Source: Streptomyces aurantiacus (lineage in GTDB: Bacteria; Actinomycetota; Actinomycetes; Streptomycetales; Streptomycetaceae). From it: DNA of 64,000 nt. The translations under genes were made by a program, and so were the position numbers. Location of the stretch: contig NZ_CP114283.1 in assembly GCF_027107535.1 (NCBI RefSeq), forward strand, positions 3,410,001-3,474,000. The letters are read 5' to 3'. A model generated the notes under the pieces. That model did no database searches. It saw nothing but the letters and a program-made list of their open reading frames with translations, and had not been told where the DNA came from. Of this stretch, positions 1-64,000 are shown in pieces. Positions within the stretch are counted from its first letter, which is position 1. Each line of letters begins with the position of its first letter.

Positions 1-430
1 CGACGGCGTCGACCAGAAGGTCACGACGACCGTGGCCATGGACTTCGGACGCATCACCATCAGGTCCGGCCTGTCGCTGTACCTGTTCGGCACGCCGGGC
101 CAGGACAGGTTCTGGTTCCTGTGGGACGAACTCTCGCAAGGAGCCCTCGGCGCCGTGGTCCTCGCGGACACGCGGCGACTCGAGGACTGTTTCCCCGCCG
201 TGGACTACTTCGAGCACCGGCACATCCCCTTCGTGGTGGCCGTCAACTGCTTCACGGGGGCGCGCGCGTACGGAGCCGACGACGTGTCACGTGCCCTCGA
301 CCTCGACCGGGGGACTCCCGTGGTGCTGTGCGACGCCCGCGATCGTGACTCGGGCAAGGAGGTGCTGATCCGTCTGGTCGAGTACGCCGGGCGGATGCAC
401 ACCGCCCGGCTGCTCGACTCGGTCGGCTGA
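1..430 (+). CDS. Conservon-type small GTPase (CvnD-like), 3' part only
   Basis: The reading frame is open from base 2, so the gene begins left of the window and only about the last 142 codons are present. The segment FGTPGQDRFWF is the switch-II/G3 region of the Streptomyces conservon GTPases (CvnD), related to MglA/Ras-like proteins, and VVAVNCF takes the place of the G4 NKxD motif. The P-loop must lie upstream. CvnD proteins act with a sensor-like CvnA, a roadblock protein CvnB and CvnC in membrane-associated signalling that resembles eukaryotic G-protein modules. Immediate upstream partners cannot be seen; a roadblock protein lies 650 bases downstream (1084-1497). An internal ATG at base 38 is not the true start because coding similarity continues upstream of it. 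Family call is confident; which conservon it belongs to is unknown. Confidence 0.88.
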   Translation, partial: DGVDQKVTTTVAMDFGRITIRSGLSLYLFGTPGQDRFWFLWDELSQGALGAVVLADTRRLEDCFPAVDYFEHRHIPFVVAVNCFTGARAYGADDVSRALDLDRGTPVVLCDARDRDSGKEVLIRLVEYAGRMHTARLLDSVG

Positions 431-486
431 CGGGAGAAGGCGAGCCCGTCGACGTCAGGCACCGGCCCCCTCACACCGACTCGCTC

Positions 487-513
487 GCGTCGGCCCCCGG
501 GGCCGGCCGACGC
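487..513. terminator. Bidirectional hairpin between convergent genes
   Basis: A perfect 9-bp stem (GCGTCGGCC at 487-495 paired with GGCCGACGC at 505-513) with a 9-base loop lies between the convergent GTPase gene (+) and the PPOX-fold gene (-). It has no U-tract, as is common for Streptomyces terminators. Confidence 0.6.
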
Positions 514-559
514 AGGACTCTCGGCCGGCAGGGGCATCCAGCCCTGTGAGCGCGACCGT

Positions 560-988
560 TCAGTCGGAGACGCTTGCCTCCGCGAGAACCTTCTCGATGG
601 TCACGCGCACGAGGAGCTCGCCGGGCACGCCGTTGCGGGCGGCGAACTCCTCTGCGCGCTCCTCACCCATGTACCGGCCGCCGATCCGTCCCGCCCACAA
701 CCTCACGTCGTCGAGGTCCTCCGAGACATGCGCCCGCCCTTGCAGGACGACGTACGCGTACGGAGGCCGGTCGTCGTCCACACACAGGGCGACCCTGCCG
801 TCCCGCACCAGATTCCGCCCCTTGACGGTGTTCTTCCCCGTGTTGAAGACCAGGTCGTCCCCGTCGAGCACGAACCAGATCGGCGCCACGTGCGGGCGTC
901 CGTCGGCCCGGACGGTCGACAACTTGCCAGTGCGGGTTCCGTGCGAGACGAACGCCCGCCATTCCTCATCGGTCATCTTGTGTGCCAT
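560..988 (-). CDS. PPOX-class (pyridoxamine 5'-phosphate oxidase-like) flavin/F420 oxidoreductase
   Basis: Encodes 142 residues in the split-barrel flavin-binding fold of the PNPOx-like family; in actinobacteria such proteins usually use F420 or FMN to reduce small molecules. Visible family features are an early GKLSTVRADGRPHVAPIWF strand pair, GRNLVRDGRVAL and a C-terminal VRVTIEKV strand. The frame is open further upstream, but the ATG at 986-988 is chosen because GGAGGA sits just before it (bases 995-1000 on the opposite strand) and the upstream residues look non-coding. It is divergent from the roadblock gene at 1084, with under 100 bases between the two starts for both promoters. The substrate cannot be told from sequence. 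Confidence 0.88.
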   Translation of the reverse strand: MAHKMTDEEWRAFVSHGTRTGKLSTVRADGRPHVAPIWFVLDGDDLVFNTGKNTVKGRNLVRDGRVALCVDDDRPPYAYVVLQGRAHVSEDLDDVRLWAGRIGGRYMGEERAEEFAARNGVPGELLVRVTIEKVLAEASVSD

Positions 989-1083
989 GCCCCTATCCTC
1001 CTTGCCCGGACGGCGGTGGTGGGGAAGTCTGGTTGATCGGATCCTCCGGCCAGGGGGAGTCACACTCCACGGGGAGACGGATC

Positions 1084-1497
1084 ATGGCGGAGAACCAGGG
1101 ACTCGACTGGCTGCTCGACGACCTGACCCAGCGGGTCGAGCACATACGCCATGCACTGGTCCTGTCCAACGACGGGCTGGTGACCGGGGCGAGTACGGGT
1201 CTGAGGCGAGAGGACGCCGAACATCTCGCCGCCGTCTCGTCGGGCCTGCACAGCCTGGCCAAAGGCTCCGGCCGGCACTTCGGCGCGGGCCGCGTCCGCC
1301 AGACGATGATCGAGTTCGACGACGCGGTGCTCTTCGTCACCGCGGCGGGCACCGGCAGTTGTCTGTGCGTACTCAGTGCGGCGGAGGCCGACATCGGCCA
1401 GGTCGCGTACGAGATGACGCTGCTCGTCAATCGCGTAGGCGAGCACCTCCGCGTCGATGCCCGGCAACCGGAGCGCTCGCCCTCCGTGGACATCTGA
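1084..1497 (+). CDS. Roadblock/LC7 domain protein (CvnB-like)
   Basis: 137-residue protein starting MAENQGLDWLLDDLTQRV and made almost entirely of one roadblock/LC7 domain. Roadblock proteins bind and regulate MglA/CvnD-type small GTPases, and in conservons this role is CvnB. The conserved VLSNDGLVTGAS strand and a later FVTAAGTGSCLCVLS strand are present. The first ATG in frame (982) would add 34 low-complexity residues; ATG 1084, after GGGGAGACGG, is the better start. No CvnA histidine-kinase-like gene and no CvnC gene is adjacent, so this is either a stand-alone roadblock or part of a dispersed module with the GTPase gene ending at 430. Confidence 0.88.
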   Translation: MAENQGLDWLLDDLTQRVEHIRHALVLSNDGLVTGASTGLRREDAEHLAAVSSGLHSLAKGSGRHFGAGRVRQTMIEFDDAVLFVTAAGTGSCLCVLSAAEADIGQVAYEMTLLVNRVGEHLRVDARQPERSPSVDI

Positions 1498-1524
1498 CCT
1501 GCGCAGACGCCTGCGCGAGCGAGG

Positions 1525-1533
1525 TTATCCACA
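1525..1533 (+). promoter_or_regulatory. Solitary perfect DnaA-box-like nonamer
   Basis: TTATCCACA matches the strong bacterial DnaA-box consensus exactly and lies about 90 bases upstream of the next gene's start. No second box is seen nearby, so it is not an origin. It may be a DnaA regulatory or titration site, or chance. Confidence 0.4.
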
Positions 1534-1620
1534 GGCTCGACGCGAGGCGTGGCGAACCGGCTACGGTTTTTCTCGAAGCAAGCGCACGCAAGTGCACACA
1601 CTGCACGGGGGAGAACCACC

Positions 1621-2751
1621 ATGTCCGGCAACACCATCACGCAGTCCCTCACGTCCGGCGCGACCGGACCCGTGGACGCGAGCAGCGCGTCCACCGTCAC
1701 CACCGTCACAGCCGCCGCCCCGGCGGTGCGACAGACACTCGCGCAGAGCCGCGCCGCGCGAGAACTGGAGCTCAAGCGGGGCGAGTTCGACCTTGCCGTG
1801 CGACTCGGGCGCATCCGAACAGTCCCTGACGAAGGCGGCGGAGGCCGTCGCGTCACCCGCATGGAGATCGACAGGGTTCGCTCCGAGGACGGCTTCCCGG
1901 AAACCCTGCGGGAACGCGTCAAAGCGGTCGGCACCTCGCAGGGCGCGGCCCTCATGGAGGTGACGACCGCCCGGTTCACACGCTTCGCCCGCCTGGGCCT
2001 CGTCGTTCCCGTCACGTTCTATTTGAACCGCTACCGGGCCGTGGTGTGGCTGTATCTGGCCGAGGAGCTGCGGGAGTTCGCCGAGAAAGCGGAGAACGCG
2101 CCGCTGCTGAAAGGCCGTACGCCCGAGGGGCTGCGGGACCAGCTGGGCGCCGGCCTGGATCTGCGGGCCCGGAACTGGCGTGGGCGACACCTCGGCTCTC
2201 TCCTCCGACAGACTGAGAATCCCTGGGCACGTGCCGCGGCCGTGGCGTCGCTCCTCGACCCCGCCCAGGTCGCCGAGATCGTCACCGACCCCTACGAGCG
2301 CGCCCACCTGGAGCGGTACCGGCCTGATCAGGGCACTCACGGCATGCCCGATTCGCCTGCCGCGCGCATCGTCGCCCGGATCATGACGGCGGCGGATCCG
2401 GACGAGATCAGCTGGCTCCGGGCCGACTTGGCGAACGGGCTGGAAGAGGCACGCGACCACCGCCCCGCACCGCGACCGACGACGATCCCCGGCACTGCGG
2501 ACCTGGCACACCACCGGCAGCCGTCACCCAGGGAGCACCGGCAGTCCGCCGGTCACCGCCGGCCCGTCGAGCTGCGGCGGGCTCGCGAGCCGTGGCCGCC
2601 GGTCGGAGTACAGCGGCCTGCCGAGTTGCGGCGGCCGGTCCACGTGCGGCGACCGGGCGAACCGCGACGACCGGCCGAGGTACGTCACACGATCGACGAA
2701 CCGGAGCGCCCCAAGGGCCTCCTGAGCTGGCTGCGACGCAGAAACCCCTGA
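1621..2751 (+). CDS. Uncharacterised protein of the DUF6397-like Streptomyces family
   Basis: 376 residues. The central part (about residues 30-200) has KRGEFDLAVRLGRIRTV, then VTRMEIDRVRSEDGFPETLRERV and FYLNRYRAVVWLYLAEELREF. This resembles the family I know as DUF6397, with pieces that look like excisionase/winged-helix elements. The C-terminal 100 residues are Pro/Arg-rich and low-complexity (repeated RRP, ELRR, REP), ending in LLSWLRRRNP. ATG 1621 is chosen over the in-frame ATG at 1549 because GGGGGAGAACC directly precedes it. It converges on tesB with only 3 bases between stop codons, so any terminator would lie inside coding sequence. Function unknown; a DNA-binding role is only an inference. 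Confidence 0.75.
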   Translation: MSGNTITQSLTSGATGPVDASSASTVTTVTAAAPAVRQTLAQSRAARELELKRGEFDLAVRLGRIRTVPDEGGGGRRVTRMEIDRVRSEDGFPETLRERVKAVGTSQGAALMEVTTARFTRFARLGLVVPVTFYLNRYRAVVWLYLAEELREFAEKAENAPLLKGRTPEGLRDQLGAGLDLRARNWRGRHLGSLLRQTENPWARAAAVASLLDPAQVAEIVTDPYERAHLERYRPDQGTHGMPDSPAARIVARIMTAADPDEISWLRADLANGLEEARDHRPAPRPTTIPGTADLAHHRQPSPREHRQSAGHRRPVELRRAREPWPPVGVQRPAELRRPVHVRRPGEPRRPAEVRHTIDEPERPKGLLSWLRRRNP

Positions 2752-2754
2752 CCC

Positions 2755-3627
2755 TCAGCGCTCGAGCTTGCGGAACAGCCCCTCCTGGACGACGGACACG
2801 AGCAGTCGCCCCTCCACGTCGTAGATGCGGCCCCGGGCCAGACCTCGGCCGCCCGTCGCGATCGGAGATTCCTGGTCGTAGAGGAACCACTCGTCGGCGC
2901 GGAACGGCCGGTGGAACCACATCGCGTGGTCGAGGGACGCCATGTCGAAACCGCGCTGGCCCCAGAGAGGTTCGACCGGGATGCGGACGGCGTCCAGGAG
3001 GGTCATGTCGCTCGCGTAGGTGAGCGCGCACGTGTGGACCAGCGGGTCGTCGCCCAGAGGGCCGACAGCGCGCATCCAGACGGCGCTGCGCGGCTCGGCG
3101 TGCTCGATCTCCTCGGGGGTCCATCGCAGCCGGTCCGCGTAGCGGATGTCGAAGGGCTGGCGCCGGGCCATGCGCTCCAGCGTCTCGGGGAGCACCCCCA
3201 GATGCTCCTTGATCTCCTGAGTGACGGTCGGGAGCGACTCGGGATCGGGGACCTCACGGGCCGGCGGCAGCTGGTGTTCGAAGCTCCCTTCCTCAGGCTT
3301 GTGAAAGGAGGCGGTCAGATTGAAGATCGTGCGGCCCTGCTGCACGGCGGTCACGCGGCGCGTGGTGAACGACCGCCCGTCACGTACCCGCTCGACCTGG
3401 TACACGATGGGTACGCCCGGCCGGCCCGGGCGCAGGAAGTACGCGTGCAGCGAATGCACGGGCCGCTCTCCGTCCGTGGTACGGCCGGCGGCGACGAGGG
3501 CCTGGCCCGCCACCTGTCCGCCGAAGACCCGCTGCAGGGATTCCTGCGGACTGCGGCCACGGAAGATGTTGACCTCGATCTGCTCCAGGTCGAGCAGATC
3601 GACGAGTCGTTCCGCTGGGTTCGTCAT
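2755..3627 (-). CDS. tesB: Acyl-CoA thioesterase II (TesB-like)
   Basis: 290 residues, the usual TesB length. Two hotdog domains are visible: the N-terminal half carries VFGGQVAGQALVAA and VHSLHAYFLRPG, and the C-terminal half carries SLDHAMWFHRPFRADEWFLYDQESP. TesB hydrolyses medium- and long-chain acyl-CoA to free acid and CoA in the cytoplasm. The upstream frame is open, but ATG 3625-3627 begins the conserved MTNPAERLVDLLDLEQIEVN segment. It follows the helicase gene on the same strand with a 19-base gap, so the two are probably co-transcribed. Confidence 0.93.
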   Translation of the reverse strand: MTNPAERLVDLLDLEQIEVNIFRGRSPQESLQRVFGGQVAGQALVAAGRTTDGERPVHSLHAYFLRPGRPGVPIVYQVERVRDGRSFTTRRVTAVQQGRTIFNLTASFHKPEEGSFEHQLPPAREVPDPESLPTVTQEIKEHLGVLPETLERMARRQPFDIRYADRLRWTPEEIEHAEPRSAVWMRAVGPLGDDPLVHTCALTYASDMTLLDAVRIPVEPLWGQRGFDMASLDHAMWFHRPFRADEWFLYDQESPIATGGRGLARGRIYDVEGRLLVSVVQEGLFRKLER

Positions 3628-3646
3628 GTGTCGCGTTCTCCTGTGC

Positions 3647-6160
3647 TCACAACTGCCCGACGGCGGTGACCTTGACGACGGCACGTCCTTCGGCGTCGGA
3701 AGCCGTGAGGTCGATCTCCGCGCTGATGCCCCAGTCATGGTCGCCGTTCGGGTCGGCGAAAGTCTGCCGGACCCGCCACAGACCGTGCTGCGGCTCCTCC
3801 TCGATCAGCAGGAGCTTGGGGCCGCGTGCGTCCGGGCCGGTGCCGAGGTCGTCGTACTCGTCCCAGTACTTGTCCATCGCCTCGCCCCAGGCGTCGGCGT
3901 CCCAGCCGGACTCGGAGTCCAACCCGCCCAGTTCCCCGACGTGGTCGAGGGCGGCGAGTTCGACGCGCCGGAACATGGCGTTGCGGACGAGGACGCGGAA
4001 GGCGCGCGCGTTGGCCGTGACCGGCTTGACCTGGTCGGCCCTCTCCTGGGCCTCCTCGGCGGTCATCACCTCCGGGTTGGCGAGCTGTTCCCACTCGTCG
4101 AGGAGGCTCGAGTCGACCTGGCGGACCATCTCGCCGAGCCAGGCGATCAGGTCCTCCAGGTCCTCGGACTTCAGGTCGTCCGGGACGGTGTGGTCAAGGG
4201 CCTTGTAGGCGCTGGCCAGGTAGCGGAGCACGATGCCCTCGGTGCGGGCGAGCTCGTAGTGGGACACGAACTCCGTGAAGGACATGGCCCGTTCGTACAT
4301 GTCGCGGATGACGGACTTCGGGGACAGCGGATGGTCGCCCACCCAAGGATGGCTCTTGCGGTAGGTGTTGTACGCGTGGGAGAGCAGCTCTTCCAGCGGC
4401 TTCGGGTACGACACGTCCTGGAGCCGCTCCATGCGCTCCTCGTACTCGACGCCGTCCGCCTTCATCGCCCCCACGGCCTCGCCGCGGGCCTTGTTCTGCT
4501 GGGCGGCGAGGATCTGCCGCGGGTCGTCCAGCGTGGATTCCACGACGGACACCATGTCCAGGGCGTAGGAGGGGGATTCGGGGTCGAGGAGCTCGAACGA
4601 GGCGAGGGCGAAGGTCGACAGCGGCTGGTTGAGAGCGAAGTCCTGCTGCAGGTCGACGGTGAGGCGCACGATGCGGCCTTCGGCGTCCGGCACGTCGAGC
4701 TTCTCCACGACTCCGCCGTCGAGGAGCGAGCGGTAGATGGCGATCGCCCGCCTGATGTGCCGCAGTTGCTGCTTGCGCGGCTCGTGGTTGTCCTCCAGCA
4801 GATGACGCATCGCGGCGAAGGCGTTGCCGGGCCGCGCGATCACGGACAGCAGCATCGTGTGCGTGACCCGGAAGCGCGAGGCCAGCGGCTCCGGATCGGA
4901 CGTGATCAGCTTCTCGAACGTGCCGTCCGTCCAGCCGACGAAGCCTTCGGGTGCCTTCTTCCGCACCACCTTGCGACGCTTCTTCGGATCGTCGCCCGCC
5001 TTGGCGAGAGCCTTCTCGTTCTCCACGACGTGTTCGGGAGCCTGTGCCACGACGAAGCCCGCCGTGTCGAATCCCGCCCGGCCGGCCCGTCCCGCGATCT
5101 GGTGGAACTCCCGCGCGCGCAGCGTCCGCACCCGGTTGCCGTCGTACTTCGCCAGAGCCGTGAACAGTACGGTGCGGATGGGCACGTTGACGCCGACGCC
5201 GAGAGTGTCCGTACCGCAGATGACCTTGAGGAGACCGGCCTGCGCCAGCTTCTCCACCAGCCGGCGGTACTTGGGCAGCATGCCGGCGTGGTGCACACCG
5301 ATGCCGTGGCGTACGTAACGGGAGAGATTGCGGCCGAACTTGGTGGTGAAGCGGAAGTTGCCGATCAGCGCGGCGATCTGGTCCTTCTCCTCACGCGTGC
5401 ACATGTTGATGCTCATCAGCGCCTGCGCGCGCTCCACGGCCTGGGCCTGGGTGAAGTGCACGATGTAGACGGGCGCCTGCTTCGTCTCGAGGAGCTCGGT
5501 GAGCGTCTCCGTCAGCGGCGTCAGCTTGTACTCGTAGGAGAGAGGGACGGGACGGGTCGCCGAGCGGACCACCGAGGTCGGGCGACCGGTCCGCCGGGTC
5601 AGGTCCTGCTCGAACATCGAGACGTCGCCGAGTGTCGCCGACATGAGGATGAACTGTGCCTGCGGCAGTTCGAGGATCGGGATCTGCCAGGCCCAGCCGC
5701 GGTCGGCCTCGGCGTAGAAGTGGAACTCGTCCATCACGACCTGGCCGACATCGGCACGCTTGCCGTCGCGCAGCGCGATCGACGCCAGCACCTCGGCCGT
5801 GCAGCAGATGATCGGGGCGTCGGCGTTCACGGACGCGTCGCCGGTCAGCATGCCGACGTTCTCGGTGCCGAACATCTTGCACAGCTCGAAGAACTTCTCC
5901 GAGACGAGCGCTTTGATCGGCGCCGTGTAGAAGGTGACCTCGTCGCGGGCGAGCGCCGCGAAGTGCGCCCCCGCGGCGATCATGCTCTTGCCGGATCCGG
6001 TGGGGGTCGACACGATCACGTTCGCACCCGAGACCACCTCGATCAGCGCTTCCTCCTGGTGGGGGTAGAGCGTCAGACCGCGTTCCACGGCCCACGACTC
6101 GAAGGCTTCGTAGAGGGCGTCGGGATCTGCGGTCGGCGGCAGCTGATCGATAAGGGTCAC
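3647..6160 (-). CDS. DEAD/DEAH-family superfamily 2 helicase with C-terminal DUF3516-like region
   Basis: 837 residues from GTG 6158-6160. Helicase motifs in order: Walker A STPTGSGKS near residue 55, motif II MDEFH, motif III SATLGD near 185, and a motif VI-like QIAGRAGRAGFD near 365. Motif II reads DEFH where DEAD or DEVH is usual, as in Ski2/Brr2-like RNA helicases. The remaining roughly 400 residues fit the DUF3516-type helical extension seen on actinobacterial helicases. It probably remodels RNA or ribonucleoprotein; the substrate is unknown. GTG is preferred because homology begins at TLIDQLPP; residues upstream look non-coding. tesB follows 19 bases downstream. A divergent membrane hydrolase gene starts at 6306. 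Confidence 0.92.
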   Translation of the reverse strand: MTLIDQLPPTADPDALYEAFESWAVERGLTLYPHQEEALIEVVSGANVIVSTPTGSGKSMIAAGAHFAALARDEVTFYTAPIKALVSEKFFELCKMFGTENVGMLTGDASVNADAPIICCTAEVLASIALRDGKRADVGQVVMDEFHFYAEADRGWAWQIPILELPQAQFILMSATLGDVSMFEQDLTRRTGRPTSVVRSATRPVPLSYEYKLTPLTETLTELLETKQAPVYIVHFTQAQAVERAQALMSINMCTREEKDQIAALIGNFRFTTKFGRNLSRYVRHGIGVHHAGMLPKYRRLVEKLAQAGLLKVICGTDTLGVGVNVPIRTVLFTALAKYDGNRVRTLRAREFHQIAGRAGRAGFDTAGFVVAQAPEHVVENEKALAKAGDDPKKRRKVVRKKAPEGFVGWTDGTFEKLITSDPEPLASRFRVTHTMLLSVIARPGNAFAAMRHLLEDNHEPRKQQLRHIRRAIAIYRSLLDGGVVEKLDVPDAEGRIVRLTVDLQQDFALNQPLSTFALASFELLDPESPSYALDMVSVVESTLDDPRQILAAQQNKARGEAVGAMKADGVEYEERMERLQDVSYPKPLEELLSHAYNTYRKSHPWVGDHPLSPKSVIRDMYERAMSFTEFVSHYELARTEGIVLRYLASAYKALDHTVPDDLKSEDLEDLIAWLGEMVRQVDSSLLDEWEQLANPEVMTAEEAQERADQVKPVTANARAFRVLVRNAMFRRVELAALDHVGELGGLDSESGWDADAWGEAMDKYWDEYDDLGTGPDARGPKLLLIEEEPQHGLWRVRQTFADPNGDHDWGISAEIDLTASDAEGRAVVKVTAVGQL

Positions 6161-6305
6161 GACCCCATCTTGCCTGTGATCCCACCCGATGAGGGAATCG
6201 GATGCGGGGCCGAAGATCACGAACGCTACGCTGTGGCGCCGACAGGGCGTCAGCGCACTGGGGCAACTGGCTGTCAGTACAAGCGGAATGGGGCGGGGCA
6301 CGGCC

Positions 6306-7100
6306 ATGATGGGACCAGCACACTCACTGTCCGGGGCTGCGGCCTGGCTGGGCGTCGGAGCGGCGGCGGCCGCCTCCGGTCACACGATGCCCTGGCCGGT
6401 CCTCCTGACCGGCGCGCTGATCTGCGCGGGCGCCGCGCTCGCTCCGGATCTGGACCACAAGGCGGCCACCATCTCGCGGGCCTTCGGTCCCATCTCGAGG
6501 GGCCTGTGCGAGATCGTCGACAAGCTCTCGTATGCCGTCTACAAGGGGACGAAGAAGCCCGGCGACCCGCGCCGCTCGGGAGGACACCGCACCCTGACGC
6601 ATACCTGGCTGTGGGCGGTGATGATCGGCGCCGGCGCATCGGTCGCCGCGATCACGGGAGGGCGCTGGGCTGTTCTCGCCCTCCTGTTCGTGCACATGGT
6701 GCTCGCCATCGAGGGGCTGCTGTGGCGGGCCACCCGTGGCTCCAGTGCCGACGTCCTGGTCTGGCTGCTGGCCGCGACGAGCGCGTGGATCGTCGCGGGA
6801 GTGCTGGACAAGCCGGGGAACGGCTCGGACTGGTTGTTCTCGGCACCGGGCCAGGAGTATCTGTGGCTCGGACTGCCGATCGTCCTCGGCGCGCTGGTGC
6901 ACGACATCGGGGACGCGCTGACGGTGTCGGGATGCCCGATCCTGTGGCCGATCCCGATCGGCCGCAAGCGGTGGTATCCCATCGGGCCGCCGAAGGTGTT
7001 GCGGTTCAGGGCGGGCAGCTGGGTGGAGCTGAAGGTGCTGATGCCCGCGTTCATGCTCCTGGGCGGGGTGGGCTGCGCCGCGGCGCTCAACGTCATCTGA
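6306..7100 (+). CDS. Membrane-bound metal-dependent hydrolase (YdjM/DUF457-like)
   Basis: 264 residues. It begins MMGPAHSLSGAAAWLG, typical of the YdjM/DUF457 family, with the early His in PAHS. An APDLDHKAATISRAFGP motif and an HRTLTHTWLWA motif carry the conserved Asp/His residues expected to bind metal. Several hydrophobic segments follow (around residues 95-115, 120-135, 150-165 and 240-260), so it is an inner-membrane protein with a catalytic-looking face. The family is annotated as metal-dependent hydrolase, but no substrate is established. Tandem ATGs at 6306 and 6309 are both possible starts; an upstream ATG at 6288 is less likely. Divergent from the helicase gene. Confidence 0.87.
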   Translation: MMGPAHSLSGAAAWLGVGAAAAASGHTMPWPVLLTGALICAGAALAPDLDHKAATISRAFGPISRGLCEIVDKLSYAVYKGTKKPGDPRRSGGHRTLTHTWLWAVMIGAGASVAAITGGRWAVLALLFVHMVLAIEGLLWRATRGSSADVLVWLLAATSAWIVAGVLDKPGNGSDWLFSAPGQEYLWLGLPIVLGALVHDIGDALTVSGCPILWPIPIGRKRWYPIGPPKVLRFRAGSWVELKVLMPAFMLLGGVGCAAALNVI

Positions 7101-7330
7101 GGGGCAGCGCCGGCGGGGCGGGCGCCATCGGTCGACCAGACACGTCGTTCCCCGGGCCGGGCGCCGTGAGCGGCCCCTCGCGCAGTGCCGTCGTCCGGCG
7201 GCACGCTGCTGTGGGCGGGCCAAGCACTCCTGGTGGCCGCTCACGTGGTGCCGCGGCCAGGCGGCGTCGCTTCCTCAGCCGGCCCGATCTTGCCTCCGCC
7301 GGCCTCGGGGGCGTACGCGTCCAGGTGGGA

Positions 7331-7612
7331 TCACGCCACGTCGCCCCCGCCCGGTCCCTCGCTCCGGTCCCCGCCGCCGTACCGCTTCTCGAAGCGTGCG
7401 ACCCGCCCCTCGGTGTCCACCGTCCTGGCCTTGCCGGTGTGGAAGGGGTGACTTTCCGAGGAGATCTCCACGTCCACGACCGGGTACGTCCGGCCGTCGT
7501 CCCACTCGATCGTCTGGTCGCTGGCCGCGGTGGACCGCGTCAGAAAGGCGTACCCGGCGGCGCGGTCACGGAAGACCACGGAGTGGTAGTCGGGGTGCTT
7601 GTCCTGCTGCAT
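7331..7612 (-). CDS. rpmE2: 50S ribosomal protein L31, type B (zinc-independent)
   Basis: 93 residues beginning [16 protein letters not shown], with the L31 type B core [30 protein letters not shown] and [10 protein letters not shown]. The CxxC zinc ribbon of type A L31 is absent. Type B L31 replaces the zinc-binding paralogue in the large ribosomal subunit, usually when zinc is short and Zur repression is lifted. AAGGAG lies 6-8 bases before the ATG. The 54 bases to the DUF5709 gene upstream show no AT-rich Zur-box palindrome, so transcription may come from further up. About 20 C-terminal residues after KRYGG are low-complexity. Confidence 0.96.
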
Positions 7613-7666
7613 CGGAACTCCTTGCGTGGGGAGCGGGGGCGCGGACAGGGCGGGACGCAGGCGGAG

Positions 7667-8137
7667 TCAGCCGGAGAGGGCGTCCTCGTCGACGATGTGC
7701 ATGGCGGCCTCCTCGGCCGAGGCCGCCGCGCCGTCGATGCCCACGTCGGTGGCGATGAGCCCGCTCTCCTCGTCCTCGTGCGCGCCTTCGTCGGGGGCCA
7801 CCAGACGTCCGGAGCGGACGGCGCCCACTTCGTTGTCCAGGGGTTCCCCGTCCGAGTCGGGGCAGTCTCCGATGCCGTCGCCGTCGGCTGCCACGACATC
7901 GGGCAGTTCGTCCGCCAGCCGTTCGGCCAGGGTCTCGCCGCGCTGCCGCCCGGCTGCTGTCACGTCGTTGCGTTCCACCGCCCAGGGGCGCTCCGGAGGG
8001 GACCAGCCGCGGTCCAGTGGGTCGCTCACGCCGTCGGTTTCCAGGGTGTCCTCGGCGTCCAGCAGCCCGGCGTCGTCCTGGACCTCGGATCCGTCGGGCT
8101 GGTAGACGTCGTCTCCCCATCCGTCGGAGCTGTTCAC
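7667..8137 (-). CDS. DUF5709 family acidic protein
   Basis: 156 residues, strongly acidic, matching the actinobacterial DUF5709 family: DDVYQPDGSEVQDDAGLLD near the N-terminus, a central ETLAERLADELPDV, then GRLVAPDEGAHEDEESGLIATDVGIDG and SAEEAAMHIV at the end. No signal peptide, membrane segment or catalytic motif is seen, and the function is unknown. The start is a GTG (8135-8137) with GGAGGT 8 bases upstream. It is the upstream neighbour of L31B on the same strand, 54 bases apart, and may share its transcript. Confidence 0.88.
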   Translation of the reverse strand: MNSSDGWGDDVYQPDGSEVQDDAGLLDAEDTLETDGVSDPLDRGWSPPERPWAVERNDVTAAGRQRGETLAERLADELPDVVAADGDGIGDCPDSDGEPLDNEVGAVRSGRLVAPDEGAHEDEESGLIATDVGIDGAAASAEEAAMHIVDEDALSG

Positions 8138-8746
8138 GGCTACCTCCAGGTGGTGCGGGCCGGCCTGCTGTCACCGCGCTCGGCGGCTGGTACGGGGACT
8201 TCCCGGCCCAGGCCTCGCCCGTACGGACCCCGCGGAACCGGTCGGTTCCCGGGCGCTCCCCGAGCCGGTGCCGACATCCACCCTTCCACCCCTCTTCGAC
8301 ACCGCGCAACGGCACGGAGGCCGGCCCCGCGCGGCCGGCCCGCTCACCAGGGGCGGAAGCGGCCGCGAGCGCGACGCGGCGGAGCCCGGCCCCGGCCCCG
8401 AGCGGATCTGCGGCCGTCCACGACCCGGCCCGGTCCGGGCGGCCGGACGCCGGCCTGCCCGCCCGGACCGGCATGGTGCGCTTGTCAGCCCGGCCTCGAG
8501 GACCTTGGTGGTGTGCTGCCGGCCCGCCGGTGCGCTGTCAGCCGGTCGGCAGGGGAGTGGGCGGAGCACTGTCGGCCTGCCCCGGTCTATCCCGGTCTAT
8601 CCCGGCCGGTCCCGGAGCGGGCAACGGGTCGAGACCGGTGGCGATCCGGCCGGTCCAGGCCTCGCCGAGACACCGGCGACCCCACCGGTCCGGGCGGGGC
8701 CGGAGCGGGTCCTCCCGGGCCCGGGGGGACCCGTGGGGACGCCCGC
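8138..8746. other. 609-base intergenic stretch without a supported gene
   Basis: Very GC-rich. Open frames on both strands have low-complexity Pro/Arg/Ala composition and no recognisable protein. It must hold the promoter of the DUF5709/L31 genes near 8140-8200 and the 3' end of the ABC exporter operon. A short direct repeat of the unit CCCGGTCTAT occurs near 8580-8602. No tRNA or riboswitch-like structure was recognised. Confidence 0.5.
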
Positions 8747-10537
8747 TCAGCCGTGCCAGGACCGCCACAGTGCCGCGTACGCGCCGTCCGCGGCGACCAG
8801 CTGGTCGTGGCTGCCGAGTTCGCTGATGCGGCCGTTCTCGACGACGGCGATGACGTCCGCGTCGTGGGCGGTGTGCAGCCGGTGTGCGATGGCGACCACG
8901 GTGCGGCCGTCGAGGACCCGGGCCAGGGAGCGCTCCAGGTTCCGGGCCGCCCGCGGGTCCAGGAGCGAGGTGGCCTCGTCCAGGACCAGCGTGTGCGGGT
9001 CGGCGAGCACCAGGCGCGCCAGCGCGATCTGCTGGGCCTGGGCCGGAGTGAGAGCGACCCCGCCCGAGCCGACCTCGGTGTCGAGGCCGTCGTCCAGCGC
9101 GCGGGCCCAGCCGTCGGCGTCGACGGCGCCGAGGGCGGCCCACAGCTCGGCGTCGTCGGCACCCGTACGGGCGAGGAGCAGGTTGTCGCGCAGGGCGCCC
9201 ACGAACACGTGGTGTTCCTGGTTGACCAGCGCCACATGGGAGCGAACCTGTTCGGCGGACATGCGGGAGAGTTCCGCGCCGCCCAGCGTGACCTGGCCGG
9301 AGCGGGGTGCGTAGATCCCGGCGAGCAGTCTGCCCAGTGTCGACTTGCCGGCGCCGGACGGGCCGACCAGGGCCAGCCGGGTGCCGGGCGCGACCTCCAG
9401 GGAGACCTTGCGCAGGACGTCGACGCCCGCCCGGTAGCCGAAGTGCACCTGCTTGGCATGCACGTCGCGTCCGTCGGGGGCCAGTGTCCCGTCCCCCGCG
9501 TCCGACTCGATGTCACGGACGCCCACCAGCCGGGCCAGCGAGACATGGGCCACCTGAAGCTCGTCGTACCAGCGCAGGATCAGGCCCACCGGGTCGACGA
9601 GCATCTGCGCGATGAGGGCGCCCGTCGTCAGTTGCCCCACCCCGATCCAGCCCTGAAGGACGAAGTATCCGCCGATCATGAGGACCGAGCCGAGGACAGT
9701 GACATGCGTGGCGTTGATGACAGGGAAGAGCACCGACCGCAGCCACAGGGTGTACCGCTCCCATGCGGTCCACTCCCTGACCCGCTGGTCGGAGAGGCCG
9801 ATGCGGCGCGCTCCGAGGCGGTGCGCCTCCACGGTGCGCCCGGCGTCCACGGTCTCGGCGAGCACGGCGGCGACGGCCGCGTAGCCGGCGGCCTCGGAGC
9901 GGTAGGCGGACGGTGCGCGTTTGAAGTACCAGCGGCAGCCGACCACCAGCAGCGGTACGGCGACCAGCACCGCGGGCGCGAGCGGCGGCGCGGTGACCGC
10001 GAGCCCGCCGAGCAGCAGCGCCACCCACACCACACCGATGGCCAGCTGCGGCACGGCCTCGCGCATGGCGTTGGCCAGCCGGTCGATGTCCGTGGTGATC
10101 CGGGACAGCAGGTCGCCGGTACCGGCCCGTTCCAGGACGCCCGGCGGCAGCCCCACGGCGCGCACGAGGAAGTCCTCGCGCAGGTCGGCGAGCATTCGCT
10201 CACCGAGCATGGCCCCGCGCAGCCGCACCTGGCGCACGAAGAGGGTCTGGACGACCAGAGCGAGGGCGAACAGCGCGGCGGTGCGCTCCATGTGGAACTC
10301 GCGTGCGGCCGCCGCGCCGTCGGAGACGTGCTGGACCAGGGAGCCCAGCAGATAGGGGCCCACCATCGAGGAGACGACGGCGACCGTGTTGACGGCGATG
10401 AGTACCAGGAAGGCCCGGCGGTGCCGTTGGAACAGTTCGGCCACGTAGGCGCGTACGGTCGCGGGGGCGCCGACGGGCAGGGTCTCTGCGGTCGTCGGGG
10501 CCGCCGGGTCGTAGGCCGGTGGCGCCACGCCGATCAT
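8747..10537 (-). CDS. ABC exporter half-transporter, second subunit (intact Walker A, degenerate signature)
   Basis: 596 residues with a six-helix exporter membrane domain (about 45-330) and a C-terminal nucleotide-binding domain. Walker A GPSGAGKST is intact near residue 391, as are the Q-loop (VNQEHHVF), Walker B VLDEATS near 513 and the switch histidine in AIAHRLH near 550. The ABC signature, normally LSGGQ, reads LTPAQAQQ near 495. The start ATG overlaps the stop of the upstream half-transporter in ATGA, and GAGGAG precedes it, so the pair is translationally coupled and probably heterodimeric. The defects complement those of the partner. Substrate unknown; multidrug or siderophore-type exporters are the nearest types. 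Confidence 0.9.
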   Translation of the reverse strand: MIGVAPPAYDPAAPTTAETLPVGAPATVRAYVAELFQRHRRAFLVLIAVNTVAVVSSMVGPYLLGSLVQHVSDGAAAAREFHMERTAALFALALVVQTLFVRQVRLRGAMLGERMLADLREDFLVRAVGLPPGVLERAGTGDLLSRITTDIDRLANAMREAVPQLAIGVVWVALLLGGLAVTAPPLAPAVLVAVPLLVVGCRWYFKRAPSAYRSEAAGYAAVAAVLAETVDAGRTVEAHRLGARRIGLSDQRVREWTAWERYTLWLRSVLFPVINATHVTVLGSVLMIGGYFVLQGWIGVGQLTTGALIAQMLVDPVGLILRWYDELQVAHVSLARLVGVRDIESDAGDGTLAPDGRDVHAKQVHFGYRAGVDVLRKVSLEVAPGTRLALVGPSGAGKSTLGRLLAGIYAPRSGQVTLGGAELSRMSAEQVRSHVALVNQEHHVFVGALRDNLLLARTGADDAELWAALGAVDADGWARALDDGLDTEVGSGGVALTPAQAQQIALARLVLADPHTLVLDEATSLLDPRAARNLERSLARVLDGRTVVAIAHRLHTAHDADVIAVVENGRISELGSHDQLVAADGAYAALWRSWHG

Positions 10538-12333
10538 GCTGTCTCCTCGATTTCTTCCAGCTCCTGCAGGCGGCCCAGCTCGTGCGCGGCGGTTTCGTCG
10601 TCGGTCTCACGGGTCACCACCGCGCGGTATCGCGGCTCGCTGTGCAGCAGTTCGCGGTGCATGCCGACTGCCGCCACCTCGCCCTCGTGGACGAGTACGA
10701 CCCGGTCCGCGTGGTCGAGGAGCAGTGGCGACGAGGTGAACACCACCGTCGTGCGTCCCTGGCGCAGCGACCGGATCCCGTCGGCGATCCGCGCCTCGGT
10801 GTGCGAGTCGACCGCGGACGTCGGTTCGTCCAGGACCAGCACGCCCGGCGCCGTGATCAGCGACCGTGCCAGCGCGAGACGCTGGCGCTGGCCGCCCGAC
10901 AGGGAACGGCCGCGTTCGGTGATCCGTGCGTCCATCGGGTCGTCGGCATCCAGCGCTCCCTGGGCGAGCGCGTCCAGGACGTCACCGCACTGTGCGGCGG
11001 ACAGTGCCTCCTCGGGGCTGACGTCTCCCGAGGCGGGCACGTCGAGCAGCTCGCGCAGCGTTCCCGAGAGCAGGACCGGATCCTTGTCCTGGACGAGGAC
11101 GGCACTGCGGGCGGAATCCAGGGGCAGTTCGTCCAGCGGCACACCTCCGACCAGCGCCGACGGCAGGGGCGAGGAGACCGCGGTATGACCGCCGAGTCGC
11201 TCTGCCAGTTCACCGGCGGCGTCCGGGTCACCGCACACCACGGCGGTGAGCCGTCCGGCGGGCGCGAGCAGACCGGTAGCCGGGTCGTACAGGTCCCCGG
11301 TCGGTACGACGGCCTCGCGCGAGCCCTCACCGTCCGTGGCCCGCTCCAGCGACAGCACCCGTGCCGCGCGCTGGGCGGACGGCCGGGAGAAGGAGTACGC
11401 CATCGCGATCTCCTCGAAGTGCCGCAGCGGATAGCTGAGGATCATGACCGCGCTGTACACGGTGACCATCTCGCCGACGGTGATCCGGCCCTCGCGGGCC
11501 AGGTTCACGCCGTGCCAGACGACCGCGATCAGCAGGATCCCGGGCAGCAGGACCTGGATCGCGGAGATCAGCGACCACATCCGGGCGCTGCGCACGGCAG
11601 CGTGCCGGACCTCCTGCGAGGCACGGCGGTAGCGGTCGAGGAACAGTTCCTCACCGCCGATGCCGCGCAGCACGCGCAGGCCCGCGACGGTGTCGGAGGC
11701 CAGTTCGGTGGCGTGCCCGGCCTTCTCCCGCTGGAAGTCGGCGCGGCGGGTGGCCCGGGGCAGCAGCGGCAGTACCGACAGCGCCAGGACGGGCACGCCC
11801 ACGGCGACGACGACGCCGAGCGCCGGCTGGTAGACGACGAGGGCGACACAGACCAGCACGATGGTCACCGCGGCCGCGGTGAACCGCGACACGGCTTCCA
11901 CGAACCAGCCGATCTTCTCGACGTCGCCGGTCGAGACCGCGACGATCTCACCGGCCGCGACCCGTCGGGTCAGCGCGGACCCGAGCAGGGCGGTTCTGCG
12001 GGCCAGCAGTTGCTGGACGCGCGCGGCCGCGGTGATCCAGTTCGTGATCGCGGCCCGGTGCAGCATGGTGTCGCCCAGCGCGATACCGAGGCCGCTCAGC
12101 GCGATCAGTCCGCCCGCGAGACCGAGGCGCGCCCCGGAGCGGTCCGCGACGGCCTGGACGGCGAAGCCGACGCAGAAGGGCAGAGCGGAGACGGACACGA
12201 AGTGCAGCAGCCCCCAGACCAGGGCCTTCACCTGCCCACCGAGCTGATTCCGGCCGAGCCACACCAGGAACCGGGGCCCCGAGCGGGCGTCCGGCACACC
12301 CGGGTCGGGATACGGAAGGTCTTGAATCTGCAT
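10534..12333 (-). CDS. ABC exporter half-transporter, first subunit (degenerate Walker A)
   Basis: 599 residues with an N-terminal exporter membrane domain (about 30-320) and an NBD. The position of Walker A (near 365) reads GDPDAAGEL, without the P-loop lysine and Ser/Thr, and the switch-histidine position reads FTSSPLLL (near 530). By contrast the signature LSGGQRQRLALAR (near 477) and Walker B VLVLDEPTS (near 495) are canonical. In a heterodimer this signature would face the intact Walker A of the second subunit, giving one competent and one dead ATP site. First gene of the two-gene operon. Divergent from the L,D-transpeptidase gene, with 180 bases between starts. Confidence 0.9.
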   Translation of the reverse strand: MQIQDLPYPDPGVPDARSGPRFLVWLGRNQLGGQVKALVWGLLHFVSVSALPFCVGFAVQAVADRSGARLGLAGGLIALSGLGIALGDTMLHRAAITNWITAAARVQQLLARRTALLGSALTRRVAAGEIVAVSTGDVEKIGWFVEAVSRFTAAAVTIVLVCVALVVYQPALGVVVAVGVPVLALSVLPLLPRATRRADFQREKAGHATELASDTVAGLRVLRGIGGEELFLDRYRRASQEVRHAAVRSARMWSLISAIQVLLPGILLIAVVWHGVNLAREGRITVGEMVTVYSAVMILSYPLRHFEEIAMAYSFSRPSAQRAARVLSLERATDGEGSREAVVPTGDLYDPATGLLAPAGRLTAVVCGDPDAAGELAERLGGHTAVSSPLPSALVGGVPLDELPLDSARSAVLVQDKDPVLLSGTLRELLDVPASGDVSPEEALSAAQCGDVLDALAQGALDADDPMDARITERGRSLSGGQRQRLALARSLITAPGVLVLDEPTSAVDSHTEARIADGIRSLRQGRTTVVFTSSPLLLDHADRVVLVHEGEVAAVGMHRELLHSEPRYRAVVTRETDDETAAHELGRLQELEEIEETA

Positions 12334-12513
12334 GACGTCCCAGGAGACTCGGAGAATGGGGTGGGCGGAGGCAACAAACCGTGCAAGGTTCGCGTCGCAG
12401 CGTGTCCGCAGGCAAACGGTTTTCCTCCGCAGGGCAAAGATTCGGCCCGGAGCGCCCGGTTATGGCCGGGAAGCCGAGGGGCCGGGCGCAATCGTCCGGA
12501 TCGTGGTGCGACG

Positions 12514-13260
12514 ATGGACCGCATGCGAATAGGCGGTGCGATGCGCACGACGGCCGCGGCCGCGGTTTCCGGTGTCCTTCTGGTGTCCCTGGCGGGCTGT
12601 GGCGGTTCGGACGGCGGGAGCGGGAGTCACGGGCAGGCCGGCGACGAGTCCCGCCCCGAGCGGGCGCGCACCGTCGACCTCAAGCGCATCCCCGATGTCG
12701 GGGACAGGCTGCAGAAACAGATCCCCGCCAACTCCCGCCAGGTCGTGGCGGTCTACGGACAGGGCAAGGACTCGGCGGACTCCACGATCGTCCTCTACAC
12801 CAAGTCCGGCTCCACCTGGGACAAGACCCGCAGCTGGGAAGGGCACAACGGCAAGAAGGGCTGGACGGCCGATCACCGGGAGAACGACAAGCGCAGCCCT
12901 GTGGGCGTGTTCACGCTCAGCGACGCGGGGGGCGTCCTCGCCGACCCGGGCGCCAAGCTCCCGTACACGCGGTCCGCGGGCTTCCAGGCCCCGCACTACT
13001 GGGCGAAGTCGCACTGGAACGACTTCGACTACGTCATCGCCATCGACTACAACCGCGTCAAGGGCACCTCGCCGAACGACCCGACACGCCCGCAGGGCCA
13101 GTCCAAGGGCGGCAGCATCTGGCTGCACATGGACCACGGGAGTGGTACGTCGGCCTGCGTGAGCCTGTCCAAGTCGGGCATGGAGTACCTGTTGCGCACC
13201 CTCGATCCGGACAGCAACCCGGTCGTGGTGATGGGCGACAAGGCGGATCTCAAGGCCTGA
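12514..13260 (+). CDS. L,D-transpeptidase (YkuD) family lipoprotein
   Basis: 248 residues. An N-terminal lipoprotein signal ends in a lipobox LAGC, followed by a Gly/Ser linker. The C-terminal half is a YkuD catalytic domain with VGVFTLSDAGG, YAVIAID-like strands and the active-site region HMDHGSGTSACVSLS (His near 205, catalytic Cys near 215), a variant of the usual HGx(S)xGCVR/H motif. Such enzymes make 3-3 peptidoglycan cross-links or attach proteins to peptidoglycan outside the membrane. ATG 12514, 12523 and 12541 are all possible starts; no clear Shine-Dalgarno distinguishes them. An inverted repeat GCGCCCGG (12452-12459) with CCGGGCGC (12482-12489) lies just upstream. Confidence 0.85.
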   Translation: MDRMRIGGAMRTTAAAAVSGVLLVSLAGCGGSDGGSGSHGQAGDESRPERARTVDLKRIPDVGDRLQKQIPANSRQVVAVYGQGKDSADSTIVLYTKSGSTWDKTRSWEGHNGKKGWTADHRENDKRSPVGVFTLSDAGGVLADPGAKLPYTRSAGFQAPHYWAKSHWNDFDYVIAIDYNRVKGTSPNDPTRPQGQSKGGSIWLHMDHGSGTSACVSLSKSGMEYLLRTLDPDSNPVVVMGDKADLKA

Positions 13261-13348
13261 CATTCGTCGGTCCGGAACCGAGACGTTCGCCGTGCGGGAT
13301 CCCGAGGGCTCATTGCGGCGCGGCCCAACTCCCCGTAGAACTCCGCCC

Positions 13349-15061
13349 ATGAGAAGACGGATCATCATGTCCATGCTCGCCGGAGCGACCCTCGTGGCGA
13401 GCACCCTCCTCGGAACGGCACCAGCCCAGGCCGCCGCACCGCCCGGCCGGTCCGCAAGCACCTCCGGGCAGGCCGTCCGCCCCGCTGTGCAGGGCGTCCA
13501 GAGCCTCGAAGGCACCCGAGGCGCCCGCGCCGTCGACCCGCCGGCCGAGTTCGGGACCGACTGGCACGATCCCCTGACCGCCGCCCCGCCCGTCTCGAAG
13601 CCCGACGGCAGGTCCTGCCGAGTGACCGTGGCCGAGGCGCAGTTTCGCGACTTCACGCCCTACAAGGGCACGTACGCGCCCCCGCGCGGCTGCGGCGACC
13701 GCTGGAGCAAGGTCGTTCTGCGCCTCGAAGGCAAGGTCCAGGGACGGCAGTTCGACCGGCTGGGCTATCTGCACATCGGCGGGGTCGAGGTCTTGAGGAC
13801 ATCCACCCCGCAACCCTCGCCCGACGGCATCGCCTGGTCGGTGGAGAAGGACGTCACGCGCTACAGCGCCACGTTCCGCGAGGGTCACGACGTCGAGATG
13901 CTCATCGGCAACGTCGTCGACGACACGTACACGGGAATCATCGACGTCAAGGTCGCCCTGACGTTCTACGCCGCCGACGGGTCGACCGCGCCCAAGAACA
14001 GGCCGGGCAGCACACCGGACCGCGTCCTCACCCTCCGGGACGGCGCCCTCACCACGCCCCGCAACAGTGAACGCATCGTCGCCGAGGTGTACGCCACCGG
14101 GTCCGGCGGCGGCTGCGAGGAGTACTGGTACCTCACGGTGCCCGACGCCGCGCCCTACTCCTGCAAGGCCGAGGACGGCCCTTACCGCGAGGTGCAGATC
14201 AGGGTCGACGGCCGACTCGCCGGTATCGCCGCCCCGTTCCCGACGGTGTGGACCGGAGGATGGTCCAACCCCTTCCTCTGGTACGTGATTCCGGGACCGC
14301 GCGCCTTCGACATCAAGCCCGTGGAGTACGACCTGACTCCGTTCGCGGGACTGCTCAACGACGGCCGCCCTCACCGGATCGACGTCTCCGTGGTGGGCGT
14401 ACCCGAGGGGCAGAGCGGATGGAGCGTCCCCGTGAACGTGCTCGTCTGGCAGGACGCGAAGAGCAGGCACGTCACCGGTGGGCTCACCGCGCACCGGGCT
14501 GGTGACCTCGCCAATTCCTCGACGTACACGCCGGGTTCGGAACACCGCCTCGACACCGGGGCCGGGCACCGGCTGACCGTGTCCGGGTATGTCGACACCT
14601 CGCACGGCCGGGTCGCGACCACGGTCGACCGCGAGCTGGCCAACACCTCCGTGCACCGGTGGACCGACGGCGAAAGCACGGACGCGCTCAAGGGGACCTG
14701 GACCGACGACGAGACGGTCACCGTGGACGGACCCGGGCCCGCCGTGATGACCCGCACGCATCGCACGTACACCATGGACGGCACCACGACGCTCGGCGCC
14801 GGCGACCGGCTGCGGACCGTCCTGTCCCTGGGGGACCGGGCGTCCGTCGTGGAGACACGCGGTGGCCGGCGCACCGCGTGGTCCCGGCTCGACGACAGTT
14901 ACGCGGGTGACGCGACCTACACCGCGAACGTGCCGCGCGACCAGCGGCATGCCGTCGGCACGACGAGTGAGCGCTACCGGCTGTACGGCTCGGGCGGCTG
15001 CCACGACCGTCGCCTGGCGACCGAACAGGGCGTCCTCACCGAGGTCCGCGACGGCTGTTGA
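13349..15061 (+). CDS. Secreted peptide-N4-asparagine amidase A (PNGase A)-like protein
   Basis: 570 residues. The signal peptide is MRRRIIMSMLAG followed by a hydrophobic core and an AQA cleavage site. The body matches the PNGase A family first known from plants: RVTVAEAQFRDFTPYKGTY, then DRLGYLHIGGVEVLRTSTPQ and GIAWSVEKDVTRYSA near residues 135-180, and later GGCEEYWYLTVPD. Plant PNGase A removes N-glycans from glycopeptides. In a soil bacterium this would release glycans from plant or fungal glycoproteins, but that is inference. It is exported and has no clear wall anchor. Upstream neighbour is the L,D-transpeptidase, 88 bases away; the start is the first ATG before the signal peptide. 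Confidence 0.85.
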   Translation: MRRRIIMSMLAGATLVASTLLGTAPAQAAAPPGRSASTSGQAVRPAVQGVQSLEGTRGARAVDPPAEFGTDWHDPLTAAPPVSKPDGRSCRVTVAEAQFRDFTPYKGTYAPPRGCGDRWSKVVLRLEGKVQGRQFDRLGYLHIGGVEVLRTSTPQPSPDGIAWSVEKDVTRYSATFREGHDVEMLIGNVVDDTYTGIIDVKVALTFYAADGSTAPKNRPGSTPDRVLTLRDGALTTPRNSERIVAEVYATGSGGGCEEYWYLTVPDAAPYSCKAEDGPYREVQIRVDGRLAGIAAPFPTVWTGGWSNPFLWYVIPGPRAFDIKPVEYDLTPFAGLLNDGRPHRIDVSVVGVPEGQSGWSVPVNVLVWQDAKSRHVTGGLTAHRAGDLANSSTYTPGSEHRLDTGAGHRLTVSGYVDTSHGRVATTVDRELANTSVHRWTDGESTDALKGTWTDDETVTVDGPGPAVMTRTHRTYTMDGTTTLGAGDRLRTVLSLGDRASVVETRGGRRTAWSRLDDSYAGDATYTANVPRDQRHAVGTTSERYRLYGSGGCHDRRLATEQGVLTEVRDGC

Positions 15062-15204
15062 CCGGCGCTCGTGTGCGGCGTGCCACATCGCGCCATGATT
15101 TACACGCCTGTCACACGGCGGTTTCCGGCGGTAGCAAACTCCCCCGATAGTGATCACCGCGGAAGCAACTTTCCGCATACCAGAAGTCTTTCGGAGGAGT
15201 GCCC

Positions 15205-16662
15205 GTGCCGCCGCCCGTACCGTCCCTGCCGCGACGCGCCGTACACATGCTGCGCACCTCACTGTTCGCGCAGGTCGCCTGCGCGCTCGTGCTCGGAATC
15301 GTCGTCGGAAGGTTGTGGCCGGACACGGCCACGACCTTCCAGCCGCTCGGCGACGGTTTCGTGCGCCTCATCAAGACCGTGATCGCGCCGCTCGTGTTCT
15401 GCGTGGTCGTCGTCGGCATCGCCAAGGCCGGCAACCTGAAGGCGTTCGGGCGGATCGGGTTCAAGGCGCTGATCTGGTTCGAGGTCGCCTCCACGGCCGC
15501 GTTGGTCATCGGTCTGGTCGCGGCCAACGTCTTCAGCCCCGGGTCCGGCATGAACGTCGACCCCTCGAAGCTCGACGCCTCGGCGGTCGAGGGCAAGACC
15601 GCCGGCGGTTCACTGCCCTCGACCGGCGAGTTCGTCCTGGAGGCGCTGCCGCAGAGCGCGGTCGGCGCCTTCGCCGAGAACTCCCTGCTGCAGGTACTCG
15701 TGCTGGCGTGCCTCGTGGGCGCCGCACTGCTGCACCTCGGCCACACCAAGGTGCCCGCGATCCTGCCCGCCCTCGAACAGGCGCAGGAAGTGATCTTCGC
15801 GATCGTCGGCTTCGTCATGAAGCTCGCGCCGCTCGCGGTGTTCGGCGCGATGGTGCACTTGGTCGGCGAGTACGGCCTCGGAGTCATCGAGACGTACGGC
15901 AAACTCATCGCCCTCTGCTACGCGGTCGCGGCGTTCTTCCTGGTGCTGCTCGGGGTCGCCCTGAAACTGGTCACCGGGCTGAGCCTGTGGAAGTTCGTCC
16001 GCTACACCCGTGAGGAACTGCTGCTCGCGCTGGGCACCGCGTCCAGCGAGACGGTCATGCCCCGCATGATGCAGAAACTGCGTCAGGCCGGAGCCCGTGA
16101 CGACGCCGTGGGCCTGGTGCTGCCGACCGGGTACTCCTTCAACCTCGACGGCGCCTCGATCTACCTCTCCGTCGGCACCCTGTTCATCGCGCAGGCCGTG
16201 GGCGTGGACCTGAGCATCGGCCAGCAGATCACCGTGATTCTCGTGCTCATGCTGACCAGCAAGGGCATGGCGGGTGTGCCGGGTTCGGCGTTCCTCGCGC
16301 TCTCGGCGACCGCGTCCGCCCTCGGGGTCATTCCCGCCGGTGCCGTCGCGCTGCTCCTCGGCGTGGACCGCATCATGGACTCGATGCGTGTCGTCACCAA
16401 CCTGCTCGGCAACTGCGTCGCCGTCTTCGCGGTCTCCCGCTGGGAGGGCGCCCTCGACACGGAACGGGCGCGGAAGATGCTCGACGGCGAGATCGCGTTC
16501 GTGGAGGAGGACACCGAGAGCGCGCCGGCAGCGGGAGCGGCGCCTGACGCGGATGCGCCCGCGCAAACGCACCGGGCCGAACGGACCGAGCGGATCGCAG
16601 AGGTCACGGCGTCGGCCGGCCAGGCGCCGATGGTCAAGGAGACCGCCGACGAGGCTGGTTGA
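15205..16662 (+). CDS. Dicarboxylate/amino acid:cation symporter (DctA/GltP family)
   Basis: 485 residues. SLFAQVACALVLGIVVGRLWP, FVRLIKTVIAPLVFCVVVVGI, GTASSETVMPRMMQKL and SFNLDGASIYLSVGTLFIAQA are signatures of the dicarboxylate/glutamate symporter family, including the substrate-binding helical hairpins and the NLDG motif in TM7. It takes up C4-dicarboxylates or acidic amino acids with H+ or Na+. The C-terminal 70 residues are a low-complexity, Ala/Glu-rich cytoplasmic tail. Two GTGs compete: 15199 is one base after GGAGG, while 15205 is 7 bases after it and is chosen. A possible promoter TTTCCG-N18-GATAGT lies at 15122-15151. Confidence 0.92.
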   Translation: MPPPVPSLPRRAVHMLRTSLFAQVACALVLGIVVGRLWPDTATTFQPLGDGFVRLIKTVIAPLVFCVVVVGIAKAGNLKAFGRIGFKALIWFEVASTAALVIGLVAANVFSPGSGMNVDPSKLDASAVEGKTAGGSLPSTGEFVLEALPQSAVGAFAENSLLQVLVLACLVGAALLHLGHTKVPAILPALEQAQEVIFAIVGFVMKLAPLAVFGAMVHLVGEYGLGVIETYGKLIALCYAVAAFFLVLLGVALKLVTGLSLWKFVRYTREELLLALGTASSETVMPRMMQKLRQAGARDDAVGLVLPTGYSFNLDGASIYLSVGTLFIAQAVGVDLSIGQQITVILVLMLTSKGMAGVPGSAFLALSATASALGVIPAGAVALLLGVDRIMDSMRVVTNLLGNCVAVFAVSRWEGALDTERARKMLDGEIAFVEEDTESAPAAGAAPDADAPAQTHRAERTERIAEVTASAGQAPMVKETADEAG

Positions 16663-16667
16663 GAGCC

Positions 16668-16700
16668 GGGGCCCGACGCGCCCGCTCGGCGTCGGGCCCC
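16668..16700. terminator. Strong bidirectional hairpin after the symporter gene
   Basis: A perfect 12-bp stem GGGGCCCGACGC / GCGTCGGGCCCC with a 9-base loop begins five bases after the symporter stop. It faces the convergent MarR gene. Confidence 0.8.
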
Positions 16701-16779
16701 GTGCACTCGCTCCGCTTGGGCGTACGCTGCCGCCGAGGCCCGCCGCCCCCTTGCCCCGAGCCTGGTCGCACGGCACCGG

Positions 16780-17328
16780 TCAGCAGTCGAGCTTCGGCTC
16801 CTGCGCCGTGTCCGACCCGCCGACGGCCGTACCCGTACCGTTCGCCGCTGAGCCCGTCCCGTCGGGGACCGTGCCTGGCGCACCCGTCGCCGCGCCCATT
16901 CCGTCGACCAGTGTGTCCAGCAGGCCGCCGAGCACCGTCCGCTGCTCGTCCGTGAGAGGCGCCAGGATGTCCTCCGCGGCCGCCCGGCGCGCACCGCGCA
17001 GTTCCCGCAGGGCCAGTCGTCCGGCGTCCGTCAGCTCGATGCGGATGACCCGCCGGTTGGTGGGGTCGGGAACGCGGCGTACCTTGCCGCTCGCCTCCAG
17101 ACCGTCGACCAGCGTGGTCACGGCCCGGGGCACCACCTCCAGCCGCGCGGCCAGGTCGGTCATGCGCGGCGGCGACCCGTAGTGGGCAAGGGTGCGCAGC
17201 AGCCGGGACTGTGCCGGAGTGATGCCGATGCCGCGCTTCTCCAGATGACGCTTCTGGATGCGGTGCACGCGGCGGGTCAACCGCAGCAGCTGCTCGGCGA
17301 GCAGTCCGTCGGCGTCGGGGGTGTTCAT
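16780..17328 (-). CDS. MarR family transcriptional regulator
   Basis: 182 residues. The winged-helix core spans about residues 30-130: GITPAQSRLLRTLAHYG, MTDLAARLEVVPRAVTTLVDGLEASGKV (recognition helix) and RRVPDPTNRRVIRIELTDAG (wing). A 45-residue Gly/Ala/Thr-rich tail follows the dimerisation helix. It is divergent from an ABC exporter gene and 95 bases separate the two starts; an inverted repeat with a third half-site lies there. The simplest reading is a local repressor of the exporter and of itself, released by a drug-like ligand. Ligand unknown. Confidence 0.92.
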   Translation of the reverse strand: MNTPDADGLLAEQLLRLTRRVHRIQKRHLEKRGIGITPAQSRLLRTLAHYGSPPRMTDLAARLEVVPRAVTTLVDGLEASGKVRRVPDPTNRRVIRIELTDAGRLALRELRGARRAAAEDILAPLTDEQRTVLGGLLDTLVDGMGAATGAPGTVPDGTGSAANGTGTAVGGSDTAQEPKLDC

Positions 17329-17334
17329 GCCGGG

Positions 17335-17378
17335 AACAATATCAGGACCTCGTTCATTGTGAGTATAGGTAACAATGA
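17335..17378. promoter_or_regulatory. Probable MarR operator in the marR/ABC exporter intergenic region
   Basis: TCATTGT (17354-17360) and ACAATGA (17372-17378) form a perfect inverted repeat with an 11-base spacer containing TATAGGT. A third half-site, AACAAT at 17335-17340, lies upstream. The elements sit in the only AT-rich patch between the divergent genes. Confidence 0.65.
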
Positions 17379-17423
17379 GCTATGGTCTGTCAGTCCTCGT
17401 TCTCGCACACCCCGTAGGAGCCC

Positions 17424-19223
17424 ATGCCCCGCGACGACATCATCTGGACGCCGCCCCCCGTCGAGGCCGGACAGCCCCGGCAGGTGCGCCGCATCCTCAC
17501 ACTCTTCCGTCCCTACCGCGGGCGGCTGGCCGTGGTCGGTCTGCTCGTCGGGGCCGCCTCCCTCGTCTCGGTCGCCACGCCCTTCCTGCTGAAGGAGATC
17601 CTCGACACCGCGATCCCGCAGGGCCGTACCGGTCTGCTGAGCCTGCTCGCGCTGGGCATGATCCTCAGTGCCGTCCTCGGTGGTGTCTTCGGGGTCCTGC
17701 AGACCCTGATCTCCACGACGGTCGGCCAGCGCGTCATGCACGATCTGCGCACCGCCGTCTACGACCGGCTTCAGCGCATGTCGCTGGCCTTCTTCACCAG
17801 GACGCGCACCGGCGAGGTCCAGTCGCGCATCGCGAACGACATCGGGGGAATGCAGGCGACGGTCACCTCGACAGCCACCTCGCTGGTCTCCAACCTCACC
17901 AGCGTCGTCGCCACGATCATCGCGATGATCGCCCTCGACTGGCGGCTGACCGTCGTCTCCCTGCTCCTGCTGCCGGTGTTCGTGTGGATCAGCCGCCGCG
18001 TCGGCAACGAACGCAAGAAGATCACCACCGAGCGCCAGAAGCAGATGGCGGCCATGGCTGCCACCGTCACGGAGTCGCTCTCCGTGAGCGGCATCCTGCT
18101 CGGCCGGACGATGGGCCGCTCCGACTCGCTCACCCGCTCCTTCGCGGAGGAGTCCGAGGGCCTCGTCGACCTGGAGGTCCGGTCCAACATGGCGGGGCGC
18201 TGGCGGATGGCCGTCATCGGCATCGTCATGGCCGCCATGCCGGCTGTCATCTACTGGGCGGCGGGCATGGCCCTCCAGCTCGGCGGGCCCTCGGTCTCCA
18301 TCGGCACCCTGGTCGCCTTCGTGTCGCTCCAGCAGGGACTGTTCCGCCCCGCCGTCAGCCTGCTGTCGACCGGCGTCCAGATCCAGGCCTCGCTGGCACT
18401 CTTCCAGCGCATCTTCGAGTACCTGGACCTGCCCATCGACATCACCGAGCCCGAGCGGCCGGTCCACCTCGACCGGATCAAGGGCGAAGTGCGCTTCGAG
18501 GGCGTCGAGTTCCGCTACGACGACCAGAGCGGCCCGATACTCGACGGCATCGACATCACGGTGCCCGCGGGCGGCAGCCTGGCCGTCGTCGGCCGGACCG
18601 GCGCCGGCAAGTCCACGCTCAGTCATCTGGTGCCGCGCCTGTACGACGTCACGGGCGGCCGGGTCACCCTCGACGGGGTGGACGTGCGCGACCTGGACTT
18701 CGACACCCTCGCCCGGGCGATCGGCGTCGTCTCCCAGGAGACGTACCTCTTCCACGCCACGGTGGCCGACAACCTGCGGTTCGCCAAGCCGGACGCCACC
18801 GACGAGGAGCTGTACGCGGCGGCGAAGGCCGCCCAGATCCACGACCACATCGCGTCCTTGCCCGACGGGTACGACACCGTGGTCGGTGAGCGCGGACACC
18901 GGTTCTCCGGCGGCGAGAAGCAGCGCCTGGCCATCGCCCGCACCATCCTGCGGGACCCTCCGGTCCTCATCCTCGACGAGGCGACCAGCGCCCTGGACAC
19001 GCGCACCGAGCGTGCCGTCCAGGAGGCCGTCGACGCCCTGTCGGCCAACCGGACGACGCTCACCGTCGCGCACAGGCTGTCCACCATTAGGGGCGCCGAC
19101 CAGATCGTGGTCCTCGACGGCGGCCGCATGGCCGAACGGGGCACGCACGAGGAACTGTTGGAGCGTCAGGGCCACTACGCCGCCCTGGTCCGCAGGGACG
19201 CCCAACTGGAGCCAACAACATGA
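17424..19223 (+). CDS. ABC exporter, homodimer-type (MsbA/LmrA-like) membrane-NBD fusion
   Basis: 599 residues. The membrane domain (about 35-320) includes the family motif GEVQSRIANDIGG. All NBD motifs are canonical: Walker A VGRTGAGKST near 389, Q-loop VSQETYLF, signature FSGGEKQRLAIAR near 494, Walker B LILDEATSALD near 515 and VAHRLST near 548. It is complete on its own and probably works as a homodimer exporting drugs or lipids. The ATG is preceded by GGAG. The divergent MarR gene and the operator between them suggest inducible expression. Confidence 0.94.
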   Translation: MPRDDIIWTPPPVEAGQPRQVRRILTLFRPYRGRLAVVGLLVGAASLVSVATPFLLKEILDTAIPQGRTGLLSLLALGMILSAVLGGVFGVLQTLISTTVGQRVMHDLRTAVYDRLQRMSLAFFTRTRTGEVQSRIANDIGGMQATVTSTATSLVSNLTSVVATIIAMIALDWRLTVVSLLLLPVFVWISRRVGNERKKITTERQKQMAAMAATVTESLSVSGILLGRTMGRSDSLTRSFAEESEGLVDLEVRSNMAGRWRMAVIGIVMAAMPAVIYWAAGMALQLGGPSVSIGTLVAFVSLQQGLFRPAVSLLSTGVQIQASLALFQRIFEYLDLPIDITEPERPVHLDRIKGEVRFEGVEFRYDDQSGPILDGIDITVPAGGSLAVVGRTGAGKSTLSHLVPRLYDVTGGRVTLDGVDVRDLDFDTLARAIGVVSQETYLFHATVADNLRFAKPDATDEELYAAAKAAQIHDHIASLPDGYDTVVGERGHRFSGGEKQRLAIARTILRDPPVLILDEATSALDTRTERAVQEAVDALSANRTTLTVAHRLSTIRGADQIVVLDGGRMAERGTHEELLERQGHYAALVRRDAQLEPTT

Positions 19224-19266
19224 AGATATGTCGAGTTTATGACGTTATGCGGGTTACCGTGCCCGC

Positions 19267-20112
19267 ATGCAGACCTACACTCCCCCCACTCCGCCACGGA
19301 GAACGATCCGACTGACGCGCCGGGGCCGGACCGCCCTCATCGCTTCCGGCGCCGTCGTGGCGGCTGCGGCGGTCGCGGTGCCGCTTCTGAGCACGGACGA
19401 CAAGAAGGAACCCCAGGCCCTGGTGATCCCGGAGGGATGGCGCTCCGGCCAGGTCTACGAGGCCATGGACAAGGTCCTCGCCCTGCCCGCGGGCACCGCC
19501 AAGAAGTCCCTGGACAAGGCGAACCTCAAGCTGCCGAACGATGCGAGCGGCAACCCCGAGGGGTATCTCTTCCCGGCGACCTATCCCATCGACAAGAAGT
19601 CGACCCCCACGTCCCTGTTGTCGTACATGGTCGACACGGCCAACAAGAAGTTCGGTGGCGGGACGGTCACGGCCGGAGCCGAGCGCAACGCGATGAACGT
19701 CTACCAGACCGTCACCGTCGCGAGCATCGTCCAGGCGGAGGCGGCCACCAAGGCGGACATGGGCAAGGTGGCCCGGGTGATCTACAACCGGCTCGACCGG
19801 GGCATGCCCCTGCAGATGGACTCCACCATCAACTACGCGCTGAACCGCAGCACGCTCCGCACCAGCCAGAACGACACACAGCTCGACAGCCCCTACAACA
19901 CGTACACGCGGATGGGGCTGCCGCCCACACCGATCGCGAACCCGGGGGAGGAAGCCATGCGGGCCGCGGTCGCGCCGACGCAGGGCAACTGGCTGTACTT
20001 CGTCACCGTCAAGCCGGGCGACACCCGCTTCACCGCCGACTACGAGGAGCACAAGAGGAACGTCGCCGAGTTCAACCGCGTCAGCAAGAGCGCCCCGGCC
20101 TCGAAGGGCTGA
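19267..20112 (+). CDS. MltG/YceG-like endolytic murein transglycosylase, short form
   Basis: 281 residues. A Lys/Arg-rich cytoplasmic end and one membrane anchor (about 27-45) precede a YceG domain. PEGYLFPATYPI, the catalytic-Glu region ASIVQAEAA (Glu near 158), VIYNRLDRGMPLQMDSTINYAL and LYFVTVKPGDTRFTADYEEH follow family order. MltG cuts nascent peptidoglycan strands and sets glycan length. This protein is shorter than MltG encoded beside aroE/ruvX, with a much reduced LysM-like N-terminal part, so it is probably a paralogue. It starts 43 bases after the ABC exporter stop; an AT-rich patch in that gap could hold its own promoter. Confidence 0.87.
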   Translation: MQTYTPPTPPRRTIRLTRRGRTALIASGAVVAAAAVAVPLLSTDDKKEPQALVIPEGWRSGQVYEAMDKVLALPAGTAKKSLDKANLKLPNDASGNPEGYLFPATYPIDKKSTPTSLLSYMVDTANKKFGGGTVTAGAERNAMNVYQTVTVASIVQAEAATKADMGKVARVIYNRLDRGMPLQMDSTINYALNRSTLRTSQNDTQLDSPYNTYTRMGLPPTPIANPGEEAMRAAVAPTQGNWLYFVTVKPGDTRFTADYEEHKRNVAEFNRVSKSAPASKG

Positions 20113-20154
20113 GCCGGGCCGCGGCCACGGCGTGGTACGTGCTCACGGGGCGGA

Positions 20155-20176
20155 CCGCGCCCCTTCGGGGGCGCGG
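20155..20176. terminator. Perfect hairpin with UUCG tetraloop
   Basis: CCGCGCCCC and GGGGCGCGG form a perfect 9-bp stem closed by TTCG. It lies between the convergent mltG-like and monooxygenase genes. Confidence 0.8.
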
Positions 20177-20232
20177 GGAAGTGGCAGTACGCGGTTCTGT
20201 CACGGCGCTGCGGCCGGCCCCGCCTCCGCGGT

Positions 20233-21354
20233 TCAGCCGCCGGCCTCCACGGTGACAGGCGCGCTCCTCGGTGCGTCCGCCAGCAGCCGCCGTATGTCCC
20301 GTACGGCTCCCCGACCGGCGCGGTTCGCGCCGATGGTGCTGGCCGACGGCCCGTACCCGACCAGGTGGATCCGCGGGTCGGCGACCGCCCGGGTTCCTTC
20401 GACGCGGATGCCCCCGCCGGGCTCGCGCAGCCGCAGCGGCGCCAGATGGTCGACCGCCGCACGGAAACCGGTCGCCCACAGGATGACGTCCGCCGTCACC
20501 CGGCGCCCGTCGTCCCACTCCACGCCGTCAGGAGTGATCCGGTCGAACATCGGCAGCCGGTCCAGGACTTTGTCCGCGATGCCCTGCCGGACCGCGTCGT
20601 TGAGCGGCAGCCCCGTCACCGACACGACGCTCTTCGGCGGCAGCCCCTGGCGCACCCTCTCCTCCACGAGCGCGACCGCCTCCCGGCCCACGTCCTCGGT
20701 GAAGGGCCCCTCCCGGAAGACCGGCGGCCGCCGGGTCACCCAGGTGGTGGCGGCCGCGTACGGCGCCATCTCCAGGAGATGCTGCGTACCGGACGCGCCC
20801 CCGCCCACCACGACCACGCGCTGCCCGGCGAATTCCTGCGGACCGGGGTACTGGGCGGTGTGCAGCTGCCGCCCCCGGAAGGTCTCCTGACCGGGATAGC
20901 GGGGCCAGAACGGCCGGTCCCAGGTGCCCGTCGCGTTGATCAGCGCCCTCGTCGACCACGTACCGTCCGACGTCTCGACGAGTAGTCGGCCGCCGTCGCC
21001 CTCGCGTACCGCCGTCACGTCGACCGGCCGTCGCACCCGCAGGCCGAACTCGCGCTCGTAGGCGTCGAAGTACTCGGCGATGACCTCGGAGGACGGCCGG
21101 TCCGGATCCGCGTCCGTCAGTTCCCTGCCCGGCAGCGCGTGCATGCCGTGCACCTTGCCGTACGTGAGGGACGGCCACCGGAACTGCCAGGCGCCTCCCG
21201 CCCGCGGCGCGTGGTCAAGGACCACGAAGTCCCGCTCCGGTTCGAAGCCGGTGCGCCGCAGGTGGTAGGCGCTGGACAGTCCGGCCTGCCCGGCGCCGAC
21301 CACGACGACATCGACGTCCCGCACTGCCCGCGCCTGCGCTCCGGTCTCGTTCAC
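20233..21354 (-). CDS. FAD/NADPH-dependent flavin monooxygenase (FMO-like)
   Basis: 373 residues. Two Rossmann motifs are visible: FAD-binding VVVVGAGQAGLSSAYHLR near residue 16 and NADP-binding VVVVGGGASG near 172. Between them, FRGRQLHTAQYPG resembles the FMO/BVMO identifying motif. ILWATGFRAA near 295 is the usual late FMO ATG motif. The enzyme likely oxygenates a small N-, S- or ketone-containing molecule; the neighbouring sulfonate uptake operon hints at sulfur, but this is inference. GTG 21352-21354 is the only start close to the Rossmann fold; a GGGG run is the nearest Shine-Dalgarno. Confidence 0.88.
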   Translation of the reverse strand: MNETGAQARAVRDVDVVVVGAGQAGLSSAYHLRRTGFEPERDFVVLDHAPRAGGAWQFRWPSLTYGKVHGMHALPGRELTDADPDRPSSEVIAEYFDAYEREFGLRVRRPVDVTAVREGDGGRLLVETSDGTWSTRALINATGTWDRPFWPRYPGQETFRGRQLHTAQYPGPQEFAGQRVVVVGGGASGTQHLLEMAPYAAATTWVTRRPPVFREGPFTEDVGREAVALVEERVRQGLPPKSVVSVTGLPLNDAVRQGIADKVLDRLPMFDRITPDGVEWDDGRRVTADVILWATGFRAAVDHLAPLRLREPGGGIRVEGTRAVADPRIHLVGYGPSASTIGANRAGRGAVRDIRRLLADAPRSAPVTVEAGG

Positions 21355-21419
21355 GCTTCTACCAACCCCGCCGATGGCGAGGATCTTCCCGGGGCTCTCG
21401 CGGACGTACGGTCACGGCG

Positions 21420-22451
21420 TCACGACTGCCTGGAGGGGCGGGGAGCGGTCGTGGACGGCGGCAGGTCTCCGTTGAAGCGGGTGTCCACGAAGTCACCGAA
21501 GTCGACCTTGCGCGGGATGAGCTTCAGGCCGGTGAACGTGTCCGCGATCTCCTGCTCGGAGGCGATGAGCGGTGTGTCGAGGGCGACCGGAATCCGGGTC
21601 GCGTTGGTCCGCTTCACCGAGGCCAGCGCCACCTCGTAGGGCAGCCCGGTGTCCTTCGCCCAGACCTCGGCCCACTCCTTGGGGTGCTCGTGGACCCAGT
21701 CCTGCGCGCGCCGCAGCCGCTCCAGGTAGTCGCCGATGGCCGCGACCTTCTTCTTGTCCCGGAGCGCTCCGGGCGCAGCCACCTGGAAGGTGAGGCCGTT
21801 GGTCACGTCGTCGCCGTCCGTCAGGACACGGCCCCGCCCGCCCTGAAGGACCTGGGACGTGTAGGGGTCCCAGACCGCCCAGGCGTCGACCTTGCCGGCG
21901 GTGAACGCGGCCAGTGCGTCGGCGGGCTGCAGGTACTTCACCTCGACGTCGCTGAGCTTCAGCCCGGCCTTCTTGAGCGAGGCGACCAGCTGGTAGTGCG
22001 CGGACGAACCCTGCGCCACGGCCACCGACCTGCCTTTCAGGTCCGCGGTCTTCTTCAGATTCGAGTCCCTGGGCACGAGGATGGTGTCGCCCTTGGCCCT
22101 GCCTCGGTAGCCCGCCACGATGCTGATCCTGGAGTCGGCGCCCGCCGCGAAGACCGGAGGGGTGTTGCCGACGCCGCCGATGTCGACGGCCTTGGCGTTG
22201 ACGGCCTCCAGGAGTGGTGGGCCGGACGTGAAGGTCGACCATTTGATCTTGTAGTCGAGGTTCTCGAGTTCTCCGGCGGCCCGCAGCACCGCCTCCGAAC
22301 CTCCCTTCTGGTCACCGACGTCGAGCGTCACGGAGCCCTTGCCGTCGGTCCTGCCGCCCGTCGAGGTGGCGGCGGACGAGTTGCCGCCGCAGGCGGCGGC
22401 CAGCAGGGCCAGCGGGAGAAGCAGCGAGGCGGGGACGAGTTGTCGTCGCAT
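21420..22451 (-). CDS. ssuA: Aliphatic sulfonate ABC transporter, substrate-binding lipoprotein
   Basis: 343 residues. The lipoprotein signal ends LLAAACGG, so it is membrane-anchored outside the cell. The body is a periplasmic-binding NMT1/SsuA-like domain: VTLDVGDQKGGSEAVLRAAG, then FTSGPPLLEAVNAKAVDIGGVGNTPPVFA, KGRSVAVAQGSSAHYQL and WAVWDPYTSQV. It captures alkanesulfonates (or taurine-like compounds) for the SsuC/SsuB permease. The ORF is open much further upstream, but only ATG 22449-22451 gives the signal peptide. It is the last gene of ssuC-ssuB-ssuA, separated from ssuB by 185 bases with a tandem repeat. Confidence 0.92.
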   Translation of the reverse strand: MRRQLVPASLLLPLALLAAACGGNSSAATSTGGRTDGKGSVTLDVGDQKGGSEAVLRAAGELENLDYKIKWSTFTSGPPLLEAVNAKAVDIGGVGNTPPVFAAGADSRISIVAGYRGRAKGDTILVPRDSNLKKTADLKGRSVAVAQGSSAHYQLVASLKKAGLKLSDVEVKYLQPADALAAFTAGKVDAWAVWDPYTSQVLQGGRGRVLTDGDDVTNGLTFQVAAPGALRDKKKVAAIGDYLERLRRAQDWVHEHPKEWAEVWAKDTGLPYEVALASVKRTNATRIPVALDTPLIASEQEIADTFTGLKLIPRKVDFGDFVDTRFNGDLPPSTTAPRPSRQS

Positions 22452-22500
22452 GGCGATTCCGTTCGATCGGTTCGAGTGGGGCCGGGGATTTACTGGAAGC

Positions 22501-22540
22501 AGCGGTGCAGCGGTGCAGCGGTGCAGCGGTGCAGCGGTGC
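22501..22540. repeat. Perfect 5 x 8-bp tandem repeat between ssuB and ssuA
   Basis: The unit AGCGGTGC is repeated five times without error, in the untranslated spacer upstream of ssuA. Eight bases is not a codon multiple, so copy change would alter spacing only. Confidence 0.97.
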
Positions 22541-22636
22541 GGATGGGCGGTACGGGCGGCACGGGCGGGGACCGAGCGGCAACCGGGAACCACCGAGGAG
22601 GAGTTCGGGGTGTCCGGGAGCGGTCGCCGGACTGGT

Positions 22637-23440
22637 TCAGGCGGCCTCGGCGGCCGTGTCGACGCCCAGGCGTTCCAGTAGTCCGGCGCGCAGCTCCGCG
22701 AACCGCGGGTCGGTGATGTCTCGCGGGCGGTCCAGCGCGACCGTGGTCTCGTACGCGATGACGCCCTCGTCCATCACGAGGACGCGGTCGGCGAGCAGCA
22801 CCGCCTCCTCCACGTCGTGCGTGACCAGGAGCACGGCGCAGCCGCGGCGCTGCCACAGTTCGCCGACGAGCCGCTGTGCCTTGATGCGGGTCAGTGCGTC
22901 CAGTGCGCCGAACGGCTCGTCGAGCAGCAGGAGATCGGGTTCGCGCACCAACGCACGGGCCAGCGAGGCGCGTTGGGCCTCACCGCCGGAGAGTGTTTTG
23001 GGCCAGGCGTCGGAGCGGTGGATGAGGCCGACCTCGGTCAAGGCCCGCTCCGCGACGGCGCGTTCGGGCTTGCCGGGCAGGCCGAGCAGGACGTTGCGCC
23101 ACACCTTCTTCCACGGCATCAGTCGGGGTGACTGAAAGGCGACGGCCTTGCGGCGCGGGACGAGCACGGTGCCTTCGATGTCGCGGTCGAGGCCGGCGAG
23201 AATGCGCAGGAGCGTGGACTTGCCGCAGCCGCTACGGCCCAGGAGTGCCACGAACTCGCCGGGTCGGACGTCGAGTTGGAGGTCGCCGATGACCGTTCGG
23301 CCGTCGAATGCCCGGGTCAGGCCTTCGACCCGTACCGCCGAGGCGGGTGACGCCCCGTGCTTCTGGGTGCTCGTCGCGGCCCGGTCGGAGCCGACAGGGG
23401 CCGTCCGGGGGCTCACCGTCCGGTGAATGTCGGTCGCCAT
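22637..23440 (-). CDS. ssuB: Aliphatic sulfonate ABC transporter ATP-binding protein
   Basis: 267 residues with a roughly 40-residue non-conserved N-terminal extension. The ATPase core has Walker A GRSGCGKST near residue 69, Q-loop FQSPRLMPW, signature LSGGEAQRASLARAL, Walker B LLLLDEPFGALD and LLVTHDVEEA. The SPRLMPWKKVWRNV stretch is typical of the sulfonate/nitrate/taurine importer class. It powers uptake through SsuC. The ATG lies 28 bases inside the ssuC reading frame, so translation of the two is coupled. Confidence 0.94.
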   Translation of the reverse strand: MATDIHRTVSPRTAPVGSDRAATSTQKHGASPASAVRVEGLTRAFDGRTVIGDLQLDVRPGEFVALLGRSGCGKSTLLRILAGLDRDIEGTVLVPRRKAVAFQSPRLMPWKKVWRNVLLGLPGKPERAVAERALTEVGLIHRSDAWPKTLSGGEAQRASLARALVREPDLLLLDEPFGALDALTRIKAQRLVGELWQRRGCAVLLVTHDVEEAVLLADRVLVMDEGVIAYETTVALDRPRDITDPRFAELRAGLLERLGVDTAAEAA

Positions 23441-24300
23441 TGCAGCAACAGCCTTTCGAGAGAGCGGACGATGAAGTCGGTCAGCAGGCCGAGGAAGGCG
23501 TAGACGACCAGGCAGACCACGATGACGTCGGTACGCAGGAAGTCCCGCGCCTGGACCATCAGGAAGCCGATTCCGGCGTCGGCGTTGATCTGCTCGGCGA
23601 AGACCAGCGCGAGCCAGGCGATGCCCAGCGAGTAGCGCAGACCGGTCATGGCGCTGGGGAGGGCGCCCGGCAGGACGACATGCCGTACGAGCCCCCAGCG
23701 GGAGAGCCCGAGGGACTCACCGGCCTCGATCAGCTGGGAGTCGACGCCGCGGATGCCGGCGTACACGTTGAGGTAGAGCGGGAAGGAGACGCCCAGCGTG
23801 ATGATCGCGACCTTCGGGGCCTCGCCGATGCCGAACCAGATGATGAACAGCGGGATCAGGCCGACGAACGGCACGGTCCGCAGCATCTGGACACTCGCGT
23901 CGACCAGGTCCTCGCCGACCCGGAACAGGCCCGAGATCAGGGCGAGTCCGGTGCCGGCGACCGTGCCGAACAGCAGGCCCACGGCGACGCGCTGAAGTGA
24001 GACGCCCATGGCATGGGGCAGCGACCCGTCGGAGATCAGATCGCCGGCGACCCGTGCGATGGTGCCGGGCGAGGCCAGGACGTCCGTGGGCAACGCGCCT
24101 GTGGTGCTGAGGACTTGCCACAGGACAAGGAGGAGGGCGGGACCGGAGGTGCGGCGCAGCCAGCGGGGGACTCGGGTGCGGCGGGTCGAGGCGGGGACGA
24201 TGGGTTCGAGCTCGGGCGGGGTGCGATCGGTGGGAGCAGACACCGACATGGGCGAAATATCAGCATCGAGTGAATCGGGTGGGGCATGGCTGATGCTCAT
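23413..24300 (-). CDS. ssuC: Aliphatic sulfonate ABC transporter permease
   Basis: 295 residues with an unusually long (about 45-residue) Pro/Ser-rich cytoplasmic N-terminus. Six membrane segments follow, with the permease EAA loop EAGESLGLSRWGLVRHVVLPGALP, characteristic of the SsuC/TauC/NrtB group. It forms the membrane channel for SsuB and SsuA. GGAG lies 7 bases before the ATG. It is the first structural gene of the operon and is preceded, 139 bases upstream, by the leader peptide at 24440-24523. Confidence 0.94.
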   Translation of the reverse strand: MSISHAPPDSLDADISPMSVSAPTDRTPPELEPIVPASTRRTRVPRWLRRTSGPALLLVLWQVLSTTGALPTDVLASPGTIARVAGDLISDGSLPHAMGVSLQRVAVGLLFGTVAGTGLALISGLFRVGEDLVDASVQMLRTVPFVGLIPLFIIWFGIGEAPKVAIITLGVSFPLYLNVYAGIRGVDSQLIEAGESLGLSRWGLVRHVVLPGALPSAMTGLRYSLGIAWLALVFAEQINADAGIGFLMVQARDFLRTDVIVVCLVVYAFLGLLTDFIVRSLERLLLQWRPTFTGR

Positions 24301-24373
24301 GAGGGCTCCACGGCTGAGAGCGGCGGGACGAGGCGCGTGAGGAGCGCGTGCTTCAGCGGCCCGGTTTCCGGTT

Positions 24374-24390
24374 CACGTCAGGCGGACGTG
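24374..24390 (-). promoter_or_regulatory. Stem-loop between leader peptide and ssuC
   Basis: A perfect 6-bp stem CACGTC/GACGTG with a 5-base loop lies in the transcribed leader between the uORF stop and ssuC. It is a candidate part of an attenuator; no competing structure was proved. Confidence 0.4.
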
Positions 24391-24439
24391 CGGAAGCGGG
24401 GAGCTGTGACGCGGGAAGGGAAAAGCGGGTGAGGAGTCG

Positions 24440-24523
24440 TCAGCGGCCGGTGTGACACGCGGCGGAGGCCACCCGCAGCAGGTCGATGTGACCGCGCGTG
24501 GTGAGCAGAGCTGAACGCAACAT
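24440..24523 (-). CDS. 27-residue Cys-containing leader peptide of the ssu operon
   Basis: A short frame reading MLRSALLTTRGHIDLL, continuing RVASAACHTGR and a TGA stop. The RGHIDLLRVAS core followed by a Cys near the end is the hallmark of actinobacterial leader peptides found before sulfur-assimilation operons. In mycobacteria, Cys-dependent translation of such upstream frames controls downstream sulfur genes. No Shine-Dalgarno precedes the ATG; a TTGACC-N18-TACTTT promoter ends only 7 bases before it, which fits leaderless translation. The uORF ends 139 bases before ssuC. Expected role: a cysteine sensor acting by attenuation or ribosome-site access, not a free peptide product. Confidence 0.88.
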   Translation of the reverse strand: MLRSALLTTRGHIDLLRVASAACHTGR

Positions 24524-24530
24524 GCGGCTG

Positions 24531-24560
24531 AAAGTAGCCAGCTGGACCGCGTACGGTCAA
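24531..24560 (-). promoter_or_regulatory. Probable housekeeping promoter of the ssu operon
   Basis: On the minus strand, -35 TTGACC (24555-24560) and -10 TACTTT (24531-24536) are separated by 18 bases. The predicted start of transcription falls at or within a base or two of the leader-peptide ATG at 24523. Confidence 0.65.
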
Positions 24561-24862
24561 TGCCGTCTCGCGGAGTGGACCCGCGTATCACGCGGCGGCG
24601 GTGTGGGCCGAGGCGAGTACGGCTGCGGGTGCGCACCCGGTGGTGGGGCCAAAAAGAGACGGACCGGCGTGAGGTCGTTCGTGGTGGCTCCCGTCGGCGG
24701 GTTGGGGCAGGTTGGGGCGGGTTGGGGCGGCATCGGGGAAGCCGAGGAAGGCTGTGGGGCGGCCGGGCCGGGGCGGAGAGAGAACCGGGGCGGTGGGCAA
24801 ACCGGCGGTTCGGCGCGCGGCCGGAGCGGTGTGGAATCCGGCGGACGGGTGAGGATGGGTTC
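24561..24862. other. 302-base intergenic region between ssu leader and YjbQ gene
   Basis: No supported gene. On the + strand the three copies of GTTGGGGC(A/G)G at 24701-24730 and later GGGG runs give a strongly G-rich strand. The promoter of the YjbQ gene should lie in the last 100 bases, but no convincing -35/-10 pair was recognised. Confidence 0.5.
24701..24730 (+). repeat. Three tandem 10-bp G-rich repeats (G-quadruplex-capable)
   Basis: GTTGGGGCAG is followed by GTTGGGGCGG twice. With a further GGGG at 24735-24738 the strand has four G4 runs separated by short loops. Confidence 0.85.
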
Positions 24863-25285
24863 ATGTCCGATTCCTTCACCACCCGTGTCCTGAACGTCGC
24901 CTCCGGTTCCGGGGAAGCGGTCGTCGACCTCACCCATGAGTGCGAGGCGTTCCTTCGCGAGGCGGCCCGTGACCGCGACGGCCTGCTCAATGTTTTCGTG
25001 CCCCACGCGACGGCCGGCGTGGCGATCCTCGAAACGGGTGCGGGCAGCGACGAGGACCTGCTCGCCGCTCTCCACACGCTCCTCCCGGCGGACGACCGCT
25101 GGCAGCATCGTCATGGAAGTCCGGGCCACGGCCGCGACCATGTCCTGCCGGCGATCGTGCCTCCGCACGCCACCCTGCCGGTGGTCGAAGGCCGCCTGGA
25201 ACTGGGGACGTGGCAGTCGGTCTGCCTGGTCGACACCAACCGGGACAATCCGAACCGGCAGGTGCGGCTGAGTTTCCTCGGTTAG
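24863..25285 (+). CDS. YjbQ/UPF0047 family protein (secondary thiamine-phosphate synthase-like)
   Basis: 140 residues starting MSDSFTTRVLNVASGSGEAV. The YjbQ core is present: LNVFVPHATAGVAILETGAGSDEDLLAALHTLLP, then HRHGSPGHGRDHVLPAIVPP and the closing GTWQSVCLVDTNRDNPNRQVRLSFLG. Members form compact trimers and E. coli YjbQ has weak thiamine-phosphate synthase activity, but the physiological role is not settled. The His residues in HGSPGHGRDH lie at the putative active site. ATG 24863 follows GAGGATGGGT. Stand-alone gene, neither neighbour related. Confidence 0.88.
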   Translation: MSDSFTTRVLNVASGSGEAVVDLTHECEAFLREAARDRDGLLNVFVPHATAGVAILETGAGSDEDLLAALHTLLPADDRWQHRHGSPGHGRDHVLPAIVPPHATLPVVEGRLELGTWQSVCLVDTNRDNPNRQVRLSFLG

Positions 25286-25414
25286 GCGCTCCGGCGGGGC
25301 GCCGGAGAGGGACCCCGGCCGCCGGTCACCGTGACGGGCCGGGATCGCCCTCTCGTGACCGCCGACCGGGCATGCCGGGCGCGGAGCCTGTGCGGGCCCC
25401 GCCGGCGTCCGGGG

Positions 25415-25993
25415 TCACCGCCCGGACGTGCCCGCGCGCAGCCCGTCCATGACGAGGTCCAGGAGGCGGGCGGCGCGCGGCTGCCAGTCCCCGTGGGGAT
25501 CGAGCTGCCAGAGCCCCGCGATGGCGAGGACGAAGTCGTCCCCGGTCACTCCCGGCCGGATGGTGCCGGCCGCTTCCCCGGCGCGCAGCAGGAGTTCGGC
25601 CGCGGACGTCACCGGGGTGTGCCCCGGTCTTGCGGGGCTGCCCGGTGCGCTGGTGGCCAGCCGGATCGCGTCCGCCAGACCCGCCTTGGTCATGGCGAAC
25701 CGGGCGAGGTGGTCCATCCAGTGCCGCAGGGCCCGGTCGGGCTCATGGCGTGCCAGCAGCTCGGTCGCGGCGTCGGCGACCTGCTGCATCTCGTGACGGT
25801 AGATCTCCAGGACGAGGGCCTCGCGGTTGGGGAAGTTGCGGTAGAACGTGCCCTGCCCGACGCACGCCTTCTTGGCGATCATGCTGAGCGGGGCGTCCGC
25901 GGCGAGCGTCAGCTCGGCCAGGGCCACCGCCAGGATGCGCTCGCGATTGCGCTGCGCGTCCGAGCGCAGGGGTGCGTCCTTCTTCTGCCGCAC
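25415..25993 (-). CDS. TetR family transcriptional regulator
   Basis: 192 residues. The N-terminal HTH (about 12-60) reads SDAQRNRERILAVALAEL, then PLSMIAKKACVGQGTFYRNFPNREALV, with the TetR recognition helix GQGTFYRNF. The C-terminal ligand domain has the SBP-like pattern LRHWMDHLARFAMTKAGLADAIR found in many Streptomyces TetR proteins. The start is GTG 25991-25993, preceded by AAGGAGG. The frame is open far upstream but that part is antisense to the xdh leader. Two GGACA-type palindromes upstream are its likely operators. It could control itself and the divergent molybdenum hydroxylase operon. Confidence 0.92.
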   Translation of the reverse strand: MRQKKDAPLRSDAQRNRERILAVALAELTLAADAPLSMIAKKACVGQGTFYRNFPNREALVLEIYRHEMQQVADAATELLARHEPDRALRHWMDHLARFAMTKAGLADAIRLATSAPGSPARPGHTPVTSAAELLLRAGEAAGTIRPGVTGDDFVLAIAGLWQLDPHGDWQPRAARLLDLVMDGLRAGTSGR

Positions 25994-26038
25994 TCGTCCT
26001 CCTTGCGGGGTTCGTGGCCGAATCCCGTCCTTGCTGAG

Positions 26039-26084
26039 CGGACAAGTGTCCACTACGGTTTTCCGGTGAGCGGACAGCTGTCCG
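26039..26084. promoter_or_regulatory. Twin TetR-type operators
   Basis: CGGACAAGTGTCC (26039-26051) and the perfect 14-bp palindrome CGGACAGCTGTCCG (26071-26084) share GGACA/TGTCC arms and a preceding TGAG. Their centres are about 32 bases apart, roughly three helical turns. Confidence 0.75.
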
Positions 26085-26338
26085 GTTAGGTTCACCTTAG
26101 CGATTGGGTGGCCGGCACGGACAGCGGGGGACGGTCGGCACCGGCCTTCCCTCCTCGCATCCTGCCCGCTGTCGGCCCGCCCTCGCCACACGCGGTGTCG
26201 TCTCCTCCTCCCGCCCGTCTCTCGATTCCCCCTGTCATTCGTCCTTTCCCCTTCGTCTTTCGTCTTTGTGTCTCCTGTTTCCTCCGCCAGCCGGACCGTC
26301 CTCGCGATGTGGTCCGGATCCGCGAAAGAAGGCTGACC
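26085..26338 (+). other. Pyrimidine-rich untranslated leader before the molybdenum hydroxylase operon
   Basis: From about 26195 to 26286 the + strand is predominantly C and T (CTTTC, CGTCTTT and TCCTCC runs), lower in G than the surrounding DNA. No conserved protein is encoded in any frame. The operon promoter and any leader regulation must lie here, but no clear -35/-10 pair was picked out. Confidence 0.5.
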
Positions 26339-26938
26339 ATGGCCCCAGAGTCCTCGTCGACGTACAGCGACATCACCTTGAACATCAACGGGGAGAAGCA
26401 CACGCTCAGCGTCGACCACCGCACCACCCTGCTCGACGCCCTGCGTGAGCGCCTCGACCTGACCGGTACCAAGAAGGGCTGCGACCAGGGGCAGTGCGGC
26501 GCCTGTACGGTCCTGATCGACAAACGCCGGGCCGTCGCCTGCCTGCAACTGGCGGTGGCGGCCGAGGGCCGGGAGATCACCACCATCGAAGGTGTCGCCC
26601 AGGGCGAGCAACTGCACCCCGTACAGCAGGCGTTCCTCGACCTCGACGGCTACCAGTGCGGCTACTGCACGCCCGGCCAGATCTGCTCGGCCGTCGCGGT
26701 GATCGAGGAACACGCGGCCGGCTGGCCGAGCGCCGCCACCGACGACGTACGCCCCGAAGCGGGGCCGCCACCGCTGACCGCCGAGGAGATCCGGGAGCGG
26801 ATGAGCGGCAACCTGTGCCGCTGCGGCGCGTACGTGTCGATCGTGCAGGCGGTCGCCCGCGCGGCCGCGGCCGACGAGCGGACCGCTGGGGCCGCGCAGG
26901 ACACACAGACCGTGAAGCACGAGGAGGCGGCGGCATGA
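26339..26938 (+). CDS. Molybdenum hydroxylase 2Fe-2S subunit (xanthine/aldehyde dehydrogenase, PaoA/YagT-like)
   Basis: 199 residues. The plant-type [2Fe-2S] loop KKGCDQGQCGACTVLI lies near residues 48-63, with its fourth Cys in RAVACLQL. The second, all-helical cluster domain has YQCGYCTPGQICSAVAVI near 105-122 and NLCRCGAYVSIVQAV near 160. It carries electrons from the Mo centre to FAD. There is no Tat signal peptide, unlike periplasmic E. coli PaoA, so the complex should be cytoplasmic. AAGAAGG precedes the ATG. First of four overlapping genes. A 20-residue insertion with acidic and Pro residues separates the last two cysteine motifs. Confidence 0.94.
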   Translation: MAPESSSTYSDITLNINGEKHTLSVDHRTTLLDALRERLDLTGTKKGCDQGQCGACTVLIDKRRAVACLQLAVAAEGREITTIEGVAQGEQLHPVQQAFLDLDGYQCGYCTPGQICSAVAVIEEHAAGWPSAATDDVRPEAGPPPLTAEEIRERMSGNLCRCGAYVSIVQAVARAAAADERTAGAAQDTQTVKHEEAAA

Positions 26939-27927
26939 GGGAATTCGGATATGAGCGCGCCGTCGACGTCTCAGGCGCTCTCGCGCTGCTCGACGCCGAC
27001 CCGGACGCCCGGTTCCTCGGCGGCGGCACCAATCTCGTCGACCTGATGAAGACCGGCGTCGAGCGGCCCGGCCGGCTTGTCGACGTACGTGAACTCCCGC
27101 TGGACCGGATCGAGTCGACCGAGGACGGCGGGCTGCGCATCGGAGCGACCGTCACCAACAGCGACCTCGCGGCCCACCCCGACGTGCGCCGGCGCTACCC
27201 GGCCCTGACCCAGGCGGTGCTGGCCGGCGCCTCCGGGCAGCTGCGCAACATGGCCACCGTCGGCGGCAACCTGCTGCAGCGCACCCGCTGCGGCTACTTC
27301 ACCGACGTGAGCAAGCCGTGCAACAAGCGCGTCCCCGGGAGCGGATGCCCCGCGAGGGAGGGCGAGCACCACAACCACGCGATCCTGGGCGCCTCCGGCC
27401 ACTGCGTGGCCACCCACCCCTCCGACCTGGGGGTGGCGCTGGCGGCCTTCGACGCCGTCGTCTCCTACGAAACGGCGGACGGGCCGGGTCGGTTGCCCTT
27501 CTCCGAGTTCTACCTGCCGGTGGGTGACACCCCGCACCTGGAGACCGCCCTGCCGCCGGGAGCACTGATCACCGGCGTCACCCTGCCGCCCGCCCCGGTG
27601 GCCGCCGCCTCCCGCTACCGAAAGGTGCGCGAGCGGGCCTCGTACGCCTTCGCGATCGGCTCGATCGCCGCCGCACTCGACGCCCGGGACGGCGCCGTAC
27701 AAGAGGTGCGCCTGGCCTTCGGGGCGGTCGCGTCCCGCCCGTGGCGGGCCCGCACGGCCGAACGGGCCCTGACCGGCGGGCCGGCCGACGCCGAGGCCTT
27801 CGCCGCCGCCGCGGACGCCGAACTGGCGGCCGCCAGGCCGCTGCCACACAACGGATACAAGGTGACACTGATGCGCAACCTCGTCGTCGCCGTCCTGAGC
27901 GAACTCGCCGAGGAGGCCGCCCGATGA
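26935..27927 (+). CDS. Molybdenum hydroxylase FAD subunit with extra Fe-S cysteines (PaoB/YagS-like)
   Basis: 330 residues of the CO dehydrogenase flavoprotein type. FAD-binding FLGGGTNLVDLMKTGV lies near residue 31 and GASGQLRNMATVGGNLLQRT near 99. The insertion CGYFTDVSKPCNKRVPGSGC, followed by a Cys in GHCVATHPSD, matches the extra [4Fe-4S] cluster loop of PaoB-type proteins. It passes electrons from the 2Fe-2S subunit to the acceptor. The start ATG overlaps the upstream stop (ATGA), so translation is coupled. Confidence 0.93.
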   Translation: MREFGYERAVDVSGALALLDADPDARFLGGGTNLVDLMKTGVERPGRLVDVRELPLDRIESTEDGGLRIGATVTNSDLAAHPDVRRRYPALTQAVLAGASGQLRNMATVGGNLLQRTRCGYFTDVSKPCNKRVPGSGCPAREGEHHNHAILGASGHCVATHPSDLGVALAAFDAVVSYETADGPGRLPFSEFYLPVGDTPHLETALPPGALITGVTLPPAPVAAASRYRKVRERASYAFAIGSIAAALDARDGAVQEVRLAFGAVASRPWRARTAERALTGGPADAEAFAAAADAELAAARPLPHNGYKVTLMRNLVVAVLSELAEEAAR

Positions 27928-30056
27928 CCACCACCACGACCGGGACCCCGGCCACGAAGAACGCCGTCGGCACCGCCCACACCCGGGTGGAGGGCCGCGA
28001 CAAGGTCACCGGCGCCGCCCGCTACGCGGGAGAGATCCCCTTCGCCGAACTCGCCCACGGCTGGCTGGTGCTGTCGACGGTCACCAGGGGCCGCGTCCTC
28101 TCGGTGGAGAGCGCTCCGGTCCTCGGGATGCCGGGCGTCCTGACCGTCCTGCACCACGGGAACGCCCCGCGGGTCGCGAGCGACTACATCGGCCTGCTCG
28201 GTGTCCCGCCGGACCCGACCGTCGCCGTCTTCCAGCACGACCGCGTGCCGCACGCCGGCTGGCCGGTGGCGCTGGTCGTCGCCGAGACCTCCGAACAGGC
28301 CAGGGAAGCCGCCGAGGCACTGGTGGTGCACTACGAGGAGGAACCGCACGACGTCGACTTCACCGGCGACCACCCGGACGCCCAGCCGGTGACCGGCCCG
28401 AGCGGACCGGGGGTGACGGAGAAGGGGGACCTGGAGGGCGAACTCGCGGCGTCCGCCGTCGTCCTGGACGCCGAGTACACCACGCCGCAGGAGCACCACA
28501 ACGCGATGGAGCCCCACGCGGTGACGGCCCTGTGGGACGGCGGCCGGCTCGAGGTCGTGGACTCCAACCAGGGCACGATGTGGGTCGCGGACGAGCTCGC
28601 GAAGCTCTTCTCGCTCGATCCCGCCTCGGTGCGGGTGCGGTCCGAACATGTCGGCGGCGGCTTCGGGAGCAAGGGCGTCCGCGCCCACCAGGTGTCCGCC
28701 GTGATGGCGGCGACCGTCCTGTCGCGCCCGGTCCGGGTCGTCATGACACGCCGTCAGATGTTCTCGATCGCCGGCTACCGGAGTCCCACGACCCAGCGGA
28801 TCAGGCTCGGCGCCGATGCCGGGGGACGGCTGCGCGCGCTGGAGCACAGCTCCCTGAGCCTCACCTCGACCGTGCACGAGTTCATCGAGTCGAGCGCCGG
28901 TGTGGCACGGGTGATGTACGACGCCCCCGCCCACCGCACCGCCAACCGGGTCGTACGGCTCGACGTGCCCACCCCGACGTGGATGCGTGCTCCCGGAGAG
29001 GCACCCGGGTCGTTCGCGCTGGAGTCGGCGCTCGACGAGCTCGCCGAGAAGTGCGGCATCGACCCGATCGAGCTGCGCATCCGCAACGAACCGGCGCGGG
29101 GCCCGGTGTCCGGCCTGCCGTTCAGCACCCGCAACCTGCCCGCCTGCTTCCGGGAGGGCGCCCGCAGGTTCGGCTGGGCGGACCGCGACCCGCGGCCCGG
29201 GCAGCGCCGGGACGGGCGCTGGCTGCTCGGCACCGGGACGGCGGCGGCATCCTTCTTCGCGGGAGCCGCCCCCTCCACGGCGGCCGCGACCGCGGAGGCC
29301 GACGGCACCTTCACCGTACGGATCAACGCCGCGGACATCGGAACCGGTGCGCGGACGGCGCTCACCCTGGTCGCCGCCGACGCCCTCCAGGTGCCGACCG
29401 ACCGCGTGCGCGTGCGGATCGGCGACAGCGACTTCGGCCCGGCGATGATCGCCGGCGGCTCCATGGGCACCCGCTCGTGGGCCTGGGCGGTCACGGCCGC
29501 GGCCGAGGAACTGCGGGAGCGGCTCGTCCTGAGCGACGGCATTCCGCCCGAGGGCATCACGGTGCGGTCGGACACCACCGAGGCCGTCGGAGCCCTCGCG
29601 CAGAAGGAGCGGCACTCCTTCGGGGCGCAGTTCGCCGAGGCCGCCGTGGACGTGGCCACCGGCGAGGTGCGGGTGCGGCGCATGCTCGGCATCTTCGCCG
29701 CCGGCCGGATCGTCAACCCGCTCACGGCCCGCGGCCAGTTGACCGGCGGGATGATCTGGGGCATCTCCATGGCCCTGCACGAGGAGGCGGTGCGGGACCG
29801 GGCCACGGGCACCCACTACGGCGCCGACCTGGCGGGATACCACGTCGCCACGCACGCCGACGTTCCGCTCGTCGAGGCGGACTGGGTGGACGACCCGGAC
29901 CCGGACGACCCGGTCGGGGTCAAGGGCATCGGGGAGATCGGCATCGTGGGGGCCGCCGCGGCGATCGCCAACGCCGTCTGGCACGCGACCGGTGTACGCC
30001 ACCGCAGCCTGCCCATCCGTCCCGACCGTGTCCTGGAGGCGGGCCCGCATGCTTGA
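27924..30056 (+). CDS. Molybdenum hydroxylase catalytic Mo-binding subunit (PaoC/YagR-like)
   Basis: 710 residues. The N-terminal domain VEGRDKVTGAARYAGEIP is followed by Mo-cofactor-binding regions: NAMEPHAVTALWDG, HVGGGFGSKGVRAHQVSAVMAA, RAPGEAPGSFALESALDELAEK and GGSMGTRSWAWAVTAAA. The catalytic Glu is in GVKGIGEIGIVGAAAAIANAV near the C-terminus. It hydroxylates aldehydes or N-heterocycles such as purines using water as oxygen source; substrate class cannot be decided. ATGA overlap with the FAD subunit. No Arg/Glu purine-site assignment was attempted. Confidence 0.94.
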   Translation: MTTTTTGTPATKNAVGTAHTRVEGRDKVTGAARYAGEIPFAELAHGWLVLSTVTRGRVLSVESAPVLGMPGVLTVLHHGNAPRVASDYIGLLGVPPDPTVAVFQHDRVPHAGWPVALVVAETSEQAREAAEALVVHYEEEPHDVDFTGDHPDAQPVTGPSGPGVTEKGDLEGELAASAVVLDAEYTTPQEHHNAMEPHAVTALWDGGRLEVVDSNQGTMWVADELAKLFSLDPASVRVRSEHVGGGFGSKGVRAHQVSAVMAATVLSRPVRVVMTRRQMFSIAGYRSPTTQRIRLGADAGGRLRALEHSSLSLTSTVHEFIESSAGVARVMYDAPAHRTANRVVRLDVPTPTWMRAPGEAPGSFALESALDELAEKCGIDPIELRIRNEPARGPVSGLPFSTRNLPACFREGARRFGWADRDPRPGQRRDGRWLLGTGTAAASFFAGAAPSTAAATAEADGTFTVRINAADIGTGARTALTLVAADALQVPTDRVRVRIGDSDFGPAMIAGGSMGTRSWAWAVTAAAEELRERLVLSDGIPPEGITVRSDTTEAVGALAQKERHSFGAQFAEAAVDVATGEVRVRRMLGIFAAGRIVNPLTARGQLTGGMIWGISMALHEEAVRDRATGTHYGADLAGYHVATHADVPLVEADWVDDPDPDDPVGVKGIGEIGIVGAAAAIANAVWHATGVRHRSLPIRPDRVLEAGPHA

Positions 30057-31218
30057 CATCGCGGGCGAGCTGACCCGCTGGGCCGAGGAGGGCCGGGACT
30101 TCGCCGTCGCCACCGTCGTGGCCGTCGACGGCAGCGCGCCGCGCGGCCCGGGCGCCGCCCTCGCCGTCGACAGCGAGGGCACGGTCATCGGCTCGGTCTC
30201 CGGCGGCTGCGTGGAAGCGTCGGTGTACGACCTGTGCGTCCAGGCCCTCCAGGACGGCGAGACCGTCCGCGAACGGTTCGGATACAGCGACGAGGACGCC
30301 TTCGCGGTGGGCCTGACCTGCGGCGGGGTCATCGACATCCTGATCACGCCGGTGGACGCGCGGTCGCCCGCCCGCAGGGTGATCCGGTCGGCGCTGTCGG
30401 CCGCCGTCAGGAACGAACCGACGGCCCTCGCCCGGGTCGTCCGAGGCCCGGCCGAACTCCTGGGCAGGGCACTGCTGGTGCACGCCGACGGCTCGTACGA
30501 GGGGTCGTACGGCAGCGGCCCGGGGCCGGACCGGACAGGGCTGGACCGGACGGCGGCGGCCGAGGCACGGGCGATGCTGGATGCCGGACGGACCGGCACC
30601 CTCGACCTCGCGGAGGACGGGTCCCGCTGCCCCGGCGGCCTGACCCTGCTCGTCGAGTCGAGTGTGCCGCCGCCCCGCATGATCGTGTTCGGTGCGATCG
30701 ACTTCGCCGCGGCGCTGGTGCGGGCCGGCAAGTTCCTCGGCTACCACGTGACGGTGTGCGACGCGCGTCCCGTCTTCGCCACCCGGGCCCGCTTCCCCGA
30801 GGCCGACGATCTCGTCGTCGACTGGCCGCACCGCTACCTGCGGCACACCGCGACCGACGCACGCACGGTCCTGTGCGTCCTCACCCACGACGCCAGGTTC
30901 GACGTGCCCCTGCTGACGGAGGCCCTGCGGATGCCGGTCGCGTTCGTCGGGGCGATGGGGTCGCGCCGCACCCACGCGGACCGTGAACGACGCCTGCGTG
31001 AAGTCGGGCTCGGCGAGGACGAGTTGGCCCGGCTCAGGTCGCCGATCGGCCTCGACCTCGGCGCCCGTACGCCCGAGGAGACCGCCCTGTCCATCGCGGC
31101 GGAGATCGTCGCGGCGCGACGCGGTGGAACGGGCGCCCCGCTCACGGGCTCGGCAACGCCGATTCACCGCGACACGGGCCAGCGGAACGTGCCGGCGCGG
31201 GCGGCGCAGGCCGCCTGA
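30049..31218 (+). CDS. XdhC/CoxI family maturation protein
   Basis: 389 residues. The XdhC_CoxI domain near the N-terminus has ATVVAVDGSAPRGPGAALAV, SVSGGCVEASVYD and LTCGGVIDILI. A Rossmann-type domain follows, with MIVFGAIDFAAALVRAGKFLGYHVTVCDARPVFA, HDARFDVPLL and FVGAMGSRRTHADR. XdhC proteins bind and sulfurate the Mo cofactor and insert it into the catalytic subunit. The gene starts 8 bases before the catalytic-subunit stop, which fits a dedicated chaperone. The last 25 residues are not conserved. It ends the operon; the convergent copA stop is 195 bases away. Confidence 0.92.
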   Translation: MLDIAGELTRWAEEGRDFAVATVVAVDGSAPRGPGAALAVDSEGTVIGSVSGGCVEASVYDLCVQALQDGETVRERFGYSDEDAFAVGLTCGGVIDILITPVDARSPARRVIRSALSAAVRNEPTALARVVRGPAELLGRALLVHADGSYEGSYGSGPGPDRTGLDRTAAAEARAMLDAGRTGTLDLAEDGSRCPGGLTLLVESSVPPPRMIVFGAIDFAAALVRAGKFLGYHVTVCDARPVFATRARFPEADDLVVDWPHRYLRHTATDARTVLCVLTHDARFDVPLLTEALRMPVAFVGAMGSRRTHADRERRLREVGLGEDELARLRSPIGLDLGARTPEETALSIAAEIVAARRGGTGAPLTGSATPIHRDTGQRNVPARAAQAA

Positions 31219-31413
31219 AGGCCGGGGAGGGCGGCGGGTGCGGCGAGGCGGTCCGGTGACACGGGCCGCCGGGAGACGTACGAAGGCCGCAGCGACGCCC
31301 CCGCCCGCCCCCGGGGCATGCCGGCATGACCGCCGGACGCGTCGTCCCGGCCGCCGTGGGCCCGCAGCGGCGGGCGAGCGGCGCCGGGGCGGCACGGCGA
31401 TCGTCCGGGGGAG

Positions 31414-33687
31414 TCAGGCGGCCGCCCGGAAGGAGCGCAGCCGCAGGGAGTTGCCGACGACGAAGACGGAGGAGAAGGCCATGGCCGCTCCGGCGATCAT
31501 CGGGTTGAGCAGACCGGCCGCGGCGAGCGGCAGCGCGGCCAGGTTGTAGGCGAAGGCCCAGAACAGGTTCGACCGGATGGTGGTCAGGGTGCGGCGCGCG
31601 AGACGGATCGCGTCGGCCGCCGCACGCAGGTCGCCCCGCACGAGGGTCAGGTCGCCGGCCTCGATCGCGGCGTCCGTCCCGGTGCCCATGGCCAGGCCCA
31701 GGTCTGCCTGCGCCAGGGCGGCCGCGTCGTTGACGCCGTCTCCGACCATCGCGACCGAACGGCCTTCGCCCTGGAGCCGCTTGACGACGTCCGCCTTGTC
31801 CTGGGGCAGCACGTCGGCGACGACGTCCTCGGGTGCGATACCGATCTCGCGGGCGACCGACAGGGCCACGGCCCGGTTGTCGCCGGTCAGCAGGATCGGG
31901 GTCAGGCCGAGCGCCCGCAGCCGTGTGATCGCCTCCGCGCTGGTCTCCTTGACCGCGTCGGCGACCTCGATGACCGCGCGTGCCTCGCCGTCCCAGGCGA
32001 CCGCGACGGCGGTGCGCCCGGCGGACTCGGCATCGGCCCTGGCCGCTGCCAGTCCCGGCGGGAGTTCCATGGCCCACTCACCGAGCAGGCGCTCCCGGCC
32101 GACGAGGACGGCGTGGCCGTCGACGACACCCTGCACCCCGAGTCCGGGAACGTTCGTGAAGTCCTCGGGCGTGGGCAGCGAACCCAGTTCGCGAAGGGCG
32201 CCCTCCGCGACGGCCCGGGCGATCGGATGCTCGGAGGCGTGCTCCAACGCGCCTGCCAGGCGCAGGACTTCGGACTCGTCGGTGTGGGCAGCGGTGTGCA
32301 CGGCCAGCAGCGTCATGCGGCCGGTGGTGACGGTGCCGGTCTTGTCCAGGACGACGGTGTCGACGCGGCGGGTGGTCTCCAGGACCTCGGGGCCCTTGAT
32401 GAGGATGCCGAGCTGGGCGCCGCGGCCGGTGCCGACCATGAGGGCGGTGGGGGTGGCGAGTCCCAGGGCGCAGGGGCAGGCGATGATCAGCACGGCGACG
32501 GCCGCGGTGAAGGCGGCCGTCAGGCCGGATCCGTTGCCCAGCCAGAAGCCGAGCGTGCCCAGCGCCAGGGCGATGACGACCGGTACGAACACGGCGGAGA
32601 TCCTGTCCGCGAGGCGCTGGGCCGCGGCCTTGCCGTTCTGCGCGTCCTCCACCAGCCGCGCCATCCGGGCCAGTTGGGTGTCGGCGCCGACCCGGGTGGC
32701 CTCGACGACCAGGCGGCCGCCCGCGTTGAGCGTGGCGCCGGTGACGTGGTCGCCGGTGGACACCTCCACCGGCACGGACTCACCAGTGAGCATCGAGGCG
32801 TCCACCGCCGAGGATCCCTCGACGACGGTCCCGTCGGTGGCGATCTTCTCGCCGGGGCGCACGAGGAAGCGGTCGCCGGCCACCAGGTCCTCCGTGCGTA
32901 TCAGCTCCTCCCGGTCGCCCCGGAGGACGGTGACCTCCTTGGCGCCCAGGTCCAGCAGCGCCTTCAGCGCGGCACCCGCCCTGCGCTTGGAGCGCGCCTC
33001 GAAGTACCGGCCGGCCAGGATGAAGGCGGTGACCCCGGCGGCGGCCTCCAGGTAGATGTTCCCGGCGCCGTCTCCGCGGGCGATGGTCAGCTCGAAGGGA
33101 TGCGTCATGCCGGGGGTGCCCGCGGTCCCGAGGAACAGGGCCCACAGCGACCACACGAAGGCCGCCGTGGTCCCCACCGAGATCAGGGTGTCCATGGTGG
33201 CCGCCCCGTGCCGGGCGTTGGTGAACGCCGCCTTGTGGAACGGCCAGGCCGCGTACGTCACGACGGGTGCCGCAAGCGTCAGGGACAGCCACTGCCAGTA
33301 CTCGAACTGCAGCGCCGGAACCATCGCCATCGCGACGACCGGGACGGCCAGCACCACGGCGGTGGTCAACCGCTCGCGCAGCGGCCGCAGTTCGTCGTCC
33401 GCCTCCCTCGTGGCCTCGTCGTGTCCGGGTCGCGCGGGTTCGGGGACGGGTTCGTGCGCGGTGTACCCGGTCTTCTCTACGGTGGCTATCAGGTCCTGCA
33501 CCGCGACCTCACCGGTGTGGGTGACCTTGGCCTTCTCGGTGGCGTAGTTGACGGTGGCGGTGACCCCGTCCATGCGGTTGAGCTTCTTCTCGACACGCGC
33601 CGCGCACGAGGCACAGGTCATGCCGCCGATGACGAGTTGCGTCTCAGTACCGGTCGGCGTCCCAGTGCCGGTCGTCGTGGTGGTCAT
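31414..33687 (-). CDS. copA: Copper-translocating P1B-type ATPase
   Basis: 757 residues. One N-terminal heavy-metal domain carries GMTCASC (Cys near 25 and 28). The membrane region ends in the Cu(I) transport motif CPCALG near 403. The cytosolic loop has phosphorylation motif DKTGT near 446, actuator TGES, the HP-type [12 protein letters not shown], and [12 protein letters not shown] hinge. The transport motif marks it as a Cu(I)/Ag(I) exporter; P-type ATPases of this class pump copper out of the cytoplasm. GAGGAG precedes the ATG. No separate copZ or csoR gene is adjacent. The divergent region contains CsoR-like operators. Confidence 0.96.
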
Positions 33688-33817
33688 GGCTGCTCCTCGT
33701 GGCGGGAGGTGGACGGCCGGGCCCCGGAGCCGGGATCACCCGGGGGCACGGACTCGGGTCCCCGCCTGTACGGTGGGGCCCATATACGGGGTAGGGGTAT
33801 TTCTGCTCCCGACCTGT

Positions 33818-33834
33818 ATACCCCTGGAGGGTAT
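33818..33834. promoter_or_regulatory. CsoR-like operator, copA side
   Basis: ATACCC and GGGTAT are perfect inverted arms around a 5-base CTGGA centre, matching the TACCC/GGGTA pattern bound by actinobacterial CsoR copper repressors. Confidence 0.75.
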
Positions 33835-33857
33835 TAGGCGCAAGCTGCGCAAGAGTC

Positions 33858-33885
33858 TTGACTTAATACCCCCTAGGGGTATGTT
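33858..33885 (+). promoter_or_regulatory. Promoter of the His-rich protein gene with CsoR-like operator in its spacer
   Basis: -35 TTGACT (33858-33863) and -10 TATGTT (33880-33885) are 16 bases apart. The spacer contains a perfect 7-bp inverted repeat, ATACCCC (33866-33872) and GGGGTAT (33876-33882), a CsoR-type site that would block the promoter until copper binds the repressor. Confidence 0.78.
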
Positions 33886-33942
33886 GAAATGCATGGAAGG
33901 GCCCGCACCATGACACGGGCCCCCTGTCCTCGGGAGATGACC

Positions 33943-34929
33943 ATGCAGACCGGAGTCAAGATCACCGCGTTCGCCGCCGCACTCGCCGCGACCTTCGGCA
34001 CTGCCTACGGAGTGGGCCGGGGCATCGATCCCGTCGTCACGGAAGCGAAGCCCGCCGGTCACGGCACCCATGCCGAGGCCTCACCCGCTCCCGAGGGGGG
34101 TGGGGATCACGCGGAGCACGAGCCCGCGGGGGAGGGGCGGCAGGCTCCGGCCGGCGGACTGCAGATCTCGGAGGGCGGCTACACGCTCGACCTGAAGACT
34201 CCGCGCGTCGAGGCCGGTCGGCCCGCCGACCTGCGCTTCACCGTCCGGGACGGGAACGGCCGCGCGGTCACCTCGTACCGGCGCGAACACGACAAAGAAC
34301 TCCACCTCATCGTCGCCTCCCGTGACCTGGTCACCTACCGCCACCTTCACCCCGCCCGCGCGGCCGACGGCACCTGGAGCATCCCCGTCGAGCTGCCCCG
34401 GGCGGGCGGCTACCGGGTCTTCGCCGACTTCACCCCGGCGAAGAAGGGCGCCGAGAACCTCACCCTCGGCGCCGACCTCGCGGCCTCGGGCCCGTACGAA
34501 CCGAAGGACCTGCCCGCCCCGAGCGCCACGGCCGAGACCGGCGGGTACGAGGTCGAGCTGACGGGCGGACTGCGCCCGGGCGCGGCCGGTGAACTGAAGC
34601 TCGAGGTGTCGCGCGACGGCAAGCCCGTCACCGATCTGCAGCCCTACCTCGGCGCCTACGGCCACCTCGTCGCCCTGCGCTCCGGCGATCTCGCGTACCT
34701 CCACGTCCACCCCAACGGGGAACCGGGCGACGGCAGGACCGAGCCGGGCCCGGGCATCTCGTTCACGGCCACCGCGCCCAGCGCCGGCGCCTACCGCCTC
34801 TTCCTCGATTTCCAGCACAAGGGGGTGGTGCGCACCGCCGCGTTCACCGTCCACGCCGGTGACGCGGCCGACGGCGGTGGCGGGCGTGGCGAGGTCGTCG
34901 AGGGCGGCTCCGGCAGTCACCGGCACTGA
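33943..34929 (+). CDS. Membrane-anchored or exported His-rich protein with two repeated modules, probably copper-induced
   Basis: 328 residues. One hydrophobic segment at the N-terminus (about 6-24) is an uncleaved anchor or signal. A His/Glu-rich stretch, HGTHAEASPAPEGGGDHAEH, lies near 40-60. Two homologous modules follow: one has YRHLHPARAADGTWSIPVEL and GYRVFADF (near 132), the other has YLHVHPNGE and YRLFLDF (near 252). The tail is GSGSHRH. HxHP motifs and position opposite copA suggest extracytoplasmic copper binding, but no known enzyme motif is seen. The operator promoter predicts transcription starting near 33892, so the in-frame ATG 33889 is too far upstream; ATG 33943 follows GGGAG by 7 bases. 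Confidence 0.83.
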   Translation: MQTGVKITAFAAALAATFGTAYGVGRGIDPVVTEAKPAGHGTHAEASPAPEGGGDHAEHEPAGEGRQAPAGGLQISEGGYTLDLKTPRVEAGRPADLRFTVRDGNGRAVTSYRREHDKELHLIVASRDLVTYRHLHPARAADGTWSIPVELPRAGGYRVFADFTPAKKGAENLTLGADLAASGPYEPKDLPAPSATAETGGYEVELTGGLRPGAAGELKLEVSRDGKPVTDLQPYLGAYGHLVALRSGDLAYLHVHPNGEPGDGRTEPGPGISFTATAPSAGAYRLFLDFQHKGVVRTAAFTVHAGDAADGGGGRGEVVEGGSGSHRH

Positions 34930-35018
34930 GGTGGCGCCACCGGCGCCGTCGGGCCGGATGCGCCCTGTTCGCTTCCCCGTGGGGTCTTGCCCGGCTGCCG
35001 GAAAGGCGTCACACTGGT

Positions 35019-35036
35019 ACCGAACGAATGGTCGGT
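35019..35036. promoter_or_regulatory. TetR/PaaR-type operator before paaA
   Basis: ACCGAACGAATGGTCGGT is an 18-bp near-palindrome (ACCGAAC / GGTCGGT, one mismatch) ending 17 bases before the paaA ATG. It resembles operators of TetR-type phenylacetate repressors. No such regulator gene lies next to it. Confidence 0.6.
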
Positions 35037-35052
35037 AGGGAAGCTGGTATCG

Positions 35053-36039
35053 ATGACCACGACACACTCCGCCGAGACGCCCCTCCCGGAGCAGTTGTTG
35101 CAGGAGCACTTCGACGCGACGATCGCGCGGGACCAGCGGATCGAGCCCCGCGACTGGATGCCCGACGGCTATCGCAGGACGCTCGTCCGGCAGATCGCGC
35201 AGCACGCGCACTCGGAGATCATCGGCATGCAGCCCGAGGGTGAGTGGATCACTCGCGCCCCGTCACTGCGCCGCAAGGCCATCCTGTTCGCGAAGGTCCA
35301 GGACGAGGCGGGGCACGGGCTGTACCTGTACTCGGCCGCCGAGACGCTGGGCGCCGACCGCGCGGACCTGACCGAGCGCCTGATCCAGGGCCGCCAGAAG
35401 TACTCGTCGATCTTCAACTACCCGACGCCGACGTTCGCCGACGTCGGCGTGATCGGCTGGTTCGTGGACGGCGCGGCGATCTGCAACCAGGTGCCGCTGT
35501 GCAGGAGTTCGTACGGCCCCTACGCGCGCGCGATGGTGCGTATCTGCAAGGAGGAGTCGTTCCACCAGCGGCAGGGCTACGAGCTGTTGCTGACCATGAT
35601 GCGCGGCACCGAGGCGCAGCGGACCATGGTCCAGGAGTCCGTGGACCGCTGGTGGTGGCCCTCGCTCATGATGTTCGGCCCGCCCGACGGCGACTCGCCC
35701 AACTCGGCGGCCTCGATGGCCTGGAAGATCAAGCGGCACAGCAACGACGAGCTGCGTCAGAGGTTCGTCGACATGACGGTCCCGCAGGCCGAGAAGCTCG
35801 GCGTGACGCTCCCGGACCCGGAGCTCCGCTGGAACGAGGAGCGCGGACGCCACGACTTCGGCACCCCCGACTGGGCCGAGCTCAAGCGGGTCATCGGCGG
35901 CGACGGCCCGTGCAACGCCGAGCGGGTGGAGCGTCGCAGGTCCGCCCACGAGGAGGGCACCTGGGTACGGGAGGCGGCCACGGCCCACGCGGCCAAGCAG
36001 GCGCGGCGCGCGCACGGACACGAGGGAGCTGTGGCATGA
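35053..36039 (+). CDS. paaA: Phenylacetyl-CoA 1,2-epoxidase subunit A (catalytic)
   Basis: 328 residues. The di-iron ligands sit in EXXH-type motifs: [20 protein letters not shown] near residues 78-97 and [17 protein letters not shown] near 165-180. Additional PaaA signatures are [16 protein letters not shown] and the early [20 protein letters not shown]. The PaaABCE complex epoxidises the aromatic ring of phenylacetyl-CoA, opening aerobic phenylacetate degradation. ATG 35053 is chosen over 34987 because the added residues are not conserved. It starts a five-gene operon with overlapping frames; paaK and the lower pathway are not in the window. Confidence 0.96.
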
Positions 36040-36380
36040 GCGACTCCGTCCCGGGCGTCGGCCCGGCCACCACTGCGGACCCGGCCCAGGCCACCGCGAA
36101 GGGCGACTGGCCGCTGTACGAGGTCTTCGTGCGCGGCAAGCGCGGACTGAACCACGTCCATGTGGGCTCGCTGCACGCCGCCGACGACACCATGGCCCTC
36201 ACCCACGCACGCGACCTCTACACCCGTCGCAACGAGGGCGTCTCGATCTGGGTGGTGCGCTCGGAGCACATCGCCGCATCCACCCGTGACGAGAAGGACC
36301 CGTTCTTCGCGCCGAGCGCCGACAAGGTCTACCGCCATCCGACCTTCTACGACATCCCCGACGACGTCCCGCACATCTGA
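36036..36380 (+). CDS. paaB: Phenylacetyl-CoA epoxidase subunit B
   Basis: 114 residues including a non-conserved 25-residue N-terminal extension. The core [41 protein letters not shown] ends with the typical [16 protein letters not shown]. PaaB joins PaaAC heterodimers in the epoxidase; it has no catalytic motif. The ATG overlaps the paaA stop (ATGA). Confidence 0.95.
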
Positions 36381-36390
36381 GGAGCAGGGC

Positions 36391-37218
36391 ATGAGCGACG
36401 ACCATGTCTACCTGTCCCTCGCCGAGGGGCACGAGGACGACACCCGCTGGGCATACGGCACCGGCTTCGAGGACCCGCTCCACGGGGTGGACACCACCGT
36501 GCCCGCGGGCATCGACGCCGGCCTGCTGGCCGCGGACTGCGTGGCCCTCGCCGACGACGCCCTGGTGAGTGCCCAGCGGCTGGCCGAGTGGACCACCCGC
36601 GCCCCCGAGCTGGAGGAGGAGGTCGCGCTCGCCAACATCGGCCTCGACCTCCTCGGCCAGGCCCGCCTGCTGTACGCACGGGCGGGCCAGGCAGACGGCA
36701 CCGGGCGCGGCGAGGACGCGTACGCCTACTTCCGGGACGCCGAGGACTTCGGGAACGTACGCCTGGCGGAGCTTCCGGGCGGGGACTTCGCGTTCTCGAT
36801 CGTGCGGCTGCTGGTGCTGTCCAGCTGGCGGCTCGCGCACTTCGAGGAGTTGTCGTCGCATCCCGACCCCGTCCTCGCGGCCGTCGCGGCGAAGGGCGTC
36901 AAGGAGCTGACGTACCACCGGCAGTACGCGGCCGAGTGGGTCGTGCGCCTGGGTGACGGCACCGAGGAGTCGCACCGCCGTACGCGCAGGGCGATGGAGC
37001 AGGTCGCCCCGTACTTCGGCGAGTTGTTCACGGCGTACGACGTACGGGACGAGGTCGTCGGCGTCCTGCGGCAGGTCACCGAGGCCGCCGGGCTGCCCAT
37101 GCCCGTGTACCGGCCGCTGCCCGGCACCGGGCGGAGCGGAGAGCACACCGAGCATCTCGCGCCGCTGCTGGCCGAGTTGCAGAGCGTGGCCCGCGCACAC
37201 CCGGGGGCGACATGGTGA
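36391..37218 (+). CDS. paaC: Phenylacetyl-CoA epoxidase subunit C (structural, di-iron fold)
   Basis: 275 residues. ADDALVSAQRLAEWTTRAPELEEEVALANIGLDLLGQARLLY and EDFGNVRLAELPGGDFAFSIVRLLVLSSWRL are characteristic of PaaC, a PaaA-like helical protein that lacks an active metal site and stabilises PaaA. A YHRQYAAEWVVRLGDGTEESHRR helix follows. GGAG lies 7 bases before the ATG; 10 bases separate it from paaB. Confidence 0.95.
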   Translation: MSDDHVYLSLAEGHEDDTRWAYGTGFEDPLHGVDTTVPAGIDAGLLAADCVALADDALVSAQRLAEWTTRAPELEEEVALANIGLDLLGQARLLYARAGQADGTGRGEDAYAYFRDAEDFGNVRLAELPGGDFAFSIVRLLVLSSWRLAHFEELSSHPDPVLAAVAAKGVKELTYHRQYAAEWVVRLGDGTEESHRRTRRAMEQVAPYFGELFTAYDVRDEVVGVLRQVTEAAGLPMPVYRPLPGTGRSGEHTEHLAPLLAELQSVARAHPGATW

Positions 37219-37727
37219 CCGTACTGACAGGCCTGCGGCATGCCCGGCACATCGCCGAGCAGGTGCCGGACCCCGAACTGCCGATGCTGACCCTCGCCGA
37301 CCTCGGAGTGCTGCGCGCGGTCGAGGTGACCGGCGACGGGACCGTGGTCGCGAGCCTCACGCCGACCTACTCGGGCTGCCCCGCCATGGCCGAGATGCGC
37401 GCGGACGTGGCGGCACGGCTGCGCGGCGCGGGGTACGCGCGCGTCGAGATCCGTACGGTCCTGGACCCGCCGTGGACGAGCGACTGGATCACTGCGGAGG
37501 GCCGTCGCAAACTCACCGAGCACGGGATCGCGCCACCGGGCGCCGCACCCGGGCGAGCCGCCGGTCCGGTGCCCCTCGTGCTGTCTCCCGTCCGCCGCAC
37601 GGTGGCGTGTCCGCGCTGCAGTTCGGCGGACACCGAGGAGACCTCCCGTTTCGCCGCCACGTCGTGCAAGGCGCTGTGGCGCTGCCGCGCCTGCCGCGAG
37701 CCGTTCGAGTACGTCAAGGAGATCTGA
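37212..37727 (+). CDS. paaD: Phenylacetate degradation protein PaaD (MIP18/SufT-like, iron-sulfur related)
   Basis: 171 residues. An N-terminal MIP18/DUF59 domain (VPDPELPMLTLADLGVLRAV, TPTYSGCPAMAEMRADV) is followed by a C-terminal Cys4 element, CPRCSSADTEE through CKALWRCRAC. PaaD is thought to help assemble the Fe-S cluster of PaaE or otherwise mature the epoxidase. The start overlaps the paaC stop by 7 bases. The AAGGAG at its 3' end serves as the paaE ribosome site. Confidence 0.94.
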   Translation: MVTVLTGLRHARHIAEQVPDPELPMLTLADLGVLRAVEVTGDGTVVASLTPTYSGCPAMAEMRADVAARLRGAGYARVEIRTVLDPPWTSDWITAEGRRKLTEHGIAPPGAAPGRAAGPVPLVLSPVRRTVACPRCSSADTEETSRFAATSCKALWRCRACREPFEYVKEI

Positions 37728-38902
37728 TGGAAGGCCTGAAGGAAGAGCCGACGGGCGGTCCGAAGGACCAGGCCGCCCCGACTTCGGGCCCCGCGCCGGC
37801 CGTGTCCGCTGCCGGGCCTGCGATGCGTCCGCGGGTCCGCCGCCGTCCGGCCTTCCACGCCCTGCGGGTCGCCGCCGTACAGCCGCTGTGCGAGGACGCG
37901 GCCGCGGTGAGCTTCGAGATCCCCGAAGGGCTGGCGGCGGAGTTCGACTTCGCACCCGGTCAGTCCCTGACGCTGCGGCGCGAGGTGGACGGCCGGGACG
38001 AGCGGCGCTCGTACTCGATCTGCTCGCCCGCCGGTTCGGTTCCCCGCATCGGTGTGCGCGTGGTGCCGGGCGGTCTGTTCTCGGCGTGGCTCGTGCGCGA
38101 GGTGCGCCCGGGCGACACCGTGGAGGTGATGGCCCCCACCGGCACGTTCACGCCCGACCTCAGCGCACCCGGCCACCACGTGCTGATCGCGGCCGGCTCC
38201 GGTGTCACGCCGATGCTCTCCATCGCCGAGTCCGTCCTGGCCGCGGACCCGCGCTCGACGGTCACCCTCTTCTACGGCAACCGGCGCACGGCCACCGTGA
38301 TGTTCGCCGACGAGCTGGCGGATCTGAAGGACCTGTATCCGGCCCGGTTCCAGCTCGCCCACGTGCTCTCCCGCGAGCCCCGGGAGGCCGAGGTGCTGTC
38401 CGGCCGCCTCGACGCGGACCGGCTCTCGGAGCTCCTCGGCTCACTGGTCGACGTGAAGGCGGCGGACCACTGGTGGCTGTGCGGGCCGCACGGCATGGTC
38501 CTCGACGCCCAGCGGGTCCTGAGCGGCCTCGGCGTCCCCGGCGGCCGCGTCCACCGGGAACTGTTCTACGCCGACGACGAACCCGTACGAGAGGTGCGTC
38601 ACGAGGAGACCGCCGTGCAGGGGCCCGTCAGCCAGGTCACCGTCACGCTCGACGGCCGCTCCACCACCTCCGCCCTGGTCAGGGAGCGGAGCATCCTCGA
38701 AGGCGCTCAGCGGACCCGCCCCGATCTGCCCTTCGCCTGCAAGGGCGGCGTCTGTGGCACCTGCCGTGCGCTCATCACCGACGGCAAGGCCGACATGCGC
38801 CGCAACTTCGCCCTTGAGAACGCCGAGGTCGACGCGGGGTACGTCCTCACGTGCCAGTCGTATCCCGTCTCCGAGACGCTGACCGTGGACTTCGACAGCT
38901 GA
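37727..38902 (+). CDS. paaE: Phenylacetyl-CoA epoxidase reductase subunit E
   Basis: 391 residues. After a 35-residue Pro/Ala-rich extension come an FAD-binding ferredoxin reductase domain (DERRSYSICSPAG near 102, GSGVTPMLSI near 160) and an NAD(P) site with LFYGNRR and WWLCGPHGMV. The C-terminal [2Fe-2S] ferredoxin domain has CKGGVCGTCRALI near 340 with a final Cys in YVLTCQSYPV. It transfers electrons from NADPH to PaaA. Start ATG overlaps the paaD stop by one base (TGATG). Confidence 0.95.
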   Translation: MEGLKEEPTGGPKDQAAPTSGPAPAVSAAGPAMRPRVRRRPAFHALRVAAVQPLCEDAAAVSFEIPEGLAAEFDFAPGQSLTLRREVDGRDERRSYSICSPAGSVPRIGVRVVPGGLFSAWLVREVRPGDTVEVMAPTGTFTPDLSAPGHHVLIAAGSGVTPMLSIAESVLAADPRSTVTLFYGNRRTATVMFADELADLKDLYPARFQLAHVLSREPREAEVLSGRLDADRLSELLGSLVDVKAADHWWLCGPHGMVLDAQRVLSGLGVPGGRVHRELFYADDEPVREVRHEETAVQGPVSQVTVTLDGRSTTSALVRERSILEGAQRTRPDLPFACKGGVCGTCRALITDGKADMRRNFALENAEVDAGYVLTCQSYPVSETLTVDFDS

Positions 38903-38924
38903 ACAGGCCGCGGGCGGACATCGG

Positions 38925-38947
38925 ACCGGCACGGAGGGAGTGCCGGT
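38925..38947 (+). terminator. Terminator of the paa operon
   Basis: ACCGGCAC and GTGCCGGT form a perfect 8-bp stem with a 7-base loop, 23 bases after the paaE stop, followed by TTCG. Confidence 0.65.
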
Positions 38948-38966
38948 TCGTCTCCGCGAACCCCTA

Positions 38967-38987
38967 CTCATAAGTCAGGCTTATGAG
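38967..38987. promoter_or_regulatory. Perfect 8-bp inverted repeat upstream of the ferredoxin reductase gene
   Basis: CTCATAAG and CTTATGAG flank a TCAGG centre. It is AT-rich for this genome and ends 26 bases before an iron-box-like sequence. Confidence 0.65.
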
Positions 38988-39013
38988 GTCATAGGTCCAG
39001 CCCGGCTACAGAC

Positions 39014-39032
39014 TTAGGCTTGCCTTAGTTTA
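39014..39032 (+). promoter_or_regulatory. Iron-box-like (DmdR/IdeR) site
   Basis: TTAGGCTTGCCTTAGTTTA matches about 13 of 19 positions of the IdeR/DmdR consensus, in the promoter region of the ferredoxin-NADP reductase gene. A weak match, supported mainly by position. Confidence 0.4.
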
Positions 39033-39079
39033 GGCTCCCCGGTGAGTACTCCTGATCACCGCTCGAAGGGAACCTGATC

Positions 39080-40444
39080 ATGCCTCGCCCCCTGCGGGTA
39101 GCCATAGTCGGAGCCGGCCCCGCCGGGATCTACGCCGCCGACGCGCTGTTGAAGTCCGCAGTGGCCGCCGAGCCCGGTGTCTCCATCGACCTCTTCGAGC
39201 GGATGCCGGCCCCCTTCGGCCTGATCCGCTACGGCGTCGCACCCGACCACCCCCGCATCAAGGGCATCATCACCGCCCTGCACCAGGTCCTCGACAAGCC
39301 GCAGATCCGCCTCTTCGGCAACGTCGACTACCCGGGCGACATCAACCTGGACGACCTGCGCGCCTTCTACGACGCGGTGATCTTCTCCACCGGGGCGACG
39401 GCCGACCGGGCGCTCGACATACCCGGGATCGGCCTCGAAGGCTCGTACGGCGCCGCGGACTTCGTCTCCTGGTACGACGGGCACCCGGACGTGCCGCGCA
39501 CCTGGCCGCTGGAGGCCGAGAAGGTGGCCGTCCTCGGCGTCGGCAACGTCGCGCTCGACGTGGCGCGCATCCTCGCCAAGACCGCGGACGAACTGCTGCC
39601 GACCGAGATCCCGCCGAACGTCCACGAGGGGCTCAAGGCCAACAAGGCCCTGGAGGTCCACGTCTTCGGCCGTCGCGGCCCGGCGCAGGCGAAGTTCAGC
39701 CCGCTGGAGCTGCGGGAGCTCGACCACTCCCCGAACATCGAGGTCATCGTCGACCCCGAGGACATCGACTACGACGACGGCTCGATCGCGACCCGGCGCG
39801 GCAACAAGCAGGCCGACATGGTCGCGAAGACCCTGGAGAACTGGGCGATCCGCGACACCGGCGACCGCCCGCACAAGCTGTTCCTGCACTTCTTCGAGTC
39901 GCCCACCGAGATCCTCGGCGAGGACGGCAAGGTCGTCGGCCTGCGCACCGAGCGCACCGCCCTCGACGGCACCGGCAACGTCAAGGGCACCGGCGAGTTC
40001 AAGGACTGGGACCTCGGCGCCGTCTACCGCGCCGTCGGATACCTGTCCGACAAGCTGCCCAAGCTGCCCTGGGACGTCGACTCGGGCACGGTCCCGGACA
40101 AGGCCGGCCGGGTGATCGAGGAGACCGGGCAGCACCTGCGGTCGACGTACGTCACCGGCTGGATCAGGCGCGGCCCGGTCGGCCTGATCGGCCACACCAA
40201 GGGTGACGCCAACGAGACGGTCGCGAGCCTCCTCGACGACCACGCGAACGGCCGTCTGCAGACCCCCGTCGCCCCGGAACCCGAGGCGGTGGACGCGTTC
40301 CTCGCCGAGCACGACGTCCGCTACACCACGTGGGACGGCTGGTACCGCCTCGACGCCGCGGAGAAGGCGCTGGGGGAGCCCCAGGGCCGCGAGCGGGTGA
40401 AGCTCGTCGAGCGCGAGGACATGCTCAGGGCGAGCGGCGCGTAG
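39080..40444 (+). CDS. fprA: FAD-dependent ferredoxin--NADP+ reductase (FprA type)
   Basis: 454 residues. FAD fold IVGAGPAGIYAADAL at the N-terminus, RMPAPFGLIRYGVAPDHPRIK near 45, NADP fold VLGVGNVALDVARILAK near 152 and FGRRGPAQAKFSPLELREL near 205 are the adrenodoxin-reductase type FprA signatures. It exchanges electrons between NADPH and ferredoxins for P450s or other Fe enzymes. GAAGGG precedes the ATG. The promoter region has an inverted repeat and an iron-box-like site. A second, more divergent paralogue is at 53471-54820. Confidence 0.94.
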   Translation: MPRPLRVAIVGAGPAGIYAADALLKSAVAAEPGVSIDLFERMPAPFGLIRYGVAPDHPRIKGIITALHQVLDKPQIRLFGNVDYPGDINLDDLRAFYDAVIFSTGATADRALDIPGIGLEGSYGAADFVSWYDGHPDVPRTWPLEAEKVAVLGVGNVALDVARILAKTADELLPTEIPPNVHEGLKANKALEVHVFGRRGPAQAKFSPLELRELDHSPNIEVIVDPEDIDYDDGSIATRRGNKQADMVAKTLENWAIRDTGDRPHKLFLHFFESPTEILGEDGKVVGLRTERTALDGTGNVKGTGEFKDWDLGAVYRAVGYLSDKLPKLPWDVDSGTVPDKAGRVIEETGQHLRSTYVTGWIRRGPVGLIGHTKGDANETVASLLDDHANGRLQTPVAPEPEAVDAFLAEHDVRYTTWDGWYRLDAAEKALGEPQGRERVKLVEREDMLRASGA

Positions 40445-40470
40445 GCGCGGGAGTCGCAGGTTCGGTTCAT

Positions 40471-40507
40471 CAGGAGGGGCCCCGCTGTGACAGCGAGGCC
40501 CCTCCTG
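40471..40507. terminator. Bidirectional hairpin between convergent fprA and HAD genes
   Basis: CAGGAGGGGCC (40471-40481) pairs with GGCCCCTCCTG (40497-40507), with an inner GCT/AGC extension. Strong and symmetric. Confidence 0.8.
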
Positions 40508-40597
40508 CGATTGTGTTCCCGGTTTCCGCTCCCGGGCATGTGCTCGGCCGGCCGACGCACGGCCGCCGTGCCCCCGGCCCGCAGGGCGTCCACATGT

Positions 40598-41302
40598 TCA
40601 GGCCGGCGGAGCCTTGGGCCCACCCCGGCGGAGCCACTCGTAGGCGGCCCGGGCCGTGAACTCAACCTGGCCGCCCCGCAGAAGCAGTTCCGCCGTCGCG
40701 AACGCCGGGTCGTCGGCCTGCGCCGCGAGGTACGGGATCGCGACGCACCGCATGCCGGCCGCGTGCGCCGCCGTGACGCCCGGCGCGGCATCCTCGAGGA
40801 CCACGCACTCCCCGGGCACCGCTCCGAGCCGGCGCGCCGCCTCCACGAACACGTCGGGAGCGGGTTTGCCGTGGGCGACCTCCTCCGCCGAGACGACGGT
40901 CCGCAGGTACGCGTCCAGGCCCGTGCCCGCCAGGATCGCCTCGATGGCCCGGCGCGAGGACCCCGAGGCCACGGCCATCGGGACTCCGTCGCCGGCCAGC
41001 AGCTCCACGAACTTCCGCATCTCGGGGTAGACCGCGGTGGACGCGCCGGCCAGCTCCAGATAGCGGCGGTTCTTGTCCGCGAGGAGCACGTCGAGCGGGG
41101 CGTCGAGGGAGTACCGCTCCTTCCACAGCGTGACCGTCTCCTGGGTGCTGATGCCGACGTACCGCTCGTGGTCGGCCCAGCTGAAGTCCGTGACGCCCTG
41201 CGCGGCGAGTGTCCGGCGTCCCGCCTCGAAGTAGTTCGGCTCGCTGTCCACGAGTGTTCCGTCGAGATCGAAGATGATCGAAGTGCCGCCGAGAGTGCTC
41301 AT
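40598..41302 (-). CDS. HAD-superfamily (subfamily IA) phosphatase/phosphomutase-like hydrolase
   Basis: 234 residues. Motif I IIFDLDGTLVDSEP near residue 9 has both catalytic aspartates. A helical cap follows, motif II is VASGSSRRAI near 115, the Lys is in HGKPAPDVFVEA near 150, and the acidic motif is VVLEDAAPGVTAAHAAGM. The pattern is like beta-phosphoglucomutase or sugar-phosphate phosphatases; substrate unknown. ATG 41300-41302 starts the protein but has no clear Shine-Dalgarno, so translation may be coupled to the upstream Lrp gene, 44 bases away on the same strand. Confidence 0.91.
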   Translation of the reverse strand: MSTLGGTSIIFDLDGTLVDSEPNYFEAGRRTLAAQGVTDFSWADHERYVGISTQETVTLWKERYSLDAPLDVLLADKNRRYLELAGASTAVYPEMRKFVELLAGDGVPMAVASGSSRRAIEAILAGTGLDAYLRTVVSAEEVAHGKPAPDVFVEAARRLGAVPGECVVLEDAAPGVTAAHAAGMRCVAIPYLAAQADDPAFATAELLLRGGQVEFTARAAYEWLRRGGPKAPPA

Positions 41303-41346
41303 GAGGTCCAGGATGCCCAGGGCGACTGCGGGCGTGGCGCCCGAGG

Positions 41347-41823
41347 TCAGCTGCGGGCCTTGCGTCCGATCGCCTCGACCAACGGCAGCACCCGCTGCGG
41401 TACCCGCTCGCGCAGTGCCACCTCGGTGCGCGTGCGGACGACACCCGGCATGCTGATCAGCGCCTGGATCACGTCCTCCAGATGCCCGTTGTCCCGGGCG
41501 ACGACCCGGGTCAGCAGATCTCCGCCACCGGTGATCGAGAACGCCTCGATGATCTCCGGCACGGCGGCCAGGGCGTCCCCCACGTCGTCGAGATGTCCCT
41601 GGGTGACCTCGATGTGCACGAACGCGAGCACCGGATGGCCCAGCGCGGCGGGGGAGAGCGTGGGCCCCGTACCGGTGATCACTCCGTCCCGCTCCAGCCG
41701 GTCGAGCCGTGCCTGCAGCGTGCCGCGGGCGACGCCGAGGACGCGGGCGTACTCCCGCACGCTGGTGCGCGGTTGTTCGAGGAGCAGTCGGAGGATGCGG
41801 GTGTCGAGCTGGTCCACGGCCAT
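41347..41823 (-). CDS. Lrp/AsnC family transcriptional regulator
   Basis: 158 residues. N-terminal HTH: LDTRILRLLLEQPRTSVREYARVLGVARGTLQARLDRLERDGVI. C-terminal RAM domain: LAFVHIEVTQGHLDDVGDALAAVPEIIEAFSITGGGDLLTRVVARD, with the ligand-site GGGD. These regulators bind amino acids as octamers and act as local or global controllers. It is divergent from the FUSC gene and upstream of the HAD gene. A 7-bp inverted repeat lies in the divergent region. Confidence 0.94.
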   Translation of the reverse strand: MAVDQLDTRILRLLLEQPRTSVREYARVLGVARGTLQARLDRLERDGVITGTGPTLSPAALGHPVLAFVHIEVTQGHLDDVGDALAAVPEIIEAFSITGGGDLLTRVVARDNGHLEDVIQALISMPGVVRTRTEVALRERVPQRVLPLVEAIGRKARS

Positions 41824-41873
41824 GGTCCGTTGGCCTCCCTGCGGTCTTGGCTGATCGTTTCCGACTGTACCAA

Positions 41874-41904
41874 TGGCTCAGTCGATCGGCTGCCTGTTGA
41901 GCCA
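41874..41904. promoter_or_regulatory. Inverted repeat in the Lrp/FUSC divergent region
   Basis: TGGCTCA (41874-41880) and TGAGCCA (41898-41904) are perfect inverted arms with a 17-base spacer. Candidate Lrp-family site, or a looser operator. Confidence 0.45.
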
Positions 41905-42071
41905 CCACCCGTCCCTTGCCTAACGTGTCGGTATTGATGGCGCCGCGAAGCGCCGGACGGCAAGGAAGCCGGACCGGACCCGCGGCGCCATTCCCATGCC
42001 CTGAGCGCCACGACCGTCGCGTCGTGCGCCGACGGGTGCGACCGACACGAGACAGGGGCGGGCTGCCGACG

Positions 42072-43568
42072 GTGAAGAAGATGTTCATGGCTCCGGATCC
42101 GGGCCTGGTACGGCTGCGGATCTCGCTGCGGGCGGTGCTCGGCATCGGCCTCGCGGTGACCGCGTCGGAGCTCGCCGGACTCTCGCTGCCCGCCACCATC
42201 ACCGGTGGCCTCACCGCACTCCTCGCGCTGTTCACGGTCGGCGACCCGACCGTGCGCGGTCAGGCGCTCACCACCGCCCTGCTGCCCGCCGTCGGCTTCC
42301 CCGTCCTCGCCCTCGCGGCCGTGCTGCACGCCGTGCCGACGGCGCGCGACGCCATCTGGCTCGCGGTGGTCTTCTGCGGGGTGTACGCCCGCCGCTGGGG
42401 TCCCCGCGGCCACGCGCTCGGCATCTTCGCGTTCATGACCTTCTTCATCACCCAGTTCCTGCACGCGGTCCCCGGCCAGCTTCCGCAGCTGTACGCCGCG
42501 ATGGCGCTGGCGCTGGCCGCGTCCTCGGTGGTGCGTTTCGGCGCGTGGTGCATCGAGCGGCGCACTCCGGCGCCGGTCACGCCCGCCGTGCCGGCCGGCC
42601 GCGGCCTCTCCCGGCCGACCACCCGCCAGGCCTTCCAGGCGACGGTCGCCTGCGCGTTCGCGATGGCGGCGGGCCAGGTCCTCTCGCACGAGCGCTGGTA
42701 CTGGGCCGTCGGCACCGCCTGGTGGATCTTCGTCAACACGTCCTCGCGCGGCGAGACCCTCGTACGCGGCTTCCGGCGCGTCGTCGGCACGGTCACCGGC
42801 ATCGCGGCCGGGCTGCTGGTCGCGGTTCCCCTGGACGGCGCTGTGGCGCCCACGGCGGCGATCGTGGCCGTCTGCGTCTGGGGCATCTTCTACACGGCGC
42901 CGCTCTCGTACAGCTGGATGATGTTCTTCGTCACCGTGATGGCGGGCCTGCTCTACGGGCTGCTCGGTGTCCTGCACCCGGGTCTGCTGGGGCTGCGCCT
43001 CGCGGAGACCGGCGCGGGCGCGCTCGGCGCCGCACTCGCCGTCGCGCTGATCCTGCCGGTCACCACGCACGCGGTCACCGACCGCTGGGTGGGCCAGGCC
43101 GTGCGTGCCGTGCACGGCTGCACCGCGGCGGCGGCCCGGCGCCTCGCCGGCGATCCTGCCGCCGACCCCGCGCCGTCGGCGGCGGAACTGGAGGTGCTGC
43201 TCGGCCGGGTCAGGTTCGCCCTGGCCCCGCTCGTGCATCCCCTGAACCCGATACGGGCACGCAGGGCCCGGGCCCTGCGGGTGCTGACCCTCCTCGACGA
43301 CTGCGCCCGGGAGGCGCGCGGCCTCGTGGCCGTCGCGGCCGATCCGGACGCCTCGCACGACGCACGCCTCACCGCCGCCTGCGGGCGTGTCGAGGCGGCG
43401 GTGGAGGTCCTGGTCGGCGCGGTGCCGGAAGGCGCCGTGACGGCGACGACGGGCGTGCCCGGCCACCACCCCGGCGCCGAGCAGGCCCTCGCTCACCTCC
43501 ACGGCCTGGAACGCGCGCTCGCCTCACTGGCCACGCCACTCCGCCGCTCCTCGGCCGTGGGAGCCTGA
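42072..43568 (+). CDS. FUSC family membrane transporter (aromatic acid exporter-like)
   Basis: About 498 residues. Two blocks of membrane segments: the first around 30-140 and the second around 210-340 with RWYWAVGTAWWIFVNTSSRGETLVRGFRRVVGTVTGIAAGL, the fusaric acid resistance (FUSC) signature. A roughly 150-residue cytoplasmic helical tail follows. Such proteins export aromatic acids or similar weak acids. GTG 42072, ATG 42081 and ATG 42087 are all possible starts; none has a strong Shine-Dalgarno. Divergent from an Lrp regulator. A second FUSC protein is at 62204. Confidence 0.87.
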   Translation: MKKMFMAPDPGLVRLRISLRAVLGIGLAVTASELAGLSLPATITGGLTALLALFTVGDPTVRGQALTTALLPAVGFPVLALAAVLHAVPTARDAIWLAVVFCGVYARRWGPRGHALGIFAFMTFFITQFLHAVPGQLPQLYAAMALALAASSVVRFGAWCIERRTPAPVTPAVPAGRGLSRPTTRQAFQATVACAFAMAAGQVLSHERWYWAVGTAWWIFVNTSSRGETLVRGFRRVVGTVTGIAAGLLVAVPLDGAVAPTAAIVAVCVWGIFYTAPLSYSWMMFFVTVMAGLLYGLLGVLHPGLLGLRLAETGAGALGAALAVALILPVTTHAVTDRWVGQAVRAVHGCTAAAARRLAGDPAADPAPSAAELEVLLGRVRFALAPLVHPLNPIRARRARALRVLTLLDDCAREARGLVAVAADPDASHDARLTAACGRVEAAVEVLVGAVPEGAVTATTGVPGHHPGAEQALAHLHGLERALASLATPLRRSSAVGA

Positions 43569-43934
43569 ACACTCGTCGCCTGCGCACCCGTCGCCTGCAC
43601 ACCCGCCGCGGAATGCGAGCCGGCTGCCCCGCCCTCCGGCAGCTACAGGGACCACCGGCCGTGCGGAGGGCGTACACGGGCCACGAGCCACGGGCCGATG
43701 GTCCCTGCGGCTGCCGGATGTGTTGGTCCCTGCGGACCCCTGCGGACCCCTGCGGACCCCTGCGGACGCGGCCCGCCCGGGCGGGCCGCGCGGGAGCGGT
43801 GCGTGGCGTCCCGCCCGCGTGCATCATCGGAGGCGTGCGCGCGGTCGTGCGGCGGGGCGGAGGGTGTCCCGTTTGGTCTAGGCCTTTGGCTGCTACCGTC
43901 GCCACCCAAGGAATTGCACCGAGAGGGGACGGCA
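43569..43934. other. 366-base intergenic region with tandem repeats
   Basis: No supported gene. It opens with imperfect direct repeats of CGTCGCCTGC(G/A)CACCCG and contains the 10-bp repeat at 43731-43767. The promoter of the propeller gene should be in the last 80 bases, where AT content rises. Confidence 0.55.
43731..43767. repeat. 3.7-copy 10-bp tandem repeat
   Basis: TGCGGACCCC is repeated three times and followed by a partial fourth copy TGCGGAC, with a degenerate copy before. Non-coding. Confidence 0.9.
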
Positions 43935-44984
43935 GTGGCGGACGGCGGCGGACGGCAGCGACGGGCGTACATCGGCTCCTTCACGGCGGCAGGGGGCCTC
44001 GGCGTCCTCACCGCCGCCGTGGACGAGGAAACCGGCGCGCTGGCGCTGCTGAGCGCGGTGAACACCGTCGCCGACCCCTCGTACCTGGCCCTGTCGCCCG
44101 CCGGGGACATGCTCTACGCGGTGAGCGAGACGGCTCAGGGCGCCGTCGCCGCCTACCGGGTGAAGGGTGACGAGCCGTCCCTCGCCGGCCCGTTGGTCCC
44201 GGTCGGCGGCAGCGGACCCACACACCTGAGCCTCTTCGACGGGCACGTGCTGACCGCCAACTACGGCTCCGGCAGCGTCAGTGCCGTGCCCGTACGCCAC
44301 GACGGGAGCCTCGCCGCCGTCTCCGACGTGCTGAGCCACGAGGGCGCGGGCCCCCACACGCAGCGCCAGCAGGGCCCGCACGCCCACCACGTCCAGCCCG
44401 ACCCGAGCCGCCGGTGGGCCGTGAGCGTCGACCTCGGTACCGACTCGGTGCGGGTGTGCGCGTTGCGCGACGGCGCGCTCGCGCTGCACCGGGAGATCGC
44501 GCTGCGGCCCGGCTCGGGGCCCCGCCACCTGGCGTTCCACCCGGACGGCGAACGCGCCTACGTCCTCAACGAACTCACACCGACCGTCACGTCCTGCCGC
44601 TGGGACGCCGTCAAGGGCGCGCTGAGACCGGTCGGCGAGACGCCCGTGCTGCCCGACCTCCCGGACGGCGACGCCTACCCCTCCGGCATCGTCGTGTCGC
44701 CCGACGGCCGCTTCGTGTGGACCGCCACGCGCGGCCAGGACGTGATCTCCGTGCTCGTGCCCGGCGCGGCCGACGAAGGGCTGCGGCTGGCCGCCACCGT
44801 GTCGTGCGGCGGCACCTGGCCGCGGGCGCTCGCACTCGACCCGGCGGGCCGCTTCCTGTACGTGGCGAACGAGCGCTCGGGAAGCGTCGCGTGGTTCGCG
44901 GTGGACCCCGATACGGGCGTGCCGCGGCGAGGCGGGTCGGTCAAGGCGCCCGCGGCGTCCTGCGTGGTGCTCGACCAGGGGTGA
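43935..44984 (+). CDS. Lactonase/6-phosphogluconolactonase-type beta-propeller protein
   Basis: 349 residues, all predicted beta-propeller. Repeated blades are visible in VADPSYLALSPAGDMLYAVSE, GPTHLSLFDGHVLTANYGSGSVSAVP, HAHHVQPDPSRRWAVSVDLG, GPRHLAFHPDGERAYVLNEL and YPSGIVVSPDGRFVWTATRG. The YbhE/Pgl-type lactonase family hydrolyses 6-phosphogluconolactone in the oxidative pentose phosphate pathway, but many Streptomyces members have unknown substrates. GTG 43935 follows GAGAGGGG. No signal peptide. The strong terminator at 45031-45077 follows. Confidence 0.87.
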   Translation: MADGGGRQRRAYIGSFTAAGGLGVLTAAVDEETGALALLSAVNTVADPSYLALSPAGDMLYAVSETAQGAVAAYRVKGDEPSLAGPLVPVGGSGPTHLSLFDGHVLTANYGSGSVSAVPVRHDGSLAAVSDVLSHEGAGPHTQRQQGPHAHHVQPDPSRRWAVSVDLGTDSVRVCALRDGALALHREIALRPGSGPRHLAFHPDGERAYVLNELTPTVTSCRWDAVKGALRPVGETPVLPDLPDGDAYPSGIVVSPDGRFVWTATRGQDVISVLVPGAADEGLRLAATVSCGGTWPRALALDPAGRFLYVANERSGSVAWFAVDPDTGVPRRGGSVKAPAASCVVLDQG

Positions 44985-45030
44985 CCCGAGCAGTGCCCCC
45001 GGTCCGCTCGGTTCCTCTCGGGCCCGCCGC

Positions 45031-45077
45031 AACCCCGAAGGGCCCGGCTCCGGAGACGGAGCGGGCCCTTCGGGGTT
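45031..45077. terminator. Very strong bidirectional terminator
   Basis: AACCCCGAAGGGCCC pairs with GGGCCCTTCGGGGTT and, inside, GCTCCG pairs with CGGAGC around a GAGA loop. One unpaired G separates the two stems. It serves the convergent propeller and CbiX-like genes. Confidence 0.92.
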
Positions 45078-45102
45078 GATGCGCGGTTGCGGGACCTGCC
45101 GG

Positions 45103-46026
45103 TCAGCGGACCGGCGCGCCCTGCGGCTGCGGCGGCGCGATGCCGAGCGCCGTCGTGTACTTGGCGAGCGCCAGCTTGCCGATCGCCGGGTACGGACCCA
45201 GCGCCTCGGCGGCGGAGCAGCCCGCCTCCTTGGCGGCGTCCTCGAGCAGTCCCGGGTCGAGCTCGGGGCCGATCAGGTACGGAGCGAGCGCCAGGTGCTG
45301 GGAGCCCGAGGAACGCAGCTGCTCCGCGATGGCCGCGATCGAGCCCTCCTCGTCCAGCGCCGCCGCCATCACGGGCACGGCGAGCCTGGCGGCGAGCAGC
45401 ATGCCCGTGATCCCGGCCGCCTGCACGGCCTCGCTGCCGCCCACGGACGCCAGGATGATGCCGTCCGCGGCCGTCGCCACGGTGAAGAGCCGGGCGCGGT
45501 CGGCGCGCGCCAGACCCGCCTCGGACAGGCGCACGTGCAGCGCCTCGGCGAGCAGCGGGTGCGGGCCGAGCACATCGGTCAGTTCGGCCGCGACGCGGCT
45601 GTCCATGACGGCCTGGCGGACGCGGCGCAGCAGCGCGCTGTCCGGACCGGCCAGCAGTGGCACGACCACGGCGACGGGGCCGTCCGGCTCCACCGCGTCC
45701 ACACCGGCCGCGCGGGCCTGCTCGAAGCGAGCGGTACGCTCCTCGGCGGCGTACGCGAGGATCGACTGGAGGGTGGGGAACTCCCCGTCGTCCCCGTCGA
45801 GGTACCCGATCCGGGCGTCGAGGCCGGGCAGCTCGGAGCGCGCGATGCTCACGACTTCCTCGACGAGGCTGCGGATCGCGGCGCTGGGCAGGCCCGGCAC
45901 CGCGAGGACGAGCGCGGGCGCGCCCTCGGGAGCCGCCAAGGGCTCCGGTCGGCGGTGCCGACCGGGCTGGCGGGGTCGCGGCATTCGTACTGGCAGGCCG
46001 GACGCGGGCCCAGTGGGGGAGCTCAT
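45103..46026 (-). CDS. Sirohydrochlorin chelatase (CbiX)-like protein lacking the usual histidines
   Basis: 307 residues in a duplicated CbiX-type fold. LVLAVPGLPSAAIRSLVEEV takes the place of the usual chelatase HGS region, and VVVPLLAGPDSALLRRVRQAV the second. In active CbiX enzymes a His in each of these positions helps bind Co2+ or Fe2+ and the porphyrin; here the first reads VPG and the second AGPD. The remainder (LGPHPLLAEALHVRLSEAGL, HLALAPYLIGPELD) is well conserved. Possibly non-chelating paralogue with a regulatory or transport role; that is inference. The start ATG is the first of the frame; Pro/Arg-rich residues 1-33 are not conserved. Confidence 0.85.
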   Translation of the reverse strand: MSSPTGPASGLPVRMPRPRQPGRHRRPEPLAAPEGAPALVLAVPGLPSAAIRSLVEEVVSIARSELPGLDARIGYLDGDDGEFPTLQSILAYAAEERTARFEQARAAGVDAVEPDGPVAVVVPLLAGPDSALLRRVRQAVMDSRVAAELTDVLGPHPLLAEALHVRLSEAGLARADRARLFTVATAADGIILASVGGSEAVQAAGITGMLLAARLAVPVMAAALDEEGSIAAIAEQLRSSGSQHLALAPYLIGPELDPGLLEDAAKEAGCSAAEALGPYPAIGKLALAKYTTALGIAPPQPQGAPVR

Positions 46027-46145
46027 GGCGCCGAATGTTACTGGTTTCCTGGGCTCCCCTGTTCGGGGAGGGTGCAGGTGAGCGGTATCCGTCCGGTTTT
46101 GTCTGATGAGTTCCGTACGGATTGATCTCGCTGGTTATCCGTGGA

Positions 46146-47204
46146 TCACGGTGAACTGTCCTGCGAACGATGGTCCGTGCCGTCCCTCACGACGTACAGC
46201 ATGCTGTCGTCGCGCGGCAGCGTCAGCCGGTCCTCGGCCAGTTCGGCGGCGATGCCGACGGCGCCGTCGAGCGGGTCACCCGCGGGTGGCACCAGCCGTG
46301 CGTGCGGCAGTTGGTCCGCCAGCGCGGCCCACAGCGGTACGAGGAGCGGGTCACCCAGTTTGAACAGCCCGCCCGTGAGGGCGAGGCGGACCTCTCCCGG
46401 GGCCTGGCCGGCCCCTTCGGACCCCGCTGGGGGAACATCCGTCTCGGTGGGGCACACGGCGGCGGCCGAGTCGGCGATGTGCCGGGCCGCGGCGGCCAGG
46501 ATGCCGGCCGCAGTCGGGTCGTCGCCGTCGGCGCAGGCGGCCACCTCGGGCGCGAAGGACGCGAGCACGGCCGGGCGGTCCGGGCGCGGGTAGAGCTGTC
46601 CCGGCACCGCCGTCGCCGAGCCGAACACCGCCTCGGCGCGCGCCAGGAGCGGGGCCGATCCTCCGGGGCGCCCGTCGTAGGCGCGCAACGCGGCGTCCAG
46701 GCCCGCCTGGCCGATCCAGGCTCCGCTGCCGCTGTCCCCGAGGAGATGACCCCAGCCGTCTGCCCTTCGCCAGTCACGCAGGTCCGTGCCGATGGCGATC
46801 ATCCCGGTGCCGGCCGCGACGACCGCGCCCACACGCTGCCCGAGCGCACCCGTGTACGCGGCGACGGCGTCGGCGACCAGGGCCAGCCGCCGCACGCCGA
46901 GTTCGCGGGCCAGTCCTGTGGGCAGGTCGGCGCGCAGGGAGTCGCCCAGAGTGGTGAGACCGGCGGCGCCGACGGCGACGGCGCGCAGTGTCCCCACCCC
47001 GGCGTCGTCCATCAACCGGCGGGCCATCGGCACCAGTTGCTCCAGCAGATGCCCGGCGTCGATGCCGCGCGGCCCGGTGCGCACCGGCACCCTGGACGTG
47101 AGCGGCGCCAAGACACCGCCTCCGTCGACGGACAGGACGACCCGCAGCCCGGACCCGCCGGAGTCCACACCGAGCACGCCCGACCCGCCGACGGGACCGG
47201 TCAC
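46146..47204 (-). CDS. BadF/BadG-type ATPase, N-acetylglucosamine kinase-like
   Basis: 352 residues of the actin/hexokinase-fold BadF family: [15 protein letters not shown] phosphate motif at the N-terminus, [26 protein letters not shown] adenosine region and [23 protein letters not shown]. In Streptomyces such proteins are usually annotated as GlcNAc or glucosamine kinases; the sugar has not been established. The GTG (47202-47204) overlaps the ung stop as GTGA, so translation is probably coupled to ung. Nothing downstream within 100 bases. Confidence 0.87.
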
Positions 47205-47878
47205 GGCAGCCGCCAGTCCACGGGGTCGCCGCCCTGTTGGGCCAGCAGGTCGTTGGTTCGGCTGAAGGGCCGCGAGCCGAAGAAGCCGCGGTCCGCCGAC
47301 ATGGGTGACGGATGCGCCGACTCCACCGAGGGAAGGTCGCCCAGCAGCGGCCGGGCGTTGCGGGCGTCGCGGCCCCACAGGATCGACACCAGAGGGCGTC
47401 CCCGCGTGGCCAGTGCCCGTATCGCCTGCTCGGTGACCTCTTCCCAGCCCTTCCCGCGGTGCGCGGCCGGACGCCGCGGCGCGGTGGTGAGCGCCCTGTT
47501 GAGCAACAGCACGCCCTGCTGGGTCCAGGGGGTCAGATCGCCGTTCGACGGCGGGGGAACTCCCAGGTCGGTGCTCAGCTCCCGGTAGATGTTGATGAGA
47601 CTGCCGGGCAGCGGCCGCACCTCGGGCGCGACCGAGAACGACAGTCCCACCGCGTGTCCCGGTGTCGGATAGGGGTCCTGGCCGACGATGAGGACCCGGA
47701 CGTCGTCGAAGGGCTGTTGGAAGGCGCGGAGAACGTTCGGGCCCGCCGGGAGATAGGTGCGTCCCGCGGCGATCTCCGCGCGCAGGAAGTCCCCCATCTC
47801 TGCGATCCGTCCGGCCACTGGTTCGAGGGCTTTGGCCCAGCCCGGTTCGACGATTTCATTCAACGGTCGTGGTGCCAC
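47201..47878 (-). CDS. ung: Uracil-DNA glycosylase, family 1
   Basis: 225 residues. Water-activating motif GQDPYP near residues 66-71 (the Tyr is followed by Pro where most family 1 enzymes have His) with downstream [21 protein letters not shown] and the DNA-intercalating [11 protein letters not shown]. It removes uracil from DNA in base excision repair. Start GTG 47876-47878 after AGGGTGA. It is followed with a 4-base overlap by the BadF-type kinase, an unusual partner. Confidence 0.95.
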
Positions 47879-48046
47879 GGCGTCACCCTACTGCCGTACA
47901 CGGGCGGTGGATCAACCGGAGGGCGCCGCACGGCCCGAGGTGGTATGTGCGGTGCCTGTCACGGCTGTTGACGCTCAGGCAGGTGTCGCGGTTCGTACGG
48001 GCACCGGGGACCGGCCGGGTGCCGGCGGCCGGTCGCGGGCGGGAGC

Positions 48047-49132
48047 TCAACCGATCACCGCGGCCCGGACACAGAGCACGTCCGGCAGATGGGACGCCAG
48101 CTGCTGCCAGCTGTCGCCGTCGTCGGCCGACGCGAACAACTCGCCGTTGCGGTTTCCGAAGTACACGCCCGCAGGGTCGGCGTCGTCCGTGCACATGGCG
48201 TCGCGGAGCACCGTGCCGTAGTGGTCCTCCTGGGGCAGGCCCGCCGAGAGCGGTTCCCAGCTCTTGCCCGCGTCCGCGGTGCGGAAGACGCGGCACCGGC
48301 GGTCCGCCGGGATGCGGTCCGAGTCGGCGTTGATGGGGAAGACGTACGCGGTGTCCCCGCGGTGCGGATGGGTGGCCGCGGCGAAGCCGAACGTGGACGG
48401 CAGGCCCTCGCCGATGTCCGTCCAGTGCGTCCCCGCGTCGTCGCTGCGGTACACGCCCCAGTGGTTCTGCAGGTAGAGACGGTCCGGTGTCGCCGCGTCC
48501 CGTGCGACCTTGTGGACACACTGGCCGAACTCCGGGTCCGGATCGGGCAGGAACACCGCCGAGACACCGGAGTTGGACGGCTCCCAGCTCTCCCCGCCGT
48601 CCTTCGTGCGGAAGACACCGGCAGTGGAGACGGCGACCGTCATCGCCCGCGGATCGCGGGCGTCGGTCAGGACCGTGTGCATACCCTCCCCGCCGCCGCC
48701 CGGTACCCAGCGCGAGCGGGTGGGGTGCTCCCAGAGAGGGCGGACGAGCTCGAAGGACTCGCCACGGTCCGTCGAGCGCCACAGCGCGGCCGGCTCCGTG
48801 CCCGCGAACACGACGTCCGGTTCGGCCGCAGAGGGGTGGAGCTGCCAGACCCGCTCCAGCGAAGCCCCGGTGTCCTGCGGGAACTTGACGGCGGCCTTCG
48901 CCGGTTCGGTCCAGGTACGGCCCAGGTCGTCGGAGTGGAACACGGACGGACCCCAGTGCGCGCTGTCGCCGCCGACGAGAAGCCGTGGGACGTCGGTCCG
49001 GGTGTCGACGGCGATCGAGTACACCGCCTGCGCGTTGAAATACGGGCTGTCGTCGAACTCCCAGGCGCCGCCGCGCCGCCGCCCGATGAACAGTCCCTTG
49101 CGTGTGCCTACCGCGAGCAGTACCTCGGCCAT
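48047..49132 (-). CDS. BNR/Asp-box beta-propeller protein (sialidase/photosystem-assembly fold)
   Basis: 361 residues. At least six Asp-box repeats of the form S/T-x-D-x-G-x-x-W/F are visible: SDDLGRTWTE, STDRGESFEL, TKDGGESWEP, SDDAGTHWTD, TADAGKSWEP and SADDGDSWQQ. They mark a multi-bladed propeller like sialidases or YCF48-type proteins. No catalytic Arg triad or Glu/Tyr pair was recognised, so sialidase activity should not be assumed. No signal peptide. ATG 49130-49132 is chosen because GGAGGTGG lies 6 bases upstream. Fits the glycosyl hydrolase annotations often given to this family by default. Confidence 0.88.
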   Translation of the reverse strand: MAEVLLAVGTRKGLFIGRRRGGAWEFDDSPYFNAQAVYSIAVDTRTDVPRLLVGGDSAHWGPSVFHSDDLGRTWTEPAKAAVKFPQDTGASLERVWQLHPSAAEPDVVFAGTEPAALWRSTDRGESFELVRPLWEHPTRSRWVPGGGGEGMHTVLTDARDPRAMTVAVSTAGVFRTKDGGESWEPSNSGVSAVFLPDPDPEFGQCVHKVARDAATPDRLYLQNHWGVYRSDDAGTHWTDIGEGLPSTFGFAAATHPHRGDTAYVFPINADSDRIPADRRCRVFRTADAGKSWEPLSAGLPQEDHYGTVLRDAMCTDDADPAGVYFGNRNGELFASADDGDSWQQLASHLPDVLCVRAAVIG

Positions 49133-49333
49133 GCCGACCACCTCCGGACGTCGTTGTCTCAGATACGGGCCCAGTCTGCACCCAGGCACTGACAGTCACC
49201 CCCGGACGTCATATCGGTGCAGGTCAGGGCGTTTCTCGCGGGGTGTCGGCGATGTGGGGCACATCTCGTGAGCATCGTGGTCGCCGCTCCCGTATGGGAG
49301 GGCATCCCGTGTGCGTGAGGAGAGGGGCCTGCG

Positions 49334-49900
49334 ATGGCGTTACGTGGTCCGAGGGTGCTGCTGTGGCGGTGGTGGCCCAACCCTCTGCGGCGTAGGAGCG
49401 ACAAGCTCGAGGCCTGGACCGTGCTCGCCGTGTGGCTCCTCGCCCTGCTCGCCGGGACGCTCGCGGGACTGGCCGCGGCGCGGTCGGTCGAGCACAGCCT
49501 CGCCCGGGAGCGCGTCGAGTGGCGCCCCGTGCTCGCGCAGCTCACCGAGCGTGCGCCCGGCACCGCCTCCGGTCCCGAGCGGGTGTGGGCCGAGGTGCGC
49601 TGGTCCGCCGCCGACGGCACCACGCACGAAGGGCAGACCCGGGTCGAGCCGGGCAGCACGGCGGGCACCCCGGTCAGGGTGTGGACCGACCCTGAGGGCC
49701 GCCTCGTCACCAGACCCGTCACGGAGGCCCAGGCGAGCCTGCGGGCCGGACTGATCGGAACACTGCTGGGTGTGATCGCGGCGGCCGTGCCCTTCGCGGG
49801 CGGGCGGCTGGTCCGGGGCCGCCTGGAGCGGCGGCGGCTGGACCAGTGGGACGCGGAGTGGGCGCGGGTCGGTCCGCAGTGGGGGTGGAAGACCGGCTGA
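49334..49900 (+). CDS. Rv1733c-like membrane protein
   Basis: 188 residues with membrane segments near 27-48 (TVLAVWLLALLAGTLAGLAA) and 138-156 (RAGLIGTLLGVIAAAVPFA). Between them is an extracytoplasmic domain with VWAEVRWSAADGTTHEGQTRV and PVRVWTDPEGRL, as in the mycobacterial Rv1733c family, one copy of which is a latency antigen. The Arg-rich N-terminus, RRWWPNPLRRRSDKLE-like, stays inside. GAGAGGGG precedes the ATG. A short CTGAC x 4 repeat spans the stop codon (49896-49916). Function unknown. Confidence 0.85.
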   Translation: MALRGPRVLLWRWWPNPLRRRSDKLEAWTVLAVWLLALLAGTLAGLAAARSVEHSLARERVEWRPVLAQLTERAPGTASGPERVWAEVRWSAADGTTHEGQTRVEPGSTAGTPVRVWTDPEGRLVTRPVTEAQASLRAGLIGTLLGVIAAAVPFAGGRLVRGRLERRRLDQWDAEWARVGPQWGWKTG

Positions 49901-50059
49901 CCTGACCTGACCTGACCGGCCGAGGCCGATGGGGAAACGATTCGGCGCCGGTGTTCCCTCCCGGGCACGGGGTGCGCCGTGTCCGTGGCCCGGTCCGGGC
50001 CCGTGAAAGAATCTGCGGGTTCACCGGAGGGGCACCCAGCGGCGGAGGAACGAGCGGCG

Positions 50060-50974
50060 ATGCACTCGGACCACCAGGAGAAGGGTGCGCTGGACGAGGC
50101 CGCGTCGGTCTTCGTCGGCGTACGGCGGCAGCTCTTCGGCATCGCCTACCGGATGCTCGGAAGTGCGGTGGAGGCCGAGGACGTGATCCAGGAGGCCTGG
50201 CTGCGCTGGCAGTCGACGGACCGGACGGTCGTGGCGGACCCGCCCGCCTACCTGGCCACCGTGGTGACGCGCCTGGCGATCAACGTCGCCCGGTCCGCGC
50301 GGGTGCGCCGTGAGACGTACATCGGCCCCTGGCTCCCCGAACCCGTGGACACGAGCGCCGACCCGCAGCTGGGGGCCGAACGCGGCGAGGCGCTGGAGCT
50401 CGCTGTGCTCCATCTGCTGGAGAAGCTGACGCCGACGGAGCGGGCGGCGTACGTCCTGCGCGAGGCCTTCGACTACCCGTACGAGCAGATCGCGGCCATC
50501 GTCGAAACGGGCCTGGCCAACGCCCGGCAGCTGGTCAGCCGGGCGCGCAGGCGGCTCGCCGCCGAGCGGCGCGAGCCGGTGGACGCGGGCGAGCACCGGC
50601 GTCTGTTCGAGGCCTTCCTGTCGGCCGCCAGGACCGGTGATCTCGCGGCGCTCGAAGAGCTCCTCGCCGACGACGTCGTCAGCTACTCGGACGGCGGGGG
50701 AGTGCGTGGCGCGTCGAGGGTCCCGGTGTCCGGCGGTGCCCGGGTGGCCAGGTACCTGGCGGCCTTCACACCGAGGTTCTGGCCCGGTGCCGGGATCGAG
50801 TGGACGGAGGCGAACGGCCGGCCCGCCGTGCTCGTCTCGCACGAGGGGCGCGCCACCGCTCTGCTGTCCCTCGACGTGTCCGCGCAGGGCGTCGACCGGA
50901 TCATGTGGGTGATGAACCCCGTCAAGCTCGACGGGTACGTCCGGTCGCTCCCCGGAGCACGCGGGGCCTCGTAG
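50060..50974 (+). CDS. sigJ: ECF41-type RNA polymerase sigma factor (SigJ-like)
   Basis: 304 residues: sigma region 2 (VGVRRQLFGIAYRMLGSAVEAEDVIQEAWLRW), region 4 (LTPTERAAYVLREAFDYPYEQIAAIV) and a SnoaL-like C-terminal domain (about 190-300). Group markers include WLPEPV in the linker, SYSDGGG near 215 and MNPVKLDGYV close to the end, which correspond to the WLPEP, DGGGK and NPDKL motifs of ECF41. In this group the fused extension, not an anti-sigma factor, controls activity. The downstream SDR gene has a matching promoter. GGAGGA lies 11 bases before the ATG; an upstream in-frame start (49979) is less likely. Confidence 0.93.
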   Translation: MHSDHQEKGALDEAASVFVGVRRQLFGIAYRMLGSAVEAEDVIQEAWLRWQSTDRTVVADPPAYLATVVTRLAINVARSARVRRETYIGPWLPEPVDTSADPQLGAERGEALELAVLHLLEKLTPTERAAYVLREAFDYPYEQIAAIVETGLANARQLVSRARRRLAAERREPVDAGEHRRLFEAFLSAARTGDLAALEELLADDVVSYSDGGGVRGASRVPVSGGARVARYLAAFTPRFWPGAGIEWTEANGRPAVLVSHEGRATALLSLDVSAQGVDRIMWVMNPVKLDGYVRSLPGARGAS

Positions 50975-51004
50975 GAGGCGGCGACCCGAGGAGACGGGCC
51001 GGGC

Positions 51005-51031
51005 TGTCACAAACCCGGACCCTGTCCGGTC
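51005..51031 (+). promoter_or_regulatory. ECF41-type promoter of the adjacent SDR gene
   Basis: TGTCACA (51005-51011) and GGTC (51028-51031) are separated by 16 bases. The ECF41 consensus is TGTCACA, N16, CGTC, so the -35 is exact and the -10 has 3 of 4 bases. It lies about 50 bases before the SDR ATG. Confidence 0.75.
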
Positions 51032-51082
51032 TACCTGGTCAGCAGGTCCGATTCCGTCGGACCGAACCGGAAAGGTCGCACC

Positions 51083-51826
51083 ATGAAGATCGTAGTGATC
51101 GGCGGTACCGGGCTCATCGGGTCGAAGCTCGTCGCCAGGCTCGGGGCGGACGGCCACGAGGTGCTCCCCGCCTCCCCGAACACGGGCGTCAACAGCATCA
51201 CCGGAGAGGGCCTGGACGACGCCCTGAAGGGCGCCGCGGTCGTCGTCGACGTGTCCAACTCGCCCTCCTTCGAGGACAACGCGGTCCTGGAGTTCTTCCG
51301 TACGTCCACCGCCAACCTTGTCGCGGCCGAGGCGGCGGCCGGCGTGGGACACCACGTCGCCCTGTCCGTCGTGGGGAGCGAACAGCTGCCCGCCTCGGGC
51401 TACCTGCGTGCCAAGGTCGCCCAGGAGGAACTGATCAAGGCTTCCGGCATCCCGTACTCCGTCGTCCGCGCCACACAGTTCTTCGAGTTCGCGAAGGGCA
51501 TCGCCGCCGGGGCCACCGAGGGCGGCACGGTCCGGCTGCCCTCCTCGCTGGTCCAGCCGCTCGCCTCCGACGACGTGGTCGCGGCGGTCGCCCTGGCCGC
51601 CGTGGGGGATCCGCTGAACGGCACCACCGAGGTGGGAGGCCCCGAGGAGATCCGCCTCGACGAGTTCGTCCGCAGGGGCCTGGCGGCCGAGGAGGACCCG
51701 CGGGAGGTCGTCACCGACGAGTCCGTCGGCTACTTCGGCGCGCACCCCGAGGGGCGCGAGCTTCTCCCCGGCCCGGGCGCCCACCTCGCCGGGACCGGCT
51801 TCGCCGACTGGCTCGAACGGCGGTAA
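51083..51826 (+). CDS. NAD(P)-binding SDR (NmrA-like) oxidoreductase, probable ECF41 target
   Basis: 247 residues. The Rossmann motif IVVIGGTGLIGSKLVARL opens the protein, followed by VVVDVSNSP, HHVALSVVGSEQLPASGYLRAKVAQEELIKASG with a YxxxK (YLRAK), and VVRATQFFEFAKG. It is an atypical SDR/NmrA protein. ECF41 loci typically contain one of a carboxymuconolactone decarboxylase, an oxidoreductase or an epimerase (COE); this is the oxidoreductase class. Substrate unknown. AAGGTCGC precedes the ATG. Confidence 0.9.
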   Translation: MKIVVIGGTGLIGSKLVARLGADGHEVLPASPNTGVNSITGEGLDDALKGAAVVVDVSNSPSFEDNAVLEFFRTSTANLVAAEAAAGVGHHVALSVVGSEQLPASGYLRAKVAQEELIKASGIPYSVVRATQFFEFAKGIAAGATEGGTVRLPSSLVQPLASDDVVAAVALAAVGDPLNGTTEVGGPEEIRLDEFVRRGLAAEEDPREVVTDESVGYFGAHPEGRELLPGPGAHLAGTGFADWLERR

Positions 51827-51844
51827 CGGCCTCCGCGGCGCCTC

Positions 51845-52924
51845 TCAGACAGAGCGGTGGTACTGGTCCGGCACGTGCACGTCGCCCCCGAGCTCGCGGG
51901 CCGCGTGCCGGGCCCAGGAGGGGTTGCGCAGCAGTTCCCGGCCGAGCAGCACGGCGTCCGCCTCGCCGTTGGCGAGGATCTTCTCGGCCTGCTCGACATC
52001 GGTGATGAGGCCGACGGCGGCGACCGCCATGGACGTCTCGTCCTTGACGCGTGCGGCGAAGGGGACCTGGTAGCCGGGCTCGAGGGGGATGCGTACGCCG
52101 GACGCGTTGCCGCCCGAGGACACGTCGATCAGATCGACCCCGTGGGCGGTCAGTTCGGCGGCGAAGCGGACCGTGTCGTCGGCCGTCCAGCCGTTCTCCT
52201 CCAGCCAGTCGGTGGCCGAGATGCGGAAGAACAGCGGCTTGTCGTCGGGCCACACCTCACGTACGGCGTCCACGACCTCCAGGGCGAGGCGTATCCGGTT
52301 CTCGTACGAGCCGCCGTACGCGTCCGTGCGCCGGTTGGAGTGCGGCGAGAGGAACTCCCCGATCAGGTAGCCGTGGGCGCCATGGATCTCGGCGACCTCG
52401 AAACCGGCCTCCAGCGCGCGCCGCGCGGCGTCGGTGAACTGGCCGACGACCTCGCGGATGCCGTCCACCGTCAGCTCGGTCGGCACGGGGTGGTTCTCGT
52501 CGAAGGCGAGCGGGCTCGGACCGACCGGCTGCCAGCCGTGGCTGTCGGCACCGACCGGCGCGCCGCCCTTCCAGGGACGGTCGGTCGAGGCCTTGCGGCC
52601 GGCGTGGGCGAGCTGGATCGCGGGAACGGTGCCCTGGGACACCAGGAAGCGCGTGATCCGTCGGAACGCCTCGGTCTGGGTGTCGTTCCAGATGCCCAGG
52701 TCGTAGGGCGAGATCCGGCCCTCGGGGCTGACCGCCGTGGCCTCGACGATGATCAGGCCGGTGCCGCCCACGGCACGGGCCGCGTAGTGAGCGAAGTGCC
52801 AGTCGTTGGGGACGCCCGTCGACGGGCCCTCAGGCGCGGCCGAGTACTGGCACATCGGCGGCATCCAGACCCGGTTCGGGACGGTCAGCTCGCGCAGGGT
52901 GTAAGGCTCGAAGAGCGCGCTCAC
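51845..52924 (-). CDS. NADH:flavin oxidoreductase, Old Yellow Enzyme (YqjM-like)
   Basis: 359 residues. FMN-binding barrel: LFEPYTLRELTVPNRVWMPPMCQYSA (Cys of the YqjM class at MCQYS), HFAHYAARAVGGTGLIIVEATAVSPEG, AIQLAHAGRKAS, substrate His/Asn in IHGAHGYLIGEFLSPHSNRRTDAYGGSYENR, and C-terminal DAVLLGRELLRNP. It reduces activated alkenes or quinones with NAD(P)H. Start GTG 52922-52924 follows TTGGAG; the long ORF upstream of it is not conserved. Divergent from an ArsR regulator across a region with two perfect inverted repeats. Confidence 0.94.
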   Translation of the reverse strand: MSALFEPYTLRELTVPNRVWMPPMCQYSAAPEGPSTGVPNDWHFAHYAARAVGGTGLIIVEATAVSPEGRISPYDLGIWNDTQTEAFRRITRFLVSQGTVPAIQLAHAGRKASTDRPWKGGAPVGADSHGWQPVGPSPLAFDENHPVPTELTVDGIREVVGQFTDAARRALEAGFEVAEIHGAHGYLIGEFLSPHSNRRTDAYGGSYENRIRLALEVVDAVREVWPDDKPLFFRISATDWLEENGWTADDTVRFAAELTAHGVDLIDVSSGGNASGVRIPLEPGYQVPFAARVKDETSMAVAAVGLITDVEQAEKILANGEADAVLLGRELLRNPSWARHAARELGGDVHVPDQYHRSV

Positions 52925-52963
52925 GGCGGACTCCAATCTTGGCGGGGCTCCGTTGACTACTCG

Positions 52964-52979
52964 TACGATAGGCATCGTA
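52964..52979. promoter_or_regulatory. Operator 1 between OYE and ArsR genes
   Basis: TACGAT and ATCGTA are perfect inverted arms around AGGC. It lies between the predicted -35 (TTGACA, minus strand, 52990-52995) and start of the OYE promoter. Confidence 0.6.
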
Positions 52980-52997
52980 GTACGGCGAATGTCAAAC

Positions 52998-53013
52998 TAC
53001 GAGAGTTCTCGTA
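52998..53013. promoter_or_regulatory. Operator 2 between OYE and ArsR genes
   Basis: TACGAGA and TCTCGTA are perfect 7-bp inverted arms around GT. With operator 1 (shared TACGA) it makes a paired ArsR-type site. Confidence 0.7.
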
Positions 53014-53061
53014 CAATGAAATCTCCGGAGGAACCACCGGACCCGACCTACTGGAGCCGCC

Positions 53062-53421
53062 GTGACGACCGCCGCCCCGACCAGCAGCAGCCGCGATCTA
53101 CCGCACCCCGGGCGCGGGGAGATCCGGCTCGAAGCCGTACTCCACGCGTTCTCCGACCCGATGCGGCTCCTGGTCGTGCGAGAGCTCGCCGCCGATGCCG
53201 GTGAACTGTCCTGCTCGCACTTCGACCTGCCCGTCACCAAGTCCACGACCACGCACCACTTCCGGGTGCTGCGCGAGGCGGGCGTGATCCGTCAGGTCTA
53301 CCGGGGTACCGCCAAGATGAACGGACTGCGGCGGGACGACCTGGACAATCTCTTCCCGGGGCTTCTCGACAGCGTCCTCGACGCCGTCACCCGTCAGGCC
53401 GTCCGCCTCGGGGGCAGCTGA
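53062..53421 (+). CDS. ArsR/SmtB-type winged-helix regulator
   Basis: 119 residues. IRLEAVLHAFSDPMRLLVVRELAADAGELSC is followed by LPVTKSTTTHHFRVLREAGVIRQVYRGTAKMNGLR, the winged-helix recognition helix and wing of the ArsR family. No CxC metal site or other canonical metal motif is present. It probably senses an organic or redox-active ligand and represses the divergent Old Yellow Enzyme gene and itself. GTG 53062 follows GGAG. Confidence 0.91.
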   Translation: MTTAAPTSSSRDLPHPGRGEIRLEAVLHAFSDPMRLLVVRELAADAGELSCSHFDLPVTKSTTTHHFRVLREAGVIRQVYRGTAKMNGLRRDDLDNLFPGLLDSVLDAVTRQAVRLGGS

Positions 53422-53470
53422 ATCACCCTTCGGGGGAGGGCGCTTGGCGGAGTGTCAGGCGCATGGCGCT

Positions 53471-54820
53471 TCACTGGTCGCGTTCGGCCGCTTCCCGTAG
53501 TGCCTGCCAGTCGGGGAGCTTGACCACGCCTCGGCCGAGCGAGGCGCCGAGTTCCGCCTCCGCCCGTTCGATCGCCTGCCATCCCGCCCACTCGACGGGG
53601 CGCAGGCCCTCCGCCCTCAGCGCGGCGAGCGGATCCGTCGGCACCTGGCGGCGTACGAGTACGGGTGCGTCCGCCAGGAGCGAGGTCACCGTCTCCTTCG
53701 CGCAGGGGCGGTTGGTGCCGATGACTCCCGTCGGGCCGCGCTTGATCCAGCCGGCCACGTACTCGCCGGGGGACACCGACCCGTCGCGCAGGACGCGGCC
53801 CGCGAGATGAGGCACCGTGCCGCGGGCCGCGTCGAAGGGCAGGCCCTCCAGCGGTACGCCGCGGTATCCGACCGAGCGCAGAACCAATTGGGCCTCGATG
53901 TCCTCGTGTTCACCCGTGCCCGCCACGCCGCCGCGGCCGTCCGGGAGCGTCCGCTCGAAGCGGACGGCGCGCACCCGCCCTGTCTCGCCCGGGAGCAGCG
54001 CGACCGGCCGCAGGAAGAAGCGGAGCCGGATCCGCCGGGATCCGCCGGCCGGCGGCCGCTCGGCCCACCCGCGCAGCACCTCGACGTTGCGCCGCTGCGC
54101 GGCGGGCAGGGCGGACGGATCGAGGTACGCCGGATCGAGCGCCAGTTCGGCGGGATCCACGACGACGTCGGTGTCCGGCAGGCCGCCGAGCTCCCGCAGC
54201 TCCTTGGTGGTGAAGCGGGCCTGCGAGGGGCCGCGCCGCCCCACCATCCGGATCTCCCGCACCAGGCTGCCGGACAGGGCGTCGAACGCCGCCTGGGGCA
54301 TGTCCGTCGGGCCCAGCTCCGCGGCGCCGCGAGCCAGCATCCGGGTCACGTCCACCGCCACGTTCCCCACGCCGATGACGACCGCCGCCCGCGCGCCGAG
54401 CACGAAACCGTCGGACACGACGTCCGGATGCGCGCTGTACCAGGACACGAAGTCGGTCGCCGACCAACTGCCCGGCAGATCCTCCCCGGGCACGCCGAGA
54501 TGCCGGTCGGTGGCGGCGCCCACGCAGTACACGACCGCGTGGTAGAGCTCCCTCAGCCGGGCGGCCGGCAGCCCGTCCGGGCCGACCCGGACACCGCCGA
54601 GGAACCGCACCCGCTCGTGCTCCAGGACCGTGCGCAGCGTGCTCTGCAGCGACTTGATCTTCTCGTGGTCGGGCGCCACGCCGTAGCGCACCAGACCGTA
54701 CGGGCACGGCAGCCGGTCCAGGACATCGACTCTCACCCCGGGCACCTGCTCCTGCTGGACAAGACCCTGCGCGGCGTACACCCCACTCGGCCCCGAGCCG
54801 ACGACGGCGACCTGCAGCAC
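53471..54820 (-). CDS. FAD-dependent ferredoxin--NADP+ reductase, second paralogue
   Basis: 449 residues, same family as 39080-40444: VAVVGSGPSGVYAAQGLV at the N-terminus, LPCPYGLVRYGVAPDHEKIKSLQ near 45, ATDFVSWYSAHPDV, VVIGVGNVAVDVTRML near 152, and MVGRRGPSQARFTTKELREL near 205. Start GTG 54818-54820; GAAGGGG precedes it. No partner ferredoxin or P450 gene is adjacent. It is more divergent than fprA and has Arg-rich insertions around 270-290. Confidence 0.92.
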   Translation of the reverse strand: MLQVAVVGSGPSGVYAAQGLVQQEQVPGVRVDVLDRLPCPYGLVRYGVAPDHEKIKSLQSTLRTVLEHERVRFLGGVRVGPDGLPAARLRELYHAVVYCVGAATDRHLGVPGEDLPGSWSATDFVSWYSAHPDVVSDGFVLGARAAVVIGVGNVAVDVTRMLARGAAELGPTDMPQAAFDALSGSLVREIRMVGRRGPSQARFTTKELRELGGLPDTDVVVDPAELALDPAYLDPSALPAAQRRNVEVLRGWAERPPAGGSRRIRLRFFLRPVALLPGETGRVRAVRFERTLPDGRGGVAGTGEHEDIEAQLVLRSVGYRGVPLEGLPFDAARGTVPHLAGRVLRDGSVSPGEYVAGWIKRGPTGVIGTNRPCAKETVTSLLADAPVLVRRQVPTDPLAALRAEGLRPVEWAGWQAIERAEAELGASLGRGVVKLPDWQALREAAERDQ

Positions 54821-54991
54821 GGCACAACCCCTTCCCCGAGGAGAACGAGGAGATCGCTGGTGCTTCCAGCATCGCACCGCACGGCCCGCCGGGGGAGGGC
54901 CCGGACCGGGCGCTTGCTCCGACGGTGTGCCGCGACGGCCCCCCGAGCGCGCCTGTCCGCAAAGATCTGATCATGCGGTTACGTTGCGTAT

Positions 54992-55522
54992 GTGCTGGAA
55001 CCATCCTTTCTTAATCTTTCCGATCGTGATGAGCCGGACGGAGCGGTGTCCGTACGACCCGCCTGGAAAGTGCGGGAGAACGGCACCGCGACGACGTGGT
55101 GCAACGTCCGGCTGGCCTTCGACGACGGTGCCGGAGTCGACCTGCTCGCGGCGGTGCGCGAGGGATGCGTCGCCATCGAGGACGTACGCGCCCGGCCTGC
55201 GCTCTCGCTCGACGACCTCGCGGTGCTCCCCGACTGGATCGAGGGCCCGCTCCTGGAGGCGTGCGGGGGCGCGGTCGGAGCGCGGAGCGACGACACGTCC
55301 GACGAGGGAAGCCCCGACAAGCGGCACGCGCGCCCTGCCCGGCCGCGCGGCATGGAGGCCCTGCGCCTCGTCGCCGCAGAGTATTCCGAGGCCCAGCAGG
55401 CGGGGCGGGATCCGGTGCTCGCGGTGATGGCCGCGACCGGGCACAGCCGTCGGCGTGCGCTCAGACAGATCGCCGGGGCACGGGACGCGGGTCTTCTCGC
55501 GCCCCGCCACGCCCGCCGTTGA
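54992..55522 (+). CDS. DUF6214-like uncharacterised protein
   Basis: 176 residues: MLEPSFLNLSDRDEPDGAVS, VRPAWKVRENGTATTWCNVRLAFDDGAGVDLLAAVREGCVAIEDVRARPALSLDDLAVLPDWIEGPLLEAC, an acidic/Ser linker and a C-terminal helical segment MEALRLVAAEYSEAQQAGRDPVLAVMAATGHSRRRALRQIAGARDAGLL. It resembles the Streptomyces family I know as DUF6214; the tail has a helix-turn-helix flavour. GTG 54992 has no Shine-Dalgarno and may be read leaderless. It converges on the DUF305 gene with 12 bases between stops. Function unknown. Confidence 0.78.
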   Translation: MLEPSFLNLSDRDEPDGAVSVRPAWKVRENGTATTWCNVRLAFDDGAGVDLLAAVREGCVAIEDVRARPALSLDDLAVLPDWIEGPLLEACGGAVGARSDDTSDEGSPDKRHARPARPRGMEALRLVAAEYSEAQQAGRDPVLAVMAATGHSRRRALRQIAGARDAGLLAPRHARR

Positions 55523-55534
55523 CGGAGCGGCGCG

Positions 55535-56182
55535 TCACATCTCGCGCATCCGGCTGATCTCGGACGTCTGCTGGGCGATCACGTCGTCGGCCATCTCGCC
55601 GATCTGGATGTTGTTGCCCTGTGAGAGCACGTCCGTGGCCATGGTGACCGCCCCGTTGTGGTGGGTGATCATCAGCTTCAGGAAGAGCTCGTCGAACGCC
55701 GTGCCCTTCGCCGCGCGCAGGTTCTTGAGCTGCGGCCCGGTCGCCATGCCCGGCATCAGGTCGTGGGTGTGGCCCTTGCCCTTCTTGGCGCCGCCGTGGT
55801 TCTTGAGCCAGGCCTCCATCGTCTCGATCTCCGGGCCCTGTGCGGCCGAGATCCGCTCCGCGAGCCGCTTCACCCGGGTCGACGCGGCGCGTTTCGGGAC
55901 GAGTTCGGTCATCTCCAGGGCCTGGGCGTGATGCACGATCATCATCCGGGCGTAGTCCGTGTCCGCGGAGTTGGGGGTGTCGTCGTCGGAGCGCTGCTCC
56001 GCGGCGTCCGCGGCGGAGAGCGTCTCGGCGGCCTCACCCGGCTTGCCGGGGGCGATCACGGAAGGGCCCGTTCCCGACGCGGACTTGGGGTCGTCGTCCG
56101 AACCCGTGCAACCGCCGAGCGTGAGGACGACGGCCGTCACGGACGCCGTGATCAGACGGCGGGACGTACGGCGAGCGAGCAC
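55535..56182 (-). CDS. DUF305 family lipoprotein (ferritin-like helical domain)
   Basis: 215 residues. Signal peptide with lipobox LGGC, then an acidic linker and the DUF305 domain: DYARMMIVHHAQALEMTELV and LKLMITHHNGAVTMATDVL, the paired HHxx helices of this family. Members are exported and are often linked to copper or oxidative stress; biochemical function is not established. Start GTG 56180-56182 after AGGAGG. Divergent from an LVIVD repeat protein, a pairing also seen elsewhere in actinobacteria, so the two are probably functionally linked. Confidence 0.9.
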   Translation of the reverse strand: MLARRTSRRLITASVTAVVLTLGGCTGSDDDPKSASGTGPSVIAPGKPGEAAETLSAADAAEQRSDDDTPNSADTDYARMMIVHHAQALEMTELVPKRAASTRVKRLAERISAAQGPEIETMEAWLKNHGGAKKGKGHTHDLMPGMATGPQLKNLRAAKGTAFDELFLKLMITHHNGAVTMATDVLSQGNNIQIGEMADDVIAQQTSEISRMREM

Positions 56183-56297
56183 AGTGACCTCCTGTGGCAC
56201 ATGAATCGGCTGACACCTCGTGAGTGTTGATGACCGTCCTAACATGCTTCCGAACACTGCTGATCAAAAACATTCATTACGAATGCGTTGCCGTCTG

Positions 56298-56325
56298 TTG
56301 ATCTGTGCATGCTGAAGACGATACT
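56298..56325 (+). promoter_or_regulatory. Housekeeping-type promoter of the LVIVD gene
   Basis: -35 TTGATC (56298-56303) and -10 GATACT (56320-56325) with a 16-base spacer. An imperfect CATTC/GAATG inverted repeat lies just upstream, near 56273. Confidence 0.55.
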
Positions 56326-56340
56326 GCGGAGGTACCTGAA

Positions 56341-56358
56341 CCGTTCGACTGCGAACGG
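56341..56358 (+). promoter_or_regulatory. Perfect hairpin in the LVIVD gene 5' leader
   Basis: CCGTTCG and CGAACGG make a perfect 7-bp stem with an ACTG loop, ending 7 bases before the GGGAGG ribosome site. It could be an operator or an mRNA element. Confidence 0.6.
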
Positions 56359-56375
56359 CTACAAGGGAGGACGCA

Positions 56376-57878
56376 GTGACCCTGTTGAACAACCACCGAA
56401 CGCGGCGCAGACGTCTCGGAGTTGCCGCCACCGCGGCTGGACTTCTGGCCGCCCTGCTGACAGCCGGTCCGGCGGTCGCGACCCCTGATCCCGGGGACGC
56501 ACCGGTGACGTCGGAGAAGGTCTCCAAGAGTGAGGCCGCCGAGGCCAGGGCGGCGATCGCGAACGGCGAGATACCCGGGCAGGACGAGATCGTCCACTCG
56601 GCCAACATCGAGCACCTCGCGAACATCCCCAAGGACGCGCTGCCCGGCACCAATTCGGACCTCGCCTTCCAGGGCAGGTACGCGTTCGCCGGCAACTACG
56701 ACGGCTTCCGCATCTTCGACATCAGCAACCCGAAGTCCCCGAAGACGGTCTCGCAGGTGCTCTGCCCGGGCTCGCAGAACGACATCTCCGTCTCCGGTGA
56801 CCTGCTCTTCCTCTCCACCGACTCCTCGCGCAGCGACAACTCCTGCAGCAGCACCACGCAGCCCGCGAGCGAGAAGTCGTCGTGGGAGGGCATGAAGGTC
56901 TTCGACATCAGCGACAAGAAGAACCCGAAGTACGTCGCTGCCGTCGAGACGGCCTGTGGCTCCCACACCCACACGCTGGTGCCGGAGCGCAAGAACGTCT
57001 ACGTGTACGTCTCCTCGTACTCGCCGAGCACCGCGTTCCCCGACTGCCAGCCGCCGCACGACGGCATCTCGGTCATCAAGGTCCCGCGCAAGGCTCCGCA
57101 GAAGGCGGCGGTGGTCAACTTCCCCGTCCTCTTCCCCGGTGACGGAGCGGACGGCGGCGGCAACCCGGGCGGGCCCACCAACCCGGGCGTCTCCAAGACC
57201 ACCGGCTGCCACGACATCACCGTGCTGCCCTCCCGGGACCTCGCCGCCGGCGCCTGCATGGGCGACGGCATCCTCTTCTCCATCAAGGACCCGGAGAACC
57301 CGAAGATCATCGACCAGGTCCAGGACAACGTGAACTTCGCGTTCTGGCACTCGGCGAGCTTCAACCAGAAGGCCAACAAGGTCGTCTTCACCGACGAGCT
57401 GGGCGGCGGCGGGGCGGCCACCTGCAACGCGACCGTCGGTCCGAACCGCGGCGCGGACGGCATCTACGACATCGTCGGCAAGGGCGACAAGCGCAAGCTC
57501 GTCTTCAAGAGCTACTTCAAGATCCCCCGTCACCAGGCGGACACCGAGAACTGTGTGGCCCACAACGGCTCGCTGATCCCGGTCAAGGGCAAGGACATCA
57601 TGGTCCAGGCCTGGTACCAGGGCGGCATCTCCGTCTGGGACTTCACGAACTCCTCGAAGCCGAAGGAGATCGCCTTCTTCGAGCGCGGCCCGCTGAGCAC
57701 CACGACCATGGTCGGCGGTGGCTCCTGGTCCGCGTACTACTACAACGGGTACATCTACTCGAACGACATGGTCAAGGGCTTCGACGTCCTGAAGATCAAC
57801 GACCGTCGTACGGACCCGGCGAAGTGGAACCGTCAGCGCGAGCTGAACGTCCAGACGCAGCCGGACTACTTCGACTGA
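56376..57878 (+). CDS. LVIVD repeat secreted beta-propeller protein
   Basis: 500 residues. An Arg-rich, Tat-like signal (RRRRLGVAATAAGLLAALLT) ends in AVATP. The mature protein has LVIVD repeats: FAGNYDGFRIFDISNPKSPKTVSQV, LLFLSTDSSRSDNS, MKVFDISDKKNPKYVAAVETAC and ISVWDFTNSSKPKEIAFF, forming a beta-propeller. HDITVLPSRDLAAGACMGDG and conserved Cys pairs suggest disulfides. Function unknown; it sits opposite a DUF305 lipoprotein. Start GTG 56376 after GGGAGG. The stop lies 13 bases inside the convergent TetR gene. Confidence 0.9.
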   Translation: MTLLNNHRTRRRRLGVAATAAGLLAALLTAGPAVATPDPGDAPVTSEKVSKSEAAEARAAIANGEIPGQDEIVHSANIEHLANIPKDALPGTNSDLAFQGRYAFAGNYDGFRIFDISNPKSPKTVSQVLCPGSQNDISVSGDLLFLSTDSSRSDNSCSSTTQPASEKSSWEGMKVFDISDKKNPKYVAAVETACGSHTHTLVPERKNVYVYVSSYSPSTAFPDCQPPHDGISVIKVPRKAPQKAAVVNFPVLFPGDGADGGGNPGGPTNPGVSKTTGCHDITVLPSRDLAAGACMGDGILFSIKDPENPKIIDQVQDNVNFAFWHSASFNQKANKVVFTDELGGGGAATCNATVGPNRGADGIYDIVGKGDKRKLVFKSYFKIPRHQADTENCVAHNGSLIPVKGKDIMVQAWYQGGISVWDFTNSSKPKEIAFFERGPLSTTTMVGGGSWSAYYYNGYIYSNDMVKGFDVLKINDRRTDPAKWNRQRELNVQTQPDYFD

Positions 57879-58585
57879 CCGGCCCCGTCCGCCTCACGAC
57901 TGCGCTCCTGACCGTCACCGTGGCCCGACTCGCGGCTCTCGGGAGCGAAGAAACGTGAGACGTCCTCGCGGTACGTCCCGTCGGGTGCTTCGGCGCCCGG
58001 CGGGGCACCCCGCTCCCAGTCGAGCCCGTACCGCCGGAACAGCTCGGCCCGCAGCACCGGCAACGGCATCGCGGCCCCGGGCACCAGAGCGGTGTAGACC
58101 GAACCCATCAGCAGTGCCCGCAGCATGGGGTAGTCGACGGCGGCGTCCGCTGAGCCGTAGCGGGCCGTCGTGTCGCTGAGCAGTTCCGCCAGGCGCCGCT
58201 GCTCCGGACACTGCTTGAACCCCTCGCCCTGCAGGATGCCCGCCATGTGCTGGCGCATCAGCACGGGGTGGTCGCGGGTGAGCCCCAGGATCGCGTCGAT
58301 CGCCCGGGCCATGCGCTCCCTGCCGTCCTCGGTGCGCGGCTCGCGCTCCAGCGCCTCCTCCAGCGTGCGGTGCATCAACCGGTGCACGGCGGACTGGACG
58401 AGCAGACGCTTGCCGGGGAAGTAGTACGAGACGAGGCCCCGGGCGGAACCCGCGCGGTCCGCGATGTCGCCCAGCGTCGTCGCGTCGTACCCCCGCTCGC
58501 CTACGAGCTCGAGCGCCGCCTGCAGGAGCCTCTCCCGGGAACGCCGCCGCAACTCTTCATTGACCGAGGCGCTGCGAGGGGACAT
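57866..58585 (-). CDS. TetR family transcriptional regulator
   Basis: 239 residues. HTH: RRRSRERLLQAALELVGERGYDATTLGDIADRAGSARGLVSYYFPGKRLLV, with the recognition helix SARGLVSYYF. The C-terminal part has a helical ligand domain (MARAIDAILGLTRDHPVLMRQHM and YPMLRALLMGSVYTALVPGA). The last 30 residues are acidic and not conserved. ATG 58583-58585 follows AGGAG; the in-frame extension upstream is not coding. A palindrome overlapping its own promoter suggests self-repression. Its 3' end overlaps the LVIVD gene by 13 bases. Confidence 0.91.
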   Translation of the reverse strand: MSPRSASVNEELRRRSRERLLQAALELVGERGYDATTLGDIADRAGSARGLVSYYFPGKRLLVQSAVHRLMHRTLEEALEREPRTEDGRERMARAIDAILGLTRDHPVLMRQHMAGILQGEGFKQCPEQRRLAELLSDTTARYGSADAAVDYPMLRALLMGSVYTALVPGAAMPLPVLRAELFRRYGLDWERGAPPGAEAPDGTYREDVSRFFAPESRESGHGDGQERSREADGAGQSK

Positions 58586-58910
58586 CCTATGTACTCCTGC
58601 GTTGACTGGCTGCCAGCCAACTATACTCAACGCGTCCGGACCGACTCCTTCAGGGGTCTTGTCCGGGCTGCCGTCCGCTCGGGGCGACGCGGGGGATCGT
58701 CCCGGGCGGGCGGGAAGGACGTGTCCCGTCCTGTGACCGGGTGCCGGTCGAGCGGGGCGGACGGCAGACGCCACGTGCGCCGGATGCCGGAACCGGCGCT
58801 TCTGTACCGCCCCGGCGCCGCTCGCCGCACGCAGCCGCTCTCGGGGGCCGGCGCCGACCTGTCGAGGGCCGGCTACCTCGACCTGCTGGACCTGAGGGAC
58901 GGACGCGTCC
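58586..58910. other. 325-base intergenic region upstream of the TetR gene
   Basis: No supported gene. The TetR promoter -10 (TATAGT on the minus strand, 58620-58625) and its operator lie in the first 40 bases. The rest is GC-rich without a recognised element. Confidence 0.5.
58607..58619. promoter_or_regulatory. Palindromic operator of the TetR gene
   Basis: TGGCTG, C, CAGCCA is a perfect 13-base palindrome with looser extended arms, just downstream of the predicted TATAGT -10 on the minus strand. Confidence 0.65.
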
Positions 58911-59609
58911 TCAGCGGATCAGCTCCAGCACGGCCCGCAGGGCGTCCGGACGCTCCGTCACCGGCAGATGGTCGACGAAGTGCACCCCGCACCCCAGGGC
59001 CGCCGCCCCGCCGTCGGCGTGCCGGTCGTCGCCCACCATGAGCGTCTCGCGCGGATCGGCCCCGAGCGCGTCGCACGCGGTCGCGAAGAGCCGGGCGTCG
59101 GGCTTCTGGATGCCGTACTCGTACGACAGGACGTAGGCGCCGACGTACGGGTCGAGGCCGTACTCGCGGAACACGGGCCGAGGGTCCCAGCCGATGTTGC
59201 TGACCACGCCGACGGCCACGCCGCGCTCACGGAGTGTGTGCAGCACCTCGGCCGCGTCGGAGTACGGGCGCCAGGCCGCCGGCGTCATGTGGCGGTCGTA
59301 CAGCGCGTCGTGGAGCCCCGGAAGGGGAAGCGCCACCTGACGGGAGGCCCCGGTGTACGCGGCCCGGTGCAGTTCGGCGCTCTGGTCCCGGACGGCCCAC
59401 AGGGCGGTCAACTCGTCCGGAGCCGGAACCGAATCCGACGAACAGGCCCCGCCGGGCAGCGCACCCGCCGCCTCCAGCTCCTTCGCCGTCCGGAGCAACT
59501 CCTGCTCGGACAGGGACACTTCGGCATCGGCCAGTACGGCGCGCAGCCAGGACTCGGTGGATTCGATCCGGAAGAGCGTCCCGGAGAAGTCGAACAGCAC
59601 GGCAGTCAT
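58911..59609 (-). CDS. HAD-superfamily hydrolase with a DFSGT variant motif
   Basis: 232 residues. Motif I reads LFDFSGTLF near residue 5: the nucleophile Asp is present but the usual second Asp is Ser. Motif II VVSNIGWDPRPVF, Lys region GIQKPDARLF and acidic motif MVGDDRHADGGAAALG are intact. Without the second Asp the protein may not be a standard phosphatase; dehalogenase-like or non-catalytic roles are possible. ATG 59607-59609 has no visible Shine-Dalgarno. Upstream neighbour on the same strand is PAP2, 74 bases away. Confidence 0.89.
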   Translation of the reverse strand: MTAVLFDFSGTLFRIESTESWLRAVLADAEVSLSEQELLRTAKELEAAGALPGGACSSDSVPAPDELTALWAVRDQSAELHRAAYTGASRQVALPLPGLHDALYDRHMTPAAWRPYSDAAEVLHTLRERGVAVGVVSNIGWDPRPVFREYGLDPYVGAYVLSYEYGIQKPDARLFATACDALGADPRETLMVGDDRHADGGAAALGCGVHFVDHLPVTERPDALRAVLELIR

Positions 59610-59683
59610 GCGGTGGATTTTACCGGCGGGTCCGTCCGGCGAGTGTGTGCTGCCGGGCCATCGGGCAGAGCCGGCGCGTGCCG

Positions 59684-60367
59684 TCAGCGCGGTTCGGCGG
59701 TGCCCCGGAACCGCGCGTACGTGGCCACGGCGAGTGCCACCGCCAGCGCGCCCAGGAGCCAGCCTCCGAGCACGTCCGAGGGCCAGTGCACACCCAGCCA
59801 GACACGAGTGAGCCCCACGCCGACGACGGACACCACCGACACGGTCAGCGCGACACGCCACAGGACGCGCCCGGCGCCGTACAGGTGGAGGAGCCACAGC
59901 AGCAGGCCGCACACCACCGTGGCCGTCATGGCGTGCCCGGAGGGAAAGGCCGCGAAGTGGGCGGAGTCCACGGGGTCGGACCAGACGGGCCGCTTCCGGT
60001 CGACCGCCGCCTTGAGCCCCTGCTGGAGCAGGGTGCCGAGAAGGCAGGTGGCGGCCACCCACAGGCCGAGCCACCACGCACCGTGGTGCAGCACCAGCCA
60101 GAGCACGGCGACGGTGACGATGGCGCGCATCGTCCACGGGTCCCACACCCAGTCCGTGAGGATGCGGAACGCCTGGGTCACATCAGGGTCGTCGACCGCC
60201 CAGCGGTGGGTGGTGCGGGCGATGTCGCCGTCGAGGGTCATGAGCGGATCCCAGGAGAGCGTGACGAGAACGAGCAGCAGCACGGTGGGCAGGGCGAGAG
60301 CCGCGGCAATGCGCATGGCGATCCCGGTGCCTGACGCGTGGGGCGGCGAGTCGACGGGAGAGTGCAT
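59684..60367 (-). CDS. PAP2-family phosphatase (membrane)
   Basis: 227 residues, about six membrane segments. The PAP2 active-site motifs are present in order: KAAVDRKRPVW (KxxxxxxRP), FPSGHAMTATVV (PSGH) and TRVWLGVHWPSDVLGGWL (SRxxxxxHxxxD form). The active site faces outside. It may dephosphorylate undecaprenyl pyrophosphate or phosphatidate. Start ATG 60365-60367 after GAGG. HAD gene downstream. Confidence 0.93.
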   Translation of the reverse strand: MHSPVDSPPHASGTGIAMRIAAALALPTVLLLVLVTLSWDPLMTLDGDIARTTHRWAVDDPDVTQAFRILTDWVWDPWTMRAIVTVAVLWLVLHHGAWWLGLWVAATCLLGTLLQQGLKAAVDRKRPVWSDPVDSAHFAAFPSGHAMTATVVCGLLLWLLHLYGAGRVLWRVALTVSVVSVVGVGLTRVWLGVHWPSDVLGGWLLGALAVALAVATYARFRGTAEPR

Positions 60368-60434
60368 GCATCGATCCTCGCCGACCGGTGGGGCCGGAGG
60401 CGAACCCGGGGTGCCCGGAGCGTGGCGAATCCGG

Positions 60435-61367
60435 CTACCCGAGCGCCCGCAGGCCCGGTACGAAGGTCACCAGGACGGGGACCACCGGCACCAGCGCCGC
60501 GGCCGCGGTGAGCCTCAGCCGACGGACGGCCGGGAGGCGGTCCGGGGGAGTGAGCAGCCGGTGGACGCGCAGCGGGACGTGGGCCTGCGGGGTGGGGCAG
60601 GGGCCGAACACCCCGCGGTCCTCGTTGAGTTCCACCAGCGCGAGGGCGATCGTCAGCCGGCCGAAACGGCGCGACGCCATGTCGTCGGCCGCGAGTTCCA
60701 CCAGCCGGTGCATCTCGTCACGGAACGCCGCGAACACCGGAACCCGCGGAAAGCCGGTGGCCAGCGCGGCCGAGGAGTGCAGCAGCCAGTCGTGCCGGGC
60801 GCGCGCGTGCCCCTGTTCATGGGCCAGTACGGCGTCCAGCTGCTGCCCCTTGAGCCGTCGCAGTGCGGCCGTGGTGATGACGAGCCGGGGTGCGGCTCCC
60901 GGCAGCCACCAGGCGTCGGGACGCTCGCCCTCCAGGACCACGAGGCGCTCGCTGCCCGCCTGCTCGCCGGGCAACAGCGGTGCACGCAGGAGGAGTTCGC
61001 CGCTCTGCTGACGGCGTCCGGTTCTGGCCCGGGTGATCTCGCGGGCCAGCATGGTCGCGCTCCACGCGGCGCCGAGTGCGAGCGTCACCGCCGTCGCCGC
61101 CGCCCAGGGGCCTCCGGTGAGCGCGTAGGCCTCCACCACGGCGTGCGGGGCGGGGGCGAAGACATGGCCGCGGACCCCCTGCCAGGCGGCGGCCGCGCTG
61201 AGCGTCATCGACAGCGCACAGCACAGCAGTACGGCCACCACCACGCACTGCCACACCCACAGGGCGACCACCGGTTCGCGGTCCTGCCAGTCCGTCCGGG
61301 CGAGCAGCCTCGGAGCGAGGACGGCGGCCAGGGCGCCGAGCAGCAGCAGTGCCGCGGGGACCATCAT
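60435..61367 (-). CDS. M56 (BlaR1-like) membrane metallopeptidase
   Basis: 310 residues. Several membrane segments flank a zinc peptidase domain with VLAHEQGHARARHDW (HExxH) and RLVELAADDMASRRFG, the third-ligand region. VVITTAALRRLKGQQLDAVL precedes it. M56 proteases usually work in regulated cleavage with a BlaI/MecI repressor; none is next to this gene, and no penicillin-binding sensor domain is present. Start 61365-61367, tandem ATGs; weak Shine-Dalgarno. Confidence 0.9.
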   Translation of the reverse strand: MMVPAALLLLGALAAVLAPRLLARTDWQDREPVVALWVWQCVVVAVLLCCALSMTLSAAAAWQGVRGHVFAPAPHAVVEAYALTGGPWAAATAVTLALGAAWSATMLAREITRARTGRRQQSGELLLRAPLLPGEQAGSERLVVLEGERPDAWWLPGAAPRLVITTAALRRLKGQQLDAVLAHEQGHARARHDWLLHSSAALATGFPRVPVFAAFRDEMHRLVELAADDMASRRFGRLTIALALVELNEDRGVFGPCPTPQAHVPLRVHRLLTPPDRLPAVRRLRLTAAAALVPVVPVLVTFVPGLRALG

Positions 61368-61494
61368 GGGTGCAGCCTATGAGCGCGGCGGCGCCCCCGG
61401 ATACGACCGCTCGCGGCAAGTGACGCAGACCACGATCGCGTCCGGCCGGTCCGGGGCGCGGAAAACGCCGGTCCAGAGCGTGAGAAGGGCTTGC

Positions 61495-62028
61495 TCAGAG
61501 TGTGAGAAGCATCGCGAGCATCCCGATGCCCATGGAGAGCCGGCAGGCCCGCGCCAGCTCCAGCCGGTCCCCCCAGCCGGCCGCGCGGACACCTCCCGGG
61601 TGCCCGGCGACGGCGAGCGGGACGAGCCGCGTACCGGTCCAGAGCACGTACGCCGTGAAGTACATGAGCAGTGCCCCGGTGAGGGCGGGAACTCCGGAGT
61701 GCGCCCCGCTCGCCATCACCGCGGCCATGTAGACCATGGCGAACGCGCCCACCAGGTGGTGCAGATGGTGGGTGCCGCTCCGCGCCGCCCACAGGGCGCG
61801 CAGGGCGGCCGCCCCGAACACGGCAGCGTAGGCGGCCCAGGCCCAGCGCGGCGGCGCCAGCGCCACGGCGGGCACGGCCATCGCGGCCATGCCGAACCCC
61901 ATCAGTGCCTCACCGCCCGCGGTGCGGCGCTGCTCCTCGACGGTGCTGCGCATGCGCAGCAGACAGTAGGCCCCGGTCGCCGCGCACAGCGCGACGAGCA
62001 GCCAGCCGGACGACGCCGGACCGTGCAC
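61495..62028 (-). CDS. DUF5134 family membrane protein
   Basis: 177 residues with five or six membrane segments starting MHGPASSGWLLVALCAATGAYCLL. A His-rich HHLHHLVGAFAMVYM in the middle is the family's distinctive feature and might bind metal or heme, but this is unproved. GTG 62026-62028 follows GGGGAGG; the long open frame upstream is not conserved. Function unknown. Divergent from the FUSC gene at 62204. Confidence 0.87.
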   Translation of the reverse strand: MHGPASSGWLLVALCAATGAYCLLRMRSTVEEQRRTAGGEALMGFGMAAMAVPAVALAPPRWAWAAYAAVFGAAALRALWAARSGTHHLHHLVGAFAMVYMAAVMASGAHSGVPALTGALLMYFTAYVLWTGTRLVPLAVAGHPGGVRAAGWGDRLELARACRLSMGIGMLAMLLTL

Positions 62029-62169
62029 CGCGTACCTCCCCGCTCGACGGTGTCGGACAGTCCGGTCGAAGAGATGCCCGGGCCGGGCGGAGCGCAAGCG
62101 AGCGCAATGGGGTACGCGGGGAGCGTGCGGGGGGGGGTGCACCACGATCCGGGACGCGAGGCGGCAGTG

Positions 62170-62183
62170 TTTTACTAGTAAAA
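62170..62183. promoter_or_regulatory. Perfect 14-bp AT-rich palindrome before the FUSC gene
   Basis: TTTTACTAGTAAAA, the most AT-rich element nearby, lies 20 bases before the FUSC ATG. It is the likely operator for the MarR-type regulator encoded immediately downstream of FUSC. Confidence 0.7.
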
Positions 62184-62203
62184 TACCTGCTAACCTTTTG
62201 GCC

Positions 62204-63859
62204 ATGAGCAGTGCCGAACCGAGCCCCGTCCGCGTGCGCCGACTGCCCCTCACCGGGGTCCTGCGTATCGGCCGGCCCTCCGACATCTGGTTCAAGCCCG
62301 CGCTGAGCGTGGTCGTCGCGGTCGGGGTGCCGAACCTGACGCTGCTGGCGCTCGGCCGACTGGACCTCGCCCTCTACACCATGGCCGGATCCCTCTGCGC
62401 GCTCTACGCCCACCACCTCCCGTACGCGGCGCGCGGCCGTGCTCTGGCCTGGGTGGTGCTCGGCATGCTCGCCTCGGTCGCGACCGCGCTGGTCACGGCG
62501 TCGCTCACGTCCTCCGCCGTGATCCTGGTCTGTGTCGGCGCACTGCTGGCCGCCGCGCAGAAGGCGCTGTGCGACGCGACGCGCATCGGTCCGCCCGGAC
62601 CGGTGATCTTCACCTTCATCAGTTCGGCCTCCCTCTTCGCTCCGCAGACGCTCGGCCAGGTCCCCGGCCACCTCGCTCTCGGTGCCGCGGCGGGCGCCTG
62701 GGCCTGGCTCGTCGGCATGGCGCCGGGCCTCGTGCGCCCGCACGGGCCGGAACGCCGGGCCACGGCCCGCGCTCTGTACGCGGCCGCCGCGTACGTAGAG
62801 GCCTCCCCCACCGGCCCGGCCGACGGCCACGAGAGGGCCCGGGCCGCCGCGGCGGCCGCCGTGCACGCCGCCTGGCAGCCGCTCCTCGCCGCCGGTTCGC
62901 GTCCGGAACCCCGCCGCTCCCTCGAACGGCTCGTCGTGCGGGCCGAGATCGCACTCGCCGCCCCGGGCGACACGGACCCCGCCCGCCTGCGTTCCTGGGC
63001 GCGCGACCTGCGTGGCACGAAGCCCGTACCCCGCCTCGCACCGGGACCTGCCGCCGACGAACTGCTCGGCGTGGAGATCGAACTGGCCGCCGGACAGGCC
63101 CGGCCGACCAGCAGGCTGCGCCCCCTCCTGCCGCTAGCCCTGCGCACCGCGCTCGGCTGTGCCCTCGCCGGTCACGTGTCGCTGGCGCTCGGCGTCGGCC
63201 GTCCGTACTGGGCCCTGGTCACCGCCGCCTCCCTCTATCAGACGAACATCACCCTGACCTGGAGCCGGGGAGTGCAGCGCGTCGTCGGCAACCTGGTGGG
63301 CGTCCTCCTCTTCGCGGCCGTCGCCCCGCTCGCCCACCTCGGCCCCGCGGCGCTGGTCCTGTGCTGCCTCGCCTTCAACTTCGGCGCGGAGGCACTGATC
63401 AGCCGCAACTACTGGCTCGGCAGTATCTGCGTGACCCCGATGGCGCTGCTGATCACCGAGTTCACGGGCTTCCAGGAGCCCGGCGGGCTGATGACGGACC
63501 GGCTCGTGGACACGCTGGTCGGCGCGTTCGTCGGATTCGCCGCTGCGGTCGCCGTCACCAACCGGCGGGCAGGGGACCGTATCGAGGACGCTCTCGACAC
63601 CGCGGACCACGCTCGCGCGCACGCGGAGCGGCTGATCGCCGCCGAGCGCCCCGGCCCCGCCGCACTGGAGTCCGCCCGCCGTCGTTTGGCCGCCGCGCTC
63701 GTCGAACTGCGTGCCACCGCCGACGCGGCGGCAGGCGAATGGTGGCAGCGCGCCCTGCCGGAGGAACGGGTGATGCTGGCCGAGCAGGCCGGACACCGTA
63801 CGCTCGCGGCGACGGTACGACGGCAGGGACCGCACCTTCTGGAGGGCACACGGGCATGA
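62204..63859 (+). CDS. FUSC family membrane transporter (second)
   Basis: 551 residues. Two membrane blocks, about 30-180 and 315-450, the second with VGRPYWALVTAASLYQTNITLTWSRGVQRVVGNLVGVLLFA, the FUSC signature. A cytoplasmic helical tail follows. Likely exports aromatic or weak organic acids. ATG 62204 has no Shine-Dalgarno, and the promoter and operator are so close that translation may be near-leaderless; TTG 62198 is also in frame. Its stop overlaps the next gene (ATGA), a MarR-type regulator. Confidence 0.88.
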   Translation: MSSAEPSPVRVRRLPLTGVLRIGRPSDIWFKPALSVVVAVGVPNLTLLALGRLDLALYTMAGSLCALYAHHLPYAARGRALAWVVLGMLASVATALVTASLTSSAVILVCVGALLAAAQKALCDATRIGPPGPVIFTFISSASLFAPQTLGQVPGHLALGAAAGAWAWLVGMAPGLVRPHGPERRATARALYAAAAYVEASPTGPADGHERARAAAAAAVHAAWQPLLAAGSRPEPRRSLERLVVRAEIALAAPGDTDPARLRSWARDLRGTKPVPRLAPGPAADELLGVEIELAAGQARPTSRLRPLLPLALRTALGCALAGHVSLALGVGRPYWALVTAASLYQTNITLTWSRGVQRVVGNLVGVLLFAAVAPLAHLGPAALVLCCLAFNFGAEALISRNYWLGSICVTPMALLITEFTGFQEPGGLMTDRLVDTLVGAFVGFAAAVAVTNRRAGDRIEDALDTADHARAHAERLIAAERPGPAALESARRRLAAALVELRATADAAAGEWWQRALPEERVMLAEQAGHRTLAATVRRQGPHLLEGTRA

Positions 63860-64000
63860 CGGCAGCGAACGGGGGAAGGGCGGCCGGTGTCGGCGCCGCC
63901 GGTGGCGGGACACAGGGGGAGGCCGCCGGGGACCCGGCCGCGGGCGACACGCTCGCGGCGGTGGTCCGGCAGTGGCAGGCGGTCCACCCCGACCTCGACA
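63856..64000 (+). CDS. MarR-type regulator, 5' part only
   Basis: The first 48 codons before the window ends. A Gly/Ala-rich start gives way to VVRQWQAVHPDLD, the opening helix of Streptomyces MarR proteins that continue into a winged-helix domain. ATG 63856 overlaps the FUSC stop (ATGA), so the two are one operon. Identification rests on a short segment only. Confidence 0.62.
   Translation, partial: MTAANGGRAAGVGAAGGGTQGEAAGDPAAGDTLAAVVRQWQAVHPDLD

Follow-up and report, generated by a model that had tools for sequence, protein, structure and literature searches.

Analysis of a 64,000-nt stretch of the Streptomyces aurantiacus genome (the window) pointed to a 27-codon upstream open reading frame (uORF) as the sensing part of a cysteine attenuator of the sulfonate operon ssuCBA, which would work through one slowly decoded UGU codon and probably gate Rho. 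We regard this reading as reasonably probable; the response to cysteine, the stalling of the ribosome and the part played by Rho are deduced from sequence patterns. A run of regulatory codons is the usual mark of an attenuator, whereas a single codon seems to suffice here: at 188 loci a single rare Cys synonym was used, while synonyms varied at invariant Arg and Asp positions. That the relatives examined share one rare Cys codon gives a hint of the way in which a gene this short might register a lack of sulfur. If the reading is true, the question of single-codon amino-acid sensing becomes a one-base comparison (TGT to TGC), and a sequence rule would be available by which actinomycete genes of unknown function that respond to sulfur could be found. 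The features concerned were:

24555 to 24560, minus strand: -35-like box TTGACC, kept as TTGACC/G in 80/80 ssu leaders
24531 to 24536, minus strand: -10-like box TACTTT, separated by 7 nt from the uORF start codon (A at 24523), assigned by position and conservation
24440 to 24523, minus strand: uORF of 27 codons (MLRSALLTTRGHIDLLRVASAACHTGR), ATG to TGA, with leaderless anatomy (ORF list, NF042934 match, conservation)
24455 to 24457, minus strand: candidate sensor codon, Cys codon 23 (TGT, then C), 4 codons before the stop, TGT at 80/80 ssu and 188/188 family loci
24380 to 24439, minus strand: C-rich, G-poor tract directly after the uORF stop, a candidate rut-like Rho-binding region (C-G 0.38)
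24306 to 24309, minus strand: Shine-Dalgarno-like (SD-like) GGAG of ssuC, an SD-like motif occurring before ssuC in 80/80 ssu leaders
23413 to 24300, minus strand: ssuC-like sulfonate ABC permease (SsuC NF008470, E 1.5e-70, 237.6 bits, under the equivalog cut-off of 347)
22637 to 23440, minus strand: ssuB-like ATPase with a 28-nt overlap with ssuC (NF008420, E 9.7e-75, 251 bits, under the equivalog cut-off of 395)
21420 to 22451, minus strand: ssuA-like sulfonate-binding lipoprotein (TIGR01728 SsuA_fam, 194.8 bits, over the subfamily cut-off of 163.5; the frame 21420-22553 was scanned and the start set by eye at MRRQLVP)
20233 to 21354, minus strand: ArsO-like flavin monooxygenase after ssuCBA (313.4 bits, under the ArsO cut-off of 425), possibly part of the sulfonate operon

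The divergent neighbour of the operon, on the plus strand, was a YjbQ-family gene. At 26108-30056, also on the plus strand, the translations alone pointed to a probable molybdenum hydroxylase set with 2Fe-2S, FAD and large subunits.

The orthologues of ssuC provided a sample that was independent of the uORF. At least 396 SsuC relatives were found, the best 80 of which (73-88% identical in the best segment, all Streptomyces) were kept, their loci being picked by SsuC alone without regard to the uORF. An orthologous uORF lay upstream of ssuC at 79 of these 80 loci, and at the sole miss (L060) there were 27 nt of contig before ssuC. The uORF goes beyond chance, since it was present at all 79 SsuC-selected loci with enough upstream sequence and matched its HMM with an E of 2.3e-07. 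The preliminary description of this DNA had placed a 27-codon frame between promoter-like boxes and ssuC, and this frame, at 24440-24523 on the minus strand, was confirmed as real and conserved, with leaderless anatomy around a predicted transcript start. The distance of 139 nt to ssuC that it had given agreed with the coordinates; across the 80 ssu leaders (the 79 orthologues and that of the window) the uORF-ssuC spacer ranged from 104 to 377 nt, with a median of 146.

The boxes proposed as a promoter, TTGACC and TACTTT separated by 18 nt, were likewise found where described in the window. A strict sigma-70 consensus scan of positions 24000-25200 listed no promoter, so the promoter claim rests on conservation in the 80 leaders. 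TTGACC/G was located 31 nt from the start position in 74 of these and 30 nt in 6, and the hexamer at -13 to -8 was TACGTT in 34/80 and TACTTT in 23/80. The expected absence of a ribosome site at the uORF and its presence at ssuC also held up: the 20 nt preceding the uORF contained an SD-like motif in 0/80 ssu leaders, and one stood before ssuC in 80/80. The uORF began with ATG in 79/80. From this conserved anatomy, for which the counts cover the ssu group (80 leaders), we infer that transcription starts at the uORF ATG and that ribosomes load without a leader. In the remaining leader (L059), ACG stood at the canonical start and an in-frame ATG followed five codons later, shifting the start relative to the promoter.

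Comparison with protein models assigned the uORF to NCBIfam NF042934 (cis_reg_atten, 'putative leader peptide') with 30.2 bits against a cut-off of 27, over profile positions 2-19 of 19. It belongs to this catalogued family, and its kind is already known: it shares the core and the late Cys, with no difference at the level of membership, which bears out the claim that it carries these marks of actinobacterial sulfur-operon leader peptides. Its place before ssuC, in the window and at the orthologous loci, also fits the family name as we interpret it, a short upstream ORF before a metabolic gene. The entry gives the family name only, without a mechanism; the present analysis adds the TGT/pyrimidine pattern and the C>G tract. 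Matches over the cut-off occurred in 59/61 genomes (the S. aurantiacus genome and 60 relatives) and in 128/197 genomes drawn from the class. No Pfam match was found for the uORF. Together, a conserved Cys leader peptide with predicted leaderless anatomy ahead of a sulfonate operon means that the earlier interpretation was partly supported.

The mycobacterial poly-Cys leaders Ms5788A and Ms4527A, the subject of Canestrari et al. 2020, are reportedly leaderless and placed before cysteine/sulfur genes, and in the model said to apply to them, a ribosome stalled at the Cys codons frees a sequestered downstream ribosome site. The uORF resembles them in its place before sulfur genes, in a promoter spacing and lack of an SD that would fit a leaderless start, in a shared core and in weak HMM matches (20.1 bits for the Ms4527A model NF042936 and 13.5 bits for the Ms5788A model NF042933, both under cut-offs of 45). 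It differs in that it has one Cys rather than a run, and in that ribosome-site release was unsupported by folding. The number of Cys residues was one in 29 ssu leaders, two in 43 and three in 8 (n=80). The single Cys noted earlier therefore stood for the uORF of the window and failed as a rule, since only 29/80 ssu leaders were of the one-Cys type. Some leaders detected by the same family model (L011, L217, L218, L220 and L244) carried the same core followed by a Cys run, in which TGT and TGC were mixed, although the aligned position itself had TGT. In G054, G099, G132 and G209, the same places passed the cut-off of NF042933 as well. It thus seems that single-Cys and poly-Cys leaders form one family and differ in their tails. 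The suggestion that sensing differs from that of poly-Cys attenuators was weakened by these Cys-run leaders with the same core and model; what survives of it is that the output step may differ. In the parts of Seliverstov et al. 2005 (PMC1262725) that were available, Cys-run leader peptides are described before cys operons (Mycobacterium, P. acnes) and cbs (B. longum); no obvious terminator is found there, Rho is suggested, polyY motifs are noted and the Mycobacterium prediction is called rather weak. The cysteine cases in those parts are without Streptomyces, single-Cys leaders or sulfonate genes, while the ssu leaders have their tract directly after the stop.

Codon usage at the late Cys was followed in a family set of 120 loci, consisting of 10 from the S. 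aurantiacus genome (uORF included), 30 from a profile search of relatives and 80 hand-picked, all high-scoring among the matches listed. Removal of duplicates left 102 distinct loci with 47 distinct 13-residue cores. Two class-wide sets of 28 and 40 loci were likewise high-scoring among the matches listed, L245-L274 being left out of the codon counts. The Cys at the last model position was encoded by TGT at 120/120 loci (102 distinct), 28/28 and 40/40, that is, at all 188 family loci examined; at L044, where the model match ended early, the first C after the match was taken. A protein-profile search favours Cys at that position and is blind to its codon. Background TGT, in genes of the same loci and of the window, amounted to 75/729 Cys codons under a strict gene filter, which understates it by demanding high GC3, to 168/964 under a laxer filter and to 14/82 in the 28 class-wide loci, an overall range of 10-17%. 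Within the S. aurantiacus genome, leader TGT occurred in 10/10 cases vs. 16/101 Cys codons in the window (Fisher p 1e-07). This ten-paralogue comparison is the more cautious figure, family-wide p-values being overstated because related sequences are treated as independent.

Other Cys codons in the same leader peptides, to which no gene filter was applied, were 11 TGT and 125 TGC (n=136) in the 120-locus set, and beyond codon 23 the 80 ssu leaders had 54 TGC and 5 TGT. Counting against the attenuator reading, other Cys codons in the class-wide sets, Cys runs included, were more commonly TGT (18/69 and 7/50). The base after TGT was also constrained: among the 102 distinct loci it was C in 81, T in 17, A in 4 and G in none, compared to G in 351/729 of the background. 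The corresponding counts were C 21 and T 7 in the 28 loci, C 34, T 4 and A 2 in the 40 loci, and C 72 and T 8 in the 80 ssu leaders. TGT is thus followed by a pyrimidine as a rule, A being the exception in 6 of 170 cases and G never occurring. At invariant positions of the core in the 120-locus set, several synonymous codons were used (five at Arg6, two at Asp10, four at Arg13), indicating that the residue is kept there and the codon is not. The His and Leu positions, conserved in most members, likewise varied in their synonymous codons across the family.

ARAGORN, applied to 23 of the 30 tRNA loci listed, gave 37 gene rows with one tRNA-Cys, which has the anticodon GCA, and none with ACA (71 tRNAs scored above threshold in the genome). 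UGU would therefore be a wobble codon (G-U). A 3' pyrimidine slows decoding further, as is known from suppressor-context work. For Streptomyces, wobble reading of GAU by tRNA-Asp-GUC is given as inefficient in passages of PMC9262613, and sensing through synonymous codons has a precedent in the serine sensor of Bacillus, according to the abstract of PMC3862929. Among the papers listed in a literature search, titles and abstract openings showed neither a TGT-only rule nor a single-Cys Streptomyces sulfur leader, a weak result, as Canestrari et al. 2020 could mention it. A term look-up in PMC8079986 (S. lividans) led to a table that lists 8 leader peptides without assigning any to cysteine, and term look-ups in PMC10654065 and PMC4895711 did not find leader peptides or cysteine.

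Downstream of the uORF stop, the tract had a C-G value of 0.38, which was reached by 0.05% of 60-nt segments sampled in 7-nt steps along both strands of the window. Averaged over the 60 nt after the stop, C-G was 0.33 in the 80 ssu leaders, 0.18 in the 102 distinct family leaders and 0.06 in 31 control intergenic segments; values above 0.2 were found in 95% of ssu leaders, 38% of family leaders and 19% of controls (n=31, a small set). The 40 class-wide loci, which had no control of their own, averaged 0.16. A strong tract is chiefly a feature of the ssu group. As a sign of Rho, the excess of C over G is suggestive only, and the length of the tract, much greater than one ribosome footprint past the Cys codon, makes it less obvious how one stalled ribosome would block Rho. 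No terminator-like site was found at 24000-25200 in the scan of the window leader, compared to a mean of 0.5 in shuffles. A trpL-type attenuator was rejected, there being no terminator hairpin with a U-tract before ssuC in that leader. A hungry-codon frameshift into the spacer was discarded as well, as frames open to ssuC showed no consistent pattern (+1 in 17/80, -1 in 3/80, post-stop frame in 31/80).

The mechanism attributed to the nearest experimentally studied relatives, translation attenuation as in mycobacterial poly-Cys leaders, would instead have the leader RNA hide the ssuC ribosome site until a ribosome stalled at the Cys frees it. It agrees with folding of 78 ssu leaders (L101 and L112, with spacers >260 nt, were left out), in which the ssuC SD was predicted to be mostly paired (mean unpaired 0.086), in part with uORF codons 1-17 (0.24). 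The main partner of the SD was local, however, with 0.49 of pairing within the last 45 nt, and the distance between uORF and ssuC is variable. A 30-nt mask at the Cys codon raised SD accessibility by more than 0.05 in 7/78 leaders and lowered it in 12/78, the mean falling from 0.086 to 0.082, so that freeing of the site by a ribosome at that codon was unsupported. Masking of the whole uORF raised accessibility by more than 0.05 in 14/78 and lowered it in 5, with means of 0.099 and, with 12 nt more masked, 0.114; the queued-ribosome variant was set aside because this rise was small. We consider translation attenuation unlikely. Because folding indicated no ribosome-site release and a C>G tract is present, a Rho-dependent output is favoured over release of the ribosome site with moderate confidence.

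In the proposed mechanism, transcription would start at the uORF ATG, where a ribosome loads leaderless, and the conserved nascent chain (R..H.DL.R...) would be made before the ribosome reaches UGU, 4 codons from the stop, which tRNA-Cys(GCA) would read by wobble. UGU with its 3' pyrimidine would be the slow step, and a fall in Cys-tRNA would stall the ribosome there. With plentiful cysteine, the ribosome would end at UGA and leave, exposing the C-rich tract, so that Rho could load and stop RNA polymerase before ssuC. When cysteine is scarce, the stalled ribosome would keep Rho off and the sulfonate genes would be made. As similar leaders precede other genes of the S. aurantiacus genome, several of them clearly sulfur genes, the proposal includes a joint response. 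A comparable arrangement is known from tnaC, a uORF with a stalling ribosome and a Rho-dependent end before the next gene. The copper uORF CruR of Bordetella (PMC9426467) senses copper through a nascent CXXC, arrests at RAPP and has a C>G bubble and Rho. The uORF would be analogous to both in having a stalling ribosome, a C>G bubble and a Rho-dependent end; it differs from CruR, where copper acts through the nascent CXXC, in that a single Cys codon would be the sensor. Rho-dependent uORF attenuators are marked by a region rich in C and poor in G beyond the stall site, and the tract of the window is such a region.

Constraint on the RNA itself provides another explanation for the constancy of the codon. 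Third codon positions were nearly frozen in ssu leaders, with an entropy of 0.148 over codons 1-23, compared with 0.62 when a 60-codon block was taken from 78 SsuC genes, which may reflect RNA-level constraint, perhaps beyond what peptide selection alone explains. An RNA- or protein-binding element, in which a UGUY motif or a hairpin and not Cys decoding is under constraint and peptide conservation is partly a by-product, would account for this and for the nucleotide-level preference that extends to the base after the codon. In several groups, TGT was located in the loop of a stem of 5-6 bp, and the mean stem score over 137 distinct loci (12.9) exceeded those of all 50 flank swaps (mean 11.8, highest 12.3) and of shuffled flanks (10.4). 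The gain over the swaps was small and the stem was weak or absent in a number of members, so that a hairpin with TGT in its loop is at most a possible cause of TGT. The family-wide variation of synonymous codons at the invariant Arg and Asp and the mostly conserved His and Leu positions argues against such an element, as do the absence of Rfam matches in the window at gathering thresholds and the fact that TGT was in the reading frame as a Cys codon in 188/188 cases. We judge it improbable. Sensing by the nascent peptide, whose Cys would bind metal or react with redox/sulfur species in the manner of CruR, with tRNA-Cys charging secondary, agrees with the conserved core and the Rho-coupled CXXC precedent (PMC9426467) but is very improbable, since the Cys lay 0-6 codons from the stop in 98/102 distinct loci and would still be inside the ribosome at the decision, was the sole Cys in 29/80 ssu leaders, and the constancy of the codon would be left without explanation.

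The attenuator reading, with its slow UGU codon, extends to other genes of the genome (9.9 Mb, 2 contigs). Of the ten leaders found there, 7 passed the NF042934 cut-off, while the other 3 fell short of it with E values from 0.003 to 0.024; weaker matches, starting at E 0.39, were in long frames of at least 260 codons. The genes following eight of the ten were a cysteine dioxygenase, a luciferase-like monooxygenase, a nitrite/sulfite reductase, ssuC, a rhodanese, a 2OG-Fe(II) oxygenase, a sugar-type binding protein and an NMT1-type binding protein, with no good gene frame after L040. The tenth preceded a small CysO/MoaD-like frame, assigned by inspection and without a Pfam match, and then a cysteine synthase. 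Five of the ten stood before clear sulfur genes, 2 before plausible ones and 3 before others (the 2OG-Fe oxygenase, the sugar-type binding protein and the locus without a good frame).

Across the family, downstream frames were chosen by script at 99 of the 102 distinct loci and none was found at 3. The Pfam tally of these 99 frames gave PALP 22 times (22 match cysteine synthase, TIGR01136), cysteine dioxygenase 16, rhodanese 10, nitrite/sulfite reductase 8, sulfatase 7, APS kinase 1 and permease 1 (SsuC of the window, by place). Plausible additions were luciferase-like monooxygenase (17), FMN reductase (4) and NMT1 (3), the others being single. Sulfur genes accordingly made up at least 65/99 if no protein is counted twice, with up to 24 more plausible and at least 10 without a sulfur assignment.

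A broader scheme, which we put forward as doubtful speculation, would make one obligate UGU plus pyrimidine, the slowest-decoded Cys context, the sensor of an actinomycete sulfur 'ribulon', a term from mycobacterial work. The codon, primed by the conserved nascent-chain core, could report both cysteine charging and tRNA sulfur status (G-U wobble, ms2), a single codon replacing the codon run and Rho replacing the terminator. In tRNAs that read codons beginning with U, A37 can bear an ms2 group that depends on sulfur, and a miaB gene was present in the S. aurantiacus genome.

Three of the ten leaders drew attention for what follows them. Two that scored under the cut-off preceded the 2OG-Fe(II) oxygenase (L044, C2:9043405) and the sugar-type ABC binding protein (L045, C2:2675734), genes without a stated sulfur role, which their leaders make candidates for the use of sulfur sources. 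Behind the L040 leader (C2:3813361), which was over the cut-off, a short frame stops at its 15th codon, and its target gene may have decayed.
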